Shown piece after piece: positions 1-55,234 of a stretch of DNA of 55,234 nucleotides. The position numbers and the translations under genes are program-made. Source of the DNA: Lentisphaerae bacterium GWF2_49_21 (GTDB lineage: Bacteria; Verrucomicrobiota; Lentisphaeria; Victivallales; GWF2-50-93); assembly GCA_001804805.1 (NCBI GenBank), contig MHBH01000051.1, positions 1 through 55,234 of the forward strand, read 5' to 3'. A model generated the notes under the pieces. It had not been told where the DNA came from and did not search any database. It saw nothing but the letters and a program-made list of their open reading frames with translations. Within the stretch, counting starts at the first letter, position 1. Each line of letters opens with the position of its first letter.

Positions 1-169
1 CCTGCAGTCCTCGGGGATCAGCTTCTGCTGCTCCTTCTGCAGCGCAGTATACGTGTTCTGGTTCACCGCGTCGGGTATCGCAGGATAGTTGTAGCAGCCT
101 TGGAACAACAGCACCAGAGGAGACGCTGACATTATAAATGCCAAGGTGATTGAAGTTAGTTTATTCACG
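1..169 (-). CDS. Lipoprotein N-terminus, partial at window edge
   Basis: Reading the minus strand from a GTG at 169-167 gives an open frame to the window edge. It begins with a short positive end, a hydrophobic stretch and a lipobox-like LFQGC near residues 22-26, then a polar sequence rich in Gln, Asn and Lys. That is the layout of a lipoprotein signal peptide cut by signal peptidase II. No Shine-Dalgarno sequence is obvious and the rest lies outside the window, so function is unknown. It diverges from the LptF/LptG-type permease and argues that the permease starts downstream of 169. Confidence 0.45.
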
Positions 170-262
170 GTGGAAACCAAATTTAAATTGAAAATGAGTC
201 GAACCGGTAATATTATAACAAGATCCGAAGAAATCAAATTTTTAACAATCCAAAAGTCAATA

Positions 263-1423
263 ATGCAGCTCAAGGACGAACTATTCCTTTCAAAGCCCAA
301 AAGAAAATGGACTTTCCTACCTGTTATCGACAGATATATGTTCCAGGAATTTCTGATACCGTTTTCAGTGTTGATCCTTGGATTCATGGTTCTATTTGTG
401 ATAGCGGACGTCTATGACGACATAAAGGATTTCCTTGAAAACAGCGCCACAAATATGACTATGGTGAAGTACTTTTTCCTGAGGCTGCCCGGGCATGTGG
501 AATTCATCCTCCCTCTTTCAATACTTCTCGCCTGCATGTATACGATGGCCCATATGGGTAAGAACATGGAGATTATTGCGATGAGAGCCTCAGGTATTTC
601 TCTGCACAGGGCCTGTGCTTCAATATATTTTATAGCGATACTGATCACTTTTGTCGATTTCATGTTCAAAGAGGTAGTTGTTCCAGACTCGGAGAAAAAA
701 GCCTATATTTTAAAGAAAACAACCACTCGTGATGATTATACGCACAACCAGAGGAGGATGTTGACATACAGAAGCCCTGACGGAACCAAAACATGGTTTT
801 TTAAATGTTTTGTCAAGGAAGAAGGAGAGGAAGTCGTTCAGAAAGGTGTTATTCTCAAGAAATACCTGTCCAAAGAGGGAGCCCTTGACTGGGATATAGA
901 GGCCGAAGAGGCGGAATACATTCCTGATAAGGGATGGGAGTTTAGAAGAGCCGTCCTGACCAAATATGGAGAAGACGGTCTTATGCCTGAAAAACCTCAA
1001 AAAATTGACATGATATTCAAGGATTCCAGTGAATTCCCCGAGACGCCAGAAGGCATAATGAACGCTGTCCTCCCTCCAGAGGAGCTTCCTTCGCTGGTTA
1101 TTGTGGATCTTATTTTGAATACTAAAAACATGGCGAAGAAATCGAGGAATATTTATGAGACTACTCTTTATAACAGACTTGCTTTCCCATGGGCGTGCGT
1201 GCTGGCCGTCTTTCTGGGTATACCTCTTGCGTCAAGAAATGAAAGAAGCGGAATATTCATGGCAATAATCATAGCAGTTGCAATCATAGTCGCATACACA
1301 CTGGTCTCTCAGTTCATGCTCATTCTAGGAAACAGAGGATATGTTCCACCTATGATTGCCGGAATAGGACCGACTGTTGTCTTCCTAGGATATGGTCTAT
1401 ATAACGCCGTCACTCATCATTGA
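263..1423 (+). CDS. LptF/LptG-family (YjgP/YjgQ) LPS export permease
   Basis: Inner-membrane permease of the Lpt machine, which extracts lipopolysaccharide from the inner membrane with LptB and passes it to LptC/LptA. Three hydrophobic segments lie in the first 140 residues, including the region before VYDDIKDFLE. A long soluble periplasmic part follows, then three more membrane segments near the C-terminus, starting around LYNRLAFPWACVLAVFLGIP. This six-helix layout with a central beta-jellyroll and a length of 386 residues fits the family. The frame is open back to a GTG at 146, with another ATG at 194. I chose 263 because it sits just before the family's usual N-terminus and because 1-169 seems to encode a protein on the other strand. 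LptF and LptG cannot be told apart here. Confidence 0.85.
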   Translation: MQLKDELFLSKPKRKWTFLPVIDRYMFQEFLIPFSVLILGFMVLFVIADVYDDIKDFLENSATNMTMVKYFFLRLPGHVEFILPLSILLACMYTMAHMGKNMEIIAMRASGISLHRACASIYFIAILITFVDFMFKEVVVPDSEKKAYILKKTTTRDDYTHNQRRMLTYRSPDGTKTWFFKCFVKEEGEEVVQKGVILKKYLSKEGALDWDIEAEEAEYIPDKGWEFRRAVLTKYGEDGLMPEKPQKIDMIFKDSSEFPETPEGIMNAVLPPEELPSLVIVDLILNTKNMAKKSRNIYETTLYNRLAFPWACVLAVFLGIPLASRNERSGIFMAIIIAVAIIVAYTLVSQFMLILGNRGYVPPMIAGIGPTVVFLGYGLYNAVTHH

Positions 1424-1436
1424 TCTTGGGGCGTTT

Positions 1437-2486
1437 TCAATCCTCCAGGGATCTGAAGAATTTTTCCAGTGGATATATCTCCTTGATGGCCTCTACATTG
1501 CAGCCGGCCATGTAAAGTCCATTGTCAACGTCCCCCCTCCATGTGGAAAGAAGGGCTTTTGCTATGCAGAATGGGACTTTTCCGGGATTGCATGTGCGCA
1601 GGCATCGGTATGGGCAGGTAAACTTCTCCCGGCTCCCCGAAAGAACCCTGTTGACAAGAGGAGTCTTTAGAACCCTGACGGGAAGTCCGACCGGGCTCTT
1701 TATAACGGTTACATCCTCGCGTCTAGCCTTTACATATACTTCCTTGCTCCTGTGATCCAGTCCAGCCTCTTCAGAAGCAATGAAGTGTGTTCCTATCTGT
1801 ACTCCGTTATATCCGATTGCAAGCGCCCTTTCAATATCCTCACGGCATGATATCATCTCTGCGGCAAGTACGGGCACATTTCCGTAGCCCATCTGGTTCA
1901 TCACCTGTTTCACATCCTTGAATATGATTTCAAGGGAGCAGGTTTCGGGATGGTCTATCTGCTCAAGGGTGAAACCGAGGTGACCACCATTGAAAGGACC
2001 TTCCACTATCACTGCGTCAGGAGCCCTGTTGAATTTCCTTTTCCAGGCTGCAAGAAGTACATTGAGGGCGCGTCCGCTTGAAATGACAGGTATGAGGGCG
2101 ACGTCGGCATTACCAACATATTCTGGCAGTGGAATTGGAAGTCCAGCACCGGATATGATGAAGTCGACTCCGGATCTGACACTCTGCTCGACCATCTCCT
2201 TGTAGTTGGAAAGGGCGACCATTATGTTCACACCGAGAGGTTTTTTCCCGCCGGCTAGTTCTCGAGACTTCCTGATCTCTTCAGCGAGCACCCGGTTTGA
2301 TTCATTCGCGAAGTCCGTCTTTGATTTTTCAATGTCACCAAGTCCGACGCTTGCAATGGTTCCATATCCGCCAAGCCGTATAGTGGCTGCGGAAAGGACG
2401 GAATTCCCTATCCTCACGCCCATTCCGGCCTGAATAACAGGAAATCTTGATTCAAGATTCCTAATTTTTAGAGAAGGAAGTTTCAT
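1437..2486 (-). CDS. Nitronate monooxygenase / FabK-like FMN enzyme
   Basis: TIM-barrel FMN protein of the 2-nitropropane dioxygenase family, whose members oxidise nitronates or, as FabK, reduce enoyl-ACP. The N-terminus has the family's PVIQAGMG flavin-binding start, followed by GVNIMVAL, IISGAGLP, and GGHLG and GVQIGTHF segments lining the FMN site. The C-terminal third has a cysteine-rich stretch (CPYRCLRTC, then GCNVEAI near the end) typical of one bacterial subgroup. Its 349 residues are normal. It is convergent with the LptF/LptG gene, 13 bases away. It stands alone rather than in the fatty-acid cluster, so nitronate oxidation is not favoured over an enoyl reductase role on sequence alone. 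No clear Shine-Dalgarno sequence precedes the ATG. Confidence 0.8.
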   Translation of the reverse strand: MKLPSLKIRNLESRFPVIQAGMGVRIGNSVLSAATIRLGGYGTIASVGLGDIEKSKTDFANESNRVLAEEIRKSRELAGGKKPLGVNIMVALSNYKEMVEQSVRSGVDFIISGAGLPIPLPEYVGNADVALIPVISSGRALNVLLAAWKRKFNRAPDAVIVEGPFNGGHLGFTLEQIDHPETCSLEIIFKDVKQVMNQMGYGNVPVLAAEMISCREDIERALAIGYNGVQIGTHFIASEEAGLDHRSKEVYVKARREDVTVIKSPVGLPVRVLKTPLVNRVLSGSREKFTCPYRCLRTCNPGKVPFCIAKALLSTWRGDVDNGLYMAGCNVEAIKEIYPLEKFFRSLED

Positions 2487-2488
2487 TT

Positions 2489-2499
2489 GCGAACTTCGC
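2489..2499. repeat. GCGAANTTCGC palindrome, copy 1
   Basis: Perfect 11-base palindrome (central C) just upstream of the nitronate monooxygenase start codon. It is the only intergenic copy found. Confidence 0.7.
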
Positions 2500-2591
2500 G
2501 GTAAAATTTTTAAAATAAAGGTTTAACAATTACCATCTTTGAGCTGAATTGCAAAGGCAGTCTTAAATTTAAATACAAAAATAAGGTGACA

Positions 2592-3611
2592 TTATTTCTT
2601 GTCGAAGGATATCCTAGGATCGGCCACCACATAGAGGAGATCGGCAATTATAATACCGCCGAGGGTGAGAGATCCTCCAAATGCAAAGAGAGTCATAAGG
2701 ACTGGAATATCCCTGCTGTTCAGGGCCATCATTGAAAGATATCCCATTCCCGGTATTCCAAAGACAAATTCGATGATGATGCTTCCTGCGACAAGTCCGG
2801 GGAGAAGTTCGGCAAACAGGGTGATAAGGGTGATAAGTGCGTTTCTAAAGGCATGCTTTAAGATTACAACATGTTCAGAAAGCCCCTTGGCCCTGGCAGT
2901 TCTTATGTAGTCCTGTCTGACTACTTCTATCATGCTTGCCCTGGCATATCTTGAAAGACCGGCGAAACCTGCATAGCTCAGGCAGAAAACTGGGAGGATA
3001 AAATGCTTTGATGTTTCGAAAAGGACCGACCATGTGCTAACCCCCCATGTTGTTTCAGGGGACAATCCTTTCAATGGAAGCATGGGCCATATTCCTCCCT
3101 GGCATATGCACGCCTGCAGCAGGAGGGCGACCCAGAATGTAGGGATAGAATACAGGAAAAGGAGAAGAAAAGTTATTCCTTTATCCAGATTCTTGCGGGA
3201 AGTCACAGCCGAATGTATTCCCAATGGAATGGCAAGAAGATATGTTATTATTATCGCAATGAAGTTAAGGCTCACAGTTATTGGCAGCCTCTCCAAAATT
3301 ATTCCAACGACCGGTCTTCCTTTGTCGACGGAGGCGGACTCCCCGAAATCCCCATGCAGGACAATTCCCTGCATCCAGAGATAGAAACCGACATAGATTG
3401 GCTTGTCAAGATGAAGCTTTTCCCTCAAAGCCTTATTTTGTGAGAGGATATTCTTATCTGATGATATCCCCTGGGATCCAGCACCTTCTCCGATGATGGT
3501 GGTCTTTGTGGGATCTCCGGGCGCAAGCCTGAGCAGTACATAGCTGACGACCATTATCACGAACAGCGTGACAACAGCCATTGCAATTCTCTTTAGAAGA
3601 TATTCAAGCAT
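2592..3611 (-). CDS. OppB/DppB-type ABC transporter permease
   Basis: Membrane permease of a peptide/nickel-type ABC importer. The N-terminus has the LLKRIAMAVVTLFVI membrane helix and the RLAPGDP motif that follows it in OppB/DppB proteins. The C-terminal half has the cytoplasmic coupling loop with YIRTARAKGLSE and HAFRNALITL, which docks on the ATPase. Five to six hydrophobic segments are visible and 339 residues is normal. No OppA, OppC, OppD or OppF gene lies next to it: a tRNA is upstream and a nitronate monooxygenase downstream. It is therefore an orphan here, with partners presumably elsewhere. The ATG at 3611 has a plausible GGAAAAG ribosome site. Confidence 0.9.
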   Translation of the reverse strand: MLEYLLKRIAMAVVTLFVIMVVSYVLLRLAPGDPTKTTIIGEGAGSQGISSDKNILSQNKALREKLHLDKPIYVGFYLWMQGIVLHGDFGESASVDKGRPVVGIILERLPITVSLNFIAIIITYLLAIPLGIHSAVTSRKNLDKGITFLLLFLYSIPTFWVALLLQACICQGGIWPMLPLKGLSPETTWGVSTWSVLFETSKHFILPVFCLSYAGFAGLSRYARASMIEVVRQDYIRTARAKGLSEHVVILKHAFRNALITLITLFAELLPGLVAGSIIIEFVFGIPGMGYLSMMALNSRDIPVLMTLFAFGGSLTLGGIIIADLLYVVADPRISFDKK

Positions 3612-3736
3612 GTCTTTTCCACTAATTCCTGGTTAATCTTCTTTGTACCGGGAGATTCCTTATTTTTCCTGAAATATAACTGCTTGGGTTGAAACAAGCC
3701 AGTTTTCCATCTATCTTTATTGTCTGCGTTTGTTTT

Positions 3737-3766
3737 TCGAATTTCGAACTTCGAATTTCGAATTTG
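3737..3766. repeat. Short TTCGAA-rich direct repeats
   Basis: Three close copies of a TTCGAATTTCGAA-like unit lie between the permease and the tRNA gene. A similar AT-rich repeated phrase occurs at 40775-40846. A small minus-strand open frame crossing this stretch appears to be repeat-derived. Confidence 0.5.
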
Positions 3767-3788
3767 TCCGTAGTCGGACATCATCCGC

Positions 3789-3864
3789 GCCCGGGTAGCT
3801 CAGTGGATAGAGCAGCAGTTTCCTAAACTGTTGGTCGCAGGTTCAACTCCTGTCCCGGGTACCA
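3789..3864 (+). tRNA. tRNA-Arg (anticodon CCT)
   Basis: The sequence folds as a full cloverleaf: acceptor arms GCCCGGG and CCCGGGT, a D-arm, an anticodon stem GCAGT/ACTGT enclosing TTCCTAA, and a T-arm GCAGG-TTCAACT-CCTGT. The anticodon is CCT, reading the arginine codon AGG. Discriminator A is followed by an encoded CCA at 3862-3864. Confidence 0.96.
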
Positions 3865-4084
3865 TTTTCCCTCTCATATGGCTCTAAAAATCTTCTTTAT
3901 ACGTATGGGAAAATAAAATATTGATTATTTTTTCATAGGGGAAACCGGCTTTTTTAGCCTCAAAATCAACCTCCAATGTGCTTTGCCCCCTATGTAATTT
4001 GATAATTTCCCCTTTGCATTTTTATTTTTCATTGCTATTTTCTATAGTGAATCGAACCTTAAACCAAAACAAGGAGAAAGAAAA

Positions 4085-4333
4085 ATGGCGAAGAACTCAG
4101 CATTCATGAAGCCGATGAAACCAAGCGCCCTGCTGGCAAAAGTTGTGGGATCAGATGCAATTCCAAGGACAGAAGTTACAAAGAGGCTTTGGAAGTACAT
4201 CAAGAAGAACGGGCTCCAGGACAAGAAGAACAAACGCATGATCAATGCAGATGAAAATCTCAAGCCTATCTTCAAGAAAGACCAGGTTTCGATGTTCGAC
4301 ATGACCAAGCTCGTGAACAAACAGCTTGCATAA
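4085..4333 (+). CDS. SWIB/MDM2-domain protein
   Basis: Small protein (82 residues) made up almost entirely of a SWIB domain, a fold known from chromatin remodellers and also found in chlamydiae and other PVC bacteria, where it is thought to bind nucleoid or topoisomerase partners. Diagnostic parts are the start FMKPMKPSALLAKVVG, the helix EVTKRLWKYIKKNGLQDKKN, then INADENLKPIF and the closing helix MFDMTKLVNKQL. A good Shine-Dalgarno sequence (AAGGAG) precedes the ATG, and a strong terminator follows within about 20 bases, so it is probably transcribed alone. Its exact role in this lineage is unknown. Confidence 0.9.
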   Translation: MAKNSAFMKPMKPSALLAKVVGSDAIPRTEVTKRLWKYIKKNGLQDKKNKRMINADENLKPIFKKDQVSMFDMTKLVNKQLA

Positions 4334-4348
4334 GATTTTAGATCTTTG

Positions 4349-4383
4349 AACGGGGCCGGAAAATTCCGGTCCCGTTTTTTTTT
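4349..4383 (+). terminator. Rho-independent terminator after the SWIB gene
   Basis: A stem of ACGGGGCCGGAA against TTCCGGTCCCGT with a two-base loop is followed by nine T residues. Confidence 0.93.
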
Positions 4384-4427
4384 GGCTTGTTGAATTTTGC
4401 CTGCCTCGAGGTTATCATAGGCAGATT

Positions 4428-6848
4428 ATGAAAAATAAAAATCCTGTCAACTTGAATTACCGTATCGCATCCAATGCCAGATGGATATGGACCAGCGATG
4501 TCCGTCCTAACAGCTATATTGCCGCCTTGTATGAACTCCCAATAGATGTTCCTCCCAAAGAGGCTAAGATTGCTATCTTCGCAGATGCCAAGTACAAGCT
4601 TTACATAAATGGACGTTTTGTCAACGCCGGACCCACCCCGTTCAGGAAACCTGTCGTAATGACAGATGAATACGATGTGGTTGAATATCTGTGCAAGGGA
4701 ATCAATACTATTCTGGTGGTAGCACATTTTATCGGCTCGGACACGAAATACAATATATCTGAAAAGCCTGGAATTATTGCTTCTATTTCCATTGTTGGTA
4801 AAAATGGAAAAACCTTGGTATATAGTTCCGGGAGTGACTGGAAGGTCTCCGACCTTCAATGCTGGAACTATAATTCACCGCGCCGCAACTGGGCCATCGA
4901 GCACATGGAAGATCTCGACTTGGCACACCCGTCATATGCAATCCTTGCGAAGTTCGCAACGGAGGATTACGCCGGTGGAAAGGCCTTGGTCAGTCAGGAT
5001 CTCTGGCAGGCTCCACGAGTTTTTGAACGGAAGGATCTTGAGCTCCGAAAACGCATGGTTCCGGCTCTGGTATGGAAACGCGAGGATGTCTCCACGCCTC
5101 TGACGATATTCCGCGGAAACACAGAGATATATAATCTGCAGGACACTGCAGTCCGTCTCGATCATGAACATGTATGGCGTGAACTGGAAGAGTCCTCCTA
5201 CGAAATGACACGTTCCGGCCATGTCTGTCTTGAACGCCGTGAAGGAGAACCGGGATATCTGATGCTGTATGATTTCCGCCGGATGTGCGCAGGAGAACCG
5301 GCTGTTGAGATAATCTGTGAGAATCCATGCAATCTTGATTTCGCATTGGCCGAAGATCTGACGCCTTCAGCGAGGCCAATCGTCTGGAGGAATGGAGGAC
5401 TTTTTTACGCCAGATACCACCTTGGCAAAGGTCTTAACAAAGTTAGATTCTATCATTTCAATGGGCACCGGTATATTTATCTCTCGTTGAAGGACGCTAT
5501 CGGAAAAGTAGAGATCAGAAAAGTGACTACTCACCATTGCCGTGCAGATATGGATTATGACGACAAGTTCGCCTGCGAAGATCGCGAGGCTGAATCTCTT
5601 TATCGCATCTGTCGACGCAGCATCATGCTCAACACCCAGGCGCTCGCATACGACTGCAACACGCGCGAGCAGGGAGCATACTGGGGAGATGGCATTTGGA
5701 TCGTCGATAGCGTAGGTCATCAGACAGGTGATTTCTCTCATATGAAGCATCTTTGCTACGCTGCAACGGAGGAGTTCAATGCGAGAGGACCGTACATCGG
5801 CGCCAGCATATATGGGATGGGACAGCCTCTGTACGACTACTGCCTGGTGCCTCCGGAATGCCTGTGGAGATACTACCGCTATACAGGGGATGTTGCAACG
5901 GTTGAAGACAACATCAAGGCGATCCGTGGAATCGTAGAAGAATTCCGCAAGCTGAAGACTAGCAACGGATTGCTGGCAAAATCCAATATTCCAAAAGACG
6001 GCAGAACGCAGGGAGGACTTCTCTTCCTAGATCATTCCGGCAATGGATGGCATCCTATGACTACAGTTGGAATGGATAGACGTGACTTCAACGCTGGCTT
6101 GAATCTCTACTATCTGCAGGCGATCCAGGCGTTGGCGGAACTTGAGAAAGTCGTCGGCAATGATGCAAAGGGGATTGAAAAGGAGATTGAAAAGCTGAAA
6201 AAGGATATCTTAAAGATATGTTTTGTCCCCGAAAAGGGATTGGTTGCCGATGCATCAGGTTCCGGAATCCAAAACCATCGTTTCTCACAACTCGTCAATT
6301 CCATGGCGATTATGACTGGACTTATCGATGGTGAGACTGCCAGCAAGGCTCTTGCCATGGTGCTGGATATCACCCGGCATCCTTGGGTTTCGCAGGGTAC
6401 TCCGTATTCCTACTTCTCCCTTGCCGAAGCCGCTGCGGTCAGCCGTTTAGGAGATAAGGCGGTACGGACATTCAATCATGATTTTTCCGATATGCTGAAG
6501 AGAGGGGCGACCACGACCTGGGAGGCCTGGCGTGCAGAGAACCACGATTCACGCAATCATGCCTGGAGTGCACCATTGCCTTATCTTATCCGCCGCGCCA
6601 TCATCGGGCTTGAGCCCTTGAAACCGGGCTATGCTGAAGTCGGTCTTTCACCAGATTTCACTTCCTTTGATAATTTAGATTGCATCTGCATGATTCCACA
6701 GGGAAAAATACACATGAGGTGGATCCGGACAGGTTCGGAAAACTTCAAACTGGATGTTGAAATTCCTAGTGGAATATCAGCGACAATGATGTGTGGAGGC
6801 AAGAGTATTAAATTCAAAGATGAGTGGAACGGGACTGTAAAGGAATAA
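4428..6848 (+). CDS. Alpha-L-rhamnosidase, GH78 family
   Basis: Predicted to release terminal alpha-L-rhamnose from oligosaccharides or glycosides. The N-terminal 170 residues form the beta-sandwich typical of bacterial rhamnosidases (YKLYINGRFVNAGPTPFR). The catalytic six-hairpin domain contains DCNTREQGAYWGDGIW around residue 410, matching the family's DCPQR...GW.GD acid motif, and ATTTWEAW near residue 700, matching the second catalytic Glu region. The closing PGYAEVGLSPDF belongs to the C-terminal beta domain. At 806 residues it is of usual length. No signal peptide is present, so it probably acts in the cytoplasm on imported substrate. It stands alone between the SWIB terminator and an AT-rich region. 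Confidence 0.88.
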   Translation: MKNKNPVNLNYRIASNARWIWTSDVRPNSYIAALYELPIDVPPKEAKIAIFADAKYKLYINGRFVNAGPTPFRKPVVMTDEYDVVEYLCKGINTILVVAHFIGSDTKYNISEKPGIIASISIVGKNGKTLVYSSGSDWKVSDLQCWNYNSPRRNWAIEHMEDLDLAHPSYAILAKFATEDYAGGKALVSQDLWQAPRVFERKDLELRKRMVPALVWKREDVSTPLTIFRGNTEIYNLQDTAVRLDHEHVWRELEESSYEMTRSGHVCLERREGEPGYLMLYDFRRMCAGEPAVEIICENPCNLDFALAEDLTPSARPIVWRNGGLFYARYHLGKGLNKVRFYHFNGHRYIYLSLKDAIGKVEIRKVTTHHCRADMDYDDKFACEDREAESLYRICRRSIMLNTQALAYDCNTREQGAYWGDGIWIVDSVGHQTGDFSHMKHLCYAATEEFNARGPYIGASIYGMGQPLYDYCLVPPECLWRYYRYTGDVATVEDNIKAIRGIVEEFRKLKTSNGLLAKSNIPKDGRTQGGLLFLDHSGNGWHPMTTVGMDRRDFNAGLNLYYLQAIQALAELEKVVGNDAKGIEKEIEKLKKDILKICFVPEKGLVADASGSGIQNHRFSQLVNSMAIMTGLIDGETASKALAMVLDITRHPWVSQGTPYSYFSLAEAAAVSRLGDKAVRTFNHDFSDMLKRGATTTWEAWRAENHDSRNHAWSAPLPYLIRRAIIGLEPLKPGYAEVGLSPDFTSFDNLDCICMIPQGKIHMRWIRTGSENFKLDVEIPSGISATMMCGGKSIKFKDEWNGTVKE
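4947..4957. repeat. GCGAANTTCGC palindrome, copy 2
   Basis: Central G, extended to 13 bases by flanking T and A. In the rhamnosidase gene it encodes Ala-Lys-Phe-Ala. Confidence 0.7.
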
Positions 6849-6951
6849 TATCTAGGGAACCTATATCCGATACGGCAGTTTTTGTAATAGAATTGACAAC
6901 TTGTTCTCAATCAATAAAAATCACCTGCACCCCCCCTAAGTTTAATTTTCT

Positions 6952-7045
6952 ATAAACATACTAATAATATTAAGTAATATATAATAATAATAACTATTTT
7001 ACTTATATTACTTGAATTTAATAATATTATTCATTATATTAAAAC
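6952..7045. promoter_or_regulatory. AT-rich upstream region with inverted repeat
   Basis: Almost pure A/T with many TATAAT-like words directly upstream of the toroid-protein gene. AAGTAATAT at 6972-6980 is repeated inverted as ATATTACTT at 7005-7013. It probably holds the promoter and perhaps a protein-binding or curved-DNA site. A TTGACA lies further upstream at about 6892 without a good -10 partner. Confidence 0.5.
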
Positions 7046-7087
7046 CAGAGGAGAAAACAAAAAGGATTCAGAAAATGGAGGTGTGTC

Positions 7088-8755
7088 ATGAAGAAGCAAA
7101 TCTTTCAGGCAGAATCGGAAAGAGTGGGAGTATTGGGGCAAAGTCCTACGGTTAGCATCGATGCGGAAAGAATCACCTTCCAGGACATAAGAGATCATCT
7201 TACAGGACCCGTCCTTTCAGTTGCATTTCATATTATCCTCTTTTCCATTTTAGCCACCTTTTTCATTTCAAATGAAAAGGAAACTGAGGATATGGTTGAG
7301 ATAGAAGCCGTGGTGATCGTGCTTCCTTTGGAGTCTAAAGTCGATAAAGTTGAAATACCTAATCCTCCAGACATTCCAGACAATAAAACTACAGATAGGG
7401 ATAATTATCAGGATAAGGATTATTCATCACCTCAGCCAGATATAAAATTTGTTCCAAACGATCAGCCTCCGGGACAAGAGGGAGACAAAATGGATGATAA
7501 TTTTAATTTTAAGCAGATTGATATTGCAGACATTGGAAAATTCCTTCCCAAAAATAAAGTTTCAAGTATTCCAAAGCCTGGGCCATATATTGGCAGATTG
7601 CCTGGGAGGATTAAAGACATACTGATAACACAAGACGCTATGGGAACAGATGATAATTTGATCATTGCCTTGAAGTGGCTTAAGGAACATCAGAATGCAG
7701 ACGGTTCCTGGGGCGATGAAAACAGCAGGAAACCGGCGCTTACGGGTCTTGCGACTCTCGCATTTCTTGGAAGAGGAATTGAAATAGGAGATTCCAATTT
7801 TGGAGGGACACTTATCAAGGCCCTTAAAAAATTGATTGAATTTGGAAATAATACGGCTGCTAATGGAGTTATCAATGGAGATGGAAATGGATACTGCCAT
7901 CCTATTGTCGCCTATGCCCTTTCAGAAGCCTTCAGCCTTACAAAAATATCACATCTGGAAGAAGTTATGAATAGGATGACGACGGTAATGGTGCAGGGGC
8001 AGAACAAATATGGATCCTATAATTATCGATACAGGAATATTCCTGAAGAAAAGACCGGTGAGCCAAGATGCGATCTTTCCTATGCCGGCTGGAATTTCCA
8101 GGCGTTGAAGGCAGCATTCACTGCCGGCTCGAATGCCCCGGGCATTGAAAATGCACTGGAGAGAAGTATAAATGCGATTCAGAAGATACATTCGGGTGCT
8201 GATGGAAGTTTCACCTATGGAGCTGCAAAGGGGGGAACTGGTTCGATTTCAATGACATCAGTCGGAACTCTCTGTCTACAGCTTTTAAATGCCGGCAGAA
8301 GTCCGGAAGCTGTCAAAGGCCTTAAGTGGATTGAAAATTCCAATGGTGGGAAATTCATGAACTGCGGGTGGAAGGACAACTCCGGTTCCCCGTGGGCCCT
8401 ATACACCTGGTATTATCAGACACAGGCAATATTCCAAGGAGGAGGAGGAAAAGGTGATCCTTGGAATAAATGGAATGACAAATTTCTCAAAGGTGCTCTT
8501 GTGAAGGAGCAGGAAAGGGATGGACACTGGTCTTCTCCATATGAAAAATATGGGAGCAGGAACGGACAGGGGCATGGAGAGGGAACAGGTTCAGTATTCA
8601 AGGATTCGTCCCTAGATCTGAATATATATTCAACTTCCATGTGTTGTCTGATGCTTGAAGTCTATTACAGGTATCTGGCGACATATAAAGTTGCATCGAT
8701 CGAGGAGAAAAAGCGGACAAATCCTATGGGTGAGGAAATAATGATGATAGAATGA
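7088..8755 (+). CDS. Membrane-anchored alpha-alpha toroid (prenyltransferase-fold) protein
   Basis: Function unknown. The N-terminus is cytoplasmic-looking, residues about 41-60 form one membrane segment, and residues 65-190 form a Pro/Asp-rich linker. The rest resembles the squalene-cyclase/prenyltransferase alpha-alpha barrel: repeated helices with QW-like turns such as WLKEHQNADGSWGD, ALTGLATLAFLG and SMTSVGTLCLQLL. I see no DxDD or similar catalytic acid motif, so it is more likely a binding or scaffold domain than a cyclase. Similar large anchored proteins are common in planctomycete and lentisphaeral genomes. A strong GGAGGTG ribosome site precedes the ATG. Confidence 0.75.
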   Translation: MKKQIFQAESERVGVLGQSPTVSIDAERITFQDIRDHLTGPVLSVAFHIILFSILATFFISNEKETEDMVEIEAVVIVLPLESKVDKVEIPNPPDIPDNKTTDRDNYQDKDYSSPQPDIKFVPNDQPPGQEGDKMDDNFNFKQIDIADIGKFLPKNKVSSIPKPGPYIGRLPGRIKDILITQDAMGTDDNLIIALKWLKEHQNADGSWGDENSRKPALTGLATLAFLGRGIEIGDSNFGGTLIKALKKLIEFGNNTAANGVINGDGNGYCHPIVAYALSEAFSLTKISHLEEVMNRMTTVMVQGQNKYGSYNYRYRNIPEEKTGEPRCDLSYAGWNFQALKAAFTAGSNAPGIENALERSINAIQKIHSGADGSFTYGAAKGGTGSISMTSVGTLCLQLLNAGRSPEAVKGLKWIENSNGGKFMNCGWKDNSGSPWALYTWYYQTQAIFQGGGGKGDPWNKWNDKFLKGALVKEQERDGHWSSPYEKYGSRNGQGHGEGTGSVFKDSSLDLNIYSTSMCCLMLEVYYRYLATYKVASIEEKKRTNPMGEEIMMIE

Positions 8756-8784
8756 CCGTCAGGAGATTCTTTATTGTTGATAGT

Positions 8785-9585
8785 TTATTTGTCACCAAAA
8801 GGATATGGGAGGATTTTAGAAATATTGTCCTTTCCCGGTTCGCAAAGGCATGAGGCTGCCGAATATGCATAGCGGAAGTTCTGCATTATCATGGAAGAGA
8901 AAAATATCATGGATGCCGTCAGCCTGAGGATTTTGCTGTTCGGCCATACAACGAAACTGGAATAGTTCTTAACCATGCATGTCATCCAGTCCTTTGATGG
9001 GAACGACATTATTCCAGAGCTGTCACAAAGACCGAATCCGAACGGAGTATGGACTATGGTGATCTTTATTCCATGGAATTCTCCAGCGAGTTTCGCCAAT
9101 GAGCACAAGATGAAATCAGAACCTATGTATTCATCAATTACGGCTCCTACACAGAAATATTCAGGATAAAACTCCTCTGAATCAGGGGTTTTATAGCCGA
9201 AATCCTTCATCATTGAAGCCATTGCCTTCAATGAATCCGGCTGCCAGTCAGATGTTGAAGAAAGGAAAACGCCCCATGAATCATGGATTTCCCTTGAATT
9301 ATCCTTGTCAAACCACTGCAAGTGGAGTTCAGTCAACCCTTGGAACAGATCGGTGTCGTTGTCCTTGAGCTTTTTCGCGAACGAAGATCTGTCCTTCCTT
9401 GTCTTCAGGACGGCCTGAAGCTGGTGTACCCTCATCCTAATCTTCGGGGCGCTGCTTTCCTGAAGAGAGGAAATGACCGAATCGATTTTCCCGATAGATA
9501 GCAGTTCGGCCATGGCCTGATTTGCAGTCTGGGGATCATCATCGTCAAGCAGAGTTACAAGGCTTTTAATCCTGGTTTTATTCAT
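8785..9585 (-). CDS. HEAT-like plus SirB1/transglutaminase-like protein
   Basis: Low-similarity call. The first 75 residues look like HEAT-type helical repeats (TLLDDDDPQTANQAMAELL). The later part has the spacing of SirB1-like transglutaminase-fold proteins: helices, then AVIDEYIGSDFILCSLAKLA where SirB1 has its R-GIPI-LS helix, then ITIVHTPFGFGLCD where SirB1 has a GHFLVR-like strand. The catalytic-like residues of transglutaminases are not clearly conserved, so it may be non-enzymatic. It ends the long minus-strand run and overlaps or abuts the exonuclease gene. An ATG at 9585 was preferred over a TTG at 9600, but neither has a clear ribosome site. Confidence 0.5.
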   Translation of the reverse strand: MNKTRIKSLVTLLDDDDPQTANQAMAELLSIGKIDSVISSLQESSAPKIRMRVHQLQAVLKTRKDRSSFAKKLKDNDTDLFQGLTELHLQWFDKDNSREIHDSWGVFLSSTSDWQPDSLKAMASMMKDFGYKTPDSEEFYPEYFCVGAVIDEYIGSDFILCSLAKLAGEFHGIKITIVHTPFGFGLCDSSGIMSFPSKDWMTCMVKNYSSFVVWPNSKILRLTASMIFFSSMIMQNFRYAYSAASCLCEPGKDNISKILPYPFGDK

Positions 9586-9592
9586 TTGCAGT

Positions 9593-10396
9593 TCATTCAA
9601 TTGGTTTGTTTTTCACCGGGAACTTGCCGGCAAGGGCATTTTTTGCAATTTCCACGGTATCGTATGGAAAGGCGCCGTTTATGATCCATTTCAGGAAATT
9701 AGGATTATTGACTGCGATTTCTTTAAGCGGAATTCCATTGTTTCTCCCGAAACCGATAACTGGAACCTCCCCCTGCCATTTAAATTTTCCCGTGTTATCG
9801 ATCCATTCAGGTTTTTTGTTGCTGCAATACAGATGGAGTTCATCTATGTTATTAGGGAGATCTCCGTACTTTTTCAACTGGCCTTCGAATACCTCCATAG
9901 TGGCAAGGATGTCCTTTTCGGCACTATGTGCATTTTCGAGCTCTTTCCCGCAGAAGAACTTATATGCCGCGGACAAGTTTCTCGGTTCGCGCTTATGGAA
10001 TATTGTCTGGACATCGATGATTTTCCTGCCCTCGGAGGTAAAACTCAATCCGGCCCTGCGGAACTCTTCTGATAGAAGAGGAAGATCGAAATTATTGATA
10101 TTGTATCCGGCCAGATCGCATCCTTCAAAAAACTTCAGGAGTGAAGAGGAAATGGACTTGAACTTGGGTTCATTCGCAACGTCAGAATCCTTTATTCCAT
10201 GTATTGCGGTGGCTTCCGGAGGAATAGGCCTTTCGGGATTGATCTTCTTCGTCTTGACCTCGAGTTTGCCGTCAGGCATCAGCTTTGCCGCTGATATTTC
10301 GACTATCCTGTCGGTAGTTATGTTCGTACCGGTAGTTTCAAGATCGAAAAAAATAATAGGTTTCTCGAATTTAAAGCCTGGAAGATTGAATTCCAT
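9593..10396 (-). CDS. DEDDh-family 3'-5' exonuclease (DnaQ/RNase T-like)
   Basis: Predicted exonuclease of the DNA polymerase III epsilon type. Exo I is FDLETTG (metal-binding Asp and Glu), Exo II is in YNINNFDLPLL and Exo III is HSAEKD, with the His of the DEDDh class. The catalytic domain covers about residues 12-180. A further 85 residues contain KPEWIDNTGKFKWQ and an IPLKEIAVNNPNFLKWI segment, a C-terminal module often seen after such exonucleases that may bind nucleic acid or partners. The ATG at 10396 is preferred over more upstream starts because AAGGAAAATGAA precedes it. It lies 10 bases after the DUF502 gene. Confidence 0.88.
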   Translation of the reverse strand: MEFNLPGFKFEKPIIFFDLETTGTNITTDRIVEISAAKLMPDGKLEVKTKKINPERPIPPEATAIHGIKDSDVANEPKFKSISSSLLKFFEGCDLAGYNINNFDLPLLSEEFRRAGLSFTSEGRKIIDVQTIFHKREPRNLSAAYKFFCGKELENAHSAEKDILATMEVFEGQLKKYGDLPNNIDELHLYCSNKKPEWIDNTGKFKWQGEVPVIGFGRNNGIPLKEIAVNNPNFLKWIINGAFPYDTVEIAKNALAGKFPVKNKPIE

Positions 10397-10406
10397 TTCA
10401 TTTTCC

Positions 10407-11075
10407 TTAATTTTTAGGGGGTGCCTTCTTGTATGGATATTCAGGAGCGGCGACACCACCACTGATGATTAGTTTCATACCGTCACTTACTCTCATTTCA
10501 AGGAAAATGCAATCGCTTCTGGGCACAAATATCAAATTGCCGGCCGTAGGCGGGGCGAATGGCATGAAAACACAAATCAAATCAGTTCCGGTTTTTATAG
10601 ACAGCTCATTTTCTGATTTATTCTCATTTGTCATAAATCCCATCGCATACAGCCCTTTCCGGGGATACTCAACAAGAACGACCTTTTTAAACAATCCACC
10701 TTCTGAGCCCTTCATGGCATCGACCACCTGTTTTGCAGTTGAATAGATGGTGCTGACCATTGGAATTTCAAGTACAATCCTTTCAAATGTAAGCATCAGC
10801 CGTCTGCCAAGGGCCCATTTGGCTATCTGTCCGATTATGAAGAGGACAGCAAGGGTGACGAGCAATGAGGCTCCCCTCATGGCGAGTGTAAGCCATTGGT
10901 TTTCAGTGTCGGTAAGGTTCAAATTTTCCAGTACTGGATCTATCCAGTCGGTGATAAGATCGAAAAATATGACTGCAAGCCATATTGTTATTCCGATGGG
11001 AATGACAATAAAAACACCCGCGATGATCCTATTCTGGATCATCATCAATACTGGTAATTTATGATCATTATTCAT
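10407..11075 (-). CDS. DUF502 membrane protein
   Basis: Integral membrane protein of unknown function, 222 residues. Two hydrophobic segments (IIAGVFIVIPIGITIWLAVI and SLLVTLAVLFIIGQIA) flank a short loop. The soluble C-terminal part has the family signature IPMVSTIYSTAKQVVDAM, then VVLVEYPRKGLYAMGF and MPFAPPTAGNLIFVPRSD. These are the conserved blocks of DUF502, widespread in proteobacteria, PVC bacteria and plants (COV-type proteins). It sits between ybeY and the exonuclease on the same strand. Confidence 0.92.
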   Translation of the reverse strand: MNNDHKLPVLMMIQNRIIAGVFIVIPIGITIWLAVIFFDLITDWIDPVLENLNLTDTENQWLTLAMRGASLLVTLAVLFIIGQIAKWALGRRLMLTFERIVLEIPMVSTIYSTAKQVVDAMKGSEGGLFKKVVLVEYPRKGLYAMGFMTNENKSENELSIKTGTDLICVFMPFAPPTAGNLIFVPRSDCIFLEMRVSDGMKLIISGGVAAPEYPYKKAPPKN

Positions 11076-11140
11076 AAGATTCCTTCTATGAAAAAATCTA
11101 ATATGCCGATAAATGGCATATCATTCAAGCCAATAAATAT

Positions 11141-11617
11141 TTATTTGCGGCGTTCCGGAAATATTTCGCCGGAATCAAATGTCCTACCCAGGTTTGAAAG
11201 AACCATTTGTTCCAGCCTCCTCATCCTTTTCCTTTCAGAAGCCGTTGAATCTTCCTCTCCGGAAATGTGCAGTATTCCATGTATGATATAAAGTGAGACC
11301 TCGTCAGAAAAACTTCTTTTCAATCTTTTCGCCGCGTTTTCGGCAGTATCCGTGCAGATGAACAGCTCCGCATCAATGTCGTTGCTGCTGTCAGTCCCAT
11401 AATTGAACGAAATGACGTCCGTGGGGCCTTCATGCCCGACAAACTGCCTGTTTAGCCGGCAAATCGTCCTGGTATCAACAAAATTGACGGCAAGGATGAA
11501 ATCTGGATTATCATCAAGAAGGCCGGAAAGCTCACATGCCCTTTGAATCATCCTTTTCATCTTCGTTTTTACCGGCATCGGATACCGTCTTTGAAGCCTT
11601 GAAAAGATCATCTTCAT
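11141..11617 (-). CDS. ybeY: Endoribonuclease YbeY
   Basis: Single-strand RNase needed for 16S rRNA 3'-end maturation and ribosome quality control in many bacteria. Diagnostic segments are INRLNRQFVGHEGPTDVISF-like (here starting ICRLNRQ), GDI-like AELFIC and the zinc site HGILHISGEED. The usual site is H-x3-H-x5-H, but here the third ligand position is Asp instead of His. The ATG at 11617 is favoured because AAGGAAG lies six bases upstream. With that start the gene overlaps the end of the 7TM-HD gene by 86 bases in another frame. A shorter start at 11578 is possible. Co-occurrence of phoH, a 7TM-HD protein and ybeY is a standard bacterial neighbourhood. Confidence 0.9.
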   Translation of the reverse strand: MKMIFSRLQRRYPMPVKTKMKRMIQRACELSGLLDDNPDFILAVNFVDTRTICRLNRQFVGHEGPTDVISFNYGTDSSNDIDAELFICTDTAENAAKRLKRSFSDEVSLYIIHGILHISGEEDSTASERKRMRRLEQMVLSNLGRTFDSGEIFPERRK

Positions 11618-13931
11618 AATCTTCCTTTTCTTCGTCCTTTGGATATGTGACGCGGCCATGCATCATGGTTGTTAGAGTTTTTACGAATGATTGACGGATC
11701 TTTGCCAGTTCGCCAAAAGTGAGTTCAGCATCGTTAAGCTGTCCATCCCTTATCCTCTTTCTTAAAATCTCCCAGACAAGTGAATCAATCTTTGCCTGGG
11801 AAGGCTTCTGCAGGGTTCTTGACGCAGCCTCGCAGGAGTCAGCCAGACTTACAATAACCACTTCCTTTTCATGGGGAAGAGGACCTGGATAGCGATAGTC
11901 AATTTCCGCCACGGTTGAATCGGTTTCACGTCCTTCATCAACGGCACGCTGGTAGAAAAACATCACAAGATCAGTTCCATGGTGCTGTTCTATGGCATCC
12001 CTTATTATCTTCCTGAGCTTATATTTTATTGCCAGATCGACGCCATCCTTGACATGGTTGAGGATTACAAGACTGCTCATTCTTGGATTAAGGTCGTCGT
12101 GTTTATTTCCCTCCCCCATATTGTTTTCTATGAAATATTCCGGAGTAGTGAGCTTTCCGATATCATGAAAGAGGGAACATACCCTTGCCTTAATTGGATT
12201 TGCCATGATATCGTTTGCGGCTTGTTCCGCCAAGGTTGATACAACGATGCTATGGTGGTAGGTTCCGGGGGCTTCGAACTGAAGACGCTTCAGGAGAGGA
12301 TGATTGTAGTCGCACAATATTAGAAGGCTCATGTCGGTGCTTATTCTGAACGACATTTCAAGTATGAAGATAATCGCCATTGAAAGGGCGGTGACCAGTA
12401 TTCCATTCGCCACGCTGAGGGCAGCTGAAATCATTATAAGATCAGTTTTTTCAGAAAGATTCCATAGATGGAGGATTTCAATCAGGGGGAGAACAAGTGA
12501 AACCGCAAGGGCTCCCCTGAGGAAATAACTCCTGTGGTTTGTGGAATGCCTGACAGCGATTCCTGCGATTATGCTTATTACCATTCCGCATATAAGAACA
12601 TGGAATGAGTTATTAAGCTGGATGGCGGCGATAAGAGACACGAAAAGACCGGCATATGCAGCTGCCCGGAGCCCTATCATTACCGAAAGGATTATTGATG
12701 TCATTGCGAGGGGGACCACCGAAGAAGTCATGACAGGTGGAAGATTGAATGCAGAACCGAATATATGGAACATTTTTATAGCTGCAGTGTTCAGCACTAG
12801 ATTTATGATGATAACGGTTCCAACCAATGCGATTTTCTGGTTGCTTTTAATGACTTCCGGATGGATGTAGAACAGGTATATTCCATTTAAGATCATCAGG
12901 AAAAGCGAGATTATTGATACATTGACCAGATTTTTCCAGAAAACTATATATCCCTGACGGCTTTCCCTTTCCTGCCTGTAGGTCTGGAAGCGCTGAATGC
13001 CTTCCTTGTCTACTATCTTTCCCTTTTCTATTATCACGTTGCCGCGTTTGACTTCGACTTTTACCGGTGAAACTGATTCTTCCGCGCTCTTTTTCATCTG
13101 TTCGGTCATTCCCGAATCAAATATCAGATTCTGGGAGATTATTTCAGAAACTATGGTCTTTATGGCAATTTCGAACGATTTCCTGTTTTCAGGAGAATAA
13201 TATCTTGCTATGCTCCTCGATATTTCCAGGGATGCCTCTTCAGGCACCGGGATATCTATTGATTTGAGGGATTTCTTCCTGAGTCTTCCCTTTTCATCAA
13301 CTATCCTGAAAGTAAAAGAGGGCTTCTCTCGGATTTCCCCGGGATCGAGAACCCCTCTTCCCATTATATTTTCAATTTCACCCAGGAATAATTTTCTCTT
13401 GTCCTGTGTCTGTAGGACAATGGAGAGGATTGAACATGTTTCATTCGAGAGGGATTGGACAATAATGGAGGCCTTGCTCAGTGGATTAGGAAGATATTTC
13501 TCCCCCTCCTTTAGTGATATCCTCTTCTCGAATTCCTGGAAAAATTCAGAAACAAGATTCACTGTATTTTCAGTAGATTGCACATCAATTTTATATATGA
13601 GAGGCTCTTCACTGACAGCATTATCCCTCTTTATCCTTGTCTTTTCAGAGTCTATATATGAAAAATCGAAGTCGGCGAATACCGTGGAAGTAGACTGCTG
13701 GTTTTCAACGAAGGATATGGAAAGATCGTCTCCGCTGGGGTAGATCATGACGGCGGCACATACTGCCCAGACAATCATCAGTATGAGAATCCACACAGCC
13801 TTTGATTTTTCAAAGGCCGTGCCGAAAGTCTCTCCCTGCTTGAGCCTCTGCCTGGTCTGTATAAGGCCTTTTTTCTCAAGTTCACGGCGCTTGAAACGTT
13901 TGAATATGTTTTCCTTTAAATAGAAAAGCAT
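11532..13931 (-). CDS. 7TM-HD (HDIG) protein, PgpH-type c-di-AMP phosphodiesterase candidate
   Basis: Large membrane protein, 799 residues. One membrane segment near residue 50 is followed by an extracytoplasmic domain of about 270 residues with a Glu-rich 7TMR-HDED-like part (VKRGNVIIEKG near its end). Then come seven hydrophobic segments (about 340-510) and a cytoplasmic HD domain. The HD residues are visible: THHSIVVSTLAEQA, the HD pair in LFHDIGKLT (about residue 587), HH near IEQHHG and a later Asp in VSLADSCEAA. PgpH in Firmicutes has the same architecture and hydrolyses cyclic di-AMP. The activity has not been shown for this lineage. The acidic Lys/Glu tail overlaps ybeY. Confidence 0.88.
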   Translation of the reverse strand: MLFYLKENIFKRFKRRELEKKGLIQTRQRLKQGETFGTAFEKSKAVWILILMIVWAVCAAVMIYPSGDDLSISFVENQQSTSTVFADFDFSYIDSEKTRIKRDNAVSEEPLIYKIDVQSTENTVNLVSEFFQEFEKRISLKEGEKYLPNPLSKASIIVQSLSNETCSILSIVLQTQDKRKLFLGEIENIMGRGVLDPGEIREKPSFTFRIVDEKGRLRKKSLKSIDIPVPEEASLEISRSIARYYSPENRKSFEIAIKTIVSEIISQNLIFDSGMTEQMKKSAEESVSPVKVEVKRGNVIIEKGKIVDKEGIQRFQTYRQERESRQGYIVFWKNLVNVSIISLFLMILNGIYLFYIHPEVIKSNQKIALVGTVIIINLVLNTAAIKMFHIFGSAFNLPPVMTSSVVPLAMTSIILSVMIGLRAAAYAGLFVSLIAAIQLNNSFHVLICGMVISIIAGIAVRHSTNHRSYFLRGALAVSLVLPLIEILHLWNLSEKTDLIMISAALSVANGILVTALSMAIIFILEMSFRISTDMSLLILCDYNHPLLKRLQFEAPGTYHHSIVVSTLAEQAANDIMANPIKARVCSLFHDIGKLTTPEYFIENNMGEGNKHDDLNPRMSSLVILNHVKDGVDLAIKYKLRKIIRDAIEQHHGTDLVMFFYQRAVDEGRETDSTVAEIDYRYPGPLPHEKEVVIVSLADSCEAASRTLQKPSQAKIDSLVWEILRKRIRDGQLNDAELTFGELAKIRQSFVKTLTTMMHGRVTYPKDEEKEDYEDDLFKASKTVSDAGKNEDEKDDSKGM

Positions 13932-13957
13932 GGTTTTTCAGTCTGCCATAAGATGGT

Positions 13958-14956
13958 TTAATCTGCGGAACTTCCGCGTTTTTTTTGTTTTGAAGAATCT
14001 TTGTCGTCGGAATATGCGTTCAGGATTTTTTCAATCAAGGCATGCCGTACCACATCTTTCGAGGTGAAACTGCAAAATGAGATGTCTGGTATATGACGGA
14101 GTATTTTCTGTGCATGAACAAGGCCGGACTCCTGGTTCCTGGCAAGATCAGTCTGGGAAGGATCTCCGGTGATTACGCAGCATGAATCGAATCCAAGCCT
14201 GGTAAGGAACATAAGCATCTGGTCCCTGCTGGCATTCTGTGCCTCGTCGAGGATGACGAATGCATGGTTCAGAGTCCTCCCCCTCATGAAGGCGAGAGGG
14301 GCAACTTCGATGATATTCTTCTCCATCAGCGAATTGACTTCCTCAAAATCCAGCATTTCATAGAGGGCGTCATAAAGAGGTCTTAGATAGGGAAGGATTT
14401 TCTCCTCCAGATTTCCAGGAAGGAATCCCAGATTCTCTCCAGCCTCCCTTGCAGGCCTGGTAAGGATAATCCTGCTGTATTTTTCAGAAAGAAATTCTGA
14501 AACAGCCATAGCCATGGCAAGATATGTCTTTCCTGTCCCGGCAGGTCCAATACCGAAGACAATGTCCTTCTCCCCTATGGACTGGATATATTTCAACTGC
14601 GCAACCGTCCTTGGCACAATTTCAGATTTCCTCTTCCCTACCTTTATCCTTGAAGAGAACAGGTTGTGGATTTCCTTCTCCCGGTGGTGCCTGTATGCGG
14701 ACAGAAGCTGTTCGTAATCCCTCTGGGGTACGGTGTGCCCGTTTTCATTGTACATCGAGGATATCTCCCTTATAAAGGAGACAGCCCGTGAAAGAAGGGA
14801 AGAGTCCTGGGAGTTTAATTTCACCCAGAGATCCCTGGATATGGCATTTACATCCAGTTCCTTTTCCAGCAGCTTGAGATTTTTAGGCAGATTTCCGGCG
14901 AAGACGGAAGTCAGGGCTTCCGGCCCTTCAAAATATATAATTTCCTCTTCAGCCAT
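13958..14956 (-). CDS. phoH: PhoH-family ATPase
   Basis: Predicted cytoplasmic P-loop ATPase with a helicase-like fold. An N-terminal region of about 110 residues (KH-like in the family) precedes the PhoH domain. Walker A is GIGPAGTGKTYLAMAMA and Walker B is FVILDEAQN. Other conserved blocks are LTRPAREAGENLGFLPG, MRGRTLNHAF and VITGDPSQTDL. At 332 residues it has the usual length. In many bacteria this gene lies immediately upstream of the 7TM-HD gene and ybeY, as here, and the link is thought to be RNA or ribosome metabolism. It follows the LysM lipoprotein gene by eight bases, so the two are probably cotranscribed. Confidence 0.93.
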   Translation of the reverse strand: MAEEEIIYFEGPEALTSVFAGNLPKNLKLLEKELDVNAISRDLWVKLNSQDSSLLSRAVSFIREISSMYNENGHTVPQRDYEQLLSAYRHHREKEIHNLFSSRIKVGKRKSEIVPRTVAQLKYIQSIGEKDIVFGIGPAGTGKTYLAMAMAVSEFLSEKYSRIILTRPAREAGENLGFLPGNLEEKILPYLRPLYDALYEMLDFEEVNSLMEKNIIEVAPLAFMRGRTLNHAFVILDEAQNASRDQMLMFLTRLGFDSCCVITGDPSQTDLARNQESGLVHAQKILRHIPDISFCSFTSKDVVRHALIEKILNAYSDDKDSSKQKKRGSSAD

Positions 14957-14964
14957 CTAAATAA

Positions 14965-15414
14965 TTACTGTGCAGGAATATTTATTGTCGTTCCTGACTT
15001 CAGTTTTCCTGCATCGGAGATTTTGTCCTTGTTGGCTTCAAGGATGACAGGCCATTTGCTTGCCTTGCCGTAGAACTTATGGGCTATCTTGGACAGGGTG
15101 TCTCCCTGTTGGACAGTATAGGTCTGGGCTTCAACCTTTTTCTCACCTTCTTTTATAGGAGGAAGAGGAGCCATATCAGTTACAGGTTCAAGGTTCAAAA
15201 GAACAGGAGCATCAGTGGAAATTACAGACGAACCATCCGAGCTTGGAGGAACCGTACGTGGAGCCTTCCATTCAGGATATGAATTGCTGATGTATTCAGA
15301 CCACTGTTTTTCAGATTCGCTGTAGGGAGTCTGTGAAAGCTGTGGGGAAGTGCATCCTGCAACGATCACCGAAAGAGCGCCCGCGGCACAAAGCAAACTG
15401 AGTTTCATTTTCAT
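14965..15414 (-). CDS. LysM-domain lipoprotein
   Basis: Secreted lipoprotein of 149 residues expected to bind peptidoglycan. The signal peptide ends in the lipobox VAGC at about residue 20. A Pro/Ser-rich linker follows. The C-terminal 50 residues are one LysM domain, starting YTVQQGDTLSKIAHKFYG and ending GTTINIP. A start at 15414 was chosen because it places the positive residues directly before the hydrophobic segment and has AAAGG upstream. It lies between fabF (39 bases) and phoH on the same strand. Confidence 0.9.
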   Translation of the reverse strand: MKMKLSLLCAAGALSVIVAGCTSPQLSQTPYSESEKQWSEYISNSYPEWKAPRTVPPSSDGSSVISTDAPVLLNLEPVTDMAPLPPIKEGEKKVEAQTYTVQQGDTLSKIAHKFYGKASKWPVILEANKDKISDAGKLKSGTTINIPAQ

Positions 15415-15453
15415 AATTATTACCTTTCTTATAAATGTACGCAATAATATACA

Positions 15454-16704
15454 TCAACTTGTGAAAGACCGCAAGACCAAAACCGCATTGTGTCCACCAA
15501 AACCTAGATTAATGTTCACTGCCGTATTGATTTTACGCTCAATTGGCTTGTTTGGGGTATAGTTGAGATCGCAGTCAGGATCGGGGTTTTCATAGTTCAA
15601 GGTAGGAGGTATAATCCCATTTTTAATGGAAAGGGCGCAGACTATCGTTTCGAGTCCGCCTGCCGCCCCAAGGGCGTGACCTGTCATTCCTTTAGTGCTG
15701 CTTATGTTCAATTTATGGGCGTGCTGGCCGAATACCGACTTGATGGCGGCTGTTTCGAACTTGTCATTTAAAGGAGTGCTTGTTCCATGTGCATTGATAT
15801 AGTCGATTTCATCAGGCCTGAGCTTTGCATGTCCAAGAGCCATCCTGATTGCCTGGGCGGCTCCGGCTCCATCAGGAGCGGGGGAAGTAATATGGTAGGC
15901 ATCAGCTGTCGTCCCATATCCTATAAGTTCAGCTATGATATTGGCGCCTCTTTTCCTGGCGTGCTCAAGTTCTTCAAGTATAACTACTCCTGATCCTTCA
16001 GACATCACAAATCCGTCGCGCTGGGCGTCGAATGGACGGCTTGCCCTGAGAGGATCGTCGTTTCTCTCGCTCATGGCCCTCATCGAACAGAAACCTGCAA
16101 ATCCTATAGGAGAAACTGTTGCCTCGGCCCCGCCTGTGATCATTATGTCGGCATCGCCGCGTTTTATGATCCAGAGGGATTCTCCGATTGAGTGACAGGC
16201 GCTAGCGCAGGCGCTTACTATTCCAAAATTAGGTCCTTTTGCTCCATATCTCATTGATATAGAGCCTGATGCCATATCTCCTATGAGCATTGGAATAAGA
16301 AGGGGGGAGCTTTTGTCAGGACCTCTGTTATAGAGTATATTGCATTGCTGCTCGAAAGTCTGCATTCCTCCGATTCCGCTGCTGGTGAGAACTCCGACCC
16401 TAGTTGGATCGAGACCTTCAAGATTCGGAGAGATTCCGGCACTTTTGATTGCTTCATCGGCGGCGGCTATTGCATAATGGCAGAACATATCGAGGCGTCT
16501 CGCCTCTTTTGACGACATGTATTTATCTATGCTGAAATTTTTAACCTCTCCTGCGATCCTTGTACGATATTTGGATACGTCGAAACGCGTCACCGGTCCT
16601 ATGCCTGAACGGCAATTGACAAGGGAATCCCAGAATTCCTGTACGCTGTTTCCAACGCAGGATATTATTCCCGTTCCGGTAATTACTACTCGTCTGTCGT
16701 TCAT
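15454..16704 (-). CDS. fabF: 3-oxoacyl-ACP synthase II
   Basis: Condensing enzyme of type II fatty-acid synthesis that extends acyl-ACP with malonyl-ACP. The thiolase-fold Cys-His-His triad is intact: Cys in VSACASACHSIGE (about residue 166), His in INAHGTSTPLND (about 303) and His in KGMTGHALGAAGG (about 340). Length of 416 is normal. It lies downstream of acpP on the same strand, but a strong terminator-like hairpin separates them, so its level may be set by readthrough or by a separate promoter. A GAGG ribosome site precedes the ATG. Confidence 0.96.
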   Translation of the reverse strand: MNDRRVVITGTGIISCVGNSVQEFWDSLVNCRSGIGPVTRFDVSKYRTRIAGEVKNFSIDKYMSSKEARRLDMFCHYAIAAADEAIKSAGISPNLEGLDPTRVGVLTSSGIGGMQTFEQQCNILYNRGPDKSSPLLIPMLIGDMASGSISMRYGAKGPNFGIVSACASACHSIGESLWIIKRGDADIMITGGAEATVSPIGFAGFCSMRAMSERNDDPLRASRPFDAQRDGFVMSEGSGVVILEELEHARKRGANIIAELIGYGTTADAYHITSPAPDGAGAAQAIRMALGHAKLRPDEIDYINAHGTSTPLNDKFETAAIKSVFGQHAHKLNISSTKGMTGHALGAAGGLETIVCALSIKNGIIPPTLNYENPDPDCDLNYTPNKPIERKINTAVNINLGFGGHNAVLVLRSFTS

Positions 16705-16743
16705 TTCAGCCTCAAAGTTGATGTTAGGAGATCTGGTTTTCAG

Positions 16744-16782
16744 AAAAAGGGGTCACTTCTCGAGAGAGAAATGACCCTTTTT
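16744..16782 (-). terminator. Terminator/attenuator between acpP and fabF
   Basis: On the minus strand GGGTCA-T-TTCTC, loop TCTC, GAGAA-G-TGACCC is followed by CCTTTTT. A-rich sequence on the other side makes it potentially bidirectional. Acyl carrier protein is needed in much larger amounts than FabF, so partial termination here fits. Confidence 0.85.
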
Positions 16783-16802
16783 AATCAAAAATGATCCCTC
16801 AT

Positions 16803-17042
16803 TTACTGCTGCTGATGGCCTTCAATGTACTTGATGGCATCGCCAACGGTTGTCAGTTTCTCAGCATCTTCATCAGGAATATCTGCGCCGAATTCCTCTT
16901 CGAGAGCCATGACCAGTTCAACCTGGTCAAGTGAATCTGCGCCTAAATCTTCGATGAATTTCGCTTCCGGTGACACCTGGTCTGGAGAAACTCCGAGCTG
17001 CTGCACCACAATTTCTTTTACTTTGTCAGCTACTGAAGCCAT
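16803..17042 (-). CDS. acpP: Acyl carrier protein
   Basis: Carrier of growing acyl chains in fatty-acid synthesis. The 79-residue protein is acidic and helical, with the phosphopantetheine attachment Ser 37 in the family motif [20 protein letters not shown]. The ATG at 17042 is chosen because a near-perfect AGGAGG lies a few bases upstream and because it gives the standard ACP length. It is 122 bases downstream of fabG on the same strand. Confidence 0.97.
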
Positions 17043-17164
17043 TACAATCTCCTCCTGTTTTAGATTAATTTTCACAATTATTTATATCAACAATCGAAAT
17101 GTCCCATTAAATTGCATTTGATTCTTTTAAAATCAAATTGAAATCAATAAAACACTGAAAGTTT

Positions 17165-17914
17165 TTACATCAGCAGTCCGCCGTCGACATTTATCACCTG
17201 TCCGGTGATATAATCAGAGTCCGGAGAACTGAGAAAATATACGCACTTTGCAACATCTTCCGGAGATCCCTGTCTTTTCATCGGGGTCACCAGCAGGAAT
17301 GCCTGAGTCGCCTGTTCCGGCAGATTTTTCGTCATGTCAGTCATGATATATCCCGGAGCGACTGCATTCACGCATATGTTCCTTGTCGCAACTTCCTTGG
17401 CAGTCGTCTTTGTAAGACCGATGACTCCAGCCTTGGACGCTGAATAATTCGCCTGTCCGGCATTTCCCATTCTCCCGACGACAGATGCGACATTAACTAT
17501 TTTTCCATAATGTAACTTCATCATGGGGCGTAGGACGGCCTTGGTGAAATTGAAGGTGCCCTTGAGATTCACATTGATCACGGCATCCCACTGTTCCTCG
17601 CTCATCCTTAATATAAGAGTGTCTTTCGTGATACCGGCGTTATTGACAAGGATGTCGACCTTCCCGAACTTTTCGATTGTGGCCTTCACGGCGGCTTCCG
17701 CATCCTCGTATTTGGTGACATTTGCTGCAAGGGCGATGACTTCTGTGCCTTTCTGGCGGAATTCCTCGGCGGTCTGGTCCGCGACTTCCTTGAGTATGTC
17801 GACGATAGCCAGGGATGCACCTTCTTCTGCGAATCTCGCACAGATGGCCTTGCCTATACCCCTTGCTCCGCCTGTCACAAGCGCGACTTTTCCCTTAAGT
17901 CTCTGTGATTCCAT
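17165..17914 (-). CDS. fabG: 3-oxoacyl-ACP reductase
   Basis: NADPH-dependent short-chain dehydrogenase that carries out the first reduction of the elongation cycle. The cofactor loop is TGGARGIGKAI, followed by NNAGITKD and the catalytic Ser-Tyr-Lys in NVASVVGRMGNAGQANYSASKAG-type sequence (Ser near 139, Tyr and Lys four apart in YSASK). The end VDGGLLM is typical. The frame is open upstream to 18058, but 17914 gives the usual 249 residues and has AAGGGTG before it. The expected upstream neighbour fabD is displaced by about 5.3 kb of unrelated plus-strand DNA. Confidence 0.96.
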   Translation of the reverse strand: MESQRLKGKVALVTGGARGIGKAICARFAEEGASLAIVDILKEVADQTAEEFRQKGTEVIALAANVTKYEDAEAAVKATIEKFGKVDILVNNAGITKDTLILRMSEEQWDAVINVNLKGTFNFTKAVLRPMMKLHYGKIVNVASVVGRMGNAGQANYSASKAGVIGLTKTTAKEVATRNICVNAVAPGYIMTDMTKNLPEQATQAFLLVTPMKRQGSPEDVAKCVYFLSSPDSDYITGQVINVDGGLLM

Positions 17915-17963
17915 GATACACCCTTGTTTTGTTTTTGGATAAATTTTTATGAGAAGGATTGGA

Positions 17964-17991
17964 ATTATAACATCATTCCAAAATTTTTCCA
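17964..17991 (-). promoter_or_regulatory. Candidate sigma70-type promoter for fabG
   Basis: A perfect TATAAT on the minus strand (17964-17969) has a weak TGGAAA at -35 with a 16-base spacer, about 50 bases before the fabG start. It would allow fabG-acpP expression now that fabD is no longer adjacent. Confidence 0.5.
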
Positions 17992-18040
17992 TAAGAAAAA
18001 TGAAAATTTCTAAAATTCCGCCGTCAGACCGTGACGCAAA

Positions 18041-20662
18041 ATGATGTCGTCCAACCATTCCGTCCTAGGAACAAGCACTTATACTTACGATGGACATGGA
18101 CGCCTTTTCTCTCAACTGGCGAACGTCAGAGGCGCCAACACATATCCGGCGAAATATTGCAGCAAAGCGAAAATCCCGTCGAATGACTGGGACTCCTACG
18201 ACCCCGTCGGCCGCATGAAGACACTCAGCGACGGCAACGGCTCAGCCACCACCTGGAACTATGATCCGCAGAGGGGATTCATGACTTCAAAAGCCTATGC
18301 AGACGGCAGCTCCATATCCTACACATATAATGCCGACGGCTCTGTCAGCACCCGCAACTGGGCACGGGGCATTGTAACCACCTACGCATACAATGCTGCT
18401 GGGGAACTTACAGGCGTAACCTATGGCGGTGCTGCTGCAAGCCCAGTTACCTTCACCCGTGACCTTTTCGGAAGGCCCACAACCATCACCGACGGCACAG
18501 GATCCAGGACGCTGTCCTACAACAATGATTTCACGATTTCTTCAGAAACCATTCCCAATATTGCCGGTCACAGTGTAAGTTACGGCTATGACAACCTTGG
18601 CAGGAGGAACGCCATGTCGTTGCAGAACGGGGGAACCGCATTGAATACAGCGAACTATACATATGATGGAATGTCCAGGCTGGCATCAGTCGGCAACGGC
18701 ACCAATACCGCCAGCTACACGAGGATCTCAGGTTCTTCGCTCCTGTCTACCACAACTATTGGCAATCTGACTACGACGAGGGCCTACGACAACCTCAACC
18801 GCCTTACAAGCATATCCTCCGTGTCGCCTGCGTCCACCATGTCCTATAGTTACGTCTATAATAACTCTGATCAAAGATCAAGAGTCAACTTGTCTGATGG
18901 CAGCTACTGGGTCTACAAGTACGACCAGTACGGGCAGGTCGTAGGCGCCCATAAATATAGTGCTGCCGGCGTGGCAGTGCCCGGACAGCAGTTCGACTAT
19001 GCGTTCGACACGATCGGCAACAGGAAGGTCGAGAAGAGGAACGGGAATGTGTTCGAATACAAGGCCAACGAGCTGAACCAGTATTCCCAAAGGACGGTGC
19101 CCGGGTCTGTGAACATCACGGGAAGCGCCGATGAGACTGCTGAAGTCCGTATCCAGAAGGCATCCGACAATATGATCTTCAAGCCTGACAGGCTGGGGAA
19201 GTATTACAGCAAGGGATTTGCACTGGACAACAGTGCTGCGCCTGTGGACGAGACCTTCAACATCTTCGCAGTGAAATACGATCCTGCACAGCAGAAGGAC
19301 ATCGTGGCGAAGCTGGTCGAGAGGATGTTCCTGGCGAAGACGCCGGAGGTTTTTAGCCATGACCCGGACGGCAACCTCACCAGTGACGGCAGATTCACCT
19401 ACACCTGGGACGGTGAGAATCGATTGGTTTCCATAGAGAGTAGGACAGGCGTCTCGCCTGTCTCCAAGGTCAAGCTTGATTTCTCCTACGACTACATGGG
19501 CAGGCGTGTTTCCAAGACGGTCTACAGCTGGGTGAACAACGCCTGGCAGGTAAGCAAGGCTGAAAAGTATGCCTACGACGGCTGGAACTGCATAGCCAAG
19601 TTCAACGCTTCAAATGCGCTTCAGGAAAGCTACTTGTGGGGCGAAGACTTGAGTGGAAGCTTACAAGGAGCGGGAGGAGTTGGTGGTCTGTTAGCCGTGT
19701 CCATCCCGTCCACATCGTCCACTTACGTGCCAGTCTATGACGGGAACGGGAATGTGATGGCTTATGTCGATGCTTCAAATGGCAACAAGGTCGCTGAATA
19801 CGAATATGACGCATTCGGCAGGACGATTGTGAAGGCTGGCGTGAAGGCGGATGATATGGCGTATAAATTCAGCACGAAGTATCTGGACAGCGAGACTGGC
19901 GACTACTACTACGGCTACAGGTACTACAATGCGGATACTGGGAGGTGGCTGGGGAGGGATCCGATTCAGGAACAGGGATTCCGTTTAAACCAATATATCA
20001 GAACACAAGACAATACATGCGACTCTTACATATTCATAAAAAACAATTCGATTTCATCCTATGATATTTTAGGTCTTCTTACATTTAGCGCTACACTTGT
20101 CTATCCAAAAACTGGATTGGCAAATGAAACAAAACTTGCGCCTGCTGCCGCATATGCAAAAGATTTATTTAAAAAATTTGGGATTGATTTTCAATTTACC
20201 TACAAAATGGTTCAAGATTCATACACTGAATATACTCCAGCGTGGGGTTGGGTTCCTTGGTGGACCTATTATGAAATGAAAGAAATTTCTGCGCCTTCAT
20301 ATGAGAATGGAGAGAAAACTATTGGCTATCTTTCAAGTAAATTAGCTATTTCCAATCCAGTTCTCTTTACAGATTTCTTCGGTTACCGAGCATATACATT
20401 CTATACGAAAGGTGTAATCATCTTATATGGCTTGGGAACTCCATCAAATGAAAAAACAGGGCAAATTATCGTACATGAACTTCTTGCTCACTATTACAGT
20501 GGTTACAAGCATTCTTTGGCCGATGATCCTGCATGGAAAGGATGGGAGCAATTTATTACTCAATCAGAAATGGAAAAGTGGGAAGAGAAAATATCTTGTC
20601 AGGTTGCCGAATGGATTAGGAAAAATGGTGGTAACCCAGATCCCAAATATATTGGTAAATAA
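18041..20662 (+). CDS. RHS-repeat protein with zincin-like C-terminal tip, N-terminally truncated
   Basis: Polymorphic-toxin type protein. Residues 1-630 are YD/RHS repeats (for example TYTYDGHGRL, SYGYDNLGRR, TWDGENRLVS), ending with the core boundary YYYGYRYYNADTGRWLGRDP. After DILGL (about 690) the sequence turns AT-rich and unrelated to the repeats, as expected for an exchangeable toxin tip. The tip carries IIVHELLAHYYSGYKHS (His 812): an H-E-x3-H arrangement after a hydrophobic strand that suggests a zinc peptidase, though it is not the standard HExxH. There is no signal peptide or N-terminal secretion domain and a stop lies two codons upstream, so the 5' part is probably lost. Activity and delivery route are unknown. 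Confidence 0.82.
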   Translation: MMSSNHSVLGTSTYTYDGHGRLFSQLANVRGANTYPAKYCSKAKIPSNDWDSYDPVGRMKTLSDGNGSATTWNYDPQRGFMTSKAYADGSSISYTYNADGSVSTRNWARGIVTTYAYNAAGELTGVTYGGAAASPVTFTRDLFGRPTTITDGTGSRTLSYNNDFTISSETIPNIAGHSVSYGYDNLGRRNAMSLQNGGTALNTANYTYDGMSRLASVGNGTNTASYTRISGSSLLSTTTIGNLTTTRAYDNLNRLTSISSVSPASTMSYSYVYNNSDQRSRVNLSDGSYWVYKYDQYGQVVGAHKYSAAGVAVPGQQFDYAFDTIGNRKVEKRNGNVFEYKANELNQYSQRTVPGSVNITGSADETAEVRIQKASDNMIFKPDRLGKYYSKGFALDNSAAPVDETFNIFAVKYDPAQQKDIVAKLVERMFLAKTPEVFSHDPDGNLTSDGRFTYTWDGENRLVSIESRTGVSPVSKVKLDFSYDYMGRRVSKTVYSWVNNAWQVSKAEKYAYDGWNCIAKFNASNALQESYLWGEDLSGSLQGAGGVGGLLAVSIPSTSSTYVPVYDGNGNVMAYVDASNGNKVAEYEYDAFGRTIVKAGVKADDMAYKFSTKYLDSETGDYYYGYRYYNADTGRWLGRDPIQEQGFRLNQYIRTQDNTCDSYIFIKNNSISSYDILGLLTFSATLVYPKTGLANETKLAPAAAYAKDLFKKFGIDFQFTYKMVQDSYTEYTPAWGWVPWWTYYEMKEISAPSYENGEKTIGYLSSKLAISNPVLFTDFFGYRAYTFYTKGVIILYGLGTPSNEKTGQIIVHELLAHYYSGYKHSLADDPAWKGWEQFITQSEMEKWEEKISCQVAEWIRKNGGNPDPKYIGK
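19440..19464 (+). repeat. GTAG-headed REP hairpin inside the RHS gene
   Basis: GTAG followed by GACAGGCG-tct-CGCCTGTC in frame with the RHS protein, encoding RTGVSPVS. The arms match one half of the REPIN at 50588-50639. Confidence 0.8.
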
Positions 20663-20732
20663 ATTCAAGCACTTCTATCATATGTTTAATCAACTAATAA
20701 GAGAATCTAAATAATAACGAGGTAAATTAGAC

Positions 20733-21374
20733 ATGAAAATAACAAAATGGAAAATATTTATCATAACTTGTTTTTCATTGATATTAGTGTTAGCCATAGT
20801 GCTAATAGCGTGGTATTTCCTTCTTGGACCAGATCAGGAAGAATACAAGGTTTATGATGCAATAATAAATACGATGGATGGTAGTGATTCTAATAAGATA
20901 TCCAAAGGCGTGACAACAAGTTGCTACTTAGTCCAATTCCTCAACCAAGACCCACAGAATTTCCAAAATCTATTACATTTGAAACCGTCTCTGGGAAAAG
21001 AAGATTCCCATATTGTTCAGAATGCTTGGCCTCAGCCCCCATGGCCTTCTGTCCCAGCAGGTGGACTGTTAGGTGGAATTGTAAAGAACAACTTTAAGTC
21101 TGATGTAACTATCATATCTCCAAATACGTTCAGTAAATTACTCAAGCAGGAAAATAACCTTGAGAACGCATGGAATAAGTTCTACGCTCTTTATCCAAAT
21201 ATACGAGGGCATATCCAGTTTTCTCGTGTGGCATTTCTGTCCAATCGTGAAGAAGCTATTGTTTACGTAATATGGCAAGGCGGCTCCATGGATGCATGGT
21301 CGGGCTATTTTTTGCTAAAGAAGTCAAATGGGAAATGGAAACGCTTGGAATTCCTATGTACAGGAACTGCATAA
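20733..21374 (+). CDS. Membrane-anchored protein, candidate immunity to the RHS tip
   Basis: Function not recognised with certainty. Residues about 6-30 form one membrane segment. The remaining 180 residues are soluble and contain NAWNKFYALYPNIRGHIQFS and VAFLSNREEAIVYV, ending in GYFLLKKSNGKWKRLEF, a pattern I associate with a widespread family of small hypothetical proteins. It starts 70 bases after the RHS gene on the same strand and shares the AT-rich composition of the toxin tip. Toxin genes of this type are normally followed by their immunity gene, so that role is the best inference. A periplasm-facing domain would fit protection from a protease-like tip. Confidence 0.55.
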   Translation: MKITKWKIFIITCFSLILVLAIVLIAWYFLLGPDQEEYKVYDAIINTMDGSDSNKISKGVTTSCYLVQFLNQDPQNFQNLLHLKPSLGKEDSHIVQNAWPQPPWPSVPAGGLLGGIVKNNFKSDVTIISPNTFSKLLKQENNLENAWNKFYALYPNIRGHIQFSRVAFLSNREEAIVYVIWQGGSMDAWSGYFLLKKSNGKWKRLEFLCTGTA

Positions 21375-22450
21375 ATAACGGAATTGGTGTACATGCTAAA
21401 TCCCCCGCCCTGAAGGTGTTCAGGCAGTTCAGCAGCCTCAAAATGATGTGAAAAAGTGAAGTTTTTTGGATTTTATCGGAGGCAGGATCCCGAGCGATAG
21501 GAATCCTCGGGATTTCACTTGGTCCAACTTGAGCTTTTGACACCATGAGCCTAACCCGGGCAGGGGCAAGTGAATGACAGATAAGATGATATGGCGGAAA
21601 TGACGGCTAATATAAGCCTTAGGATGAAAATAGATGGGGGTGAAAATGAATTTAAGGAAAACCCTCCCTCGCTCGCTGCCGCTCTCTCGGTCGGGGGATC
21701 TCCCTTCCGCCATGCGGCTCCAGGGAGGAAAGGCAGCTGCGGAAGAAGAGGCGGCAGCCTTCGCGGGAAAGTGCGTTTCGTTTCACCGCATAATCGCGGG
21801 GATTATGCGACGCGATGGCCGTCTTTGTGGGATGTCATCATCTCTGCTTTCGCACATCTGCCGCCATCCCAGTCGCCGTCCACTTTCCCGGTCAGTTCAC
21901 ATAAGCGTTATGTGATGCCGCCTTTAGAACCGTGCCCCTCCTCAATCCTCCCCAGGGAGGAACTCTCCCCTTGTGGATTCTCCCCTCTCAGTTGAGAGGG
22001 GATGAGATGCGCTTCGGCCACAGAGCCGAACGCTCGGAACGCCACGCCAAATCAGTCCAGCCGCTCTGACGAGCTCCCCCTGTCCTGTTTTGTCCTGGCA
22101 TAACCTCGTGTCGGGGCCTTCGCTCCAGCTCGCTCCTGTCGCGTCGATGAAATGCCATCTTCCTTGACAGTCGCTCGCGGGAGGGGAAAAGAGAAGAACG
22201 GTGGCACAGTTGCCCCCGAACCCCTACAATCGGGCGTTCCGCCGCCCGAACCCACGGGCAGGGATTATGGCCATCCCTGCACCCTGTAAGTAATGCCGTG
22301 GTCGTTGCAAGTTAAGTATTTAATATGCAATTAGTAATGAATAAATATAAAATATAGATGAGTGTGGGATAAGCATAAAAACTAGTGATAAATTGAAAAT
22401 AAGCCTTTTTGGGATATGTTCTTTCAGACAAGAAAGAGGACAGGAATCCC
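21375..22450. other. Gene-poor stretch between RHS module and RAYT
   Basis: About 1.1 kb without a convincing gene. Open frames at 21591-21995 and on the other strand have low-complexity Ser/Pro/Arg-rich translations, no ribosome site and no recognisable fold. Composition swings from GC-rich with CTC/CGG runs (21660-22270) to AT-rich (22310-22400), suggesting remnant or imported DNA. Confidence 0.6.
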
Positions 22451-23230
22451 ATGAAAAGAGGCAGGATAAGAATCAACGAGGGGCGTTGTTATCACGTGAC
22501 GCACCGGTGTCAGGAGCGCAGGTTTCTTTTCCGGTTCGAGATTGACAGGAAGAGCTACGTCGACAGGCTGATGGAGGCGAAAAAGCTGTATGTGGTTGAT
22601 GTGCTCGACTACATGATAACTTCCAACCATGTCCATCTGCTTTTCTATGCTGACAGAGGCGAAGCTGTATCAGATGCGATGCATTTCATCCAAGGGGCGT
22701 CCGCGCGAGACTACAACCGCAGGAAGGAGAGGGAAGGGGCCTTCTGGTGCGGGCGTTTCCGGCCGACGCTGATTCAGGAAGGCGTGCATCTGGGCCGCTG
22801 CATCATCTACATTGCCATGAACATGGTCAGGGCGGGCCAGGTGGATCATCCCGGAGGATGGAAGAGCTGCGGATATCACGAGCTGGCTGGATTTCGCGAA
22901 CGGGGTCTCATCGTCAACCGTGAAAGGCTGCTTTCATGTCTTGGACACATTGGTGATGCCGGGGGATTTGAGGAATGGTACCAGAAGACCATAGAGGAGA
23001 AGTTAAGAGACGGCGAATTTTCCAGACAGTCAATCTGGACGGAATCTTCTGCAATTGGCGATCTTGAATGGATAGGATCCCTTGCAAGGCGATATGGGAT
23101 AGGTAAGAAGGAGATACTTGAAATGAATAAAGGCTCCTCCAAGGTGATTGGTGTCCGGGAGGAACGCGCCAGCTATGGTCTGAAACTTTCAGATAGAACA
23201 AGGGCAGATTTTGCATTTGGAAAGATATGA
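22451..23230 (+). CDS. REP-associated tyrosine transposase (RAYT, Y1/IS200-like)
   Basis: HUH-type single-strand nuclease thought to process and spread REP hairpins. The HUH pair is in SNHVHLLFY (His about 60 and 62) and the single catalytic Tyr is in ASARDYNRRK (about 88). The N-terminus GRCYHVTHRCQERRFLF and the segment FWCGRFRPTLIQ are typical for the family. A C-terminal part (LARRYGIGKKEILEMN) looks like a helical DNA-binding domain. The ATG at 22451 has AGGA upstream, and an earlier frame start at 22409 lacks conserved sequence. RAYTs usually occur once per genome next to the REPs they mobilise, and this window is rich in GTAG- and GGAG-headed hairpins. It shares the fab-cluster interruption with the RHS gene. 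Confidence 0.88.
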   Translation: MKRGRIRINEGRCYHVTHRCQERRFLFRFEIDRKSYVDRLMEAKKLYVVDVLDYMITSNHVHLLFYADRGEAVSDAMHFIQGASARDYNRRKEREGAFWCGRFRPTLIQEGVHLGRCIIYIAMNMVRAGQVDHPGGWKSCGYHELAGFRERGLIVNRERLLSCLGHIGDAGGFEEWYQKTIEEKLRDGEFSRQSIWTESSAIGDLEWIGSLARRYGIGKKEILEMNKGSSKVIGVREERASYGLKLSDRTRADFAFGKI

Positions 23231-23269
23231 AGCTGGTTAGTTTATAAATATTCTATTTTAATTAAAGCG

Positions 23270-24181
23270 TCAGACGAAATTCTTTACGCTGTCCATGCTG
23301 TTGATATTATAGGTTGCGACATTCGCATTGATCCTCTTGGCAAGTCCTGTCAGGACATTGCCCGGCCCGAACTCGATTACGGTATCGGCGCCTGTGGAAA
23401 GGATCGCCTTTACGCATTCCTCCCATTTCACGCTTCCTGCCACCTGGCTTACGAGATTGCTGCGGATTTCACAGACGCTCTTCACGCAGGTCCCGACATA
23501 ATTCTGGGCGACCGGTATCATCGGATCCTTCATCGGAATTCCTTCAAGGACGGGCTTGAGAGCCTCTCCTGCGTCCTTCATCATCCTTGAATGATATGCT
23601 CCAGCGACCTTGAGAGGAATGACTTTCTTGAAACCTTTTTCCTTGAAAACAGAAACCGCCTTTGTGACTTTTTCTTCAGAACCGCTTACAACAACCTGTC
23701 CGGGACAATTCAAATTGGCAACATCAATGTCGCATTCCTGGCAGATCTGCCTGATGACTGAGGGATCTCCTCCGAGGATTGTCGCCATTCCTCCTTTTGC
23801 CTTCTTGCAGCACTCGTCCATGAGTTCGGCGCGTTTTGCCACAAGACGGAGTCCGTCGGCGAAGCTGAAAGCTCCAGCAGAATAAAGGGCTGCGAATTCA
23901 CCGAGGCTCAATCCAGCCGATGCCAGAGCCTTTATCTCCGGCTTCTTTTCTGAGAAGGCCGCAAGACAGGCTGAACTCATAGTATATATGGAAGGCTGGC
24001 AGTATCTGCTTTCGGTAAGCTTGGCTTCAGGCCCGTTGAAGCATAGATCGGAAACGGACCATCCGAGAATTGAATCGGCCTCCTTGAAAACCGCTGCCGC
24101 CGCAGGACTCTGTTCAAAAAGATCTTTTCCCATTCCGACCGCCTGCGCGCCCTGTCCAGAAAAAACAAATACTGGTTTCAT
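23270..24181 (-). CDS. fabD: Malonyl-CoA:ACP transacylase
   Basis: Loads malonate onto acyl carrier protein for fatty-acid synthesis. The start FVFSGQGAQAVGMGKDL is diagnostic. The nucleophile Ser is in GLSLGEFAAL, with Leu where many bacteria have His (GHSLGE), a known variant. The catalytic His is in GAYHSRMM and the later block is IEFGPGNVL. Length of 303 is normal. On this strand it should lead fabG-acpP-fabF, but those genes lie 5.3 kb further on behind an RHS/RAYT region of opposite orientation. Confidence 0.95.
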   Translation of the reverse strand: MKPVFVFSGQGAQAVGMGKDLFEQSPAAAAVFKEADSILGWSVSDLCFNGPEAKLTESRYCQPSIYTMSSACLAAFSEKKPEIKALASAGLSLGEFAALYSAGAFSFADGLRLVAKRAELMDECCKKAKGGMATILGGDPSVIRQICQECDIDVANLNCPGQVVVSGSEEKVTKAVSVFKEKGFKKVIPLKVAGAYHSRMMKDAGEALKPVLEGIPMKDPMIPVAQNYVGTCVKSVCEIRSNLVSQVAGSVKWEECVKAILSTGADTVIEFGPGNVLTGLAKRINANVATYNINSMDSVKNFV

Positions 24182-24208
24182 AGTGTTCTTCTTAGTTAAT
24201 GATTGAAA

Positions 24209-24270
24209 GTAAGGCAGGCTTTCAGCCTGTTATCTTATCGAAAAAACAACGGGCTAAAAGCCCGCCCTAC
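24209..24270. repeat. REPIN, GTAG-type, upstream of fabD
   Basis: Two facing hairpins: GTAAGGCAGGCT-ttc-AGCCTGT and GGGCT-aaa-AGCCC ending GCCCTAC. The outer ends GTA(A)GG and CCCTAC face each other as in REPINs. It sits in the leader or promoter region of fabD. Confidence 0.75.
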
Positions 24271-24325
24271 CAGACAAAGGGCGTTACAAATACATCAATA
24301 CTTTTAAAAATCAAATCCTGAAGAA

Positions 24326-24347
24326 CAGCTCTTGCGAGCTTAACTAC
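24326..24347 (-). repeat. GTAGT-type REP hairpin
   Basis: Minus strand GTAGTTAAGCTC-gcaa-GAGCT. The same plan recurs at 45268-45289, with related paired forms at 33802-33873 and 48277-48341. Confidence 0.65.
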
Positions 24348-24421
24348 GAACATATTGCAAATTGAGAAATTTAGAAAATAGCTTGTAGTAATTTTATTCT
24401 TTGGAAAAAGAATAAAATCTA

Positions 24422-24450
24422 TTGACATCCAGAGGCTTTTTTGATAGAAT
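24422..24450 (+). promoter_or_regulatory. Sigma70-type promoter of candidate small RNA
   Basis: TTGACA (24422-24427), 17-base spacer, TAGAAT (24445-24450). It is the best-scoring promoter by eye in the window and points away from fabD toward a structured non-coding stretch. Confidence 0.75.
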
Positions 24451-24456
24451 TACAGT

Positions 24457-24609
24457 TGGAGACAGGGATAAGGCTTAGAGAATGCAGAGACTGAATCCGG
24501 CCAGTCCCCGACCTCCGGAGTCATCCACATGGTTCGAATGTCGGAATTCAGTCTCTGCTTCATATAGCGCCGGTTGGTTTTTACAGTTTACCATCCGGCG
24601 TTTTCTTTT
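24457..24609 (+). ncRNA. Candidate structured small RNA, about 150 nt
   Basis: The promoter at 24422-24450 would start a transcript near 24457. Its centre is closed by a perfect 13-base stem, GCAGAGACTGAAT (24484-24496) with ATTCAGTCTCTGC (24546-24558). Inside are smaller pairings around CTCCGGAG and ACAT/ATGT. It ends in a terminator at 24568-24609. A short frame from an ATG at 24482 has no ribosome site and no recognisable sequence. The word GGCCAGTCCCC is shared with 6S RNA, but the molecule is too short and lacks the 6S outline, so no known RNA class is assigned. Confidence 0.6.
24568..24609 (+). terminator. Terminator of candidate small RNA
   Basis: CGCCGG and CCGGCG enclose a 21-base loop and are followed by TTTTCTTTT. 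The T-run exists only on the plus strand. The stem overlaps the last codons of the convergent esterase gene. Confidence 0.7.
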
Positions 24610-25394
24610 ATTGATCCGATAATGCTCAGGAGCTTGTTTTCCACACATGGGATGAATTGTCTCTTTGAAGGATCTCTTTTGTCTGTCCTCGGGATCCACA
24701 TTCCATGGAACTCATCGTTCCCGTCAAACAGGAACAATTCTAATTCTACTCCTAGTTTGCGGCATTTGCAGATCAAATCCTCGGAATGGCGTGTGTGGAC
24801 AAGTCTGTCATTCGAGCTATGCAGGCAGATAGTCCGTGGAGATGATTTCCTGATGAAATTCATTGGCGCTGCATTGGACCAGTCCTTCACGCCGATCTTC
24901 CTCCTGCCGAAGAACCTGTAAATTAGAGGATCAGGATTCTTCTTCGATGCGAAGTGTGACTTTACATCGGTCGGACCTGCGATGGAAATTATGCATGAAA
25001 CCTTTTCCGGAGGAAGGCGCAATCCCGTCATTAACGCAAGATGCCCGCCGGCAGAAGCTCCGGCAACGACTATGGGACTGTCTATGATCCGTTTATCCAG
25101 CATTGGAATCTTTTCTATCAGGAATTCCGCCGCCCTGAGGCAGTCGTCCCCGCAGGCCGGCCAGGGGGCGTCGTCAAGAAGACGGTAATTTATCATAAAG
25201 GCTGCGAATCCTTTCAGCGCGAAAAGTTTTCCAAGGGGATAAAGGCCGTATTTGTCCATTGCGTTCCATCCTCCTCCATGGATCACAAGCGCGACGGGGA
25301 TCTGCGAATTTCGCGGATTGTCAGGAAGAAGAAGATCTCCCGTCCCCCTCCATCCGTTTTCAGGTGCGTAGGAAATGTCTTTTATCAGTCTCAT
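24588..25394 (-). CDS. Alpha/beta hydrolase, BD-FAE/hormone-sensitive-lipase-like esterase
   Basis: Serine esterase expected to cleave ester groups from sugars or plant-derived glycosides. The oxyanion motif HGGGW comes early, the nucleophile elbow is GASAGGH, and the acid and base of the triad are probably Asp in SSNDRLVH and His in EFHGMW. Length of 268 fits the family. No signal peptide, so cytoplasmic. It is the last gene of a minus-strand row after a URO-D-family gene, whose stop region overlaps its first possible start (25409). The ATG at 25394 has GGGAG upstream and is preferred. Confidence 0.82.
   Translation of the reverse strand: MRLIKDISYAPENGWRGTGDLLLPDNPRNSQIPVALVIHGGGWNAMDKYGLYPLGKLFALKGFAAFMINYRLLDDAPWPACGDDCLRAAEFLIEKIPMLDKRIIDSPIVVAGASAGGHLALMTGLRLPPEKVSCIISIAGPTDVKSHFASKKNPDPLIYRFFGRRKIGVKDWSNAAPMNFIRKSSPRTICLHSSNDRLVHTRHSEDLICKCRKLGVELELFLFDGNDEFHGMWIPRTDKRDPSKRQFIPCVENKLLSIIGSIKENAGW
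25304..25314. repeat. GCGAANTTCGC palindrome, copy 3
   Basis: Central T. It lies within the esterase gene, in codons for Pro-Arg-Asn-Ser-Gln, a different reading from the other coding copies. Confidence 0.7.
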
Positions 25395-25399
25395 GATTT

Positions 25400-26368
25400 T
25401 TACTCCCATGCTGATTGAATCATTGCAAGATAATTTTCCGGAACAACGGAATCTATGATAGAATGGCTTGAACAGACGACATATGAATTGTCGTCAGACA
25501 GGCTATCAATGTGCTTCTTAGTATCCACCATGATCTCCTCTTTTGTGCCGAAGGAAAGGAGATTTATGTCTATGTTTCCGACTAATGCGAACTCAGGATA
25601 GTCGCGGTGGATCTGATATATGTTATTTACGTTTGGCTGCATAGGATGTATGGCGTCAATTTCCCATTTCCTGAAATATGGAAGAACATCAGCCATCGGT
25701 CCGCAGCAATGGCACATGACTGGCCGCCCCGTCGCCTTTGCCGCAGTTATGATCTTTTCGTGTCTTTCTGCCCATAGATCTCCAAGACGGTCAGGACCGA
25801 TGAATCCAGTAACATCGTCGCCTATATACAGGAAATGAAATGGAAGGTCTTTAATTTTGTTTATGGCGTTCAACGTATATTCCGTGTAAAAATCAAGAAG
25901 ACTTTCCACAAGTTCAGGCTGTTCGAAGATCATTATCATGAAAGATTCAATTGATATAGGACCCGCAGCGACATATGAGGCAGTAAGCGGTCCGCTTAGA
26001 CATGGGCAAACGCCGATTTTCGTGCCTTTAACGATCTTCAGATACGATTCAAGTTTGGATTTTACATCGGGATAGGCTACTGACTTCTTGATCCTATCAA
26101 AATCTTCATTGCTGCAGATGGAAGCTTTTTCAAGATGGAACTGGATTGGACATGGGATTGCATCCTGTCCGATCCTATTCACAACCTCTACGGAACTTTC
26201 AGGGGAAAGCTGCCACAATCCCTGATCAGTCTGAGTTCCAAGAATGTGGGATATGCCCCTTCCATTGATTGTGATTTCAAAATTCGGGACACGGTCCGCC
26301 TCCCTGTGTGCGAATGCCGCAAGAAGCCGGTTTATATCTGGAATCTTTACACTGTCATTCGCTGGCAT
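25400..26368 (-). CDS. Uroporphyrinogen-decarboxylase-family protein (methyltransferase-like)
   Basis: TIM-barrel protein of the URO-D superfamily, 322 residues. It resembles the MtaA/CmuA methyltransferase branch and sugar-locus relatives rather than HemE. Visible blocks are the start RLLAAFAHREADRVPNFE, IGVCPCLSGPLTASYVA, YIGDDVTGFIGPDRLGDLW and VMCHCCGPMADVLPYF, the last with a His-Cys-Cys that could bind zinc as in corrinoid-linked methyltransferases. HemE's N-terminal arginine motif is absent. Its place between an unrecognised 812-residue protein and an esterase, behind an IclR gene, suggests a catabolic role. The ATG at 26368 follows AAAGGG. Confidence 0.78.
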   Translation of the reverse strand: MPANDSVKIPDINRLLAAFAHREADRVPNFEITINGRGISHILGTQTDQGLWQLSPESSVEVVNRIGQDAIPCPIQFHLEKASICSNEDFDRIKKSVAYPDVKSKLESYLKIVKGTKIGVCPCLSGPLTASYVAAGPISIESFMIMIFEQPELVESLLDFYTEYTLNAINKIKDLPFHFLYIGDDVTGFIGPDRLGDLWAERHEKIITAAKATGRPVMCHCCGPMADVLPYFRKWEIDAIHPMQPNVNNIYQIHRDYPEFALVGNIDINLLSFGTKEEIMVDTKKHIDSLSDDNSYVVCSSHSIIDSVVPENYLAMIQSAWE

Positions 26369-26386
26369 GAAGATCCCTTTCAATTT

Positions 26387-28825
26387 TCACCACGATATCA
26401 TCAGTTCGCCGGTAATGTTCTTCAGATCCAGATGTCTCCCATTTGAATCATCGGTGATTTCAAATTTCTGGAATTTACCTATGAGGAACGGGGCTACTGG
26501 ATCAAGAAGCATCTGGACTTTCTTTTCCGTGCCTGGCTCATGATAGAACCTGACGGTCGCATTCTTCAGGCCGGACAGTTTTATCCGGCGTTTCAAACCA
26601 TGATATTCAGCCGTGTTCTCTGCACAGGCTACGCGTCCGTCCTCATCCTGTTCAATGAAGATCCGGCATTCCTTGTGCCAGCTCTTCGGCATATTATATG
26701 AGGATCTGCCATTCTCGATGATTGTCTCAGTTCCTGTGAAGAGAGGAATTCCCTGCGGCATCCGCAACTTCATTCCAGCAGTGATATCGGGGACAAAACC
26801 TGAGAAATAGAATCCATTGGAATGGCGTGCTATCATCGTAATCGGATCCCTTCCTCCCCAGGAATACTTGCTGTAGCTGATGTCGTATCCGAAATCATGC
26901 AGCATAATCCTTGGCAGGATTTCAGTATAGAAGTTCTTCCCGGGATCCATCGGTTTCAGGAGATGTCCGCCAGAAGATGCTGTGCCAGATACTGTTCCCC
27001 TCAGCCATGATATCCTGCCGCCATTCCAGCCTTTTTCAGAACGCGACAGGGCTATGACCCTCGATTGATTACCCTGGGACGCTTCCGCAATTATCTTCGT
27101 GCCGGAATCATCCTTTTTGGAGAGAACTATCTCTATCCCGCCTCCTGATACAATTGCATTATGTACAAAGACTTCCGGCATGGTTCCGGTCCTGAAGGTA
27201 TCCTGGACACCCTCGGCCTTTATCTTGAATTCCCCTTCGAGGGGGGAGTCGACTTTCAGATTCAACAGATTCCTGATCCCTTCGCAGGCGTTTGCAACAG
27301 GACCGTAAAGTATGACCCGGCCTCCATTCTTTGCGAAGTTCGCAATAGCGTCCGCGCATTTTTCGGAAATGGCTGCCGCAGGTGCGACGAGTATTGATTC
27401 CCTGAAAAGTTCCGGCTTTTTCTTAATCGCCTTCATGAAGATTGTCGTGCTGATGACGGTATTGATAGGAAGTCCCTGGTTTATAGCTCCGCAAATGAAC
27501 CAGTCGCCGAAGAACATTTCATCAAGACGTACGCCTTCTGCAACCATGTCATGATATTCGTCAAAAGGATAAACCCAGACGACAGGGCTTGGCGCATCCG
27601 GTGCATGAGTGATAGCCTCAAGTAAATGAGGAATGACTTCATTCGGAACTTGGTCAGGCATCTCCCCGTATGAATTGTCGACCGTCAGCAGTGACAGCCT
27701 ATCCGGATTGGTCGTTTTGCCGTTTTCGTCTATTCTCGATACCGCCAGAGGCAAATAGATGTCGTGTGACTCCCTGTTGTACCGGTCGAGCCATGGGCTG
27801 TTCCTGAACCAGGGATCATGAGTGTAGAACCTGTAGATATATGATTTGTCCGGAAGATCCGCGATATGGGACATCCATCCGCCGATTTCAATTCCGAAGT
27901 CTCCGTTCAGGGCCGCCCAGGGCGAATTTGGAGGAGGCTGAGGTTTGAATTTCTTATAAATTTCCCTGATTGGAACTGCATCAGATGAAAGATCCGTGCC
28001 TGACGGAAAATTACTGCCTCTGGTCTGTACCGGGAACTTGCATTCTTTTGTGAAATCGCGCCAGAAATTCAAAACCTTCTCTCTGGTCTCAGGGGCTTTT
28101 TCAGGAGTGAATTTATATCCATCGAACAATGCGCCTCTGTAAGCCCATGTCTCAAGACCGAACCCGAACCCATTCGAAAGCCATATCGCATCGAATCCCA
28201 TGTCTTCCATAAACCTTTGAGACTGTCTTCCAAGATATGTTCCAAGACTGATTCCCTGAGGAATTCCTTTTGGAAAGCCCGCATAGGATTTGCTGTCGGC
28301 GTTCATGGTCGCGTAACAGCAGACAAAACTTCTTGCGCCCATGCTGTTTGCCATGCAGATCTCATTGTGCCTTTTATACTTGAAGTCGGACTTTGCGAAC
28401 TCAGGTCCAGGATCGAATGTGGCTATCAGGTTTATCGGTTTGCCGGAGACTTTTTTGCCATAGCTTTTGATTTTTGATATCAGGTTTTTCAGCCACCGAT
28501 AAGTGAATTCAGGAGGATTTTTGATATAAGGCTGCGGATTCCTGTGTATGCTTATACCTTCAGGATCATTTGGATCCGGTTCCGGCCATCTCGGATTTGC
28601 ACAACCAATATATTTTGCCCATTCGAACTTGTCGTCAAGATTTCCTGAATACTCGAGAATCTCTGAACCGTCGGACGCCCATAGCAGAATTGAGATGCTA
28701 TCTGCATCCTTGTAGAGTGGACGCCATTGTTCGAAGAGTGTCTTTAGAACCTTGTCAATGCCATCAGGACTTGGATCCCTGAACGGCTTCAAGCTCATCT
28801 CGAGCGTTACAGTGGATATTTTCAT
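26387..28825 (-). CDS. Large putative sugar-processing protein, unrecognised family
   Basis: I do not recognise a named family. The 812 residues have no signal peptide or membrane segment. The first 350 residues read like a TIM-barrel glycosidase: LILLWASDG-like strand, NLIATFDPGPEF, GFDAIWLSNGFGFG and DFGIEIGGW with acidic residues at strand ends. Residues 380-560 contain SLLTVDNSYG and WVYPFDEYHD, then a Rossmann-like stretch SILVAPAAAISEKCADAIANF followed by GGRVILYGP. That stretch resembles the amidotransferase-like domain behind some beta-galactosidase barrels. Beta-rich sequence ends the protein. It is the first gene after the IclR regulator, with AAAAGG before the ATG, and ends only 18 bases before the URO-D-family start. 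Confidence 0.6.
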   Translation of the reverse strand: MKISTVTLEMSLKPFRDPSPDGIDKVLKTLFEQWRPLYKDADSISILLWASDGSEILEYSGNLDDKFEWAKYIGCANPRWPEPDPNDPEGISIHRNPQPYIKNPPEFTYRWLKNLISKIKSYGKKVSGKPINLIATFDPGPEFAKSDFKYKRHNEICMANSMGARSFVCCYATMNADSKSYAGFPKGIPQGISLGTYLGRQSQRFMEDMGFDAIWLSNGFGFGLETWAYRGALFDGYKFTPEKAPETREKVLNFWRDFTKECKFPVQTRGSNFPSGTDLSSDAVPIREIYKKFKPQPPPNSPWAALNGDFGIEIGGWMSHIADLPDKSYIYRFYTHDPWFRNSPWLDRYNRESHDIYLPLAVSRIDENGKTTNPDRLSLLTVDNSYGEMPDQVPNEVIPHLLEAITHAPDAPSPVVWVYPFDEYHDMVAEGVRLDEMFFGDWFICGAINQGLPINTVISTTIFMKAIKKKPELFRESILVAPAAAISEKCADAIANFAKNGGRVILYGPVANACEGIRNLLNLKVDSPLEGEFKIKAEGVQDTFRTGTMPEVFVHNAIVSGGGIEIVLSKKDDSGTKIIAEASQGNQSRVIALSRSEKGWNGGRISWLRGTVSGTASSGGHLLKPMDPGKNFYTEILPRIMLHDFGYDISYSKYSWGGRDPITMIARHSNGFYFSGFVPDITAGMKLRMPQGIPLFTGTETIIENGRSSYNMPKSWHKECRIFIEQDEDGRVACAENTAEYHGLKRRIKLSGLKNATVRFYHEPGTEKKVQMLLDPVAPFLIGKFQKFEITDDSNGRHLDLKNITGELMISW
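27333..27343. repeat. GCGAANTTCGC palindrome, copy 4
   Basis: Central G on the plus strand, 13-base version with flanking T and A. It lies in the 812-residue protein gene, encoding Ala-Asn-Phe-Ala. Confidence 0.7.
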
Positions 28826-28843
28826 GGGTTACCTTTTCATTTT

Positions 28844-28872
28844 TAAGACAAACTAAAGTTTGTACTCCAACG
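28844..28872 (-). repeat. GGAG-type REP, exact inverted copy of 32782-32810
   Basis: On the minus strand CGTTGGAG leads ACAAACT-tt-AGTTTGT. All 29 bases match 32782-32810 in reverse complement. It lies between the 812-residue gene start and the IclR stop. Confidence 0.85.
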
Positions 28873-28910
28873 AATAAATTTCCGCAACATGGATTCTACG
28901 CTTTTATGAA

Positions 28911-29642
28911 TTAAGCACCTTTCAGTTTCTCAGTTATCTTTTTGGCTGAATTCAACATCCTGGAAATAATTTGTTTCTTGATCTCGTCGGAGAATCTTGT
29001 CAAAGGTATGCTCCAGCCAATTGCAAGAACTGCCTTGCCGGAAGCATCGAGTGAAGAGGAACCATAAGCCGCAACTCCACTGTTATTGAGATTGATCGCC
29101 TCGGCATATCCTTTTTCCTTGATGTCTTTCAATATTGACAAGAATCCATTCTTATCCTTTATGTCGGGATGATTGCTGATGTAGTTCGAAAGGAATTCCT
29201 GGCTTTGACAAGAGAGAAGAGCAAGACCTGATGCTGTGACGTGTGGATTTGGAATTATCCGCCTGTTCGGTGGAGCAACAGAGAGTTCGCGCGTAGACTG
29301 GCGCCAATAGACGCTCAGGAAAGTGCCTCTTTCCATGGTCAGGGCGACTGTCGTTTCGTTGAACTCATCAAAAATTTCGTCGATATATGGTTTTGCGAAC
29401 TCCGCAATCTTGTCCGGCATATCTACGGCATTTCCGAGAAGGACTGCAGCGATCCCAATCTTATAACGGCGACTGTTCTCGTCAAAATCCAAATAGCCAG
29501 TTTTCTGGAGAGTCTTCAATAGCTGCTGGGCAGTTGCCGGATTAATGCCGGTGAGTCTGGACAGTTCCCGAACGCCAATCCAGTCGCCTTGTGCAGCAAC
29601 AGCATTTAGAAGTTTGAAAGCTTTTTCTACTGAGTGAATCAT
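28911..29642 (-). CDS. IclR-family transcriptional regulator
   Basis: DNA-binding regulator of 243 residues. The winged helix-turn-helix occupies about residues 1-60 (FKLLNAVAAQGDWIGVREL, then TGINPATAQQLLKTLQKTGY). The rest is the IclR effector domain, ending with AAYGSSSLDASGKAVLAIGW, where the family binds small acids or sugars. It precedes the 812-residue, URO-D and esterase genes on the same strand and is the obvious controller of that row. A large imperfect palindrome abuts its start codon, which suggests autoregulation. No ribosome site is visible, so translation may be leaderless or the start may lie elsewhere. Confidence 0.9.
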   Translation of the reverse strand: MIHSVEKAFKLLNAVAAQGDWIGVRELSRLTGINPATAQQLLKTLQKTGYLDFDENSRRYKIGIAAVLLGNAVDMPDKIAEFAKPYIDEIFDEFNETTVALTMERGTFLSVYWRQSTRELSVAPPNRRIIPNPHVTASGLALLSCQSQEFLSNYISNHPDIKDKNGFLSILKDIKEKGYAEAINLNNSGVAAYGSSSLDASGKAVLAIGWSIPLTRFSDEIKKQIISRMLNSAKKITEKLKGA

Positions 29643-29679
29643 GTATTGTATAACGAAACAATGTTTTGTAATACGATAT
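29643..29679. promoter_or_regulatory. Candidate IclR operator
   Basis: Two 17-base arms, 29643-29659 and 29663-29679, match at 13 of 17 positions around a central AAT. The core is GAAAC-AAT-GTTTT. It starts at the base before the IclR start codon, so a bound repressor would block the gene's own transcription. Confidence 0.6.
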
Positions 29680-29760
29680 AAATACGATGCGTTTATGGCA
29701 TTGTCAAGTCAAGTACGTTAAAATATTAAAACTTATGGTAACGCGTTTGTATGTGAGGCA

Positions 29761-29849
29761 ATTTCAAAACTGCCAGGGAACGCCAGACACCGTGCTGGCG
29801 CAAGAGCCGGTGCGGGGCCCGGCGGTCCATAAAAAGGCAGTTTTGAAAT
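29761..29849. repeat. MITE-like element with 14-base terminal inverted repeats
   Basis: ATTTCAAAACTGCC at 29761-29774 is repeated inverted at 29836-29849, enclosing 61 GC-rich bases that can themselves pair. Related ends bound 32742-32885 and 34761-34879. Confidence 0.7.
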
Positions 29850-29894
29850 CAGATCATGTATCTTTTTCTTTATCCCAAAGGGATGGTAATAAAG

Positions 29895-30082
29895 CCTGTG
29901 GTTTCAACCACAGGAAAATTAAGAATTATCCATCCGTCTTGAAGAGACGGGGGTATCCCGGATTTAATTCGGTATATTGTGAAATCTCGTTTTCCTTCCT
30001 CCGTCCCTTCAGGACGAAAGCAATTTACATATAATACCTATGGTTGAAACCATAGGCTATATCACTGGACGCTTTCAGCGTC
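29895..30082. repeat. Array of five unequal hairpins
   Basis: Hairpins at 29895-29914, 29934-29950, 30002-30016, 30037-30056 and 30068-30082, each with a short TTCA- or TGAA-type loop, for example CCTATGGT-TGAA-ACCATAGG. Stems differ but loops are alike. This is an intergenic repeat cluster of a kind common in PVC genomes and holds no gene. Confidence 0.7.
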
Positions 30083-30266
30083 AAAAGCATCGAGCTCCTG
30101 GAAGTAGCCGGAAAGATGAGGGGCAGAAAATGAACGTGGGCACATCTGTCAGGTAGAGAAAGTTCCTTGATTCTTCACCAATTCCGGATTACTTTCACCC
30201 GTAATAAAAATTCCTAAATTATAAGAATCAAAAACTCGTATCAACGCAATTAAATGTAAGGACAAG

Positions 30267-32726
30267 ATGATGACACGTATTAAAAAATCTTATCCCAATA
30301 CCATCATGATATGTCTCTTGGTGATGGCATTTACTTATTGCGAACCACTCTTTTCCCAGAGCCCCATCAAGGGAAAGATCTTTGACATGCCGAATTCAGG
30401 ATTCGAGGATGGTCTTGATGGCTGGAAGATTGGAAGGGAAGACGATGGTATAACAGCGGCTATTGCGGAAGCCGCCCGCACGGGAAAAGGTGGACTGAGG
30501 ATTACAGATTTATCTGTAAAGGATGGTTCATCTTTGTATTCGAAATCGTTCCCAGCGGTATCGAATAAGGAATATCGGGCGCAATGCTACGCCCGTTGTG
30601 TAAAAGGAACCGGTGGCAGCGGAATGTACCTTCAATTTCTTGATGCGGACGGGAAGGAAATAAATAGCGGCAATTCCGAGGTCACATCCCTTGCCGGAGT
30701 GCGTGTCTGGACGAAATCGGAAGTTAGCGCCTATGCCCCGGACAAGACCGTATCGGTCCGCGTCTGGTTCCATTCATACGGAAGTGCAGTTGTTACCGAG
30801 GATATCGATGATGTAATTCTCTATGAGGCGGAGGCGGCCGGTCCATCAATGCGCCCCTGGGAGCCGCAGTATAAGATACTTCCTGGTGAAAAAGGAAAAC
30901 TGACAGCCGCCGATATAGTAGGTCCCGATGGTATCGTATATCCCGACTTCCGTTATGCAGGTGTAAGCGGCGGCATTCCAAATGTTCCTGTCGTGAAAGA
31001 TCTTTCCGGTTCGGTTAAACCAAACACGGATATAGCAGAGACTCTCATGCGCGCCGCGGCGGAACTTCCTGATTCAGGAGGGGCGATCCTGATTCCTGCC
31101 GGCGAATATTTCCTTGGAACTCCGGTACAGATCACGAAAAGCCGTGTTGTCATACGCGGCGCCGGGAGGGACAAGACAAAACTCGTGTTCAATTATGCAG
31201 TACCGAAAAATTCAGTTCAATTCTATGGGATTGAGCCGAATAAGCCGTTTGGATATTTTGAAGTGCATGCTAATCCGGAGAACCTTCGTGGAATATCTAT
31301 CTTTGAGGGTGATAAGTCTGTTAAGGCCGTCAGTTATCATATGCACTGGGGGAATACATTCTCATTACGAGTATGGAATAAAGATGTTCTGAAAATTACA
31401 GGAGCCGGTACGCATAAGCTTCGGGCTAAAGCCGAATATGCAGATGGAACAACGGCTGAAAAGGAAGTAGAAGCGCTCGTATCCGAGACTGCTCCGCCGA
31501 TGCGAGCCCCTACCATGCCGGGAGTGATTGAATTTACCGGTGAAAAGAGCGGACAGAAGATAAAACTGGCAAAAGACGGCATCCGCGGTGCGGTTTCCGT
31601 GACTGTAGAGGATTCCTCGTCTTTTACCGCCGGTGAAGTCTTCGAGATAGAGGCGCCCGCTTCGGAGCGCTGGAATGACCTCGTGAAAAATGCCTGCAAA
31701 TGGGGATCTTATCGAGTAAACCAGTATCGGATTTCCAGGATAGAAGGAAATACCCTGCATTTCGAACAGCCGCTCAGGATAGATTTTCCTGTTATTGATG
31801 GATCTTTTGTTGTCAAGGTAATCCCTGTTGAGAAGTCCGGCATCGAGGACTGCACCATCGAACAGATGGAAAACCTCTGGATAAACAGCGCGTCATTCAG
31901 CTGCACCTGGGACTGCTGGGTGAAAAATGTCAAGACGATAAAGTCCGGAAGGAACATAACCTACTTCATGAATTCCAAGCATGGTGAGATACGAGACTGC
32001 ATATTCGATGATGCATGGTTCAAAGGTGGAGGTGGAACAGCATATTCCGGGTTCGAACGTGCATTCGACTGCCTCATGGAAAATGTGGAGTCGTCAAATC
32101 TTCGCCATGGTCCCAACTTGAACTGGGCCTGTGCTGGAAATGTGATCCGCAACTCAACGTTCCGCGGTAGCGATGCCCAGTGGCATTGTGGCTGGTCACA
32201 TGAGAATCTTTTCGAGAACTGTGTAATATCCCCTGACGGGAAGGATGGGGATTATGGATATGGTTTCTATGCGACACCGCCGGAAGACAATGCCCACGGT
32301 CCCATCGGTCCGCGAAACGTAGTTTACAACTGCGACGCATCCTCTCCCAAGGACGGCATGCAGATAAAGGGGATGAACGAGAACTGGATCATCCTATACA
32401 ACCGTTTCAACATCGGAAAAGGACGCGCCATATTTTTCCGCATGGCGAGCTTCGATCACATTGTCAGCGGTAATGTGTTTTGCATCAAGGAGGCGCAGAA
32501 TCCCGTAGTCCTCCTTAACGATCCGAACTGTGTCGGCAATGAATTCAGGAACAACAAGTTCTATGGAGCGTCATCACCTGCCATCGGCGGACGTGCGAAA
32601 CTTCTTGTAGAAATTGATAACCAAGTTTTTCCATATGAGGAGGCTCCGCGCCCGACGCCGTCCGTCCAATCAATATTCGAGTGGCAGCGGAAGACATATC
32701 CGCTGAAGGGCACCTCTGGAAATTGA
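30267..32726 (+). CDS. Secreted beta-helix (pectate-lyase-superfamily) protein with N-terminal binding module
   Basis: Exported 819-residue protein likely to act on polysaccharide. An N-terminal signal peptide (MICLLVMAFTYCEPLFSQ) is followed by a jelly-roll module, about residues 40-190, starting DMPNSGFEDGLDGWKIG, as in CBM4/9-type domains. From about 210 the pectate-lyase-3 type pattern begins with D-I-A-E-T-L, then GGAILIPAGEYFLGTP and RVVIRGAGRDKTKL. Residues 540-780 are right-handed beta-helix coils (GEIRDCIFDDAWF, ENLFENCVISPDG, NVVYNCDASSPKDG). A domain of about 200 residues is inserted between the first coil and the rest. The catalytic residues are not obvious. AAGGACAAG precedes the start. 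It lies alone between two repeat-filled gaps. Confidence 0.8.
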   Translation: MMTRIKKSYPNTIMICLLVMAFTYCEPLFSQSPIKGKIFDMPNSGFEDGLDGWKIGREDDGITAAIAEAARTGKGGLRITDLSVKDGSSLYSKSFPAVSNKEYRAQCYARCVKGTGGSGMYLQFLDADGKEINSGNSEVTSLAGVRVWTKSEVSAYAPDKTVSVRVWFHSYGSAVVTEDIDDVILYEAEAAGPSMRPWEPQYKILPGEKGKLTAADIVGPDGIVYPDFRYAGVSGGIPNVPVVKDLSGSVKPNTDIAETLMRAAAELPDSGGAILIPAGEYFLGTPVQITKSRVVIRGAGRDKTKLVFNYAVPKNSVQFYGIEPNKPFGYFEVHANPENLRGISIFEGDKSVKAVSYHMHWGNTFSLRVWNKDVLKITGAGTHKLRAKAEYADGTTAEKEVEALVSETAPPMRAPTMPGVIEFTGEKSGQKIKLAKDGIRGAVSVTVEDSSSFTAGEVFEIEAPASERWNDLVKNACKWGSYRVNQYRISRIEGNTLHFEQPLRIDFPVIDGSFVVKVIPVEKSGIEDCTIEQMENLWINSASFSCTWDCWVKNVKTIKSGRNITYFMNSKHGEIRDCIFDDAWFKGGGGTAYSGFERAFDCLMENVESSNLRHGPNLNWACAGNVIRNSTFRGSDAQWHCGWSHENLFENCVISPDGKDGDYGYGFYATPPEDNAHGPIGPRNVVYNCDASSPKDGMQIKGMNENWIILYNRFNIGKGRAIFFRMASFDHIVSGNVFCIKEAQNPVVLLNDPNCVGNEFRNNKFYGASSPAIGGRAKLLVEIDNQVFPYEEAPRPTPSVQSIFEWQRKTYPLKGTSGN

Positions 32727-32741
32727 TTGATTAGTGAGCTG

Positions 32742-32885
32742 ATTTCAAAAACACGAAAAACGGTTATTGCGGAAGTATACCCGTTGGAGTACAAACTTTA
32801 GTTTGTCTTAGCATTTAACAGGTTATGCAAGCTGAAGCTTGTACTCCAACTTGAACAATCAGCTCTAAAGAGGCAATTTTGAAAT
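32742..32885. repeat. MITE-like element, degenerate, containing a REPIN
   Basis: ATTTCAAAA at 32742-32750 faces GGCAATTTTGAAAT at 32872-32885. The enclosed DNA holds the REPIN at 32783-32850. Confidence 0.55.
32783..32850. repeat. REPIN, GGAG-type
   Basis: Starts GTTGGAGTACAA and ends TTGTACTCCAAC. Inside are the hairpins ACAAACT-tt-AGTTTGT and GCAAGCT-ga-AGCTTGT, facing each other. Confidence 0.8.
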
Positions 32886-32930
32886 TGACTCAGCCCATTA
32901 TAATAGTTGAATTAAAATCAGGAGGGAAAC

Positions 32931-33638
32931 ATGAAAAGTCTAATAAATGTTGTTTCAGTCGTAATCTGTCTTTTGATTTCAACTGGATGCGAGACTCTTG
33001 ACCTTGCGAAATTCGCAGGTGGCGGGCAGGGTGGACTTAGCACGGACACAATTGTTTCTGGGCTCAAGGAGGCACTATCGAAAGGTACAGGCAATGCGGT
33101 CGCCCAGACGTCAAAGGTGGGCGGATACTGGGATAATCCAAGTCTGAAGATTTTGCTTCCTCAGGAACTCCAGAAATTTGGAGACACGTTGCGTGACATC
33201 GGACTCGGTTCCCAGGTTGACAGTCTGGAGAAGAAGATGAATGAAGGTGCGGAGATGGCTGCCAAGTCGGCGGCTCCGGTATTTCTTGACGCCATAAAGA
33301 ACATGAGTTTTTCAGATGCAAAGGCGATACTGTCAGGGAATGACACTGCGGCAACCGATTTCTTCCGGACAAAGACGAGTGATAAGTTGAAGGCCCAGTA
33401 TGCGCCTATAATCAAGAAGGAGCTTGACCAAGTCGGGGCCGCAAAGTTATACAGCTCACTTTCCCAGAAATATAATCTTATTCCACTTGCACCAAAGGTA
33501 AACGCCAATCTTGAGGACTACGTGACGCAGAAGGCGCTTGACGGGCTTTTCCTTGTGATTGCCGGTGAGGAAAAGAAGATCCGCCAGGATCCTGCTGCGC
33601 GCACGACGGAGCTCCTGAAGAAAGTCTTCGGGAAATAA
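32931..33638 (+). CDS. DUF4197 lipoprotein
   Basis: Predicted lipoprotein, 235 residues, with signal peptide and lipobox STGC at about residue 20. The mature part is all-helical. It carries the blocks of DUF4197: LKEALSKGTGNAV, YWDNPSLKILLPQEL, VDSLEKKMNEGAEMAA, FSDAKAILSGNDTAATDFFR, and a C-terminal GLFLVIAGEEKKIRQDPAAR. The family is common in Gram-negative bacteria and has no established function. GGAGGG precedes the ATG. It stands alone between repeat-rich gaps. Confidence 0.9.
   Translation: MKSLINVVSVVICLLISTGCETLDLAKFAGGGQGGLSTDTIVSGLKEALSKGTGNAVAQTSKVGGYWDNPSLKILLPQELQKFGDTLRDIGLGSQVDSLEKKMNEGAEMAAKSAAPVFLDAIKNMSFSDAKAILSGNDTAATDFFRTKTSDKLKAQYAPIIKKELDQVGAAKLYSSLSQKYNLIPLAPKVNANLEDYVTQKALDGLFLVIAGEEKKIRQDPAARTTELLKKVFGK
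33006..33016. repeat. GCGAANTTCGC palindrome, copy 5
   Basis: Central A, 13-base version, in the DUF4197 gene as Leu-Ala-Lys-Phe-Ala. Confidence 0.7.
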
Positions 33639-33777
33639 AGAATCTCCTGAGATTATAACTAGGACATACTGAACCGACCATATCTGGCTTCGTCGGAAAA
33701 CTACGCCACGGCATGCGGTCAGCGATCCCGGGCTGGGAACACCAAGCCTTGGTCTCCAAAAGCGCTGTCAAAGGAGA

Positions 33778-33905
33778 CTGTCGGACTTAGGGTATTTGTT
33801 CGTAGTAGCTCGTGTTCGAGCGTTCTTAACGGAACCTTAAAAGACTGAAGAACGCGCAAACATGCGCTACTACAAGCGAAAACGCCCTCATTTGAAGTCC
33901 GACAG
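33778..33905. repeat. Nested repeat element, copy A (128 bp)
   Basis: Ends CTGTCGGACTTAG at 33778-33790 and AAGTCCGACAG at 33895-33905. The interior holds a GTAGTAGC...GCTACTAC REPIN at 33802-33873. Copy B is at 48235-48371. Confidence 0.75.
33802..33873. repeat. REPIN inside element A, GTAGT-type
   Basis: Facing ends GTAGTAGC and GCTACTAC, with hairpin CTCG-tgtt-CGAG near one end and GCGC-aaacat-GCGC near the other. Confidence 0.7.
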
Positions 33906-34043
33906 GTTCCAGGCAGGGAAACATCTCCCTGTCAAAAAATGATGTAAACTATCCCTATCCTTCGTATTTCTCCAAAGAACACAAGAATAATAAAATATTC
34001 TGAATAAGACTTGACTTTATATTATTGATGCTATATTAGCACC

Positions 34044-34754
34044 ATGAAGACACAATATAACAAAAGTATTATCGGGAGCGTCGAGGTACTCCAGGAAGTT
34101 CTCAGCCAGCCGAAACCCATTGGTAGCCGGGAGCTTTCAAGAATCCTAAAAGAGGAACATACCCGCATAAACAGGATACTCGGAACCCTCTTCAAGGAAG
34201 GTTTTCTCAGCAAGACTGAAAAGAAGAAATATTATGCCGGTCCCGGAATCCACATTCTGGCAGCACAGTCAATCCATAACTCGCCCCTGCTTCGAATTGC
34301 TTTGCCGGAGATTAAGAAACTCAAAGATGACAGGCGTGCCGTCGCCCTTGCCGTCCTCTGGAAGGAATCGGTATGCTATCTCGTTCATTCACGTCCGCAC
34401 CAGACAATTGAAGAAGGCATTGGTTCCCATGAGATTTATCCCGCACGGAAATCCAGTCTTGGGATCATGCTGCTTGCGGAAAATTTTTCACGAGGTGAAA
34501 AATTTAACTATGAGCTTGAAAATGAAGACAAGATAAAAGAGGCTAAGGCGAATGGATACGCAAGGCTCGATTATCAGGAAGGAACAGTGTCATTGGCCGT
34601 CCCGATCTGCGATCCCCCAATTGCCGCCATAGGTTCATCCATAAAAAATCCCAGCGAGAACGAATTGAAGGAGACGCTGGATCTGCTTAATGAGATAAAA
34701 CTGAATATAGAAATAAAAATCTTAGAAGAAGAAAGACGCAGGGATAAAATTTAG
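34044..34754 (+). CDS. IclR-type transcriptional regulator
   Basis: Regulator of 236 residues. The winged helix is in residues 1-60 (VLQEVLSQPKPIGSRELS, then ILGTLFKEGFLSKTEKKKY). The effector domain follows: PEIKKLKDDRRAVALAVLW, ARKSSLGIMLLAENF, YARLDYQEGTVSLAVPICD and AAIGSSI near the end. It is more divergent from the IclR consensus than the regulator at 28911. A possible promoter is TTGACT at 34011 with TATATT at 34032 (short, 15-base spacer). It probably controls the FAD oxidoreductase and 606-residue protein genes that follow on the same strand. Confidence 0.82.
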   Translation: MKTQYNKSIIGSVEVLQEVLSQPKPIGSRELSRILKEEHTRINRILGTLFKEGFLSKTEKKKYYAGPGIHILAAQSIHNSPLLRIALPEIKKLKDDRRAVALAVLWKESVCYLVHSRPHQTIEEGIGSHEIYPARKSSLGIMLLAENFSRGEKFNYELENEDKIKEAKANGYARLDYQEGTVSLAVPICDPPIAAIGSSIKNPSENELKETLDLLNEIKLNIEIKILEEERRRDKI

Positions 34755-34760
34755 AGTTGA

Positions 34761-34879
34761 TTTAAAACTGATGTTTTTAAGGAGCGCCGGTCTCCAGACC
34801 GGCTCCCTGGCCGACCTGAGCGACGGCTCGGGCAGGCTTATGCCGACCTGGAGGTCGGCGTTCCATAAGCAGTTTTGAA
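34761..34879. repeat. MITE-like element between IclR and FAD oxidoreductase genes
   Basis: Imperfect ends TTTAAAACTG and CAGTTTTGAA enclose GC-rich hairpins such as GCCGGTCT-cc-AGACCGGC. Same plan as 29761-29849. It fills most of the gap upstream of the oxidoreductase. Confidence 0.6.
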
Positions 34880-34902
34880 TTGCCTCTGCAGGAAAGGATT
34901 AC

Positions 34903-36753
34903 ATGAAAACTATTAATCCAAAAGATTTAGTTCTAGTTGAAGCTGAAAGCTTCAATGACATCGGTGGCTGGGTGGTAGACCAGCAGTCGATGGATGTAAT
35001 GGGTTCGCCTTACCTGCTTGCACACGGACTGGGAAAACCTGTGGCAAACGCCAGAACGCAGGTGAAATTTAGAAATACCGGTAAATATCGATTATGGATC
35101 CGGACACGCGACTGGGTTCCTCCATATGGGCCTGGTAAATTTCATCTTCATGTCAACGGACAGCCGTTGGACAAGATCTTTGGTTTGGATGGTGACGGCT
35201 CATGGCAGTGGCATGACGGTGGAACTGTGGAAATAAAGGATACTTCTGTAAACTTGGAACTCGTGGATCTGACTGGTTTTGAAGGGCGCTGTGACGCCAT
35301 CCTCTTTGCGAAGTTCGCAGATTCGGATTTCATACCTCCGAACAGCGGAGCGGAGTTGATGGATTTCCGGCGGTGCCTGCTCGGACTTCCACCAACTCCT
35401 CCAGATGAGGGATCTTTTGATCTTGTTGTTGCCGGTGGAGGATATGCCGGTCTTTGCGCGGCGGTTTCCGCGGCGAGGATGGGGTTGAATGTAGCGCTGG
35501 TCCATGACCGTCCGGTTCTCGGGGGAAATGCGTCCGGAGAGGTCAGGGTAGGGCCGATCGGAGGAATTGACGGCGGACTTTATCCTCGTAATGCTGACAT
35601 CATAAAGGAACTTCACAAGACTCCCCGTGGGATGGGCGGTTCCGGTGGCATAAGGTCATGTCCTGACGACGATTTTGTGGAAGCCATCGTCAAGGCCGAA
35701 AAAAACATATCCCTGTTTCTCGAAATGCACGTCTATCAGACGGAGATGAAGAATTCGGAAATCATCGCATTGCGCGCCAGGCATATCTGCAGTTCAGGGG
35801 AACTGCGTTTTGCGGCTCCTTTATTTGCCGACTGCACTGGCGACGCATCTGTCGGCTTTCTGGCGGGAGCAGAATGGAGGATGGGGTGCGAAGGGCGTGA
35901 CCAGACCGGAGAAGCGCTAGCTCCGAAAAAAGGCGATGGGATGCTGATGGGAGTTTCAAATTTCTGGCTGGCAAATCATACGGAACATACTGCATCATTT
36001 CCAAGATGTCCTTGGGCTCTGGAAATCACGGAAGAATCGGTCGATGTTTCTACGCCTAAGTATCCGCCGAAGTTCGGACAGTATGCCTATGCCGCTGGCT
36101 GGAACTGGGAAAGCGGATTCAATGACGACCAGATAAATGATGCTGAACATGTCCGTGACCATAATTTCCGCGCCATGTATGGCACCTGGGACTTCCTGAA
36201 GAACTGGAGCAAGGACAGGAAACTTTATGAGAAGGCGGAACTCAGCTGGTCCGGGTTCATCATGGGGAAACGCGATACGCGCCGTCTACTGGGAGATATA
36301 ATACTTTCCCAGCAGGACATTACCAGACCAGAGATCTATCCCGATGCGTGCGTGACAGCCACCTGGTATTTTGATCTGCACTTTCCCCATCCTGACAACA
36401 CTAGGTTCTTTCCTGGGGAAGAATTTCGTTCACTTGCCTATGATGATCCGAATTTTGAAAAATTCAGAGGGGATATTGAAGGTAGCTATACACAGATTGA
36501 TCCTTATCCGATACCATATCGCTGCTTTTACTCAAAAAATATTTCGAACCTGTTCATGGCTGGACGGAATATAAGTGTTACACATGTGGCTTTGGCGCCG
36601 GTCCGGGTAATGAACACAACCGCAATGATGGGAACAGTGGTTGGAAGGGCGGCGTATGCATGCAGGAAGTTGAATGCAAGTCCTCGAGAACTTTATGAAA
36701 AGCATCTGGAGGATCTGAAGCAGATATTGAGTGATCCAGAAGGATATGTGTAA
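34903..36753 (+). CDS. FAD-dependent oxidoreductase with N-terminal binding-like domain
   Basis: Predicted flavoprotein, 616 residues. Residues 1-145 form a beta-rich domain (LVEAESFNDIGGWVVD, FRNTGKYRLWIRTRDW) like sugar-binding modules. The FAD domain starts near 178 with LVVAGGGYAGLCAAVSAARM, then PVLGGNASGEVRVGPIGG, the layout of the PF12831 FAD_oxidored family abundant in sugar-degrading planctomycetes and Lentisphaerota. FADCTGDASVGFLAGAEW and a terminal block with FMAGRNISVTHVA and RVMNTTAMMG complete it. No signal peptide. Substrate unknown, plausibly a sugar. AGGAAAGG precedes the ATG. It is followed by the 606-residue protein gene after a REP pair. Confidence 0.85.
   Translation: MKTINPKDLVLVEAESFNDIGGWVVDQQSMDVMGSPYLLAHGLGKPVANARTQVKFRNTGKYRLWIRTRDWVPPYGPGKFHLHVNGQPLDKIFGLDGDGSWQWHDGGTVEIKDTSVNLELVDLTGFEGRCDAILFAKFADSDFIPPNSGAELMDFRRCLLGLPPTPPDEGSFDLVVAGGGYAGLCAAVSAARMGLNVALVHDRPVLGGNASGEVRVGPIGGIDGGLYPRNADIIKELHKTPRGMGGSGGIRSCPDDDFVEAIVKAEKNISLFLEMHVYQTEMKNSEIIALRARHICSSGELRFAAPLFADCTGDASVGFLAGAEWRMGCEGRDQTGEALAPKKGDGMLMGVSNFWLANHTEHTASFPRCPWALEITEESVDVSTPKYPPKFGQYAYAAGWNWESGFNDDQINDAEHVRDHNFRAMYGTWDFLKNWSKDRKLYEKAELSWSGFIMGKRDTRRLLGDIILSQQDITRPEIYPDACVTATWYFDLHFPHPDNTRFFPGEEFRSLAYDDPNFEKFRGDIEGSYTQIDPYPIPYRCFYSKNISNLFMAGRNISVTHVALAPVRVMNTTAMMGTVVGRAAYACRKLNASPRELYEKHLEDLKQILSDPEGYV
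35308..35318. repeat. GCGAANTTCGC palindrome, copy 6
   Basis: Central G, 13-base version, in the FAD oxidoreductase gene as Phe-Ala-Lys-Phe-Ala. Confidence 0.7.
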
Positions 36754-36788
36754 AGTGAAATCTATTTGCAATAATCTGGAAAAAGAAC

Positions 36789-36858
36789 GCGTCAGCAGAG
36801 TGACGCGGCTACAGCCTATTCTTGTTGTAGCCACGGCACTCTGCTGCCGTGTTTTTTG
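36789..36858 (+). terminator. Back-to-back GTAG REP pair ending in a terminator-like hairpin
   Basis: A minus-strand REP (GTAGCCGCGTCA-ctctgc-TGACGCG) and a plus-strand REP (GTAGCCACGGCA-ctctgc-TGCCGTG) share the same loop. The second is followed by TTTTTT at 36853-36858, so it can terminate transcription after the oxidoreductase gene. Confidence 0.65.
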
Positions 36859-36886
36859 ATTTCAGTTCATTTTAATTAGGAGCAAT

Positions 36887-38707
36887 ATGAAAACAAAGAA
36901 AAATATACTCTGGCTTCTGATCGCGGATTCAAAGCGCGAAGACCTGCACTGTGCAATACCAACCCTGGCCTGGATAGCGAAATCCGCAGGAGCTGAATTT
37001 GAATGTTATCTGGAGTCGGAAAGGGACGGATCTCTCTTTGCACGCAACGGCAGTACTGTGATCGGTGGACATCACCACCAGCAGTTCAATTATCTCAACG
37101 CTGCGTTTGAGGTGAAATACATTCTTCTTGGGGATACATCTGTCTTCCGTTCGTCCATTGACGCTTTTGGAGCGGAGATAATTGTTGAATCGGAGTCATT
37201 GCTGGAAGCATATGAAAAAGTATTGAGGTTGGCAGGGATTAAGGTCATTGATGAAGCAATATTCACAGGATCTGACAAATCCAGAAATGACAAGCTTGAG
37301 ATAGGACCGTATCTTTTTCCGGAAATATGGTTCCGCAGGGCGGTGGCCTTTCCGGCTGACCTTGTTGTTGCAGCCAATAGGAAGTTCAAGATTAAGAAAG
37401 CGTCATCTCTTTTCGTATCGCTTCCCGATCATAAATCTTTGAAAAGACCTTTCAAAGATTTATATATGATTGATTCTGTCCAGAAGAATGACAGCTACGG
37501 AAGCATTTCGCTGAGAATAGCGGAACGATGGAAGCACAAGGCGAAGGCACTTGCGTTCGCGGATCCGGCCGCGGTCCGTGCGCAGATCGCCACGCTCTGC
37601 CGCGAGGACAGGATAGCCGTCTACGAGAATAAGAACAAGATCCTACCCAAGGACGTGGTCTATTCCGCATATACTGAAGAGAAGACGAAGATAGCCGATG
37701 ATGTCATAAGGCTTGCAGAAGAGATCGGTAACCGGGTGCTTGTCGGACGCCAGACGGGTGACGGCGATCTCTTTGCCTGGTCGAAGGCCGGACTGTGCCT
37801 TCAGATCATGGACCCGAACCGTCCGGCATTTCCAATTGTGACAAGTATGAAGCACCACTGGCACAAGGAAGATAAGGGGATTTGGGACGATGAACCTGAC
37901 GACGAAACTCTCCTCAAGTATGCAAAGGAAGGGAAGATTCTTTCGACGCTAATCTGGCATTCGGGTGAGATGGCGCACAACGAGGCAATGCTCGCGCTGT
38001 TAGATCTTATTTCGTTCACCGGCGTGAAGATGGGTTTTGGAGTTCATGCCGCTAGATATGAGACATGTCCGCAGATGTGGGAGCTGCTATCTGTGCCAAA
38101 ATCAAAAGGAGGAGTTCTCGGACATGCCGAACCTGTGTTGCATTCCGGAGGGATGGGAGTGCTCGCGGAAGTGAACTGTCCGCCGAACGAACTCAAGGAG
38201 CATTGTCGGAATTCTATTTCTAGGATCAGGAATATGGCAGGTGATTATTCGCCGAAAGGATATTACGCGTTCATGGACAGCGACCTGCCGACACTCTCAT
38301 TTGTGAACAAGCCGGCTTTCAAGGCGGTACAGGATACAGGAATGGAATATTTTATTTCCTCTGCGACCCCAGGGAGAAACCGGATTGTCCATAGGGAGAA
38401 ACGTTTTACTGTCATCAACCAGTCATGTCGGGTGGTACATCCGGCATCACCTTTCGTGAGGATCACGACTGCAGATGATCTTGAAACATATCCACATGCA
38501 AGACCGGGCTGGATGATCGGGACTCTTGATGCGCCTGTAATTGCATTTGCCCCCTACATCTGGAAGCATGGCACGCGGTTCATGCAGCTGATCGATAAAA
38601 TAAAGAACAACTACGTAAACGTCCTGCCGAGGACGATCGCCCGATATGCCAGAATCCTTGAAGAGAATGGATTTGTAAGGAAGGAATTAAGTAGGGACGG
38701 GCTTTAG
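36887..38707 (+). CDS. 606-residue protein of unrecognised family
   Basis: I do not recognise it. No signal peptide or membrane segment, so probably cytoplasmic. The N-terminus ILWLLIADSKREDLHCAIPT reads like a Rossmann or flavodoxin-like strand-helix unit and is followed by GHHHQQFNYL, a striking triple His that could bind metal. Further His-containing segments are MKHHWHKEDKG and LIWHSGEMAHNEAML. The C-terminal part has PTLSFVNKPAFKAV and IVHREKRFTV. It follows the FAD oxidoreductase on the same strand and may act on the same substrate. AGGAG precedes the ATG. The last codons and stop are supplied by a repeat starting at 38691. Confidence 0.6.
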   Translation: MKTKKNILWLLIADSKREDLHCAIPTLAWIAKSAGAEFECYLESERDGSLFARNGSTVIGGHHHQQFNYLNAAFEVKYILLGDTSVFRSSIDAFGAEIIVESESLLEAYEKVLRLAGIKVIDEAIFTGSDKSRNDKLEIGPYLFPEIWFRRAVAFPADLVVAANRKFKIKKASSLFVSLPDHKSLKRPFKDLYMIDSVQKNDSYGSISLRIAERWKHKAKALAFADPAAVRAQIATLCREDRIAVYENKNKILPKDVVYSAYTEEKTKIADDVIRLAEEIGNRVLVGRQTGDGDLFAWSKAGLCLQIMDPNRPAFPIVTSMKHHWHKEDKGIWDDEPDDETLLKYAKEGKILSTLIWHSGEMAHNEAMLALLDLISFTGVKMGFGVHAARYETCPQMWELLSVPKSKGGVLGHAEPVLHSGGMGVLAEVNCPPNELKEHCRNSISRIRNMAGDYSPKGYYAFMDSDLPTLSFVNKPAFKAVQDTGMEYFISSATPGRNRIVHREKRFTVINQSCRVVHPASPFVRITTADDLETYPHARPGWMIGTLDAPVIAFAPYIWKHGTRFMQLIDKIKNNYVNVLPRTIARYARILEENGFVRKELSRDGL

Positions 38708-38741
38708 CCTGTCCCATTCTTAGAAATTAAGATGGTACATG
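38691..38741 (+). repeat. GTAG REP plus conserved flank, inverted copy of 48395-48445
   Basis: GTAG then GGACGGGCT-tt-AGCCTGTCC, followed by 26 bases that are also conserved. All but one position of 38692-38741 match 48395-48444 in reverse complement. It provides the last codons of the upstream gene. Confidence 0.85.
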
Positions 38742-38826
38742 CTTCCCCCTTCGCTAAGATGCTACGGCGGACACAGAAAGCAGTTACCTACTCCTAAAAA
38801 ACTTTAAAATTTCTTCAGAATTGGTA

Positions 38827-38854
38827 TTGACAAAGCCTGTTTCCATATTAAAAT
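38827..38854 (+). promoter_or_regulatory. Sigma70-type promoter of the GntR-LacI regulator gene
   Basis: TTGACA (38827-38832), 16-base spacer, TAAAAT (38849-38854), placed so that transcription starts inside the palindrome described next. Confidence 0.7.
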
Positions 38855-38877
38855 ACTGTTATAGAGCAGTATAACAG
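38853..38877. promoter_or_regulatory. Candidate operator with two overlapping inverted repeats
   Basis: CTGTTATA (38856-38863) and TATAACAG (38870-38877) form a perfect 8-base inverted repeat with a 6-base spacer. ATACTG (38853-38858) and CAGTAT (38867-38872) form a second one. It overlaps the -10 and start region, which fits autorepression by the GntR-LacI protein. Confidence 0.65.
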
Positions 38878-38902
38878 AAGCAATAGATCAGGAGCTTCCA
38901 AT

Positions 38903-40042
38903 ATGAATATCAGGGCATCATCAATACACGAACCGGGAATACCCAAATACTACCAGCTCCAGGAGAAGATTTTTGGTCTCATAAAAAGCGGAAATATGAA
39001 GGTCGGTGACAAGCTGCCAGGAGAACGGGAACTCGCCAGACAGTTCAATGTCGCACATATGACCGCAAGACACGCTGTCCAGACCCTCGTCAACACAGGC
39101 GTCCTCCACAAGCAGCACGGAAAAGGAACATTCGTTGCCAACCTGAAAAAGCTCTCAGTATCGGAAATTGAAGGCAAATCTGTCAGCAAGACAGTTACAG
39201 TCGTTCTGCCTGCTGTTCCTAAAAGTCCGAAGATCACGGTAACGTTCATGAGGTCCGGAATCCTTGAAGCGGTATGCGAGGCGATGTCGGAAGTGAACTA
39301 CCAGGTCAACATCTCCTATTTCAACTATTCAGAGAAATCTTCTCCGCTTGAAAGGTGTATCAGCAATAATCCGGGTGGAGTGATCTTCTGGCACAATGAG
39401 ACTCCAAAGAATCTTTTCATGCTGAAGGAGCTTAATGAACGCGGAATTCCTTTTGTACTCGTCAACAACTACAGCAGCGAGCCATATGACTATGTCGTGG
39501 CTGAGAACAGGGCAGGCTCCTTGAAAGTGGTCGAGTATCTCCACGAACTTGGTCACAGGAAAACTGCATATATCGACAGGCAGGAAAATGAGAGCAGCGT
39601 CAATGAACGTAGAGCTGGGTTCCTTGAAGGAATTAAGAAATTTGATATGAATGAGTCCGAAAATGTCACCATGAAATCTGATTTCACCGAGGATGACATG
39701 AGGAAATGCGTAAAGGATCTTGTTGACAGGAAATTCACTGCGATCTTCGCACACAACGATATGGCGGCTATATCGGTGATTGAAGTTCTGCGCGAAATGA
39801 AGATCAAAGTGCCGGAGGAGATGAGTGTTGTCGGATTCGACAATATCGACATGGCTCAATTCATGACCCCGTCGCTGACAACAGTTCATCAGGATTTCCA
39901 TGAGATGGGACGGACCGCAGCGGAAATTCTCCTAAGGAAAATGACAGGAAATGCAAAAAATGTTCATGGCAAAGTCAAAATCGTACCTGATTTGATTGTA
40001 AGGGAATCTTCTGCAATGCCAAAGGATCGGCAATATAAATAA
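38903..40042 (+). CDS. GntR-LacI hybrid transcriptional regulator (AraR-type architecture)
   Basis: Sugar-responsive repressor or activator, 379 residues. Residues 12-78 are a GntR winged helix (PKYYQLQEKIFGLIKSG, KLPGERELARQFNVAHMTAR, QHGKGTFVAN). Residues 95-370 are a LacI/periplasmic-binding-type effector domain with NNPGGVIFWHN, FVLVNNYSSEPYD, LHELGHRKTAYIDR and MSVVGFDNIDMAQFMTPSL. This is the layout of AraR. Many paralogues occur in Lentisphaerota genomes next to sugar genes. It leads a row with two prepilin-like proteins and the DUF4838 protein. AGGAG precedes the ATG. Confidence 0.92.
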   Translation: MNIRASSIHEPGIPKYYQLQEKIFGLIKSGNMKVGDKLPGERELARQFNVAHMTARHAVQTLVNTGVLHKQHGKGTFVANLKKLSVSEIEGKSVSKTVTVVLPAVPKSPKITVTFMRSGILEAVCEAMSEVNYQVNISYFNYSEKSSPLERCISNNPGGVIFWHNETPKNLFMLKELNERGIPFVLVNNYSSEPYDYVVAENRAGSLKVVEYLHELGHRKTAYIDRQENESSVNERRAGFLEGIKKFDMNESENVTMKSDFTEDDMRKCVKDLVDRKFTAIFAHNDMAAISVIEVLREMKIKVPEEMSVVGFDNIDMAQFMTPSLTTVHQDFHEMGRTAAEILLRKMTGNAKNVHGKVKIVPDLIVRESSAMPKDRQYK

Positions 40043-40063
40043 GCCGCTCCATGGGGAGGAGAG

Positions 40064-40747
40064 ATGAAAGACATGGAAAAACATAGGACGAAATCATTTA
40101 CATTGATTGAATTACTCGTCGTAATTGCAATCATTTCCATCCTTGCGGCGTTGCTTCTGCCAGCACTCAAGAACGCAAAGGATAAGGCGCAGGCGACAAT
40201 CTGCATGAACAATCTGAAGCAAATAGGTCTCTCCTTCAGCAATTACGCCTCCGACTTTAACTTCTATATGCCGCTGGGGACTCGCTCCTGGCAGCCTTTT
40301 ACAACTTGGGGGCAGGCAAATTTTTTCAACGATTATCTAAACGGCAAAGCAATCTGGGACGGCACGCAGGTGACGAACAAAAGCACAATCAAGGTTTCAA
40401 ATGCCGGCATGCTCTATCACTGTCCCATGGGGCCGACAACATACACCAATCCTCTTTTCGACCATCTTATAAGCTACAGCAGGAATTATCAGACTGCGGA
40501 ATATTGGGAAACATGGTGCAAGTCTTCACGGATCACGGTGAGCAATCCTGACAGATGGGGAGTTCTTATTGAATCTGACAAGGTTTGGGATGACGCCTAT
40601 ATCGACAAGTACGACGTATGGGCCAGTTACAAGTTGAGCAATAGGCATTCAAAGGGCGCGAACGTGCTTTTCATTGATTCACATGTTGAATGGATGGGGT
40701 ACATGGATTACAGGGCGAAATATTTAAAACTCTGCTGGGCGCAATGA
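40064..40747 (+). CDS. Prepilin-like protein with H-x9-D tail, first tandem copy
   Basis: Pseudopilin-type protein, 227 residues. A short positive leader is followed by the N-methylation motif [20 protein letters not shown], cut by prepilin peptidase before Phe, then a helical stalk. The head has [13 protein letters not shown] and ends [18 protein letters not shown], a variant (Asp-Ser) of the H-x9-DG motif found in hundreds of such proteins in PVC bacteria. Function in general is unknown, perhaps surface display or secretion linked to sugar use. It follows the regulator by 21 bases and overlaps its near-copy by four bases (ATGA). Confidence 0.9.
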
Positions 40748-41499
40748 AAAATCAAAATCTCACAAACATTTTTGATTGCCGATTGCCGATTGCCAATTTG
40801 AAATTAATAAATAAAATTGGAAATTGGAAATCGAAAATTGGAAATAATTTCACCCTTATCGAACTGCTTGTGGTGATAGCCATCATGGCGATACTCTTGG
40901 CCATGCTGCTTCCTGCACTGAAGACCGCAAAGGACAAGGTTAAGGCGGTTGTCTGCATGAACAACCAGAAGCAGATTGGGCTGTCTTTCATGAGTTATGC
41001 GGCAGATTATGACCTATACATGCCTCTTGGAACTCGATCCTGGCAGCCGTTCACGACGTGGGGTCAGGCAAACTTCTTTAACGATTATCTGAATGGCAAG
41101 GCGGTGTGGAATGGGACCCAGGTTACAAACAAGGGAACCATTGCAAAGTCTAATGCCGGGCAGCTCTATCACTGTCCCATGGGGCCGACAACTTATACAG
41201 TAAACCGTTTTGATGAGCTTTTAAGCTACTGCAGGAACTATCAGACGGCAGATTACTGGCAGTCATGGTGCAAGGCGTCAAGGATCGATGTTGCCAATCC
41301 GGACAGATGGGGGATTCTTATTGAAACTAATCAGGTCTGGGACGATGCATACACAGATCGCTATGTCGCGGGTATCGGAGGCGCCTTGAGTACCCGGCAT
41401 TCCAAAGGTGCGAACATCCTGTTCGTTGACGGACATGCGCAATGGGTATCCTATTTTGATTTCAAGGCAAATTATCTGAAGCTTTGCTGGGCTCAGTAG
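40744..41499 (+). CDS. Prepilin-like protein with H-x9-DG tail, second tandem copy
   Basis: 251 residues and clearly a duplicate of the preceding protein: the stretches [27 protein letters not shown] and YLKLCWAQ are shared. It ends [18 protein letters not shown], a full H-x9-DG motif. The leader is unusual: instead of a few residues it has about 35 before [18 protein letters not shown], and most are encoded by an AT-rich repeat (40775-40846). The ATG at 40744 overlaps the preceding stop. Whether prepilin peptidase handles such a long leader is unclear, and a later start may be used. Confidence 0.88.
40775..40846 (+). repeat. AT-rich short repeats within the second pilin leader
   Basis: GATTGCC words and then ATTGGAAAT-type words in tandem, reading in frame through the leader. 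Similar phrases occur at 3737-3766 and about 45306-45325 between genes. Confidence 0.6.
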
Positions 41500-41544
41500 G
41501 AAACCATAAAAATTTATCTCTTTAAAATAATGAAAGGAATTTCA

Positions 41545-44500
41545 ATGTCCATAAAAATCAAAGCAAGTTTTGCGGCGGGGATTTCAATGGCGTTTTTAAG
41601 CCTGGTTGGAATTGACGTCTCCGCTGGAAATCCAGTACCGATTGTAAACGGCGGATTCGAGAACGGCAAGAATTCGTGGTGGGGAGAAGGCGGATTTTCG
41701 ATCGTAACTGAAGGTGCGGCCGAAAGCAAGTCATGCCTGAAGATCGCTGGAGGCTTTGCCTGTCAGGATAAGATCAAGGTTGAAGGCGGGAAAAAGTATA
41801 AGATCAGCATGAAGATAAAAAGCGAAGGTGCTCCTGAAGGTTCTGTATTCGTTCAGATGAGCTACCGAGGGGAAGGAGTCGAAATAAAATGGTATGGACC
41901 GGCGAAGGCGAATGGAGAGGCGGCATTGTTTTCGACCGGAGGTACTCATGGATGGAAGGATTTTTCTGTCGTCGTGAAATCGCCAAAGAATGTAAACCAG
42001 CTGTTAATTTATCTGAGAAAGATTCCAGGAAGTGCAGGAGTTGCATACTATGACGACATCAAGGCTGAAGAGACGGATGGCGAAGTGACCGGCGCATTGA
42101 AACCTGCCGGAGGAGTCCCGGGTAAGATTGTCAACAACGGTAATTTTGAAAGTGGGAAAAGCCCATGGTGGGGCGAGGGTGATTTTGCGATTCCCGCAGA
42201 AGGTTCAGCAGAGGGGAAGAACTGCATGAAAGTCACAGGTGGATTCGCCTGCCAGGACAAGATGCCTGTTGAAGAAGGGAAAAAATATCAGATCAGCATG
42301 AAGATAAAAAGTGAAGACGCCCCTGAACGATCAGTGTTCGTGCAGATCAGCTATCGTGGCGAAGGATGCTCCCCGGAATGGAGAGGTCCTGAAAGGATAA
42401 AGAACGAGGTGGCACTGTTCGTCACCGGAGGGAAACACGACTGGAAGACCTTCTCCGCGGTGGTGAAGGCGCCAAACGGCGCCGACCAACTGCTTGTCTA
42501 TCTCAGGAAACTACCCAAGACCGATGGCGTCGCATACTATGACGATTTAAAGGTAGAGGAGACCGACAAGGAAGTTACGACGGCTGCAGGATTGCGCAGG
42601 GATGAACTTGCCAAGGAAATCATGACTCAGCCGGTCGCAGATGAAAAGCAGGCGGAGGCTTTGAAGAAAATAATTTCTGAGGCCTCATCCAAAACTGTAA
42701 AATCAGTAACTCTGGCCGATGCAGGCAAGTCGGCATGCCATATTCATGTAGGATACGATGAAGATTTGATCGAACTTGCGGTTGCTGTTGAACTCGCAGA
42801 ATATCTCAGGAAGATATCCGGGGCTGATTTCAAACCTCTCTCCAACGACAAAAATCCGCTTGCGGAGCTGCCACTCATCATCGTCGGACGCCATAACAAG
42901 CTGACAGAAAAGCTTTGCCCGGACATCCCGTATGACAAGCTTGGCGCAGACGGGTTCGTCATACGCACTGTCGGTTCGAACATCGTAATTGCAGGCGCTA
43001 CACCGGGAGGAACCATGTACGGTGTGAACTGGTTCCTGGATCACAAACTGGGTGTCAAATGGCTCTCCCCTGACTACTCTTATGTGCCCTCGTCCAAGAA
43101 AGTAGAAGTGTCCTCTTTGAACGAAATACAGGTCCCGCGCTTCAACTTTCGTCAAGTCCTGAGCGCGGAGGGAGACAGAAAACCGTTCGGTTCCCATAAT
43201 TTACTCAACGGAAATTCGCATGGGGCCCAGGGTATCTTGTCTCCTCCGGAAATTGATCATTGGGATAGTTCATGGCAAAAACCCGGCTTGACTGCAAGCT
43301 TTTACGACCTAGTGCCAAACCGTCCCGGGTTGCGCTACGGCGGACAAGTGGCGATGATGAATCCGGAAGTCCGGCAAATCATAGCAGATGGCATCATCAA
43401 ACGGTTGAAAGCTGTCCCCGAATACCAGAACTACTGGTTTGGATTGATGGATAATGACTGGGGTTGGGACATTGATCCTGCAAGCGCGGCGTTTGCGAAG
43501 GAACATGGAGGAGTTGCTTCGGCGGCAAAGACCGACCTGGCAATCGATGTGCTCCAGCGCGTTCGGAAGGTTCTGCCAGGTGCGAAGATCGCATTTAACG
43601 CCTACCATTGGGGATTCAGTCCGCCCACAGGCATGAAATTACCTGAGGGGCTTCTGGTCTATCCCATGACTATCCAGCTGGACTACAGCACTCCGTTGAA
43701 TAAGGGGAGGAATGAAAAGCTCGGCAAGGACATAGAAGGATGGAGTGCAGTGGCCGAGGATATCCTTCTCTGGGATCATATCACCAACTTCAACGGCTAC
43801 ATCCAGCCGACGCCGAACATTTATCCGATCTGCGAAACGATTCGCTGGCTGGCCACGATGCCGAATATCCACGGTTATTTTGCCGAGGGAAGCTGGAACA
43901 CCAAGAATGCCGAGTTTTCTTCCCTGCGTGTCTGGATCATTGCCCGGATGCTCTGGGATCCAAGCACCGACTATAAAGAGGCAATCGCGAAATACTGTGA
44001 CGCCTATTACGGTCCGGCTGGAACGTATGTCAAACAATACATTGATCTGATGCATGAGAGTTCCGCCAAGACCCGTGCGGCTATCTGGGAAAAAACCAAT
44101 ATCGACAGTGCGATGCTGTCACTTGATTTTGTGACCAAGGCCGATGACCTGATGGAAAAGGCACAGGCTGCGGTGGCATCTGATCCCGTGCTGCTCAAGC
44201 ATGTGCTGGAAGTGCGCGTAAACGTTGATTATGTGATTTTGGTTCGGCGCAAGGAATATCAGGACGAGGCCACAAGTCAGAAGCTCCAGTTCAACCTCGA
44301 CTTTGCCAATCGGCTGGCCCGTTTCAACCAGACGCTTAAAGACGAAGGCATCAAGGAGTATTATCAGGGTGGCAGAGTGGCGGATCTGGAGAAGCTCATA
44401 GCGATTGATCGCAAGGATTCGACACCTCCTGAGCTGGTTCGCGGTCTGCCGAAATCCGATTGGAAAGAGGTTCAGGAAATTGGATTTAACCGCTACTATG

Positions 44501-44904
44501 GCAACACTATCGTGGTACCGGACGATGTGGCGTCCGACGGCGCTGCGGCCAGGTTGGACGGCAAAGAGGGGGCGCCGTTGATCCAACTCAAGCACCATAA
44601 ACTGCCAGAGGAAGGACTCTGGGACATATATGCGGAAGTGAGGGTTGATGAAAATGGCGCAAATCCTGGCGATAACGCTCTGGGCATCGGGACCATGCCT
44701 CCTCAGGGCAACTGTACTAATATAAAACTGAGCCAATTGAAGAACGGCGCCTACTCGCTGTTCAAGGCTCCCGGCGGTCCATTCCGCTTTAATCAGGACG
44801 ACCAGGCGGTCTCGTATATTCGCGGTGGAAATGCAAAGATCAAATACATCTACGCGGATCGTTTTATCTTTGTCCGGGCTCCTGAAAATGCAGTTCGGAA
44901 ATAG
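41545..44904 (+). CDS. Secreted DUF4838 protein with two tandem carbohydrate-binding-like modules
   Basis: Exported 1119-residue protein. Signal peptide at about residues 1-26. Two near-identical jelly-roll modules of about 150 residues follow, each opening with NGGFENGKNSWWGEGGF or NGNFESGKSPWWGEGDF and closing with VAYYDDIKAEETD or VAYYDDLKVEETD. From about 370 an alpha-glucuronidase-like N-domain (DLIELAVAVELAEYLRKISG, GGTMYGVNWFLDHKLGVKWL) leads into the DUF4838 barrel, with MDNDWGWDIDPASAAF, FNAYHWGFSPPTGM and GYFAEGSWNTKNAE. A C-terminal beta domain follows. DUF4838 proteins are related to GH67/GH20-type enzymes, but the activity is not established. Start at 41545 chosen for the AAAGGAA upstream. 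Confidence 0.85.
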   Translation: MSIKIKASFAAGISMAFLSLVGIDVSAGNPVPIVNGGFENGKNSWWGEGGFSIVTEGAAESKSCLKIAGGFACQDKIKVEGGKKYKISMKIKSEGAPEGSVFVQMSYRGEGVEIKWYGPAKANGEAALFSTGGTHGWKDFSVVVKSPKNVNQLLIYLRKIPGSAGVAYYDDIKAEETDGEVTGALKPAGGVPGKIVNNGNFESGKSPWWGEGDFAIPAEGSAEGKNCMKVTGGFACQDKMPVEEGKKYQISMKIKSEDAPERSVFVQISYRGEGCSPEWRGPERIKNEVALFVTGGKHDWKTFSAVVKAPNGADQLLVYLRKLPKTDGVAYYDDLKVEETDKEVTTAAGLRRDELAKEIMTQPVADEKQAEALKKIISEASSKTVKSVTLADAGKSACHIHVGYDEDLIELAVAVELAEYLRKISGADFKPLSNDKNPLAELPLIIVGRHNKLTEKLCPDIPYDKLGADGFVIRTVGSNIVIAGATPGGTMYGVNWFLDHKLGVKWLSPDYSYVPSSKKVEVSSLNEIQVPRFNFRQVLSAEGDRKPFGSHNLLNGNSHGAQGILSPPEIDHWDSSWQKPGLTASFYDLVPNRPGLRYGGQVAMMNPEVRQIIADGIIKRLKAVPEYQNYWFGLMDNDWGWDIDPASAAFAKEHGGVASAAKTDLAIDVLQRVRKVLPGAKIAFNAYHWGFSPPTGMKLPEGLLVYPMTIQLDYSTPLNKGRNEKLGKDIEGWSAVAEDILLWDHITNFNGYIQPTPNIYPICETIRWLATMPNIHGYFAEGSWNTKNAEFSSLRVWIIARMLWDPSTDYKEAIAKYCDAYYGPAGTYVKQYIDLMHESSAKTRAAIWEKTNIDSAMLSLDFVTKADDLMEKAQAAVASDPVLLKHVLEVRVNVDYVILVRRKEYQDEATSQKLQFNLDFANRLARFNQTLKDEGIKEYYQGGRVADLEKLIAIDRKDSTPPELVRGLPKSDWKEVQEIGFNRYYGNTIVVPDDVASDGAAARLDGKEGAPLIQLKHHKLPEEGLWDIYAEVRVDENGANPGDNALGIGTMPPQGNCTNIKLSQLKNGAYSLFKAPGGPFRFNQDDQAVSYIRGGNAKIKYIYADRFIFVRAPENAVRK

Positions 44905-44929
44905 GACAATTTTTATTGTAAATCTGTTT

Positions 44930-44955
44930 GTAGCGGCCTACTGCGGTGGCCGCAG
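44930..44955 (+). repeat. GTAG REP hairpin downstream of the DUF4838 gene
   Basis: GTAG then CGGCC-tactgcggt-GGCCG. It starts the 420-base gap 44905-45326, which otherwise holds repeats and no gene. Confidence 0.6.
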
Positions 44956-44995
44956 TTTTATCAATAAGAAACTTTTACCGGTTAAGTAGGGCGGT

Positions 44996-45071
44996 CATTC
45001 CTGGCCGCCATCTTGTCGAGCTTCCGCCTTCGCTAAGATGCTGCGGCGGGACAAGGGAAAGCCCGACCTAC
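44996..45071. repeat. REPIN, GTAGG-type
   Basis: Ends GTAGGGC and GACCTAC face each other, enclosing GGCGG-tcattcctgg-CCGCC and a CCGCCTTCGCTAAGATGC phrase that recurs at 38749 and, altered, at 50523. Confidence 0.7.
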
Positions 45072-45267
45072 TTCAGAGGTAAGTTTCAAAGGAGTTAGCT
45101 CGTGAGAACTGTTCCTTTCTTGGTTCTGAATTACTAAAATAAAGGAGGGTGGACATTCCTGTCCGCCAACTCGCGGGTTGGAAAACCCGCGTTCCGTTGA
45201 ACAGGAGATGTCTCAAGACTAGTATGAGTCAACTTGTTACGTCATAAGTGAAACGGAAAGAAAGAAA

Positions 45268-45289
45268 CAGCCCTTACGGGCTTGACTAC
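45268..45289 (-). repeat. GTAGT-type REP hairpin
   Basis: Minus strand GTAGTCAAGCCC-gtaa-GGGCT, close to the copy at 24326-24347. A part copy without the head is at about 50502-50519. Confidence 0.65.
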
Positions 45290-45326
45290 GAACGAATGAC
45301 GCAGAATTAGAGATTGGAGAATTGGA

Positions 45327-46295
45327 ATGAAATACCTCGCAGCTTTACTGTTATTTTTTCTGTTCGCAAAAATGGATGCCGGGGAGAATTCAGCAGTCCA
45401 GACAATCAGTGGTGACAAACTTACCGTTGAAATAATGGATCCGAACCATCCGGACCGATACAACAGGGGTGTCCGTTTCACTCCTGTTGCGGCCGTGTTG
45501 GGAGTCAAGATGGACGGGAAGGAATTCATGTTCCATCCGGAAAAGCATGATGTGAAGAATGATCATGGAGGACTGGCTTCGGAATTTGATCTCTGCATTC
45601 CCGGCGGACCCGATGAGGATCTGCCTCCGGGATATCTGGAGGCGAAGGACGGGGAGGGATTCCTGAAGATAGGAGTCGGTGTACTGAAGAAGAAGAAAGG
45701 CGAAAATTATTCTTTATTCCAGCAGCCAGAAGTCATTGACAGGGCAAAGACAGACGTTCAATGGGACAAGAACGGAGCGAAGTATGAGCAGACGTCCCGG
45801 GGAGTTAATGGATATGGATATAAGTTGAATGCCTACGTCAGAATACTGGACAATAGAATCAACGTAGAATGGAAATTGAATAATACTGGGACTAAGGCTT
45901 TTACGACGAAGAATTATGTACATAATTTCTTCCGGTTTGATGACAGGAATGTCGGACCTGACTATGTCCTTTCATTTCCTTATGATTTCAATGTGAAAGG
46001 ACTTGAAGCTGAACAGACGCAGTCGGGGAGGGATATAAATTTTGTCAAGGAAATTCCCAAATGGGTGAACATGGCAGTTGCATATCCTCAGGACTATACT
46101 GGAATAAACACATGTGTCCTGAAGAACACCGCAAACGGCATGAGCATAACCTGCGAGACATCGGTTACGGGATTTGTAACGGCGATCCACGGTCGTCCAA
46201 ACTATGTATCTCCGGAACAGTTCATCAAGCTGAGCCTTAAGCCGGGTGAAACTGCCTCCTGGAACAGGACTTATATTTTTGTCGCTGGGAAATAG
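45327..46295 (+). CDS. Secreted mutarotase-like protein
   Basis: Exported protein, 322 residues, with signal peptide at about residues 1-19. The body is all beta. Segments such as DPNHPDRYNRGVRFTPVAAV, NGYGYKLNAYVRILDNRINV, EWKLNNTGTKAF and LSLKPGETASWNRTY follow the supersandwich pattern of galactose-mutarotase/aldose-epimerase relatives, including a YNRG-x-RF motif near the start. The catalytic His/Glu pair of true epimerases is not clearly placed, so a binding or auxiliary role is possible. It leads a three-gene secreted row with an esterase and a deacetylase. Confidence 0.65.
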   Translation: MKYLAALLLFFLFAKMDAGENSAVQTISGDKLTVEIMDPNHPDRYNRGVRFTPVAAVLGVKMDGKEFMFHPEKHDVKNDHGGLASEFDLCIPGGPDEDLPPGYLEAKDGEGFLKIGVGVLKKKKGENYSLFQQPEVIDRAKTDVQWDKNGAKYEQTSRGVNGYGYKLNAYVRILDNRINVEWKLNNTGTKAFTTKNYVHNFFRFDDRNVGPDYVLSFPYDFNVKGLEAEQTQSGRDINFVKEIPKWVNMAVAYPQDYTGINTCVLKNTANGMSITCETSVTGFVTAIHGRPNYVSPEQFIKLSLKPGETASWNRTYIFVAGK

Positions 46296-46356
46296 AATAA
46301 TCCATCCTTACTACAATTCTTGATAAAGACAAGCAACGAGAATATCTTCCTATATT

Positions 46357-47187
46357 ATGAAAAACAAATCATCTTTCAGCTTGATCATGTATGTATTTGC
46401 CCTTTGCGGAATAAGTGCAAGTACCGTGGCGCAGACGGATGTCAAGCCAGCAGCTGCACCAGCAGTCGCTCCAGCAACCGCAAAGGCATGGGATAGTGCA
46501 TTTGAATCTCTGTCCTATGACAAGGATGGCAATACTCTTCCATACCGTTTCCTCAAGCCTGCCAAAGTAGAAGCCGGCAAAACTTATCCATTGTTGATTT
46601 TTCTCCACGGCGCAGGAGAACGTGGAACTGACAACAAGGCTCAGATGAAGCACAGCGTCAGTGACATTGTGAAGATTGGGTATGAGAAGAATCCCTTTTT
46701 CATGATAGTTCCGCAATGTCCCAAGAACAGGCGCTGGGTCGAGGTTGACTGGGGAGCCAATTCGCACACGATGCCTGAAACACCGTCAATACCATTTCTG
46801 CTTTTGTTTGATGTGATATACAAGGTTTCAAAGGATTTTCCTGTTGATCCGAAACGCATCTATGTAATGGGGATTTCAATGGGGGGTTTTGGAACCTGGG
46901 ATGCGATTTCCCGTTCTCCCGATTTGTTCGCCGCCGCAATCCCGGTCTGTGGAGGTGCTGATACTGTCCAGGCTGCAAAGCTGGCGAAGTTCCCGATCTG
47001 GGTGTTCCATGGTGGAAATGATACTACTGTGAAAACAAAGCGTTCCCGTGACATGGTCGAGGCGATCAAGAAGGCTGGAGGTGATCCCAAATATACCGAA
47101 TATCCCGGTGTCGGCCATGGATCATGGGCTCAGACCTTTTCCAATCCTGAAGTGATAGAATGGCTCTTCACGCAGGTCAGGAAATAA
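46357..47187 (+). CDS. Secreted alpha/beta hydrolase, carbohydrate-esterase-like
   Basis: Exported serine esterase, 276 residues. Signal peptide ends near residue 24, then a Pro/Ala linker. The hydrolase domain has LLIFLHGAGERGTDN (oxyanion region), the nucleophile in YVMGISMGGFGTWD, Asp in GGNDTTV and His in GVGHGSW: a full triad. The pattern fits the prolyl-oligopeptidase/CE1-like group (LpqC- or feruloyl-esterase-like). Together with the adjacent deacetylase gene it suggests removal of ester and acyl groups from a polysaccharide outside the cytoplasm. Confidence 0.86.
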   Translation: MKNKSSFSLIMYVFALCGISASTVAQTDVKPAAAPAVAPATAKAWDSAFESLSYDKDGNTLPYRFLKPAKVEAGKTYPLLIFLHGAGERGTDNKAQMKHSVSDIVKIGYEKNPFFMIVPQCPKNRRWVEVDWGANSHTMPETPSIPFLLLFDVIYKVSKDFPVDPKRIYVMGISMGGFGTWDAISRSPDLFAAAIPVCGGADTVQAAKLAKFPIWVFHGGNDTTVKTKRSRDMVEAIKKAGGDPKYTEYPGVGHGSWAQTFSNPEVIEWLFTQVRK

Positions 47188-47189
47188 AA

Positions 47190-48173
47190 ATGAAGTCAAA
47201 GATACGCAGTGCTCTGCTGCTGATTTCAGCATTAACTGTAGGGGTGACAGCCATGGCCCAGGAGAAGAATTCGCAAGGTGCGGCTGAGATAGCGAAGTGG
47301 AAGGATGGGAAGAAGGCGGCGTTTCTCCTCATGTTCGATGATGGCATGCCGTCCCATCTCAAGAATGTCATACCGGAATTGAAGCAGCGCGGTTTTATTG
47401 GAACCTTCTACATTAATCCAGGCGTAAAATGGTATGAGAAGAGCAAATGGGAGAAGGATGTCGTAGCCGCAGGGATGGTTTTTGGAAATCACACCATGAC
47501 CCATGCAGGCGCCAAGGATGCGGCACAGGCGGATGCCGACATCGCCCAGTGCAATGAATATGTGTTGAAGCTCAATCCTGAGCTCAAACAGCCCCGGCTG
47601 ATCTCGTTTTCACGGCCCGGTGGCGTTGATTGGAAAGTCACTCCTGATGAGATGAAGGCGATATTCGCGAAATATAATATTGTCCCAAGACCGCCTTCTA
47701 ACGGACGTTTCGGCGGAATACACATCAAGAATGCCGACGGACTTCTGAAGGTAGTTGATTTGGCCGTTGAGAAAGGCGGTTCGGAAAGTCTCTTCTTCCA
47801 TGGCGTCGGTGGCGACTGGCTCAGCCAGTCAACGGAGGATTTCGTCAAGATGCTCGACCGTCTGGATGCGAACCGCGATAATCTATGGATCACGGATCCG
47901 ATCTCAATGCACAAATATGAGACCGAGAGGAATGGCGCACAGGTGAAGGTCATTGGGTCCGATGAGAAAGGAATCAGGATAAGCTTGTCCTGCAGCGCCG
48001 ATGCGAATCTCTATGATTTCCCTTTGACTCTCATCACAAAGGTTCCTGCAGCTTGGAAGAAATGCAAGATCACGCAGTCGGGGAAGACTGTGACAACCGA
48101 TGCCGTAAATGGACAAGTCCAATACGACGCTCTTCCCGGCAAGGACGAGATCCTGATCCAGCCGGAGGAATAG
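47190..48173 (+). CDS. Secreted polysaccharide deacetylase (NodB/CE4-like)
   Basis: Exported metal-dependent deacetylase, 327 residues. Signal peptide at about residues 1-23. The NodB domain has AAFLLMFDDGMPSHL (catalytic Asp and metal Asp), FIGTFYINPG and the metal-binding HTMTH in VFGNHTMTHAG, an intact D-H-H triad. Further blocks are ISFSRPGGVDWKV, where CE4 enzymes have RPPxG, and SLFFHGVGGDW near the end. A C-terminal beta segment follows. It starts two bases after the esterase stop, so the two genes are surely cotranscribed. Target may be an N- or O-acetylated glycan. Confidence 0.88.
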   Translation: MKSKIRSALLLISALTVGVTAMAQEKNSQGAAEIAKWKDGKKAAFLLMFDDGMPSHLKNVIPELKQRGFIGTFYINPGVKWYEKSKWEKDVVAAGMVFGNHTMTHAGAKDAAQADADIAQCNEYVLKLNPELKQPRLISFSRPGGVDWKVTPDEMKAIFAKYNIVPRPPSNGRFGGIHIKNADGLLKVVDLAVEKGGSESLFFHGVGGDWLSQSTEDFVKMLDRLDANRDNLWITDPISMHKYETERNGAQVKVIGSDEKGIRISLSCSADANLYDFPLTLITKVPAAWKKCKITQSGKTVTTDAVNGQVQYDALPGKDEILIQPEE

Positions 48174-48234
48174 CAGGTACGCGGCCCTGGTCGCACGTCT
48201 GAAGCGCATAAACCTATGGCGTCGCCGCAGGAGC

Positions 48235-48371
48235 CTGTCGGACTTAGGAATGAGCGTGACAAGCAGTATTATGTTCGTAGTTAACGCATTCTTGCGTGTG
48301 TTTCGAATTTTTAAAGCCACAGCCAATAATGGCTTGACTACAAACAATTATGAAAAAACTAAGTCCGACAG
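48235..48371. repeat. Nested repeat element, copy B (137 bp)
   Basis: Perfect 13-base ends CTGTCGGACTTAG and CTAAGTCCGACAG. The interior holds a GTAGT-type REPIN at 48277-48341. Copy A is at 33778-33905. Confidence 0.78.
48277..48341. repeat. REPIN inside element B, GTAGT-type
   Basis: GTAGTTAACGCA-ttct-TGCGT faces AGCC-aataat-GGCTTGACTAC. The stems differ from copy A although the outer frame is the same. Confidence 0.68.
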
Positions 48372-48394
48372 ACTACTCGTGCGGGAAAATTTTT

Positions 48395-48445
48395 CATGTA
48401 CCATCTTAATTTCTAAGAATGGGACAGGCTGAAGCCCGTCCCTAC
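48395..48445 (-). repeat. GTAG REP plus conserved flank, partner of 38691-38741
   Basis: 49 of 50 bases (48395-48444) match 38692-38741 in inverted orientation. The hairpin is GGGACAGGCT-ga-AGCCCGTCCC. Confidence 0.85.
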
Positions 48446-48514
48446 TTTTTTAGTACACATGAAAAAGAAATAATTCCTGAATTTATGCTTGTTTTAGCTT
48501 TTTCTTGTTTTATA

Positions 48515-48544
48515 ATATGTCAAACATATTGATATAATATATCA
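48515..48544. promoter_or_regulatory. Two abutting 15-base perfect palindromes upstream of the GntR gene
   Basis: ATATGT-CAA-ACATAT at 48515-48529 is directly followed by TGATATA-A-TATATCA at 48530-48544, 14 bases before the regulator start. This suits a dimeric GntR-type autorepressor bound at two neighbouring sites. Confidence 0.65.
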
Positions 48545-48558
48545 TACATAGGAGCCAT

Positions 48559-49197
48559 ATGAAAGGAAATCTCAACGAGGATTTCAAGGCGTATCTCATA
48601 GACAATGATTATAAGCCCGGAAGCAGGCTTGACAACGAACTTGAGCTGGCGGAACTATTCCATGTCTCGCGCGGGACCATCCGCGAGGTGCTCATGCACA
48701 TGCAGTTCATGGGCGTGATAGAGCGCATAAAGAACAAAGGAACCTTCATACGGGAGTTCACATACGAAAAACTCGAGGAGAGCATCTCCTTCTGCTTCCG
48801 GTTCTCCGGATTCGGATTCGAGGAGCTTAAGGAGGCGCGCCTGTATATGGAACTTGCCATCATGCCACTTATCGTCAAGAGGATCACTCCGGAGCAGGCG
48901 GAACAGCTGAAGCAGAATATCAAGCAGATGGAAAAATACCTCGACATTCCAGAAAAGGCCGATGCTCTTGACAAGGAATTCCATGTCATGCTCTTCGATA
49001 TATCCGGAAATCGCATCCTCAAGATATTCTCAAACGTAGTTCATCTACTGTTCCGCCGTCAGTACCGAGAAAAGTTCCTAAATCCGAAGTCAAAGCAGAA
49101 CAGTCTAAGGGACCACAAAGCCCTTCTCGAGGCCATCATGGCGGAGAATCTGGACGAGGCATGCAGGATAATGAGGCAACACATAAGCCAGACTTGA
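48559..49197 (+). CDS. GntR-family (FadR/FCD-type) regulator
   Basis: Regulator of 212 residues. The winged helix is in residues 5-70 (YKPGSRLDNELELAELFHVS, RGTIREVLMHMQFMGVIE, NKGTFIREF). The helical FCD effector domain follows, with LKEARLYMELAIMPLIVKRI, the metal or acid site region KEFHVMLFDISGNRI and DHKALLEAIMAENLDEA. It leads the sialidase-like and aldolase genes on the same strand and most likely controls them in response to a sugar acid. AGGAG precedes the ATG, and two palindromes lie just upstream. Confidence 0.9.
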   Translation: MKGNLNEDFKAYLIDNDYKPGSRLDNELELAELFHVSRGTIREVLMHMQFMGVIERIKNKGTFIREFTYEKLEESISFCFRFSGFGFEELKEARLYMELAIMPLIVKRITPEQAEQLKQNIKQMEKYLDIPEKADALDKEFHVMLFDISGNRILKIFSNVVHLLFRRQYREKFLNPKSKQNSLRDHKALLEAIMAENLDEACRIMRQHISQT

Positions 49198-49201
49198 GAA
49201 G

Positions 49202-49274
49202 ATAGACAGGATAACGGGATTTACATGATTGAATACTTGAAAATAAATCCTGAAAATCCTGTTATCCTGTCTAT
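49202..49274 (+). terminator. Inverted repeat downstream of the GntR gene
   Basis: ATAGACAGGATAAC (49202-49215) and GTTATCCTGTCTAT (49261-49274) pair perfectly around a 45-base loop that also contains ATCCTG words. No strong T-run follows, so it may be an RNA stem or repeat rather than a true terminator. Confidence 0.45.
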
Positions 49275-49305
49275 ACGTTCTTAATTCATAAAGGAGAAAT
49301 TTGAA

Positions 49306-50490
49306 ATGAACGGAAATGAGGAAATAAATATCAGGTCGAAAAAAGTCATGGAAGATGCCCCTTTGCTTCTGGTTCCGCCGAAGATACGCAAGTTCGATGA
49401 GCCGGAACTTCTACCGGAACGGAATGATTTTACGATGAGTGCCGGAATCGCCATGACTCCGGATGGAAGGATCTGGGTATCATGGTTTGGAGGAGAGGAC
49501 GGACAGAAGGCGTTCATGATGATGGCGTCCAGCGACGATGACGGGCAGACCTGGTCGAGACCGAGATACATCATCAAGGAGCCTCTTACGCCAAATGGAT
49601 TCCACCGATCCATACTTGGTGGGAATCTTTGGACGGATCCTCAGGGGCGATTGTGGTGTTTCTTCGCTTATTCAATCGGATTCTGCGACGGAAGACAGGG
49701 TGTCTGGGCGAGTGTCTGCGAGAATCCGGATTCGGACGATCTTGTCTGGTCGACACCAAGTCGTCTTTGTAATGGATTTGTGCTTAACAAGCCAATAATC
49801 CTTCGCGGAGGAGAATGGTTGCTTCCGACAACTCTCTGGGACAGGTATCTCATGGGATTCTGTGGCGGTGATTTGAAAACCAGCGATTTGTTCCACGAAC
49901 TAGACCAGTGGAGGATGAGCAACTTCATGGTTTCCATTGACAATGGAGACACATGGGAACGACGTGGAGGTGTATTTGCAGAAGAGAGGATTTTTGATGA
50001 GCCGGTGTTCATCGAGAAAACAAATGGCGAACTCCGCTGCCTTATAAGGACTCATTACGGACTGGCCGAGACAAGATCCATCGATTCAGGATTCAACTGG
50101 TCAAAGCCGGTACCATCCAATCTCCAGCATTGCAGTGCCAGAATCTTCACGCTACGTTTAAAGTCCGGAAAAGTACTTTTGGTAAAGCACGGACCTCTCT
50201 TCCAGAAGACCGGACGTACACATCTGACCGCATACATCTCCGAAGATGAAGGTGAAACCTGGAAGGGAGGATTGCTGTTAGATGAACGTGAAAATGTAAG
50301 TTATCCGGACGGATTCCAGTCCGAGGATGGCAGGATCTATATCAACTACGACCGGAAACGTATCGATGGTGAAATACTTCTGGCCGTATTCAACGAGGAG
50401 GATGTGCTTGCCGGGAAAGCTGTTTCAAAGGCATGCCGTCTGAAAGTGCCGGTACAGAGAACAGCTGAGGCAATCAAGGAGAAAAAGTAA
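49306..50490 (+). CDS. Sialidase-fold (BNR/Asp-box) protein
   Basis: Six-bladed propeller protein, 394 residues. Three Asp-box repeats are visible: SSDDDGQTWSRP, SIDNGDTWERRG and SEDEGETWKGG. TPDGRIWVSWFGGEDG near residue 50 and LIRTHYGLAETRSIDSGFNW are typical of the BNR_2 sialidase-like group found in sugar loci. The arginine triad and RIP motif of classical GH33 sialidases are not clear. No signal peptide, so it is probably cytoplasmic and may cleave an imported oligosaccharide. It sits between an FCD regulator and an HpaI-type aldolase. The ATG follows AAAGGAGAAA. Confidence 0.82.
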   Translation: MNGNEEINIRSKKVMEDAPLLLVPPKIRKFDEPELLPERNDFTMSAGIAMTPDGRIWVSWFGGEDGQKAFMMMASSDDDGQTWSRPRYIIKEPLTPNGFHRSILGGNLWTDPQGRLWCFFAYSIGFCDGRQGVWASVCENPDSDDLVWSTPSRLCNGFVLNKPIILRGGEWLLPTTLWDRYLMGFCGGDLKTSDLFHELDQWRMSNFMVSIDNGDTWERRGGVFAEERIFDEPVFIEKTNGELRCLIRTHYGLAETRSIDSGFNWSKPVPSNLQHCSARIFTLRLKSGKVLLVKHGPLFQKTGRTHLTAYISEDEGETWKGGLLLDERENVSYPDGFQSEDGRIYINYDRKRIDGEILLAVFNEEDVLAGKAVSKACRLKVPVQRTAEAIKEKK

Positions 50491-50587
50491 AAATTCAAAA
50501 GAACAGCCCTTACGGGCTTAATCCGCCTTCGCTGAGAGGCTACGGCGCGACAGGCTACGAAACAAATCCATTGTTTGTAGTTAGAGT

Positions 50588-50639
50588 GTAGGACAGGCCT
50601 CTGGCCTGTCTTTTTCGACAGGCGGGACGCCTGTCCTAC
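50588..50639. repeat. REPIN, GTAGG-type, textbook form
   Basis: GTAGGACAGGCC-tct-GGCCTGTC, a TTTTTC spacer, then GACAGGCG-gga-CGCCTGTCCTAC. The 3' half has the same arms as the REP in the RHS gene. Confidence 0.85.
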
Positions 50640-50701
50640 ATTCTTTTTTATAAGGTTTCATTTGTTTGAATATTGGAATTTTCTACAAAGAAAGGTGTCA
50701 T

Positions 50702-51463
50702 ATGAAGACATTGAAGGAATTGATGGCCGAAAAGAAGTCAGTGTTTGGGATATTCGCAAAGACAAATGATCCAATGTTCATTGAGGTCATGGGGAAGGCT
50801 GGAATTGACTTTGTCATAATAGACTGCGAGCACGGACCTAACTCCCCTCGCGAAGTCCTTCCTCTTGTTCTTGCGGCAAAGGCTTCAAATTTGCAGACTG
50901 TGGTCCGTGTCGGAAGTTCTTCTGTGATTGAGATCCAGAGGATGCTTGATATTGGAATATCCGGAATACAGGTTCCGCAGGTTCAGACTGAAGAGGACGC
51001 AAGGGGCGTAGTGAAATCTGCGAAGTTCGCACCTCTTGGGATGAGAGGAGTCTGCTGCAATGTGCGTGCAGCAGACTATTCATTGAAGAAGAGGCAGGAA
51101 TATTTCAGTGGACAGAACAGGGATGTGGCTGTGATAGTGCAAATAGAGGGAAAAGAGGGATTCGATAATTTGGATTCAATGATGAATGTTGAAGGTATAG
51201 ACATATTCTTCATAGGTCCGAACGATCTTGCCCAATCGCTGGGATGCCCGGATGTGAACCATAAGAAGGTGCAGGATACGGTCAATGACATCATAGGCAA
51301 GTGCCGGGAAAAAGGCAAGCACGTCGGCATATACGCGGACAATGTCCAGAGCGCATTGCAATACAAGGCGATGGGCGTCGGCTACGTCTCATGCTCAACC
51401 GATGTCGGCATATTCGCCAGGTCATGCGCGGAAATGGCGAAGGAATTTGGAAGTCCCAGTTAG
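50702..51463 (+). CDS. HpcH/HpaI-family 2-keto-3-deoxy sugar-acid aldolase
   Basis: Metal-dependent class II aldolase, 253 residues, expected to split a 2-keto-3-deoxy sugar acid into pyruvate and an aldehyde. Diagnostic blocks: FVIIDCEHGPNS (catalytic His region), VVRVGSSSVIEIQRMLDIG with the active Arg, GISGIQVPQVQT, VIVQIEGKEG (metal-binding Glu) and FIGPNDLAQSLG. The family includes YfaU (rhamnonate) and GarL (glucarate); the exact substrate cannot be read here. The start at 50702 has AAAGGTG upstream. It closes the module begun by the FCD regulator and the sialidase-like gene, though a REPIN lies in the gap. Confidence 0.9.
   Translation: MKTLKELMAEKKSVFGIFAKTNDPMFIEVMGKAGIDFVIIDCEHGPNSPREVLPLVLAAKASNLQTVVRVGSSSVIEIQRMLDIGISGIQVPQVQTEEDARGVVKSAKFAPLGMRGVCCNVRAADYSLKKRQEYFSGQNRDVAVIVQIEGKEGFDNLDSMMNVEGIDIFFIGPNDLAQSLGCPDVNHKKVQDTVNDIIGKCREKGKHVGIYADNVQSALQYKAMGVGYVSCSTDVGIFARSCAEMAKEFGSPS
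51020..51030. repeat. GCGAANTTCGC palindrome, copy 7
   Basis: Central G, 13-base version, in the aldolase gene as Ser-Ala-Lys-Phe-Ala. Confidence 0.7.
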
Positions 51464-51493
51464 GATTAAAATCAATGAGTAAATCCTACAGGA

Positions 51494-52369
51494 TCAAGTT
51501 GGGCATATATTTATCTTGAGATAAAGGGTACGGAATTTCTTTGGTGAAAGGCCTGTCTGCTTTTTAAACTGTCTCGAGAAGTAATTACTGTCGGAGAATC
51601 CCGACCTATATGCCACCTCTGAAACTGTCGCGTCTGGGGCTACAAGAAGTTCAGATGCTTTTTGGATTTTGAATTTCTGTGCGTAAAGTCCGGGAGTGGA
51701 GCCGGTAGCCCTCTTGAAAGTCCTTATCAGGGTACATGGCGACATGTTGAATTTCTTTGCGATGGCATTAAGGCTGAATCTTTCCAGGTATGTTGATTCA
51801 ATATGGTTGACAATCCGCCCTATGTTGAAGAGCGCCCTGGTGTCAGGATTAAGATTAGACTCATAGTTTCGCGATATGAACCCAATCAACTGCATCAGGT
51901 ATGATACAGCCATGAAAATTCTTCCCGGTCTGACGGACCACAGTTCTGACTTGATGCTATTAACAAGTTTTTCAACAAAGGAAAGATCGGCAATATTCAG
52001 ATTCAGCCTGCTGTTGAACCTGCCACTGTTGCGCAGATCCGGTTCAAGTTCAAATATGGCCTTGTATCCGGGAAGCTCTACGATGTCGTTCAGGGGTATT
52101 CCAATCTTTCTCGGGAAATACATTATGTTTGCGAGTTTAAGATTTACCGGATTGCTGTATCCGTGGACGTATCCGGGCTTTATATAAAATATGTCTCCTG
52201 CCTTTATAGAGTAGTTAAGCTTTGCGGTGCAGTGTGTACCGCTTCCACGCAAAACCACGACAAGTTCGCTAAAATCGTGCTTGTGAAGTTCTATAGGAGA
52301 CTGTACGAGGGTGATTATCTTTATTGGAAAATCACCCTCTTCAAAAGATTTCAGATTCTTTATTTTCAT
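51494..52369 (-). CDS. AraC-family regulator with cupin sensor domain
   Basis: Regulator of 291 residues. The N-terminal 110 residues form a cupin-like sugar-binding domain (HKHDFSELVVVLRGSGTH, IKAGDIFYIKPGYVHGY). The C-terminal 100 residues hold two helix-turn-helix motifs: LNAIAKKFNMSPCTLIRTFK and VSEVAYRSGFSDSNYFSRQF, the latter the classic AraC signature, then KKQTGLSPKKFR. It is convergent with the aldolase gene and divergent from the third pilin-like gene, which shares the 132-base gap 52370-52501 and may be its target. Confidence 0.93.
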   Translation of the reverse strand: MKIKNLKSFEEGDFPIKIITLVQSPIELHKHDFSELVVVLRGSGTHCTAKLNYSIKAGDIFYIKPGYVHGYSNPVNLKLANIMYFPRKIGIPLNDIVELPGYKAIFELEPDLRNSGRFNSRLNLNIADLSFVEKLVNSIKSELWSVRPGRIFMAVSYLMQLIGFISRNYESNLNPDTRALFNIGRIVNHIESTYLERFSLNAIAKKFNMSPCTLIRTFKRATGSTPGLYAQKFKIQKASELLVAPDATVSEVAYRSGFSDSNYFSRQFKKQTGLSPKKFRTLYLKINICPT

Positions 52370-52501
52370 AGTATCGCGTCCGGCTGGTTACCCTGAATAT
52401 TGCAGGAAGGAATATGGATTTCAAGGAAATATGATAATATAGTCCATGTTTTTGCCGATTTAATCAAGGAATATGGAGGTTTACTGTTATATAATAGAGA
52501 T

Positions 52502-53176
52502 ATGATTAACAGGAAAATATTCACATTGATTGAGCTTCTGGTCGTAATTGCGATCATCGCAATTCTCGCAGCCATGCTTCTTCCGGCCCTGGGCATGGCA
52601 AAGAAGACAGCCCTGAAGATTTTATGTTTTAATAATCTGAAACAAATCGGCTTGGGATTCGCAAGTTACTCGGCAGACTATGAGGGATTTATTCCACCGG
52701 CAAGAAACTACAAAGTTCCAATGATCAACGATAAATACGCTGACAGAAGCGTGACGTTGTGTCCAAGCATACAGCATCAGATTACAGGAAATAGCTGGAG
52801 TTATAATCCCGTAGTAAATGAGAGGGACGTGTCAACCTGGGGAGCGAAGCATTTCAAAACAGTGGTGTACGATCCGAACAAGCCATGGGGCAATGATCAT
52901 GAGTGGTCATGGATAAAAGCGGACTCCTGCGATAAGCCTTCAACGGTAGTGAACTTCGCTGATAGTGGCATATCTTTCAGTTCGGGTTCATGGGTGCATG
53001 GCGAAGAGATCTGGGCAACAACCTCCAAAAAAGACGGAGAGGGAAATCCAATGACAGGTGGCTTCGAGAATAGCTATGAAGGAAGAGTCTACAGGCACAA
53101 CAAGGCATCTCCCGCGTTTTATTTTGATTTCCACGTGGATTCCAGCAATTTTCCAGATAAAAGTTGTCATCAATAG
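52502..53176 (+). CDS. Prepilin-like protein, third copy, degenerate tail
   Basis: 224 residues. A six-residue leader (MINRKI) precedes [20 protein letters not shown], the prepilin peptidase site and N-terminal helix. The head has [20 protein letters not shown]. The tail [18 protein letters not shown] is a changed form of the H-x9-DG motif, with Asp-Phe. It is only distantly similar to the tandem pair at 40064-41499. The ATG at 52502 gives the standard leader length. A TACTGTTATA word at 52482-52491 just upstream resembles half of the operator at 38853-38877. Confidence 0.88.
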
Positions 53177-53340
53177 ACCAATACTCGAATTTAAAGGAGC
53201 GCGGATTCCTGCCACGCCGTATGGCTGTGGTTCCAACCCGCGGAAATCTAACTTAAATAGGCGGACCAGTCTTCGCTCTGAAGAGCTACGCCACGTAAAA
53301 ATATTCAATAAATCTTCTCTTTTATTGTTGATATTATAAT

Positions 53341-53363
53341 ATACTGGTAATACAATACAGTAT
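53341..53363. promoter_or_regulatory. Operator-like inverted repeat before the last gene
   Basis: ATACTG (53341-53346) and CAGTAT (53358-53363) directly follow a perfect TATAAT at 53335-53340. The half-sites are those found at 38853-38872, though the spacer is 11 rather than 8 bases. A good -35 was not found. Confidence 0.5.
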
Positions 53364-53395
53364 AATAAATACAGCTGAATAGGAATAAAGCCATT

Positions 53396-55234
53396 ATGAA
53401 AAAGCTCCTGTCAATGTTAGCCATTATCCTCTCCGTCACAATTTACGGGGAGAATATTTCCATAGGGGATTTCGAGAAAGGAAATGACGAATTCAGTGGT
53501 ATTTCCATCGACAATACAGTCGGCAGGGAAAGTTCATCTTCTGCAAAGCTCGTAAACAAAGACCAGAAATGGATTACCGCCTCCAAGGGGTTTTCTCTTG
53601 ATCGTGAACTCAAATCCATCTCCTTCTGGATTAAAAGTTCTGATGCGGAAAGTATTGCCGTGAGGATTGTTGATTCTACAGGACAATGTTTTCAGCCCAG
53701 AGCTTCATTCAAGGCCGATGGAGGATGGCAGAGAATAGAGGTCAAGGAGTTTACCAAAGCTGAAGTCTTCGGAGGAGCCGGTGACAAGAAGATACATCAT
53801 CCCGTAAAGAAGCTGGAGTTTATCCTGGAGGTGAAAGGAACTGTCTGGATTGACGATATTGAAGCCGGACTTTCCAATGATCTGCTGCCTGAAGCTGCAG
53901 AAAGGAAGAAACTCCTCGAGTCGGCAAAGACTCTTGTCATTGGAAATTTCGAAAAGGACAAGGACAGTTTTTCAGATGGAAGCATATTTGTCGCCGGAGA
54001 AGGCAGGAATGGCGGCGGGGCGATCAGGATTGAAAACAAGGACAAGAAATGGACCGAGGCGTTCAAGGATATTGAAGGTGTTGTGAAGAATGACTTCCTG
54101 GAGCTGTCTTTCTGGATTAAATCTTCCGATGCCGGCAGTATCGCAGTCAGGTTCAAGGATTCAACAGAGCAGTCATTCCAGCAGAGGTTCAAGTATGACG
54201 CGGACGGTGAATGGCATCAGATCGTGATACGTGAGTTCGGCAAGGGCGAATCCTGGGGAGGTGAAAAGGACAAGGCATGGCATTCTCCGGCGAAGGAAAT
54301 AAGGTTCGTGCTTGAAGTGAAAGGCTCAGTTTTGATTGATGATATCGAGGTTAAACTGGATCCAAGGAAAATAGTGCAGGATCTGAAGATATTTCCCGGG
54401 GCGCCGTCTAATGTGTTTGTTGCAGGTCAGAAGATAGCCATTTCAGTCGAGACCAAGGGCGATATCCTTGAATGCACCGCGACAGATTACCGGGACAAGG
54501 AAGTTTTCAAGGAGACGGCGAAGGTTGTGGACAATAGGGCCGTGATTTGTCCTCCGTCGAAGAATGGTTATTTCCTCATGTCAGTGGAATCCAGGAGGGA
54601 GGACGGTTCAAGGGTCGGTAGTAAATATGCGAGCTACGCGGTAATACCGGAAGTGAAAGTAGAGGACAAGGAAAAGAGTCCTTTCGGCGCGATGACGCAT
54701 TTTTCCCAGAAGATGCCGTTGGAAGTGCTGCCGGTGCTTGCCAAGGCGGGAATCACCACGATCAGGGATGAGATCTACTGGGGATCTGTTGAGAGGGAGA
54801 AGGGGAAATATGAGGTTCCAGGGTATGGGGATTCCTTCATGAAGGAATGTAAAGACAACGGGATCGATCCCTTGGTTGAAATGACCTTCGAAAACAAGAT
54901 GTACGACAATGGGAATACGCCATGCACTTCCGAAGGATACAAGGGTTATGCCGACTACGGGGCTGCAATTGCCGAAAAGTTCGGCAGCCAGGTGAAATGG
55001 CTAGAGATATGGAATGAGTACAATGGTTCATTCTGCCGCGGGCCCGCAAAGGAGGACCGTCCGAAATATTACACTGAAATGCTTAAAGTCTCTTATGAGA
55101 CGATCAAGAAGGCGCGTCCGGACATCAAGATCCTCGGGGGTGCCGTCGTCCTGGTGCCCATGCCGTTCTTTGAGAAGCTTTTCAAAAACGGGGCTTTGAG
55201 CTACATGGACGGAGTGGTCATCCATCCTTATCGA
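53396..55234 (+). CDS. Secreted clan GH-A glycosidase with two tandem binding modules, partial
   Basis: Open from the ATG at 53396 to the window edge, 613 codons with no stop. Signal peptide at about residues 1-18. Two repeated beta-sandwich modules follow, each with an ISIGDFEKGND or LVIGNFEKDKD start, an SFWIKSSDA strand and a WIDDIEAG or LIDDIEVK end. A third beta domain (about 320-410) precedes a TIM barrel. The barrel has KAGITTIRDEIYWGSVE, then VKWLEIWNEYNGS, whose Asn-Glu is the acid/base pair of clan GH-A, and VVIHPYR at the edge. GH39- or GH5-like; the nucleophile lies outside the window. A TATAAT and an operator-like repeat are just upstream. Confidence 0.85.
   Translation, partial: MKKLLSMLAIILSVTIYGENISIGDFEKGNDEFSGISIDNTVGRESSSSAKLVNKDQKWITASKGFSLDRELKSISFWIKSSDAESIAVRIVDSTGQCFQPRASFKADGGWQRIEVKEFTKAEVFGGAGDKKIHHPVKKLEFILEVKGTVWIDDIEAGLSNDLLPEAAERKKLLESAKTLVIGNFEKDKDSFSDGSIFVAGEGRNGGGAIRIENKDKKWTEAFKDIEGVVKNDFLELSFWIKSSDAGSIAVRFKDSTEQSFQQRFKYDADGEWHQIVIREFGKGESWGGEKDKAWHSPAKEIRFVLEVKGSVLIDDIEVKLDPRKIVQDLKIFPGAPSNVFVAGQKIAISVETKGDILECTATDYRDKEVFKETAKVVDNRAVICPPSKNGYFLMSVESRREDGSRVGSKYASYAVIPEVKVEDKEKSPFGAMTHFSQKMPLEVLPVLAKAGITTIRDEIYWGSVEREKGKYEVPGYGDSFMKECKDNGIDPLVEMTFENKMYDNGNTPCTSEGYKGYADYGAAIAEKFGSQVKWLEIWNEYNGSFCRGPAKEDRPKYYTEMLKVSYETIKKARPDIKILGGAVVLVPMPFFEKLFKNGALSYMDGVVIHPYR

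Follow-up and report, generated by a model that had tools for sequence, protein, structure and literature searches.

Promoter, terminator and predicted fold

The segment at positions 24422–24609, on the plus strand of the window (the whole 55,234-nt stretch of DNA that was analysed), lies between a fabD gene (23270–24181, minus strand; Acyl_transf_1, PF00698, E = 1.8e-36), which is read divergently from it, and an esterase gene (24588–25409, minus strand), which is read towards it. There is good support for an independent gene here, encoding a small non-coding RNA of approximately 150 nt (about 152 nt); this small RNA gene is almost certainly real, has not been described before and is restricted to its genus. 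The reading of this locus as an undescribed structured RNA unit, first put forward in a preliminary description, is the one best supported here, its own promoter and intrinsic terminator being conserved as a unit.

The TTGACA-17-TAGAAT promoter of that description is found at 24422–24427 (-35 hexamer) and 24445–24450 (-10 hexamer), the latter extended by a TGN motif, here TGA, ahead of it. In all four genomes examined of the genus (this genome, G001, G002 and G003) the spacer is 17 nt long; the -35 hexamer reads TTGACA in this genome and in G002 and TTGACT in G001 and G003, and the -10 hexamer reads TAGAAT in three genomes and TATAAT in G002. The pattern TTGACW-N17-TAKAAT occurs once in the window, versus 0.06 occurrences expected. 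From the position of the -10 hexamer, transcription is predicted to start at approximately 24457 and to produce a 5′ leader spanning 24457–24479.

At the other end is an intrinsic terminator (24568–24609), a G+C-rich hairpin (stem 24568–24577/24591–24600; fold z = -5.8) followed by TTTTCTTTT, with the T-tract at 24601–24609 on the plus strand, as had been described. With a loop of more than 8 nt, it escaped a simple terminator scan. The overlap with the end of the convergent esterase gene also holds, the 3′ arm of the terminator encoding the last codons of the esterase.

Between leader and terminator, the 5′ strand of the main stem (24480–24501, GAA-U-GCAGAGACTGAAT-CCGGC) is followed by an apical loop (24502–24539) with the C-rich element CCCGACCTCC (24507–24516) and GTCAT, by the 3′ strand of the stem with UUC (24540–24561), and by an A/U-rich linker between the two stems (24562–24567; UUCAUAU, UUCACAU or UUUACAU, kept in all homologs). 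The perfect 13-bp stem of the preliminary description is present in this genome, where GCAGAGACTGAAT at 24484–24496 pairs with ATTCAGTCTCTGC at 24546–24558; elsewhere it is imperfect, with one mismatch each in the lower 10 bp in G001 and G003 and a second one above in G003. The predicted fold of the 150-nt RNA, in which the terminator follows an apically looped hairpin of approximately 80 nt, has an energy of -60 kcal/mol (z = -4.9) and is more stable than 200 of 200 shuffled sequences. According to the same kind of prediction, the degree to which the loop element would be unpaired differs from genome to genome.

The alignment of the four genomes is consistent with this structure: 95% of its cells are paired, versus 29–48% for versions slid along the alignment, and the two strands of the main stem likewise form 95% standard pairs. 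The compensatory changes in the 13-bp stem for which the preliminary description had proposed a covariance search were not found there. The main stem is nearly invariant and its changes are one-sided, of the G-U/G-C/A-U type (A-U to G-U and G-C to G-U in G002); just two pairs, both in the terminator, are altered on both sides, and the covariation score of the four-genome alignment is reached by 110 of 500 shuffles. The proposed structure is therefore plausible and thermodynamically stable, but covariation does little to prove it.

Conservation and modularity in the genus

The preliminary description had made its reading depend on conservation in relatives, and the whole unit is present in four of the four genomes examined of the genus, with constraint tracking its parts. 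Among 60 related genomes searched with the DNA sequence, it was identified in G001 (84% identity, E = 1e-52) and G003 (81%, E = 5e-45). In both, fabD is divergent from the RNA gene as it is here; the flank away from fabD varies, with the esterase gene in this genome versus GH127 genes in G001 and G003, and homology stops at the T-tract. A covariance model (R1), built from the three orthologs and one second copy, retrieved the G002 sequence, which was not in the model (48.5 bits, E = 7e-10). In G002 the locus is flanked by nadA and a ROK gene. Its promoter, TTGACA-17-TATAAT, is a perfect one and is still kept, although it falls outside the R1 model. G002 thus retains promoter, stem and terminator, while its loop has been replaced and the C-rich element is gone.

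This genome holds one full copy; a weak match on its contig C45 is a terminator-like hairpin. Beyond the genus, 137 genomes of the order and 388 of the phylum yielded no convincing relative, the weak matches being, where inspected, G+C-rich terminator-like hairpins. A search with the core pattern and two mismatches returned mostly chance matches. The pattern scan of genome contigs gave 25 stretches, of which the three from Lentisphaerae are the known loci (G001 twice, G003); seven of the other 22 (L051, L057, L058, L060, L065, L067 and L070) were inspected and contain no matching stem and terminator.

Sequence constraint was compared among the three genomes in which the gene is linked to fabD (this genome, G001 and G003). 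Of 120 fourfold sites in fabD, 30 (25%) are identical in all three, whereas the identity of the RNA core is approximately 94%. Identical positions are concentrated in the -10 hexamer (6/6, 100%), the T-tract (9/9), the 5′ strand of the stem (25 of the 26 positions of 24480–24505, 96%; 22 of 26 when all four genomes are counted) and the C-rich part of the loop (21/23, 91%), versus 7/17 (41%) in the promoter spacer and 4/12 (33%) in the remainder of the loop. One position varies in the 43-nt block 24484–24526; at the fourfold rate, at least 42 identical positions of 43 would arise with P ~1.7e-24, a rough value, given that the block was selected in hindsight. As read from the sequences, conservation is distributed as in a transcription unit under purifying selection, with the -35 and -10 hexamers, the 5′ strand of the stem, the C-rich loop and the terminator kept.

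A second copy of the RNA is found in G001 (L019:1496-1613; contig C115, minus strand), beside a gene for a GntR-type regulator. It retains TCCCGACCTCCRGMGTCATSC, the linker and the terminator, the retained segments being TCCCGACCTCC-G-GTCAT-C, the linker GCTTCATAT and the terminator itself; its stem differs (TGATCAAGA/TCTTGATCA). No promoter resembling the main copy's was recognised, and this copy may therefore be a relic. Taken together, the G001 second copy, with the loop kept and a new stem, and G002, with the stem kept and a new loop, indicate that loop and stem change separately. Such behaviour would be expected of a loop that recognises a partner and a stem that serves as scaffold; a protein that binds the stem remains the alternative.

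Gene kind and possible mode of action

By the criteria used for bacterial intergenic sRNAs, the locus has its own promoter and terminator, conserved as a unit, and no conserved frame. On balance, the best overall explanation is an sRNA gene whose product acts as an Hfq-independent, probably trans-acting regulator through its UCCCGACCUCC loop, which we regard as somewhat probable. Transcription would proceed from the gene's own primary-sigma promoter, away from fabD, to its own intrinsic terminator, and the folded RNA would consist of a long stem capped by a large apical loop, the A/U linker and the terminator hairpin. The stem would serve as a stable scaffold and the loop, if accessible in the cell, would display the C-rich UCCCGACCUCC. 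This element could then pair with G-rich sites, probably the Shine-Dalgarno regions of mRNAs, in the absence of Hfq or CsrA.

Several features of the genome are relevant to this proposal. The loop element is complementary to the Shine-Dalgarno-like GGAGG, and GGAG lies upstream of 57 of 257 starts in this genome versus two in the control. No Hfq (PF17209) match was found in 13 genomes, those of the genus included, while control genomes do match; CsrA likewise went undetected in the four members of the genus, whose assemblies are 77–95% complete, but is present in a control genome of the order. Target searches gave negative results. In this genome, exact complements of CCCGACCTCC show no enrichment (8, versus 16 for the reversed control), and none of the matches is a convincing translation start common to several genomes; sRNA seeds can be as short as 7 nt, so the exact-match test has low power. 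At 257 translation starts, representing less than one-tenth of the genome, the duplex energy of the loop shows no excess over shuffled loops (7 of 20 shuffles were stronger), and the loop pairs less well with these starts than with mid-gene segments. Since the target tests were negative, the antisense mechanism draws on the architecture and on known C-rich sRNAs (PMC3091779, PMC9410917), and we place it slightly short of an even chance.

Similar sRNAs are known from other bacteria. The csRNAs of streptococci, which belong to the CiaRH regulon, carry an anti-Shine-Dalgarno element between two stem-loops, and 53 of 61 have an anti-start-codon CAU (PMC3091779). The RNA described here resembles them in having its own promoter and terminator and an anti-Shine-Dalgarno element, which in the csRNAs is unpaired (PMC3091779). 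It differs from them in that the element lies in an apical loop and the CAU is 3′ of CCUCC, the wrong side for a start codon; no Rfam relation between the csRNAs and the RNA at 24422–24609 was found. IsrR of Staphylococcus has three C-rich regions and acts without Hfq (PMC9410917). Both IsrR (PMC9410917) and FsrA of Bacillus have C-rich single-stranded loop regions and stem-loops followed by a terminator, and the present RNA resembles them in its C-rich loop and its terminator; IsrR, however, has three such regions in another architecture and comes from a different phylum.

The separate change of loop and stem raises the further, rather doubtful possibility of a modular sRNA family in a lineage lacking Hfq and CsrA. 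In such a family, promoter, stem and terminator would form a chassis, with the recognition loop exchanged, as in G002, or placed on another stem, as in the G001 second copy, giving RNAs that differ in specificity. A single-copy RNA under strong constraint, in genomes in which neither Hfq nor CsrA was found, offers a defined starting point for sRNA use in such bacteria.

Alternatively, the RNA could bind a protein, either as a 6S- or Ms1-like binder of RNA polymerase or as the ligand of an unknown RNA-binding protein, with the bulged stem as the recognition element and the loop secondary. This we consider unlikely, though not negligible. G002 preserves the main stem with its inner helix UCCGGC/GUCGGA but not the loop; 6S went undetected in 100 genomes of the order (0 matches to the Rfam 6S model), so the 6S role could be vacant. 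The missing matches may reflect a divergent 6S elsewhere. The G001 second copy points the other way, as it alters the stem and keeps the loop. 6S RNA, a ligand of the RNA polymerase holoenzyme and template for pRNA, is widespread in bacteria, whereas this RNA was not detected beyond one genus. The likeness to 6S consists of a small stable RNA gene and a GGCCAGTCCCC-like word noted in the preliminary description, which had itself doubted the connection. That doubt was right: RF00013 has no match in the whole genome, nor at the locus with a permissive threshold. The size and outline are also unlike 6S, a long rod of ~160–200 nt with a central open bubble; the present RNA is shorter, its ~80-nt hairpin ending in an apical loop and lacking a central bubble, and this loop is not conserved in G002. 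What is new is this RNA itself; an sRNA gene with its own promoter and terminator is a known kind, and 6S it is not.

More generally, a search against Rfam 15, as the preliminary description had suggested, gave no relevant match at gathering or permissive thresholds. Acido-Lenti-1 (RF01687), a candidate structured RNA from Acidobacteria and Lentisphaerae (PMC2864571), is an Rfam family and was therefore covered by this search, in which it had no match. Little literature on the non-coding RNA of Lentisphaerota was found, and the RNA at 24422–24609 is not described therein.

A gene for a small peptide is very improbable. A frame of 46 codons (MQRLNPASPRPPESS...) starts with the ATG at 24482, and the reading frame QRLNPAS(S/P)RPPESS is uninterrupted in this genome as well as in G001 and G003. 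However, G001 has ACG in place of this start codon, G003 has lost 1 nt and is thereby out of frame, the predicted products differ in length and C-terminus, and the frame passes through the terminator. The changes in G002 are non-synonymous, yet two of them preserve base pairs (G-U), and no protein family match was obtained. The lack of a convincing reading frame in the preliminary description therefore stands, no frame being conserved across the homologs. A translation start inside the loop (GGAG-N7-ATG) was also considered and rejected; its frame has 12 codons in this genome, 2 in G001 and 15 in G003.

Even less credible is the absence of a gene, with promoter, palindrome and terminator brought together by chance or as parts of a mobile DNA repeat: looser promoter patterns are indeed frequent by chance (1.6 expected in the 1.3-kb neighbourhood), but there is a single full copy in this genome, and conservation across four genomes, confined to functional parts, refutes this reading. 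Least tenable is a CsrA sponge acting through GGA motifs in the leader (GGAGACAGGGA), which are present in three genomes; it is largely refuted because CsrA was not found in the four genomes, and G002 lacks the GGA motifs.

The fabD-proximal intergenic region

Between fabD and the RNA gene, at 24213–24266, are two neighbouring short hairpins, CAGGCTTTCAGCCTG and CGGGCTAAAAGCCCG, which are terminator-like on the minus strand. They are kept in G003 and fall inside the stretch upstream of fabD that is conserved in G001. A gene for a Y1_Tnp (IS200-like) transposase, possibly a REP-associated transposase, adjoins fabD at 22409–23230, near these hairpins. A further stretch of ~86 bp (24328–24413), which separates the fabD leader from the RNA promoter, is absent in G001 and G003 and includes an A+T palindrome, TTTTATTCTTT-GGAA-AAAGAATAAAA.
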